Source: Firmicutes bacterium UBA6132 (GTDB lineage: Bacteria; Bacillota_A; Clostridia; Tissierellales; Sedimentibacteraceae). Taken from it: DNA of 13,601 bases. Within the stretch, counting starts at the first letter, position 1; the number at the start of each line of letters is the position of its first letter. The translations under genes and the position numbers were made by a program. Below are positions 1 to 13,601 of the stretch, piece after piece. Below the pieces are notes generated by a model. It did no database searches. It was not told the origin of the DNA and saw nothing but the letters and a program-made list of their open reading frames with translations. The DNA is taken from the NCBI GenBank assembly GCA_002435835.1, contig DIVM01000018.1:1-13601 (forward strand). Direction: 5' to 3'.

Positions 1-224
1 TTGAAGCAGCTGATGCAATGGTGAAATCAGCAAATGTATTTTTAGTCGGATATGAAAAAATAGGTTCTGGATTAGTAACAGTAATGGTTAGAGGAGATGT
101 AGGAGCTGTTAAGGCAGCTACAGATGCTGGTGCTGTTGCAGCTTCTAAAGTAGGAGAAGTTATTTCGGTTCATGTTATACCAAGACCACATACTGATATA
201 GAAAAAATATTACCTAATAAATAA
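1..224 (+). CDS. pduA: PduA, hexameric BMC-domain shell protein (5' partial)
   Basis: Major hexagonal shell protein of the propanediol-utilization microcompartment. Its hexamers tile the shell facets and their central pores admit the diol substrate. The 5' end is cut off: reading frame 3 is open from base 3 (E-A-A-D-A-M...), so the ATG at 18 is internal and not the true start. About 74 residues remain of a usual 92-95. Visible family marks are the pore loop YEKIGSG, the [15 protein letters not shown] helix and the C-terminal [13 protein letters not shown] tail, all close to enterobacterial PduA. The Ser of KIGSG corresponds to the pore-lining Ser40 of Salmonella PduA. It is followed after 18 bases by pduB with its own GGAGGA ribosome site. 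A near-copy (pduJ) lies at 6765. Assignment to PduA rather than PduJ rests on position before pduB. Confidence 0.95.
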
Positions 225-242
225 TAATGGAGGATTATAATA

Positions 243-1055
243 ATGGATGATTTAATGACTAAGATAATGGATGAAGTAATGAAAAAAATGGGTGATGTAG
301 AAACTGTAAAAGAAACACCTGTAGAAATGAAAACAGAAGTTAAAAAAAGTAAAACAAATACAGTTAATTTAACAGAATTTGTAGGAACTGCTATTGGACA
401 TACAATAGGTCTTGTTATTGCAAACGTTGATTATAAACTTCATGAAATGATGAAAATTGATAAAAAGTATAAATCAATAGGAATAGTTGGAGCAAGAACT
501 GGGGCAGGTCCTCATATATTCGCTGCAGATGAAGCTATAAAGGCTACAAATAGTGAAATTTTATCTATTGAATTGCCAAGAGATACTGAAGGCGGAGCAG
601 GACACGGTAGTTTAATTATATTTGGTGCTGAAGATGTTTCTGATGCAAGAAGAGCAGTTGAAGTAACATTGAAAGAATTGGATAGAACTTTTGGAGACGT
701 ATATGGAACTTCAGCAGGACATTTAGAATTTCAATATACTGCAAGAGCAAGCTATGCATTAAACAAAGCTTTTGGTGCTCCTATTGGAAAATCCTTTGGT
801 ATTACAGTTGGAGCTCCTGCAGCAATAGGTGTTTTAATGGCAGATACAGCAGTTAAAGCTGCTACAGTTGATGTTATTGGATACGCTACTCCTGGCAACG
901 GCGGTACTAGTTTTTCTAATGAAGTAATTTGTACATTCTCTGGTGATTCTGGAGCTGTAAGACAAGCGATTTTTGCTGCAAGAGAAGTTGGAAAACAACT
1001 TTTAGGTTCATTGAGTGATGATGAAGTAAAATCTTCAACTGTATCGTATATATAA
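243..1055 (+). CDS. pduB: PduB, trimeric tandem-BMC shell protein
   Basis: Major shell protein with two fused BMC domains that forms pseudohexameric trimers. The product is 270 residues, the same length as Salmonella PduB as I know it, and ends similarly in SYI. Domain 1 spans roughly residues 45-150 (motifs LTEFVGTAIG, GARTGAGPHIFAADEA, ELPRDTEGGAGHGS). Domain 2 spans about 150-260 (FGAPIGKSFGI, SGDSGAVRQAI). The start is ATG 243 with TGGAGGA at 228-234, 8 bases upstream. The first 17 residues are an amphipathic helix (LMTKIMDEVMKKM) that looks like the encapsulation peptides on PduD and PduE of this operon. In Salmonella the PduB N-terminus links the enzyme core to the shell, so the same role is inferred here. 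The shorter PduB' form made in Salmonella from an internal start is not clearly supported: there is no Met at the equivalent position, and M29 (base 327) lacks a good ribosome site. Confidence 0.96.
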   Translation: MDDLMTKIMDEVMKKMGDVETVKETPVEMKTEVKKSKTNTVNLTEFVGTAIGHTIGLVIANVDYKLHEMMKIDKKYKSIGIVGARTGAGPHIFAADEAIKATNSEILSIELPRDTEGGAGHGSLIIFGAEDVSDARRAVEVTLKELDRTFGDVYGTSAGHLEFQYTARASYALNKAFGAPIGKSFGITVGAPAAIGVLMADTAVKAATVDVIGYATPGNGGTSFSNEVICTFSGDSGAVRQAIFAAREVGKQLLGSLSDDEVKSSTVSYI

Positions 1056-1079
1056 AAATTTACTAAGGAGTGTATTTTA

Positions 1080-2741
1080 ATGAAATCAAAAAGATTTGAA
1101 GCATTAGCACAAAGACCTGTAAACAAAGATGGTTTTGTTAAGGAATGGGCTGAGGTTGGTCTTATTGCTATGGACAGCCCTAATGACCCTATTCCAAGCA
1201 TAAAAATAAATGGTGGAAAAGTAACAGAGTTAGACGGAAAAGCGAGAAAAGATTTTGATATGTTAGATATATTTATTGCTGACTATGCAATAAATTTAGA
1301 TAATGCAGAAAAAGTTATGGCTATGGATTCTTTGGAATTAGCACGAAAACTTGTTGATATTAATGTTTCAAGAAAAGAAATATTAACATTAACATTAAGT
1401 ATGACACCAGCTAAAATAGTTGAAGTTGTAGGAAAAATGAATGTTCTTGAAATGATGATGGCAGCAACAAAAATGAGAGCAAGAAAAATTCCTTCAAACC
1501 AATGCCACGTAACAAATTTAAAAGATAATATGATACAGATAGCAGCAGATGCAGCTGAAGCAGCTATTCGTGGATTTGATGAACAAGAAACAACTGTAGG
1601 TATAGTAAGATATGCCCCATTTAATGCTTTAGGTATTTTAATAGGATCACAAGTTGGAAGACCAGGAGTTTTAACTCAATGTGCAGTTGAAGAAGCTACT
1701 GAATTAGTGCTTGGTATGAGAGGCTTTACTGCTTATGCTGAAACAGTTTCAGTTTATGGTACTGAACCTGTATTTATGGATGGCGATGATACACCATGGT
1801 CAAAATCATTTTTAGCTTCATGCTATGCATCAAGAGGTTTGAAAATGAGATTTACATCAGGAACTGGTTCAGAAGTTCAAATGGGATATGCAGAAGGAAA
1901 GTCCATGCTTTATCTTGAAGCAAGATGCCAATTTGTAACTAAGGGTGCGGGAGTTCAAGGAACACAAAATGGTTCTGTTAGCTGCGTAGGAGTTCCAGCG
2001 GGTGTTCCTGGAGGTATAAGAGCTATTCTTGCTGAAAACTTAATAGGAATGATGTTAGATCTTGAATGTGCATCAAGCAATGATCAGACTTTTACACATT
2101 CAGATTTAAGAAGAGTTGCTCGTACATTGATGCAATTTGTACCGGGAACAGATTATATTTGTTCAGGTTACAGCTCAACACCAAACTACGATAATATGTT
2201 TGCAGGATCAAACTGGGACGCTGAAGACTATGATGATTGGAATATTATTCAAAGAGATTTGAAAGTTGACGGTGGATTAAAACCTGTTAGCGAACAAGAT
2301 GTTATAAAGGTAAGAAACAAGGCTGCAAAAGCTATACAAGCATTGTTTAGAGAGCTTGAATTGCCAGAAATTACTGACAATGAAGTTGAAGCAGCAACTT
2401 ATGCTCATGGAAGTAAGGATATGCCTGACAGAAATGTAGTTGAAGATTTAAAAGCAGCTGAAGAGCTTATTAGCAAAGGAATAACTGGTGTAGATATTGT
2501 TAAGGCATTATATAAAGCTGGATTTGAGGATGTTGCAGAAAGCGTATTTAAAATGCTTAAACAAAGAGTTGCAGGCGACTATTTGCATACATCTGCCATA
2601 TTGGATAAAGATTTTAAAGTTATAAGTGCTGTAAATTATGCTAATGATTATGCAGGACCACAAACAGGATATCAAATGAGCAAAGAAAGATGGGCTGAAA
2701 TCAGCAATATTCAAAATGCAGTTAGCCCTGAAGATTTCTAA
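1080..2741 (+). CDS. pduC: PduC, large (alpha) subunit of B12-dependent diol/glycerol dehydratase
   Basis: Catalytic TIM-barrel subunit of the adenosylcobalamin-dependent dehydratase that converts 1,2-propanediol to propionaldehyde or glycerol to 3-hydroxypropionaldehyde by a radical mechanism. It acts in the microcompartment lumen as part of a PduCDE complex. At 553 residues it is full length (family about 554). All active-site residues known from the Klebsiella oxytoca diol dehydratase are present at the same numbers: Gln141, His143, Glu170, Glu221, Gln296, Asp335 and Ser362, plus Ser301 and Gln336. The start ATG 1080 has AAGGAG at 1065-1070. The gene follows pduB by 24 bases and leads directly into pduD. 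Sequence alone does not separate diol from glycerol dehydratase (DhaB); the surrounding pdu shell genes favour the propanediol assignment, though these enzymes commonly use both substrates. Confidence 0.97.
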
Positions 2742-2749
2742 GAGAGGTG
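2741..2749 (+). promoter_or_regulatory. Ribosome binding site of pduD that overlaps an apparent upstream GTG start
   Basis: AGAGAGGTG sits 6 bases before ATG 2756 and begins at the last base of the pduC stop codon. The GTG inside it (2747) is in frame with pduD and could be mistaken for a start, but it would have no ribosome site of its own. This fixes the pduD start at 2756. Confidence 0.8.
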
Positions 2750-2755
2750 AAAAAT

Positions 2756-3415
2756 ATGGCTATGGATGAAAAATTAATTAAAAAAGTTATAGAAGAAGTT
2801 CTAAAGGAAATGAATTTAAATAATGATAAACCTGTACTGAAAACTTCTTCAATAGCTGATGAAACAGGTAATATGACTCTTACTGAAGTAGGTACCTTTG
2901 CTCAAGGCAAGGCACCAAATGAAGTTGTTATTGGATTAGCAGCAGCATTTGGAAAACATCAGACTAAAACAATAATAGGAATACCTCATGATCAAGTTTT
3001 AAAAGAAGTTATTGCTGGTATTGAGGAAGAAGGCATGAATTACAGAATTGTAAGAATTTATAGAACATCTGATGTTGCTTTTGTATCCCATGATTCAGCA
3101 AAACTAAGCGGTTCAGGAATTGGTATAGGAATTCAATCAAAAGGAACTACAGTTATACACCAAAAAGATTTGTTCCCATTGAGTAATTTAGAATTGTTTT
3201 CACAAGCACCATTAATTGACTTGGCAACTTACAGACAGATAGGCAAAAACGCAGCAAAATATGCTAAAGGCGAGTCTCCTGCACCGGTTCCTGTAAAAAA
3301 TGACCAAATGGCGAGACCTAAATATCAAGCTATTGCAGCATTGCTGCACATAAAAGAAACTCAGTATGTTGACAGTGATAAAAAACCACAAGAAATTAAG
3401 GTTGAATTTAAATAA
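2756..3415 (+). CDS. pduD: PduD, medium (beta) subunit of diol/glycerol dehydratase
   Basis: Medium subunit of the B12-dependent diol dehydratase; it contributes to cobalamin binding together with PduC. From ATG 2756 the product is 219 residues (Salmonella PduD about 224). Residues 1-18 ([19 protein letters not shown]) form a short amphipathic helix, the expected encapsulation peptide for PduD, followed by a linker and the core domain from about residue 40 ([20 protein letters not shown]). The core carries the [20 protein letters not shown] segment, similar to the reactivase subunit PduH of this operon. An in-frame GTG at 2747 is rejected because it lies inside the ribosome binding site. pduE follows after 17 bases. 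Confidence 0.95.
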
Positions 3416-3419
3416 TAAC

Positions 3420-3427
3420 AGGGGTGG
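3420..3427 (+). promoter_or_regulatory. Ribosome binding site of pduE that overlaps an apparent upstream GTG start
   Basis: AGGGGTGG lies 5 bases before ATG 3433. The in-frame GTG at 3424 is part of this site, so the pduE start is taken as 3433 and not 3424. Confidence 0.75.
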
Positions 3428-3432
3428 TAATA

Positions 3433-3942
3433 ATGGATCAAGAAAAATTATTAAAACAATTAATAGAAGAAGTAATGAAAAATATGAGTAAAGAAAGCAT
3501 TGTAGCTGATGATACTTGCACAGCTTCTCAAAAAATAGATGCATCAAGCTATCCTTTAGGTGAAAAAATACCTAATCAGTTGAAATCTCCAACAGGAAAA
3601 GTTCTGTCTGAAATGACATTAGAAAAGCTGATAAAAGGTGAGTTAGGCCCAAATGATATGAGAATATCTCCAGAAACATTGGAGATGCAAGCACAGGTAG
3701 CTGAATCAATAAGCAGAGATGCATTTGCAAGAAACTTAAGGAGAGCATCTGAATTAATAAAAGTTCCTGATGACAGACTTCTTGAAATATATAATGCTCT
3801 TCGTCCATATCGTTCAACAAAAAAGGAATTATATGATATAGCCGATGAATTAGAAAACAAATATAACTGTAAAATTAATTCAAGTTTCATAAGAGAATCA
3901 GCGGATGTTTATGAAATAAGAGGAAGACTTAAAAAAGACTAA
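3433..3942 (+). CDS. pduE: PduE, small (gamma) subunit of diol/glycerol dehydratase
   Basis: Small subunit of the B12-dependent dehydratase; it completes the PduCDE heterohexamer. From ATG 3433 the product is 169 residues (Salmonella PduE about 173). The N-terminal helix MDQEKLLKQLIEEVMKNM resembles encapsulation peptides and is nearly superimposable on those of PduB and PduD here. Family segments include YPLGEKIPNQLKSPTGK, the LTLE-like MTLEKLIKGELGPNDMRIS, and the conserved RRASELIKVPDDRLLEIYNA and LRPYRSTKKEL stretch near residues 100-135. It precedes pduG by 28 bases; that gap holds only the pduG ribosome site. Confidence 0.95.
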   Translation: MDQEKLLKQLIEEVMKNMSKESIVADDTCTASQKIDASSYPLGEKIPNQLKSPTGKVLSEMTLEKLIKGELGPNDMRISPETLEMQAQVAESISRDAFARNLRRASELIKVPDDRLLEIYNALRPYRSTKKELYDIADELENKYNCKINSSFIRESADVYEIRGRLKKD

Positions 3943-3970
3943 ATGTTAGTTTTAGCAATGGAGGTATTTT

Positions 3971-5779
3971 ATGAAGATAGTGGCTGGTGTAGATATTGGC
4001 AATGCAACAACTGAAGTTGCTTTGGCTAAAATAGATGATAAAGGTGTTACGTTTCTGTCAAGTGGAATAGTTTCTACAACTGGTATAAAAGGTACTCAAC
4101 AAAACATAAACGGAGTATTTAAATCTCTTACTGAAGCTTTGAATAAAGCAAATTTGAATATTGACGATTTATGTGAAGTTAGAATCAACGAAGCTGCACC
4201 AGTTATAGGTGATGTTGCAATGGAAACTATTACTGAAACAATAATAACTGAATCAACTATGATAGGACATAATCCATCTACTCCGGGAGGAATTGGAATT
4301 GGTGTTGGAGAATCAATAAATATTGAAAATCTGCAAAGCGCCGAAGAAAATAAAGACTATATAGTAGTAATTCCATCCCATATAAGTTTTGAGTCTGCAG
4401 CAAAAAATATTAATTTATTTCAAAATAGGATAAATATAACGGGTGCTATAATTCAGAATGATGACGGTGTGCTCATCAACAACAGATTGGCTAAAAAAAT
4501 ACCTATTGTTGATGAGGTAGAGTTAATAGATAAGGTTCCTATTGGAATGCTTTCAGCTATTGAAGTGGCACAAGTAGGCGGTGTTGTTGAAGTATTATCA
4601 AATCCATATGGGATAGCTACACTATTTAAGTTAAATTCTGATGAAACTATACAGGTTGTACCTATAGCAAGGGCTTTAATAGGAAACCGCTCAGCTGTTG
4701 TTATTAAAACTCCCAAAGGCGATGTTAAGGAAAGAAGAATACCTGCAGGAATTTTAGAAGTTATAAATTCTAAAAAAAAAGTTTCTGTTAATATTGATGA
4801 AGGTGCAGAAAAAATAATGTCTGCTGTAAATTCAGTACTTGAAGTAGATGATATAAAAGGTGAGCCTGGAACTAATGCAGGAGGAATGCTTGAAAAGGTA
4901 AGGCAAGTTATGTCAAATCTTACAAGTCAGCATCCTAAATCAATTAAAATACAGGATTTATTGGCAGTAGATACCTTTGTTCCTCAAAAAGTGAGAGGTG
5001 GACTTGCTAATGAATTTTCATTAGAAAATGCTGTAGGAATTGCTGCAATGGTTAAAGCCGATAAGCTTCAGATGGAAATCATAGGTAAACAACTTGCAGA
5101 AAAAATCGGAATAAAGACAATAATAGGTGGCGTTGAAGCAGATATGGCAATAAGAGGAGCTTTGACAACACCTGGTACAAGTAAACCGCTGGCTATTCTT
5201 GATATGGGAGCGGGTTCTACAGATGCATCTATAATAAATAAAGATGGAGAAATAAAATCCATACATTTAGCTGGAGCAGGAAACATGGTTACCATGCTCA
5301 TTATGTCAGAAATGGGGCTTGATTCTTTTGAAATGGCAGAAGATGTAAAAAGATACCCATTAGCAAAGGTAGAAAGCTTATTCCACATAAGACATGAAGA
5401 TGGTACTGCAGAGTTTTTTGAAACTCAATTAGATCCTAAATTATTTGCAAAGATTGTTCTCATAAAAGAAGACGGTATGGTTTCTGTAGGAAGCAATATG
5501 CCGTTGGAAAAAATTAAAAATATAAGACAATCTTCAAAAGAAAAAGTATTTGTAACAAATGCATTAAGAGCATTAAGCAAAGTAAGCCCTACTAACAGTA
5601 TAAGGGATATACAATTTGTAGTTTTAGTAGGAGGGTCAGCACTTGATTTTGAAGTTCCTCAATTAGTTACTAATGCATTGTCCCATTATAATGTTGTGGC
5701 AGGCAGAGGAAATATAAGAGGAACTGAAGGACCAAGAAATGCAGTGGCTTCGGGTCTTGTATTATCAACGGGATATTGA
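3971..5779 (+). CDS. pduG: PduG, large subunit of diol dehydratase reactivase
   Basis: ATP-dependent, chaperone-like reactivating factor. Known family members exchange damaged cobalamin for intact adenosylcobalamin on the inactivated dehydratase. The 602-residue product is full length (Salmonella about 610). Actin/Hsp70-fold nucleotide motifs are visible: phosphate-1 loop GVDIGNATTEVALA (residues 6-19), phosphate-2 loop AILDMGAGSTDAS (408-420) and adenosine motif VVLVGGSALDF (550-560). The conserved ITESTMIGHNPSTPGG stretch (92-107) and the GLANEFSLENAVGIAAMV region (344-361) fit the DdrA/PduG family. ATG 3971 has TGGAGG a few bases upstream. The stop codon overlaps the pduH ribosome site, suggesting translational coupling to its partner. 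A run of 9 A at 4772-4780 stays in frame. Confidence 0.96.
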   Translation: MKIVAGVDIGNATTEVALAKIDDKGVTFLSSGIVSTTGIKGTQQNINGVFKSLTEALNKANLNIDDLCEVRINEAAPVIGDVAMETITETIITESTMIGHNPSTPGGIGIGVGESINIENLQSAEENKDYIVVIPSHISFESAAKNINLFQNRINITGAIIQNDDGVLINNRLAKKIPIVDEVELIDKVPIGMLSAIEVAQVGGVVEVLSNPYGIATLFKLNSDETIQVVPIARALIGNRSAVVIKTPKGDVKERRIPAGILEVINSKKKVSVNIDEGAEKIMSAVNSVLEVDDIKGEPGTNAGGMLEKVRQVMSNLTSQHPKSIKIQDLLAVDTFVPQKVRGGLANEFSLENAVGIAAMVKADKLQMEIIGKQLAEKIGIKTIIGGVEADMAIRGALTTPGTSKPLAILDMGAGSTDASIINKDGEIKSIHLAGAGNMVTMLIMSEMGLDSFEMAEDVKRYPLAKVESLFHIRHEDGTAEFFETQLDPKLFAKIVLIKEDGMVSVGSNMPLEKIKNIRQSSKEKVFVTNALRALSKVSPTNSIRDIQFVVLVGGSALDFEVPQLVTNALSHYNVVAGRGNIRGTEGPRNAVASGLVLSTGY

Positions 5780-5785
5780 AGGTGA
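5778..5785 (+). promoter_or_regulatory. Ribosome binding site of pduH overlapping the pduG stop
   Basis: GAAGGTGA overlaps the TGA stop of pduG (5777-5779) and lies 5 bases before ATG 5791. It supports ATG 5791 over the in-frame TTG at 5776 and GTG at 5782. Confidence 0.75.
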
Positions 5786-5790
5786 ATTAT

Positions 5791-6153
5791 ATGATTTTAC
5801 AACAAGATATTAACAGCAAACCATCAATTAAGATTTATCATTGTAAACAGGTGAATGAATTTAGTTTTAAAGCTTTACTTTATGGTATTGAGGAAGAAGG
5901 CATTCCTTATGAGCTGATATCCTGTGAAAATTCTGATGCAATAAGCTTAAGTTATGAAGCTTGCACCAGTTCTAAACTTGGAGTAGGATTTGGAATCAGT
6001 AATAGTGAAATAGCTCTGCACTTTGAAAAATTGGATAAATTATCACCATTATTTAAAATAAACTTTAAAAGTAAAATCTCTTCAATCCGGTCTTTAGGAA
6101 CCAATGGGGCAAGACTTGTAAAAAAAATGCCCTTTAAAGAAATACAGATATAG
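5791..6153 (+). CDS. pduH: PduH, small subunit of diol dehydratase reactivase
   Basis: Small partner of PduG in the dehydratase-reactivating complex. From ATG 5791 the product is 120 residues (Salmonella PduH about 116). The segment LLYGIEEEGIPYELI (about residues 30-44) closely resembles the matching part of PduD ([12 protein letters not shown]), and both continue into a SKLGVGFGIS or SGIGIGIQ type strand and a KLDKLSPLF or [11 protein letters not shown] type segment. This agrees with the known structural relation between the reactivase small subunit and the dehydratase medium subunit, which underlies subunit swapping during reactivation. A TTG at 5776 overlapping the end of pduG is in frame but lies upstream of the ribosome site and is rejected. 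Confidence 0.92.
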   Translation: MILQQDINSKPSIKIYHCKQVNEFSFKALLYGIEEEGIPYELISCENSDAISLSYEACTSSKLGVGFGISNSEIALHFEKLDKLSPLFKINFKSKISSIRSLGTNGARLVKKMPFKEIQI

Positions 6154-6175
6154 AATTCTATAAGGAGGTGTTAAT

Positions 6176-6655
6176 ATGTCTGAGTTGAGCCTTGGAATTA
6201 TAGAAATTGTAGGTCTTGCCGCAGCAATAGAAGCTGCAGATATATGTTTGAAAACAGCAAATGTTTCATTAGTAGGTTATGAACTTACTAAAGGTGATGG
6301 CATGGCTGTAATTAAAATAGAAGGCAATGTGGGTGCCGTTAAGGCAGCAATAGAAGCAGCTAAAATTTCTGCAATGAAAGTAAATAAGGTAGTAAGCTTT
6401 AAAATTATACCAAGACCAAGTGAACAAATCAAATTATTAATAAGAAATAATGATACTGTGGGATATGAAAATAAAATTGAATGTATTGACGATCTTGAAG
6501 AAAGTAAATCTTTAGAATCAATAGAAGATACTTGTGTAATTAAAACTGATAAAGAAACAGTAATAGAAGATAAAATAATATTATTAGAAGAATCAAAAAT
6601 TGATACTGCTTCGGTTTTCTTAAAGAATGTAGCGGATGAAAAAAAAAAACTATAA
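6176..6655 (+). CDS. pduK: PduK, BMC shell protein with C-terminal extension; ends early at a poly-A tract
   Basis: Minor shell protein with one BMC domain (residues about 4-85: LGIIEIVGLAAAIEAAD, LVGYELTKGDGMAVIKIEGN, IIPRPSEQI) followed by an acidic, probably disordered extension. The start at ATG 6176 has a near-perfect AAGGAGGTG at 6162-6170. As read, the frame ends at TAA 6653-6655, giving 159 residues ending in DEKKKL. The stop comes right after 11 consecutive A (6639-6649). Reading one base back (-1) continues without a stop for about 33 codons to 6745-6747 and encodes the Cys motif TCNICKDPNCKRKKGEL, which is the kind of C-terminal motif I recall from PduK proteins. The full-length product would be 190 residues. 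The pore loop (ELTKGDGM) differs from the KIGSG loop of PduA/PduJ. Either the gene is slippage-dependent or phase-variable, or one base is missing from the sequence. Identity as PduK is firm; the true C-terminus is uncertain. Confidence 0.88.
   Translation: MSELSLGIIEIVGLAAAIEAADICLKTANVSLVGYELTKGDGMAVIKIEGNVGAVKAAIEAAKISAMKVNKVVSFKIIPRPSEQIKLLIRNNDTVGYENKIECIDDLEESKSLESIEDTCVIKTDKETVIEDKIILLEESKIDTASVFLKNVADEKKKL
6639..6649 (+). repeat. Run of 11 A at the pduK frame break; A-AAA-AAA slippery heptamer
   Basis: Eleven consecutive A, the longest homopolymer I noticed in the window. In the pduK zero frame the last seven (6643-6649) read A-AAA-AAA, a canonical -1 slippery heptamer. A tract of this length is also a known type of site for transcriptional slippage and for replication slippage. 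Adding one A (or removing two) joins pduK to the downstream Cys-rich frame. A weak 6-bp stem with 3-base loop (TTGCAA-TAT-TTGCAA, 6666-6680) lies 16 bases downstream; its distance and weakness argue against it being a strong stimulator. Confidence 0.75.
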
Positions 6656-6747
6656 TTACAATTACTTGCAATATTTGCAAAGATCCTAATTGCAAAAGAA
6701 AAAAAGGCGAGTTAAGGAAAAATTGTATGAATTATAAAAATAAATAA
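6649..6747 (+). other. Out-of-frame Cys-rich C-terminal segment of pduK
   Basis: In the frame one base back from pduK, codons from 6649 read T-I-T-I-T and then CNICKDPNCKRKKGELRKNC, ending at TAA 6745-6747. The CxxCxxxxC...C arrangement (Cys codons at 6667, 6676, 6691, 6724) resembles a small zinc or iron-sulfur binding motif, and the phrase CNICKDPxCxRKKGE matches what I remember of PduK C-termini in other bacteria. There is no start codon or ribosome site that would make it a separate gene; it is reached only from pduK. The segment fills what would otherwise be a 109-base gap and ends 17 bases before pduJ, a normal spacing for this operon. This supports it being real coding sequence. Confidence 0.82.
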
Positions 6748-6764
6748 TTATGGAGGAATAAAAA

Positions 6765-7049
6765 ATGGGTGAAGCTTTAGGTTTAATAGAAACAAAAGGA
6801 TTGGTAGGAGCTATCGAAGCTGCTGATGCAATGACAAAATCAGCTAATGTGACATTAGTTGGTTATGAAAAAATAGGTTCAGGATTAGTAACTGTAATGG
6901 TAAGAGGGGATGTTGGAGCTGTTAAAGCATCAGTGGATGCAGGAGCAGCTGCGGCTGAAAAAGTGGGACAGTTAATTTCAAAACATATAATTCCAAGACC
7001 TCATACTGATGTTGAAAAAATACTGCCTAAAGTAGCAAGTGCAGAATAA
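6765..7049 (+). CDS. pduJ: PduJ, hexameric BMC-domain shell protein (PduA paralogue)
   Basis: Abundant hexagonal shell protein of 94 residues. It shares with PduA of this window the [25 protein letters not shown] and [14 protein letters not shown] segments, including the pore loop KIGSG. It differs mainly in the second helix ([17 protein letters not shown]) and a short tail (VASAE). ATG 6765 has GGAGGA at 6752-6757, 7 bases upstream. In Salmonella PduA and PduJ are near-duplicates, PduA being transport-competent and PduJ more structural, so this copy is assigned PduJ by position next to pduK and pduL. The K-J order is the one I associate with Gram-positive pdu loci, reversed from Salmonella. 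Confidence 0.94.
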
Positions 7050-7061
7050 TCAGGTGAATAA

Positions 7062-7709
7062 ATGAACACGTCTAATGAAGAATTAATAAAACTCATTACT
7101 AAATTGATTATTGAAGAATTGAATATAGAAAAAGAAGTTTTAATTCCTATAGGTGTTTCAAACAGGCATGTACACTTGTGCAGACATCATTTAGACGTAC
7201 TTTTTGGTAAAGGATACGAACTGTCTAAGTTAAAAGATTTAAAACAACCTGGACAGTTCGCATCAAAAGAACTTGTTACTGTCAAAGGTCCTAAAGGTTT
7301 TATAGAAAATGTCAGAATTTTAGGACCTTTGAGAGATGAAACACAGGCAGAAATATCAAAGACTGATGGGTTTAAATTAGGAATTAATGCACCAGTTAGG
7401 GAATCTGGAAAAATAAAAGATTCTGCATCATTTGAAATTATTGGTCCAAAAGGAAAAGTAATTTGCTCTCAAGGAATTATAGTAGCGCTGAGACATATTC
7501 ATATGACTGGAGAAATAGCTAAAAGATTGAATCTTAAAGACAAAGATATAGTGGATGTTGAAGTATCTGGAGAAAGAAAAGGTATATTGGGCAATGTTTT
7601 AATAAGAGTATCGGATCAATATGCTTTAGAAATGCATGTTGATTTGGATGAAGCAAATGCATTTAGCCTTAAAAATGATGATACAGTAAAAATAGTTAAA
7701 AAAGGGTGA
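7062..7709 (+). CDS. pduL: PduL, microcompartment phosphotransacylase
   Basis: Converts propionyl-CoA and phosphate to propionyl-phosphate and free CoA, recycling CoA inside the compartment for PduP. The product is 215 residues. Residues 1-21 (MNTSNEELIKLITKLIIEEL) form an amphipathic encapsulation-peptide-like helix. The two beta-barrel PduL domains follow, with the Zn-site motifs VSNRHVHL (His36, His38), LRHIHM (His145, His147) and MHVDLDEAN (His192), and the conserved LGPLRDETQAEIS segment with Arg91. ATG 7062 is preceded by AGGTGA at 7052-7057, 12 bases after pduJ. It is the non-Pta type of phosphotransacylase typical of metabolosomes. Confidence 0.96.
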   Translation: MNTSNEELIKLITKLIIEELNIEKEVLIPIGVSNRHVHLCRHHLDVLFGKGYELSKLKDLKQPGQFASKELVTVKGPKGFIENVRILGPLRDETQAEISKTDGFKLGINAPVRESGKIKDSASFEIIGPKGKVICSQGIIVALRHIHMTGEIAKRLNLKDKDIVDVEVSGERKGILGNVLIRVSDQYALEMHVDLDEANAFSLKNDDTVKIVKKG

Positions 7710-7710
7710 T
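7701..7710 (+). promoter_or_regulatory. Ribosome binding site supporting a TTG start for eutJ
   Basis: AAAGGGTGAT overlaps the pduL stop (TGA 7707-7709) and sits a few bases before TTG 7714. No ATG occurs in frame until well past the first nucleotide-binding motif, so TTG 7714 is the only start that keeps the domain whole. Confidence 0.7.
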
Positions 7711-7713
7711 ATT

Positions 7714-8535
7714 TTGGACTTAACAATTTGTAATGAAACTATTAAAGAATTTTCAAGGTTGATAACAGAAAAAAAATATAATCCTTTTGAGGGTGAACTA
7801 AAAGTAGGGGTTGACTTAGGCACTGCAAATATAGTTTTAGCTGTAACAGATTCAAATAACAGACCCATAGCCGGAGCAATGTATCCATCTTCTGTTGTTA
7901 AAGACGGTATAGTTGTTGATTTTATAGGAGCTTCAAGAATTGTAAGAAAATTAAAATTAGATGTAGAACAAATTATTGGCAGAGAGCTAAGGTATGCTGC
8001 GACTGCTATACCACCGGGAATAATTGAAGGCAATGTTAAGGTTATTTCAAATGTTGTGGAAGCTTCTGATTTTGAGGTTACAAATGTTATTGATGAACCA
8101 ACGGCTGCATCAAAAGTTTTGAAAATAATGGATGGTGCAGTAGTTGATGTTGGAGGTGGAACAACGGGCATTAGCATAATAAAAAATGGAAATGTTGTTT
8201 TTACTGCCGATGAACCTACTGGAGGAACTCATATGACATTGGTATTAGCGGGTTATAATAGAATGTCAATTGCAGAAGCAGAAGATTTTAAATTAAACAA
8301 GTTAAATGAAAAAAATGTATTTCCTATTATTAAGCCAGTTGTAGAAAAAATGGCTTCAATAGTAAATAAATTTATAATGGGCTATGATGTGACAACTATT
8401 TATGTAGTTGGAGGAGCTTGTTCTTTTTTAGATTTTGAAAAAGTTTTTAAAAAAGAAACAAAAATCAAAACTATAAAACCTTACGAACCTCTTCTTGTTA
8501 CTCCTCTCGGCATAGCTATGAGCTGTAGATTATAG
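7714..8535 (+). CDS. eutJ: EutJ-type Hsp70/actin-fold microcompartment chaperone-like ATPase
   Basis: A 273-residue ATPase-fold protein of the EutJ family, found in ethanolamine and in Gram-positive propanediol microcompartment operons. Its exact role is not established; a chaperone or assembly role is presumed from the fold. Motifs: phosphate-1 loop VGVDLGTANIVLAV (residues 31-44), connect-1-like INDEPTAA-type segment VIDEPTAAS (125-133), phosphate-2 loop VVDVGGGTTGISI (143-155) and adenosine motif IYVVGGACSF (229-238). The start is TTG 7714, whose AGGGTGA site overlaps the pduL stop, so translation is probably coupled to pduL. It is much shorter than PduG and lacks the large inserted domains. 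It precedes the pduM-like gene by 9 bases. Confidence 0.9.
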   Translation: MDLTICNETIKEFSRLITEKKYNPFEGELKVGVDLGTANIVLAVTDSNNRPIAGAMYPSSVVKDGIVVDFIGASRIVRKLKLDVEQIIGRELRYAATAIPPGIIEGNVKVISNVVEASDFEVTNVIDEPTAASKVLKIMDGAVVDVGGGTTGISIIKNGNVVFTADEPTGGTHMTLVLAGYNRMSIAEAEDFKLNKLNEKNVFPIIKPVVEKMASIVNKFIMGYDVTTIYVVGGACSFLDFEKVFKKETKIKTIKPYEPLLVTPLGIAMSCRL

Positions 8536-8544
8536 AGGTGCCAT

Positions 8545-9357
8545 ATGGTTAATAAAAATGACATCAAAAAATCAATTGAAGAAGCTATAGTAAAATATAT
8601 AGCTGAAAAGGTAATTGAAAAAATTAATGAATTAAATAAAACTGCGTTAGTGCTTTTTACAGGTTCAACAATTGGATTTAATCAATCCATTAAGTCTTTG
8701 AGAATTTTAAGAAGCAATGGTTGGAAGTTCAGGTTTGTAATGTCTAAAGGTGCTGAAATAGCATTGAGCAAGGGGCTGTTGAAAGACATGTTGTCAGTAG
8801 ATGATGTTATAACTGAAGATTCTTTAGTAGATATAAATAGTTTGATAAAAAACAATAATTTTATCATAATTCCAAGTCTTACAATTAATACTGCAGCTAA
8901 AATAGCTAATTGCATATGTGATAATTTAGTTACAAATATTATTAGTGATTCTATGGCAGAAGGAAAGACTGTAATAGCTTCAATTAACGGATGTTGTCCG
9001 GATAATGAAGAGAGAAACAATAAAGGTTTTAATGTTAATGAAGCATATAAAGAAAAATTAAGAAACAATATGATGGCTCTAAGAAGCTATGGAATAAAGT
9101 TGACTACTTCAGAAAATTTGGCAGAAAAAGTTAATAATTCTTTTTCTTATAAATACTCTAAACCAAATTTAAAGTCAGATAAGGTTTTAGCTGATGATGT
9201 TCATAAAGAAATTTGGTTAAAAGATAAAATAATAAGTAGGGGCTGTATTATAGATAATAATAGTTTTTCAATTATTAAAATTGATAAAAATGCTGTTATT
9301 ACCGATTTAGCTAAAGAAGAAGCAGCCAGATTAAATATCAAATTAATAAAGGAATAA
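8545..9357 (+). CDS. pduM: PduM-like microcompartment protein with flavoprotein-type core
   Basis: A 270-residue protein at the position of pduM between eutJ and pduN. It begins with a long amphipathic helix (about residues 4-28) that could target it to the compartment. The core (33-150) has a Rossmann-like start ([14 protein letters not shown]) and the segment [20 protein letters not shown], which looks like the NTxAKIAxGxxDNL motif of the FMN-binding flavoprotein family. The C-terminal [18 protein letters not shown] resembles the end of Salmonella PduM (a 163-residue structural protein) and other microcompartment proteins. Cysteines cluster at 123, 125, 150 and 151. Function is unknown; a structural or redox role is possible. 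ATG 8545 has GAGGTG immediately upstream, overlapping the eutJ stop region. The pduM label is by position and tail similarity; the flavin link is inference from the motif. Confidence 0.65.
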
Positions 9358-9367
9358 AGGTGATGAT

Positions 9368-9637
9368 ATGTATTTAGGTAAAGTTGTTGGAACAGTTGTA
9401 TCTACAAGTAAAGATCAAAGTTTGGTCGGAACGAAACTGCTTTTGGTTCAAAGGCTCACATCAAAATTAGAACCTATTGAGGGTACTGAAATAGCTGTGG
9501 ACTCTGTTGGAGCAGGTACGGGAGAGTTAGTAATTGTTTCGAATGGAAGCTCAGCCAGATATGTAATGGGTAAAAGTGACTCTACCATAGATGCAGCAAT
9601 AGTCGGAATAGTGGACAACATTGAATCTATTGATTAG
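9368..9637 (+). CDS. pduN: PduN, pentameric BMC vertex protein (EutN/CcmL family)
   Basis: Shell vertex protein of 89 residues that forms pentamers capping the corners of the compartment. Family features: N-terminal [31 protein letters not shown] strand pair, the central [24 protein letters not shown] block (about residues 41-64) and the C-terminal [12 protein letters not shown] (residues 74-85). Length and motifs are those of EutN/CcmL/PduN proteins. ATG 9368 follows the AAAGGTGAT site that starts at the end of the preceding gene. The downstream pduO begins 12 bases after its stop. Confidence 0.95.
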
Positions 9638-9652
9638 GAAGTGGTGTATTTG
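9636..9652 (+). promoter_or_regulatory. Ribosome site and TTG start that decide the pduO N-terminus
   Basis: AGGA at 9636-9639 (overlapping the pduN stop) is 10 bases before TTG 9650 but only 1 base before the in-frame GTG at 9641 and 4 before GTG 9644. TTG 9650 gives M-S-N-I-Y-T-K-S-G-D, which matches the usual start of adenosyltransferases (M-x-IYTxTGD). TTG is therefore preferred, though less firmly than other starts in this window. Confidence 0.6.
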
Positions 9653-10657
9653 TCAAATATTTATACAAAATCAGGAGATAAAGGTCAAACAAGTTTGTTT
9701 GGTGGAAAAAGGGTAAACAAAAATGATTTAAGGGTTGAATGTTACGGAACAATTGATGAAGCTAATTCTATGCTTGGAATGGCATTTGCCCTGACTAAAA
9801 ATGAAGAAGTAAAAAATATAATTAATACTATTCAAAAAAAATTATTTTTAGTGGCTGCTGAGTTAGCCAGTGATGAAAAAGGAATAGAAATGATAAGCAG
9901 CAAAGTATCTAACTCAGATATTGATTTTTTAGAAAAAACAATAGATAAATGCTATGAAGTAACAGGAGCACAAACTTCTTTTGTTATACCTGGTGCAAAT
10001 GAAATATCTTCAGTATTGCATGTAGCAAGAACGATTGTAAGAAGAGCTGAAAGAAGCATAATAACATTAAAAAACGCAGAAAATGTTAGGGAAGAATTAC
10101 TTAAGTATGTAAACAGATTGTCCGATGCTGTTTATGCCCTGGCAAGACTTGAAGAAACTTATGTTGAAATAGAAAAAATAAAAGAAAAGGCTATTGAATT
10201 AATAATGGACAAATTAAAGTCAAAAGAAGAAAACAATATGCAAGCTGAGTTTAATTTGAAAAATATTAAAATAATGGCCGATATTGCAGAAGAAAAGGCG
10301 AAAGAGATAAATGTCCCTATTGTTTTTTCAGCAGTTGATTCTGGAGGCAATTTAATACTTTTTCAAAGAATGGAAAATTCACTTCTTGGAAGTATTGATA
10401 TATCCATAAATAAAGCATATACATCAAATGCCTTAAAAATGCCTACACACGAACTTTCAGATTTATCAACACCCGATAAAGCTCTTTATGGAATTCAAAA
10501 TACCAATAATGGTAGAATAGTTGTTTTTGGTGGAGGGTTCCCATATAAGTATAAAGGTAAAGTTGTTGGTGCAATCGGTATAAGCGGCGGAAGTGTTGAT
10601 GAAGATATGCAAATTGGATCATATGTCTTGGAGAAAATAAAGAAAGGATGTATTTAA
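9650..10657 (+). CDS. pduO: PduO, ATP:cob(I)alamin adenosyltransferase with C-terminal HbpS/GlcG-like domain
   Basis: Transfers the adenosyl group of ATP to cob(I)alamin to make adenosylcobalamin for PduCDE. From TTG 9650 the product is 335 residues, matching full-length two-domain PduO (about 336). Residues 1 to about 185 form the adenosyltransferase domain: ATP loop YTKSGDKGQTSLFGG near the start, ECYGTIDEANSMLG around residue 27, and RTIVRRAER plus VNRLSDAVYALAR near the end. From about residue 196 a second domain (DUF336/HbpS-GlcG-like; LKNIKIMADIAEEKAKE, FSAVDSGGNLILFQRM, GAIGISGGSVDED) follows; it may bind heme or corrinoid in relatives. It stands upstream of pduP and in the same operon as pduS, which supplies the reduced cobalamin. 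The unusual start may lower expression, suiting a catalytic accessory enzyme (inference). Confidence 0.94.
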   Translation: MSNIYTKSGDKGQTSLFGGKRVNKNDLRVECYGTIDEANSMLGMAFALTKNEEVKNIINTIQKKLFLVAAELASDEKGIEMISSKVSNSDIDFLEKTIDKCYEVTGAQTSFVIPGANEISSVLHVARTIVRRAERSIITLKNAENVREELLKYVNRLSDAVYALARLEETYVEIEKIKEKAIELIMDKLKSKEENNMQAEFNLKNIKIMADIAEEKAKEINVPIVFSAVDSGGNLILFQRMENSLLGSIDISINKAYTSNALKMPTHELSDLSTPDKALYGIQNTNNGRIVVFGGGFPYKYKGKVVGAIGISGGSVDEDMQIGSYVLEKIKKGCI

Positions 10658-10658
10658 A

Positions 10659-12059
10659 ATGAAAATGGATGTATCAGCAGTTGAAATGATTGTCAGAAGA
10701 GTTATGGAAGAAGTAGGTACTTTAGATAATTCAAATGAATATGGCTACGGTATATTTGATGATATGGAAGAAGCAATCGAAGCAGCATACATTGCTCAAA
10801 AAAATTATATGAACTGTTCTATTTCTGAAAGAGAAAAATATATAAAAGCAATCCGAGATGTAATAATAAAAAAAGAAAATTTAGAATTAATATCAAAGCT
10901 TGGTGCTGAAGAAACAGGAATGGGAAAATACGAACATAAAATTATTAAAAATAAATTAGCTGCAATAAAGACTCCTGGAACAGAAGACCTTATTACTGAA
11001 GCTATGACGGGAGACAATGGAATAACATTAGTGGAGCTGTCACCGTATGGTGTAATAGGTGCAATAACACCAACAACAAATCCTTCAGAAACAATTATAT
11101 GCAATTCAATAGGAATGCTTGCAGCAGGAAATTCAGTTGTATTTGGTGCTCATCCAAGAGCTAAAGGAGTTTCTGTTCTAACTGTTAAATTAATAAACAA
11201 AGCTCTTGAAGAAGCAGGTGCTCCAGCAAATTTAGTAACAACAGTCTATGAACCCTCTGTAAAAAATTCTAATATTTTAATGAATCATGAAAAAGTTAAA
11301 ATGATTGTTGCTACAGGTGGACCTGAAATTGTTAAAACAGTAATGTCTACAGGAAAAAAAGCTATTGGGGCAGGTGCGGGCAACCCTCCTGTTGTAGTGG
11401 ATGAAACAGCAGACATTGAACAAGCAGCAATTGATATTATTGATGGTTGCAGTTTTGATAACAATTTACCATGCATAGCTGAAAAGGAAGTAATAGCAGT
11501 TGAACAAGTTGCAGATTATTTGATTTTCAATATGAAAAAATCAGGTGCATATGAAATTAAAGGCGATGATTTGTTAAAAGAGTTAGAGAAACTTGTGCTA
11601 AATGAAAATAATGGACCTAATAAAGATTTTGTGGGAAAAAGTGCTGTTTATATATTGGAGAAGTTAGGAATTAAAGCTGATTCAGATATTAAAGCCATAA
11701 TAATGGAAACAAGCAAGGATCACCCATTTGTCCAAAATGAATTAATGATGCCGATACTTCCTATAGTTAGAGCTGCAAATGTGGATGAAGCAATTGATGT
11801 AGCTATTGAAGCAGAACATGGCAACAGACATACTGCTATAATGCACTCTAAAAATGTTGACAAGCTTACAAAAATGGCAAAACTTATTCAAACAACAATA
11901 TTTGTTAAAAATGGTCCTTCCTATGCAGGTATTGGTGTAGGCGGAGAAGGTTACACTACTTTTACTATAGCAGGACCTACAGGCGAAGGATTAACATCAG
12001 CAAAGTATTTTGCAAGAAAAAGAAGATGCGTGTTGGTTGATGGTTTTCATATTAGATAA
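10659..12059 (+). CDS. pduP: PduP, CoA-acylating propionaldehyde dehydrogenase
   Basis: Oxidises propionaldehyde with CoA and NAD to propionyl-CoA inside the compartment. The product is 466 residues (Salmonella about 464). The N-terminal 19 residues (VSAVEMIVRRVMEEVG) form an amphipathic encapsulation helix, the best-studied type of Pdu targeting signal, followed by a linker and the aldehyde dehydrogenase fold from about residue 32. Motifs: GVIGAITPTTNPSET (131-145), nucleotide-binding VATGGPEIV (217-225), GAGAGNPPVVVDETADI (237-253) and catalytic Cys272 in SFDNNLPCIAEKEV. The start ATG 10659 is 1 base after the pduO stop; its ribosome site AAAGGA lies within the pduO 3' end. In Salmonella, pduQ (alcohol dehydrogenase) follows pduP; here pduS follows directly. 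Confidence 0.97.
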   Translation: MKMDVSAVEMIVRRVMEEVGTLDNSNEYGYGIFDDMEEAIEAAYIAQKNYMNCSISEREKYIKAIRDVIIKKENLELISKLGAEETGMGKYEHKIIKNKLAAIKTPGTEDLITEAMTGDNGITLVELSPYGVIGAITPTTNPSETIICNSIGMLAAGNSVVFGAHPRAKGVSVLTVKLINKALEEAGAPANLVTTVYEPSVKNSNILMNHEKVKMIVATGGPEIVKTVMSTGKKAIGAGAGNPPVVVDETADIEQAAIDIIDGCSFDNNLPCIAEKEVIAVEQVADYLIFNMKKSGAYEIKGDDLLKELEKLVLNENNGPNKDFVGKSAVYILEKLGIKADSDIKAIIMETSKDHPFVQNELMMPILPIVRAANVDEAIDVAIEAEHGNRHTAIMHSKNVDKLTKMAKLIQTTIFVKNGPSYAGIGVGGEGYTTFTIAGPTGEGLTSAKYFARKRRCVLVDGFHIR

Positions 12060-12071
12060 GAGGTGATATAA

Positions 12072-13400
12072 ATGGAAAAAAATCTTGTTGACCTAATAAA
12101 AAGTGCAGGAATATTAGGGGCCGGAGGTGCAGGATTTCCAACGCATATAAAAGTTAATAGTAAGGCTCAGTATGTTATTATTAATGGGGCTGAATGCGAA
12201 CCTCTTCTAAGAGTGGACCAACAACTTTTGTCTTCTAAATCAAAAGAGCTGCTACAAAGTTTAAAACTTGTAATGAAGCAAACAGGTGCTGAACATGGAT
12301 ATATCGCCTTAAAAGGCAAATATAAAGATGCAATAGAAAATATTAACAAGTATATAAATGATTATGAAAATATTAGTTTATTTAAATTGGATAATTTTTA
12401 TCCTGCAGGTGATGAACAGGTAATTGTTTATGAAGTTACAAAAAGAATTGTGCCTGAAGGTGGTATACCATTAAATGTGGGAGTGATAGTTTTAAACGTT
12501 GAAACAGCTCTTAATATTTATGAGGCATACTTTAATGAAACAAATGTAACTGAGAAATATATCACCGTTACAGGTGAAGTAAAAAATGCAGTTACAGTTA
12601 AAGTACCCATTGGCATTACTGTAAAAGAGGTAATAGATTTAGCAGGAGGTCCTACTGTTGACAAATATGTTGTTATAAATGGAGGACCTATGATGGGTAA
12701 AATCATAGAACAAGACAAGCCAGTGACTAAAACTACAAAAGGGCTTATTGTACTTTCTGTTGACCATCCTCTTATAACTGATTTAACTAAGGATATTTCT
12801 CAAATGCTTAAGGAAGCAAGAACTTCCTGCATGCATTGTAGTTTATGTACAGAAGTGTGTCCAAGAAATTTAATTGGACATAGAATAGAACCAAATAAAC
12901 TCATAAGAATGGAAAGCTATGCCGGTGTTAATGCTGACTCAGAGTTTCCCAAAACAGCATTTTTATGCTGTGAATGTAGACTGTGTCAATATGCATGTGT
13001 TATGAATTTAAAACCTTGGAAAGTTAATAGCCTATTAAAAGTTAATATGAGTAAAAATGGTATAAAAAATAATCTACAAAATACACCTGATAAAGTTCAT
13101 CCTTTCAGAGAATATAAAAAATATCCTGTAAAAAGGCTGATTTCAAAATTAGGTTTGTACAAATATGACATTGAAGCTCCATTAACTGAAGTAAAACAAC
13201 AATTCAATAAAGTATCAATTTCTTTAAAGCAACATATTGGTGCTCCTGCTGAAGCAGTAGTTAAAGTAGGAGATAAAGTCAAAAAAGGAAATTTAATTGC
13301 AGACATGCTTGACGGAAAAATGGGATGCAGAGTGCATGCAAGTATTTCAGGTATAGTTACAGAAACAAATAAAGATACTATAATAATTGAAGGAGTATAA
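12072..13400 (+). CDS. pduS: PduS, RnfC-like iron-sulfur flavoprotein cobalamin reductase
   Basis: Reduces cobalamin so that PduO can adenosylate it; known PduS carries FMN and two [4Fe-4S] clusters. The product is 442 residues, close to family length. The N-terminal RnfC/NuoF-like domain shows GAGGAGFPTHIK (residues 16-27), the INGAECEPLL segment (37-46) and PAGDEQVIVY (111-120). Two ferredoxin-type Cys motifs follow: CMHCSLCTEVCP (Cys253, 256, 259, 263) and CCECRLCQYAC (Cys299 or 300, 302, 305, 309). A C-terminal barrel-sandwich domain (about 375-442, HIGAPAEAVVKVGDKVKKG) closes the protein. ATG 12072 has GAGGTGAT upstream, 12 bases after pduP. pduT, the usual neighbour and interaction partner of pduS in Salmonella, is not seen next to it here. 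Confidence 0.95.
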   Translation: MEKNLVDLIKSAGILGAGGAGFPTHIKVNSKAQYVIINGAECEPLLRVDQQLLSSKSKELLQSLKLVMKQTGAEHGYIALKGKYKDAIENINKYINDYENISLFKLDNFYPAGDEQVIVYEVTKRIVPEGGIPLNVGVIVLNVETALNIYEAYFNETNVTEKYITVTGEVKNAVTVKVPIGITVKEVIDLAGGPTVDKYVVINGGPMMGKIIEQDKPVTKTTKGLIVLSVDHPLITDLTKDISQMLKEARTSCMHCSLCTEVCPRNLIGHRIEPNKLIRMESYAGVNADSEFPKTAFLCCECRLCQYACVMNLKPWKVNSLLKVNMSKNGIKNNLQNTPDKVHPFREYKKYPVKRLISKLGLYKYDIEAPLTEVKQQFNKVSISLKQHIGAPAEAVVKVGDKVKKGNLIADMLDGKMGCRVHASISGIVTETNKDTIIIEGV

Positions 13401-13403
13401 ATT

Positions 13404-13601
13404 ATGAGTACATTAAGTTTAGTAGCAGCATTTGGCGGAGGATTATTTGGAGCATCCATAGGAGCATTGCCGGTATTTATATTAACAGGTTTAATTGCAA
13501 TAGCAGGCGGTGTTGCAACATTGGCAGGAGCAGCGGATTTATCTGTTGGTAGCATAGCATTTGGTTCTATATTGGGACCACATATAGCTTTTGGTCCTGC
13601 T
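13404..13601 (+). CDS. Hydrophobic membrane protein of unknown function (3' partial)
   Basis: The reading frame from ATG 13404 stays open to the window edge (66 codons). GGAG at the very end of pduS is the likely ribosome site and only 3 bases separate the genes, so it is probably translated together with pduS. The visible sequence is almost entirely hydrophobic and rich in Gly and Ala (for example FGGGLFGASIGALPVFILTG and AIAGGVATLAGAADL), indicating at least two membrane segments with small-residue packing, then a GSIAFGSILGPHIAFGPA stretch. It has no signal-peptide cleavage pattern and no BMC domain. I do not recognise a named family with confidence. Position in the operon suggests a transporter or membrane component tied to diol or cobalamin metabolism, or an electron-transfer partner of PduS; this is inference only. 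Confidence 0.75.
   Translation, partial: MSTLSLVAAFGGGLFGASIGALPVFILTGLIAIAGGVATLAGAADLSVGSIAFGSILGPHIAFGPA

What the first reader, a model, noticed from the sequence alone, without database searches (positions are those of the whole stretch)
6600..6764. pduK breaks at an A11 tract, with its Cys-rich tail intact in the -1 frame
The pduK frame stops at 6653-6655 directly after 11 consecutive A, but the -1 frame continues without a stop to 6745-6747 and encodes CNICKDPNCKRKKGELRKNC, a CxxCxxxxC motif typical of PduK C-termini as I recall them. The -1 heptamer A-AAA-AAA is in the correct register. Transcript slippage adding one A would also restore the fusion. If real, the operon makes two PduK forms, 159 and 190 residues, differing by a metal-binding-like tail. 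This would let the cell tune or phase-vary a shell property. The simple alternative is a homopolymer error in the assembly.
Basis: partly seen in the sequence, partly recalled or inferred. Interest (0 to 1): 0.72.

Follow-up and report, generated by a model that had tools for sequence, protein, structure and literature searches.

The report
Slippery A-tract splits microcompartment gene pduK
A gene for a minor shell protein of a bacterial micro-organelle is interrupted at a run of eleven A's, just before a conserved four-cysteine tail, and it most likely makes two protein lengths because the copying enzyme slips there; this is a known trick in a new kind of gene, not yet shown by experiment.

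Summary
The pduK frame (6176-6655, 159 aa) stops 3 nt after 11 A's (6639-6649). The -1 frame is open only from inside the run (6640) to 6747 and encodes the family's four-cysteine tail. The tail is real: 111 of the 120 listed relatives carry CxxCxxxxC. In 55 of 59 named loci tail and shell domain share a frame; 2 are cut by a contig end and 2 are broken. Assembly error is unlikely: the nearest held genome (G001, 4.3% diverged here) has the same A11 and break. G001 has one A/T run of 11 or more in 3.1 Mb, this one, against 86-131 expected. The 98-nt tail has no substitution between the two, while intergenic sites differ by 6.4%.

Best reading: RNA polymerase slips at the A11, giving mostly tail-less and some tailed PduK, as Citrobacter rodentium tssM1 (also A11) does at 20-25% (PMC4256274). 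There are no RNA or protein data; recent tail loss and phase variation stay open. New member of a known kind. A lead: A>=9 runs are about 26-fold denser in PduK linkers than in neighbouring ORFs.

The parts
6176..6655 (+). pduK 0 frame, 159 aa, ends 3 nt after the A run
   Evidence: BMC domain PF00936 E 6.7e-23
6188..6418 (+). BMC shell domain of PduK (residues 5-81), complete in the short form
   Evidence: Pfam BMC positions 1-75 of 75
6639..6649 (+). A11 tract, proposed slippage site; the A AAA AAA heptamer at 6643-6649 is in register for a -1 shift
   Evidence: the same 11 A in G001 C392:113-123
6640..6652 (+). only stretch where the 0 frame and the -1 frame are both open
   Evidence: TGA at 6637-6639 in the -1 frame, TAA at 6653-6655 in the 0 frame
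6640..6747 (+). -1 frame with the four-cysteine PduK tail, stop TAA 6745-6747, no ATG/GTG/TTG before the last Cys
6667..6726 (+). Cys motif C-x2-C-x4-C-x10-C (Cys codons start at 6667, 6676, 6691, 6724)
   Evidence: codon list; family pattern
6752..6756 (+). GGAGG, likely ribosome-binding site of pduJ, just after the tail frame
   Evidence: read from sequence
6765..7049 (+). pduJ-like BMC-H shell gene, next in the operon

Best explanation
The A11 tract is a slippage site that lets one gene make two PduK forms. RNA polymerase adds or drops A's while copying the tract. Transcripts that keep 11 A's give the 159-aa protein: shell domain plus linker, no tail. Transcripts shifted into the -1 frame give the 190-aa protein with the four-cysteine tail. 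A third class ends about a dozen residues past the run. Ribosomes sliding on the AAA codons may add to the tailed form. By analogy with tssM1, the tailed form would be a minority of about a fifth to a quarter. The likely effect is to dilute a tail that in Salmonella belongs to a minor shell protein which positions the microcompartment. Shown: the sequence anatomy, the tail family, and the same state in two genomes. Inferred: slippage, the ratio, and the effect.
For: Both frames are open together only in the tract and the 3 nt after it. The tail keeps all four Cys and nearly every conserved residue. G001 has the same A11 and break at 4.3% DNA divergence. The tail shows 0 of 98 substitutions, against 37 of 579 at intergenic sites; only 27 of 3521 windows of 98 consecutive third positions are free of change. 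G001 has one run of A or T >= 11 in 3.1 Mb (87% complete), with 86-131 expected from base composition, so long runs are removed elsewhere but kept here. With the tail uncounted the gap to pduJ would be 109 nt, where the other gaps are at most 28 nt. C. rodentium tssM1 has an A11 upstream of a premature stop and makes both forms by transcriptional slippage, 20-25%, cDNA with 10-15 A's (PMC4256274; outline with abstract, part 1 of the Results and the slippage section read). T. thermophilus dnaX does it on A9, and genomes commonly avoid A/T runs from about nine up (PMC1088944, passages). Restoration by slippage is reported as detectable above 7 A's or T's in a row (PMC6260861, passage).
Against: No RNA or protein data. 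Only two genomes, and they are related. The 112 nt upstream of the tract are also unusually alike (0 of 37 third positions changed), and 11.3% of all 98-nt windows are unchanged, so the quiet patch may reflect recent exchange instead of selection on the tail. The tail has N where 96% of the family has H and scores below all but 4 of 130 tails, which would fit early decay. One study reports that the E. coli host polymerase slips with a strong bias to T runs over A runs (PMC6260861, passage). Slippage depends on the organism, and some AT-rich genomes show no sign of avoiding such runs (PMC1088944). Salmonella lacking pduK grows like wild type (PMC9132943, passages), so selection on the tail may be weak.
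Confidence: 0.6

Rival explanations
1. The frame break is a recent loss mutation. The shell domain alone is enough in this lineage, and the tail is a relic not yet eroded. Some slipped transcripts may occur but have no role.
For: Conserved His replaced by Asn, tail score among the lowest 5 of 131. Tail-less PduK-like proteins exist, e.g. P0093, and P0002, which joins a tail-less PduK domain to a PduJ domain. pduK is dispensable for growth in Salmonella (PMC9132943, passages).
Against: No substitution and no stop in 98 nt between two genomes whose intergenic sites differ by 6.4%. The run length is unchanged across that divergence although long runs are expected to be mutable (general knowledge).
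Confidence: 0.22
2. Phase variation in DNA: the tract changes length between cells, switching tailed PduK on and off; the assemblies show one phase.
For: A11 is long enough to be mutable. Elsewhere P0037 (2 contigs, unnamed) and P0039 (275 contigs, Peptostreptococcaceae) are identical for 200 residues up to a Lys run and then part, P0037 losing the tail, as if by one base (inferred from proteins, no DNA seen; sequencing error possible).
Against: Both genomes have 11. No joined-frame protein of this lineage is among the 120 best of 295 hits in 5.8 billion proteins; the 159-aa cluster has 3 members on 2 contigs. The sample is tiny.
Confidence: 0.09
3. Programmed -1 ribosomal frameshifting on A AAA AAA makes the tailed form, as in csoS2 or dnaX.
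For: Heptamer in register at 6643-6649. A microcompartment precedent exists in csoS2 (PMC5009743, passage).
Against: No Shine-Dalgarno-like element seen upstream by eye. The downstream RNA fold is weak: -14.8 kcal/mol over 115 nt, z -1.98, 9 of 200 shuffles as good; it is not nothing, so this is not excluded. An uninterrupted A11 is by itself enough for RNA polymerase slippage in tssM1 (PMC4256274).
Confidence: 0.06
4. Assembly or read error; the gene is plain and intact.
For: Homopolymers are the usual error site. Raw reads could not be seen.
Against: A second assembly with 510 substitutions over 11,836 aligned bases shows the same 11. The 11 other A or T runs of 7 or more in the aligned part show no length change; the alignment has a gap position only at 13398 and at the end.
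Confidence: 0.03

Closest known systems
Citrobacter rodentium tssM1 (transcriptional slippage at A11; PMC4256274)
   Same: Run of exactly 11 A's ahead of a premature stop; conserved C-terminal domain continues in the frame reached by one extra A; no stimulator needed.
   Different: Type VI secretion gene, run 28 nt upstream of the stop; slippage and both proteins shown by experiment. Here the stop follows after 3 nt and nothing is shown.
Thermus thermophilus dnaX (A9 slippage; PMC1088944 passage)
   Same: Two C-terminal length forms from one gene by slippage in an A run.
   Different: There the DNA encodes the long form and slippage makes the short one; here the reverse.
Blochmannia/Buchnera poly(A) frameshifts rescued by slippage (PMC3017870 passages; Tamas 2008 and Wernegreen 2010 seen only as references)
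   Same: Frameshifts in A tracts kept over time with the gene not eroding.
   Different: AT-biased endosymbiont genomes with over a hundred long poly-A tracts in genes; G001 has 3.1 Mb and a single A11.
alpha-carboxysome csoS2 (-1 ribosomal frameshifting; PMC5009743 passages)
   Same: A microcompartment protein made in two C-terminal forms by recoding.
   Different: Ribosomal mechanism with a 3' stem loop, 50% efficiency.
Salmonella PduK (PMC9132943, PMC3836489 passages)
   Same: PduA-like shell domain, C-terminal extension, four Cys in the last 30 aa suggested to bind an iron-sulphur cluster.
   Different: Single unbroken frame (e.g. the Salmonella subspecies loci L082, L085).

Membership tests
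PduK (BMC-H shell protein with Cys tail) | complete BMC domain | tested here: met
   PF00936 1-75 of 75, E 6.7e-23
PduK (BMC-H shell protein with Cys tail) | C-terminal four-cysteine tail | tested here: met
   present in the -1 frame, 51.6 bits against the tail HMM, family median 63.0
PduK (BMC-H shell protein with Cys tail) | tail in the same frame as the shell domain | tested here: not met
   0 frame stops at 6653-6655
PduK (BMC-H shell protein with Cys tail) | lies in a pdu-type operon beside a pduJ-like gene | tested here: met
   diol dehydratase large subunit, BMC gene downstream, PduL-, EutJ-, CcmL/EutN- and PduO-type genes around it
genes using transcriptional slippage | A or T run of about 9 or more where frames overlap | tested here: met
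   A11, frames overlap only at 6640-6652
genes using transcriptional slippage | shifted frame encodes a conserved domain of the same family | tested here: met
genes using transcriptional slippage | run and break kept in relatives | tested here: inconclusive
   same in G001, but only two related genomes carry it
genes using transcriptional slippage | mRNA with mixed A counts and both proteins | not testable with these tools
   no RNA or protein data
programmed -1 ribosomal frameshifting | slippery heptamer in register | tested here: met
   A AAA AAA at 6643-6649
programmed -1 ribosomal frameshifting | stimulatory upstream SD or stable downstream structure | tested here: inconclusive
   none strong: fold z -1.98; upstream checked by eye only
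phase-variable (contingency) gene | run length varies within the lineage | tested here: inconclusive
   11 in both genomes; no joined-frame protein of the lineage among the 120 listed; n is 2 genomes, 3 cluster members

The most novel reading that the evidence does not exclude
PduK in AT-rich Clostridia and Tissierellia is commonly made as a mix of tailed and tail-less subunits, set by slippage at A runs in its Lys-rich linker. In some species the DNA encodes the long form and slippage makes the short one; in this lineage it is the reverse. The mix would set how many tails each compartment shows, and so its positioning.
Probability: 0.15. Interest if true: 0.72.

Novelty: new member of a known kind. 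Interest (0 to 1): 0.5.

Why it matters
If true, this is a metabolic microcompartment shell protein whose tail dose is set by polymerase slippage, parallel to csoS2 in carboxysomes but by another route. It gives a natural separation of the PduK shell domain from its tail of unknown function, so the tail's role in positioning or metal binding becomes testable. It also warns annotators not to call such pduK genes dead without a test.

Tried and rejected
Assembly error was set low on the second genome. An independent start for the tail is unlikely: no ATG, GTG or TTG in the -1 frame before the last Cys, though rare starts such as ATT and ATA occur. A family-wide programmed site was not found: 55 of 59 named loci are in one frame (53 by a regular expression, L071 and L085 by reading), 2 are cut by a contig end, and 2 (L052, L063) are broken, with no A run of 7 or more near the break; L052 has a C5 and an A6 inside the tail. 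The A11 by itself is not improbable for this base composition, so its rarity rests on the G001 count. More strains were sought in the genus and family of G001: 1 of 25 and 1 of 27 genomes had the tail pattern, both times G001. A control on where A>=11 runs lie in the genus was uninformative: 20 of 30 fetched loci (duplicates included) overlap no stop-to-stop ORF of 100 aa or more, but the cut pduK locus of G001 is itself among the 20. Literature: 'microcompartment + transcriptional slippage' gave 1 paper, the review with the csoS2 passage; 'PduK + frameshift' gave 1 paper, seen as a listing only, on a Listeria phage. The main text of the GeneTack survey (PMC3711429) has no hit for microcompartment, carboxysome, propanediol or ethanolamine (its supplements were not seen). 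PDB chains match an intact orthologue (P0016) only up to residue 108 of 208, and no Pfam model reaches its cut-off on the tails of the three intact orthologues scanned.

Flaws of my own: the pattern was off by one and demanded AAG or AGG at one lysine codon, so its 59 loci under-sample AT-rich genes and it would not match the window itself. The control ORFs are stop-to-stop ORFs near pduK with fewer Lys clusters than a linker (KKK: 7 in 15.7 kb of linker, 25 in 410.6 kb of control), so most of the 26-fold excess may come from Lys clustering. One search dropped duplicates and the chance hit L166, leaving 72 loci. The expected run counts use the composition of the window or of 17.5 kb of G001, not of the whole genome.

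Full report
WHAT IS THERE. The window is a pdu-type operon: diol dehydratase large subunit, PduL-type phosphotransacylase, EutJ-like, a CcmL/EutN-type vertex protein, PduO-type adenosyltransferase and an RnfC-like protein, with BMC shell genes between. pduK is 6176-6655. Its 159 aa hold a complete BMC domain at residues 5-81 and a linker, and end 3 nt after an 11-A run at 6639-6649. In the -1 frame a TGA sits at 6637-6639 and the frame is then open to TAA 6745-6747. So both frames are open only at 6640-6652, and a shift can only happen there. If pduK ended at 6655 the gap to pduJ would be 109 nt; the 15 other junctions have at most 28 nt.

THE TAIL IS A PduK TAIL. Of the 120 best-scoring relatives listed (295 found) in 5.8 billion proteins, 111 carry C..C....C; the 9 without are the window's own protein, P0002, P0027, P0037, P0052, P0065, P0088, P0093 and P0101. 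Of 59 loci of named records found by a tail DNA pattern, tail and shell part share a frame in 55, 2 are cut by a contig end (L075, L080), and 2 are broken (L052, L063). Twelve further loci from 249 genomes of the same order (11 in one frame, 1 cut) and four from 391 of the same class (4 in one frame), G001 aside, add no broken case; several are the same genes as named loci, and one class hit (L166) is chance. An HMM from 130 unique tails, window excluded, gives the window's -1 piece 51.6 bits against a family median of 63.0; four tails score lower. All four Cys and the conserved N, D, P, R, K and G are kept; the one strong departure is N for a His that 96% keep. Published work notes the four Cys and suggests an iron-sulphur cluster (PMC3836489, passages), and proposes that the C-terminal extension faces outside the shell and controls positioning (PMC9132943, passages).

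NOT A SIMPLE ERROR. The window's own assembly is not held. The nearest genome, G001, is unnamed. It is placed in the same order as a genome (G223) whose pduK locus shares an identical 600-nt stretch with Thermohalobacter berrensis, of the order Tissierellales; the nearest named proteins are Sedimentibacter for PduK (P0016, 79% over 62%) and Tissierella for the gene at 8545-9357 (P0127, 56%). So the host is probably of that order. G001 contig C392 starts inside pduK and has the same 11 A's and the same break. Over 11,836 aligned bases (window 4762-6526 is not covered) the two differ at 510, so they are separate lineages.

IS THE TAIL STILL USED? Between window and G001 the 98 nt of tail show no substitution. 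Intergenic sites show 37 of 579, nearby third positions 17 of 311, and only 27 of 3521 windows of 98 consecutive third positions are unchanged. This speaks for constraint on the tail. Against it, the 37 third positions just upstream are also unchanged, so a recent exchange of this patch is possible, and 11.3% of all 98-nt windows are unchanged. G001 (3.1 Mb, 87% complete) has a single A/T run of 11 or more, this one; a first-order model predicts 86 (from its own pdu contigs) to 131 (from the window's composition). In the genus 22 of 25 genomes have at least one such run. A dinucleotide shuffle of the window alone gives an A11 about half the time, so the argument is about what genomes keep, not about composition.

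MECHANISM. Uninterrupted A runs of about nine or more make bacterial RNA polymerase slip in several organisms, and many genomes avoid them in genes (PMC1088944, passages). The closest case is C. rodentium tssM1: an A11, a premature stop, a conserved domain in the next frame, 20-25% long form, cDNA with 10-15 A's, no ribosomal stimulator found (PMC4256274). The pduK anatomy matches this closely. Here 11 A's give 159 aa; a net shift into the -1 frame gives 190 aa; the third frame ends at 6687-6689 after about a dozen residues. Against it, one study reports that the E. coli host polymerase favours T runs over A runs for slippage (PMC6260861, passage). Ribosomal -1 shifting could add, but I see no upstream stimulator and the downstream fold is weak. 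I put 0.6 on two forms made by slippage, 0.22 on recent loss of the tail, 0.09 on phase variation, 0.06 on ribosomal frameshifting as the main route and 0.03 on error.

A WIDER HINT. In 72 de-duplicated orthologue loci the linker holds 5 runs of A>=9 in 15,693 nt, against 5 in 410,571 nt of neighbouring ORFs (Fisher 1.5e-5). The five are in L001, L096, L105 (A10), L167 and L170, all intact genes; in 9 of the 10 shifted frames after them a stop comes within 16 codons, so slippage there would remove the tail. Much of the excess may follow from Lys clusters in the linker, and the loci are not all independent. P0037 against P0039 suggests a one-base change at a Lys run before the same tail in another family, at protein level only. 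This is the basis of the bolder reading.

KNOWN OR NEW. Slippage at A runs is known, and recoding of a microcompartment protein is known for csoS2 (PMC5009743, passages). I found no report for PduK in the searches made, in a library that lacks most subscription journals. It is a new member of a known kind, unproven.

Noticed in passing
P0002 (216 aa): A PduK-like shell domain without the Cys tail runs straight into a PduJ-like shell domain in one frame, a natural double-BMC fusion or an assembly effect.
   Followed up: no
P0037 against P0039: Two PduK proteins (P0039 from Peptostreptococcaceae) identical for 200 residues up to a Lys run, then one loses the Cys tail as if by one base; 2 contigs against 275.
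   Followed up: partly
L052 (Desulforamulus aquiferis) and L063 (Enterobacter sp. EA-1): pduK there is broken by more than one frame change, including one inside the tail; in L052 the tail's frame continues into the next BMC gene.
   Followed up: partly
   Followed up: partly
PduK C-terminal tail, all orthologues: The four-Cys tail is strongly conserved, yet no Pfam-A model reaches its cut-off on it (3 proteins scanned) and no PDB chain covers it (1 protein searched).
   Followed up: no
window 13404-13601: The operon continues past an RnfC-like gene into a Gly/Ala-rich, hydrophobic-looking protein with no Pfam match, cut by the window end.
   Followed up: no
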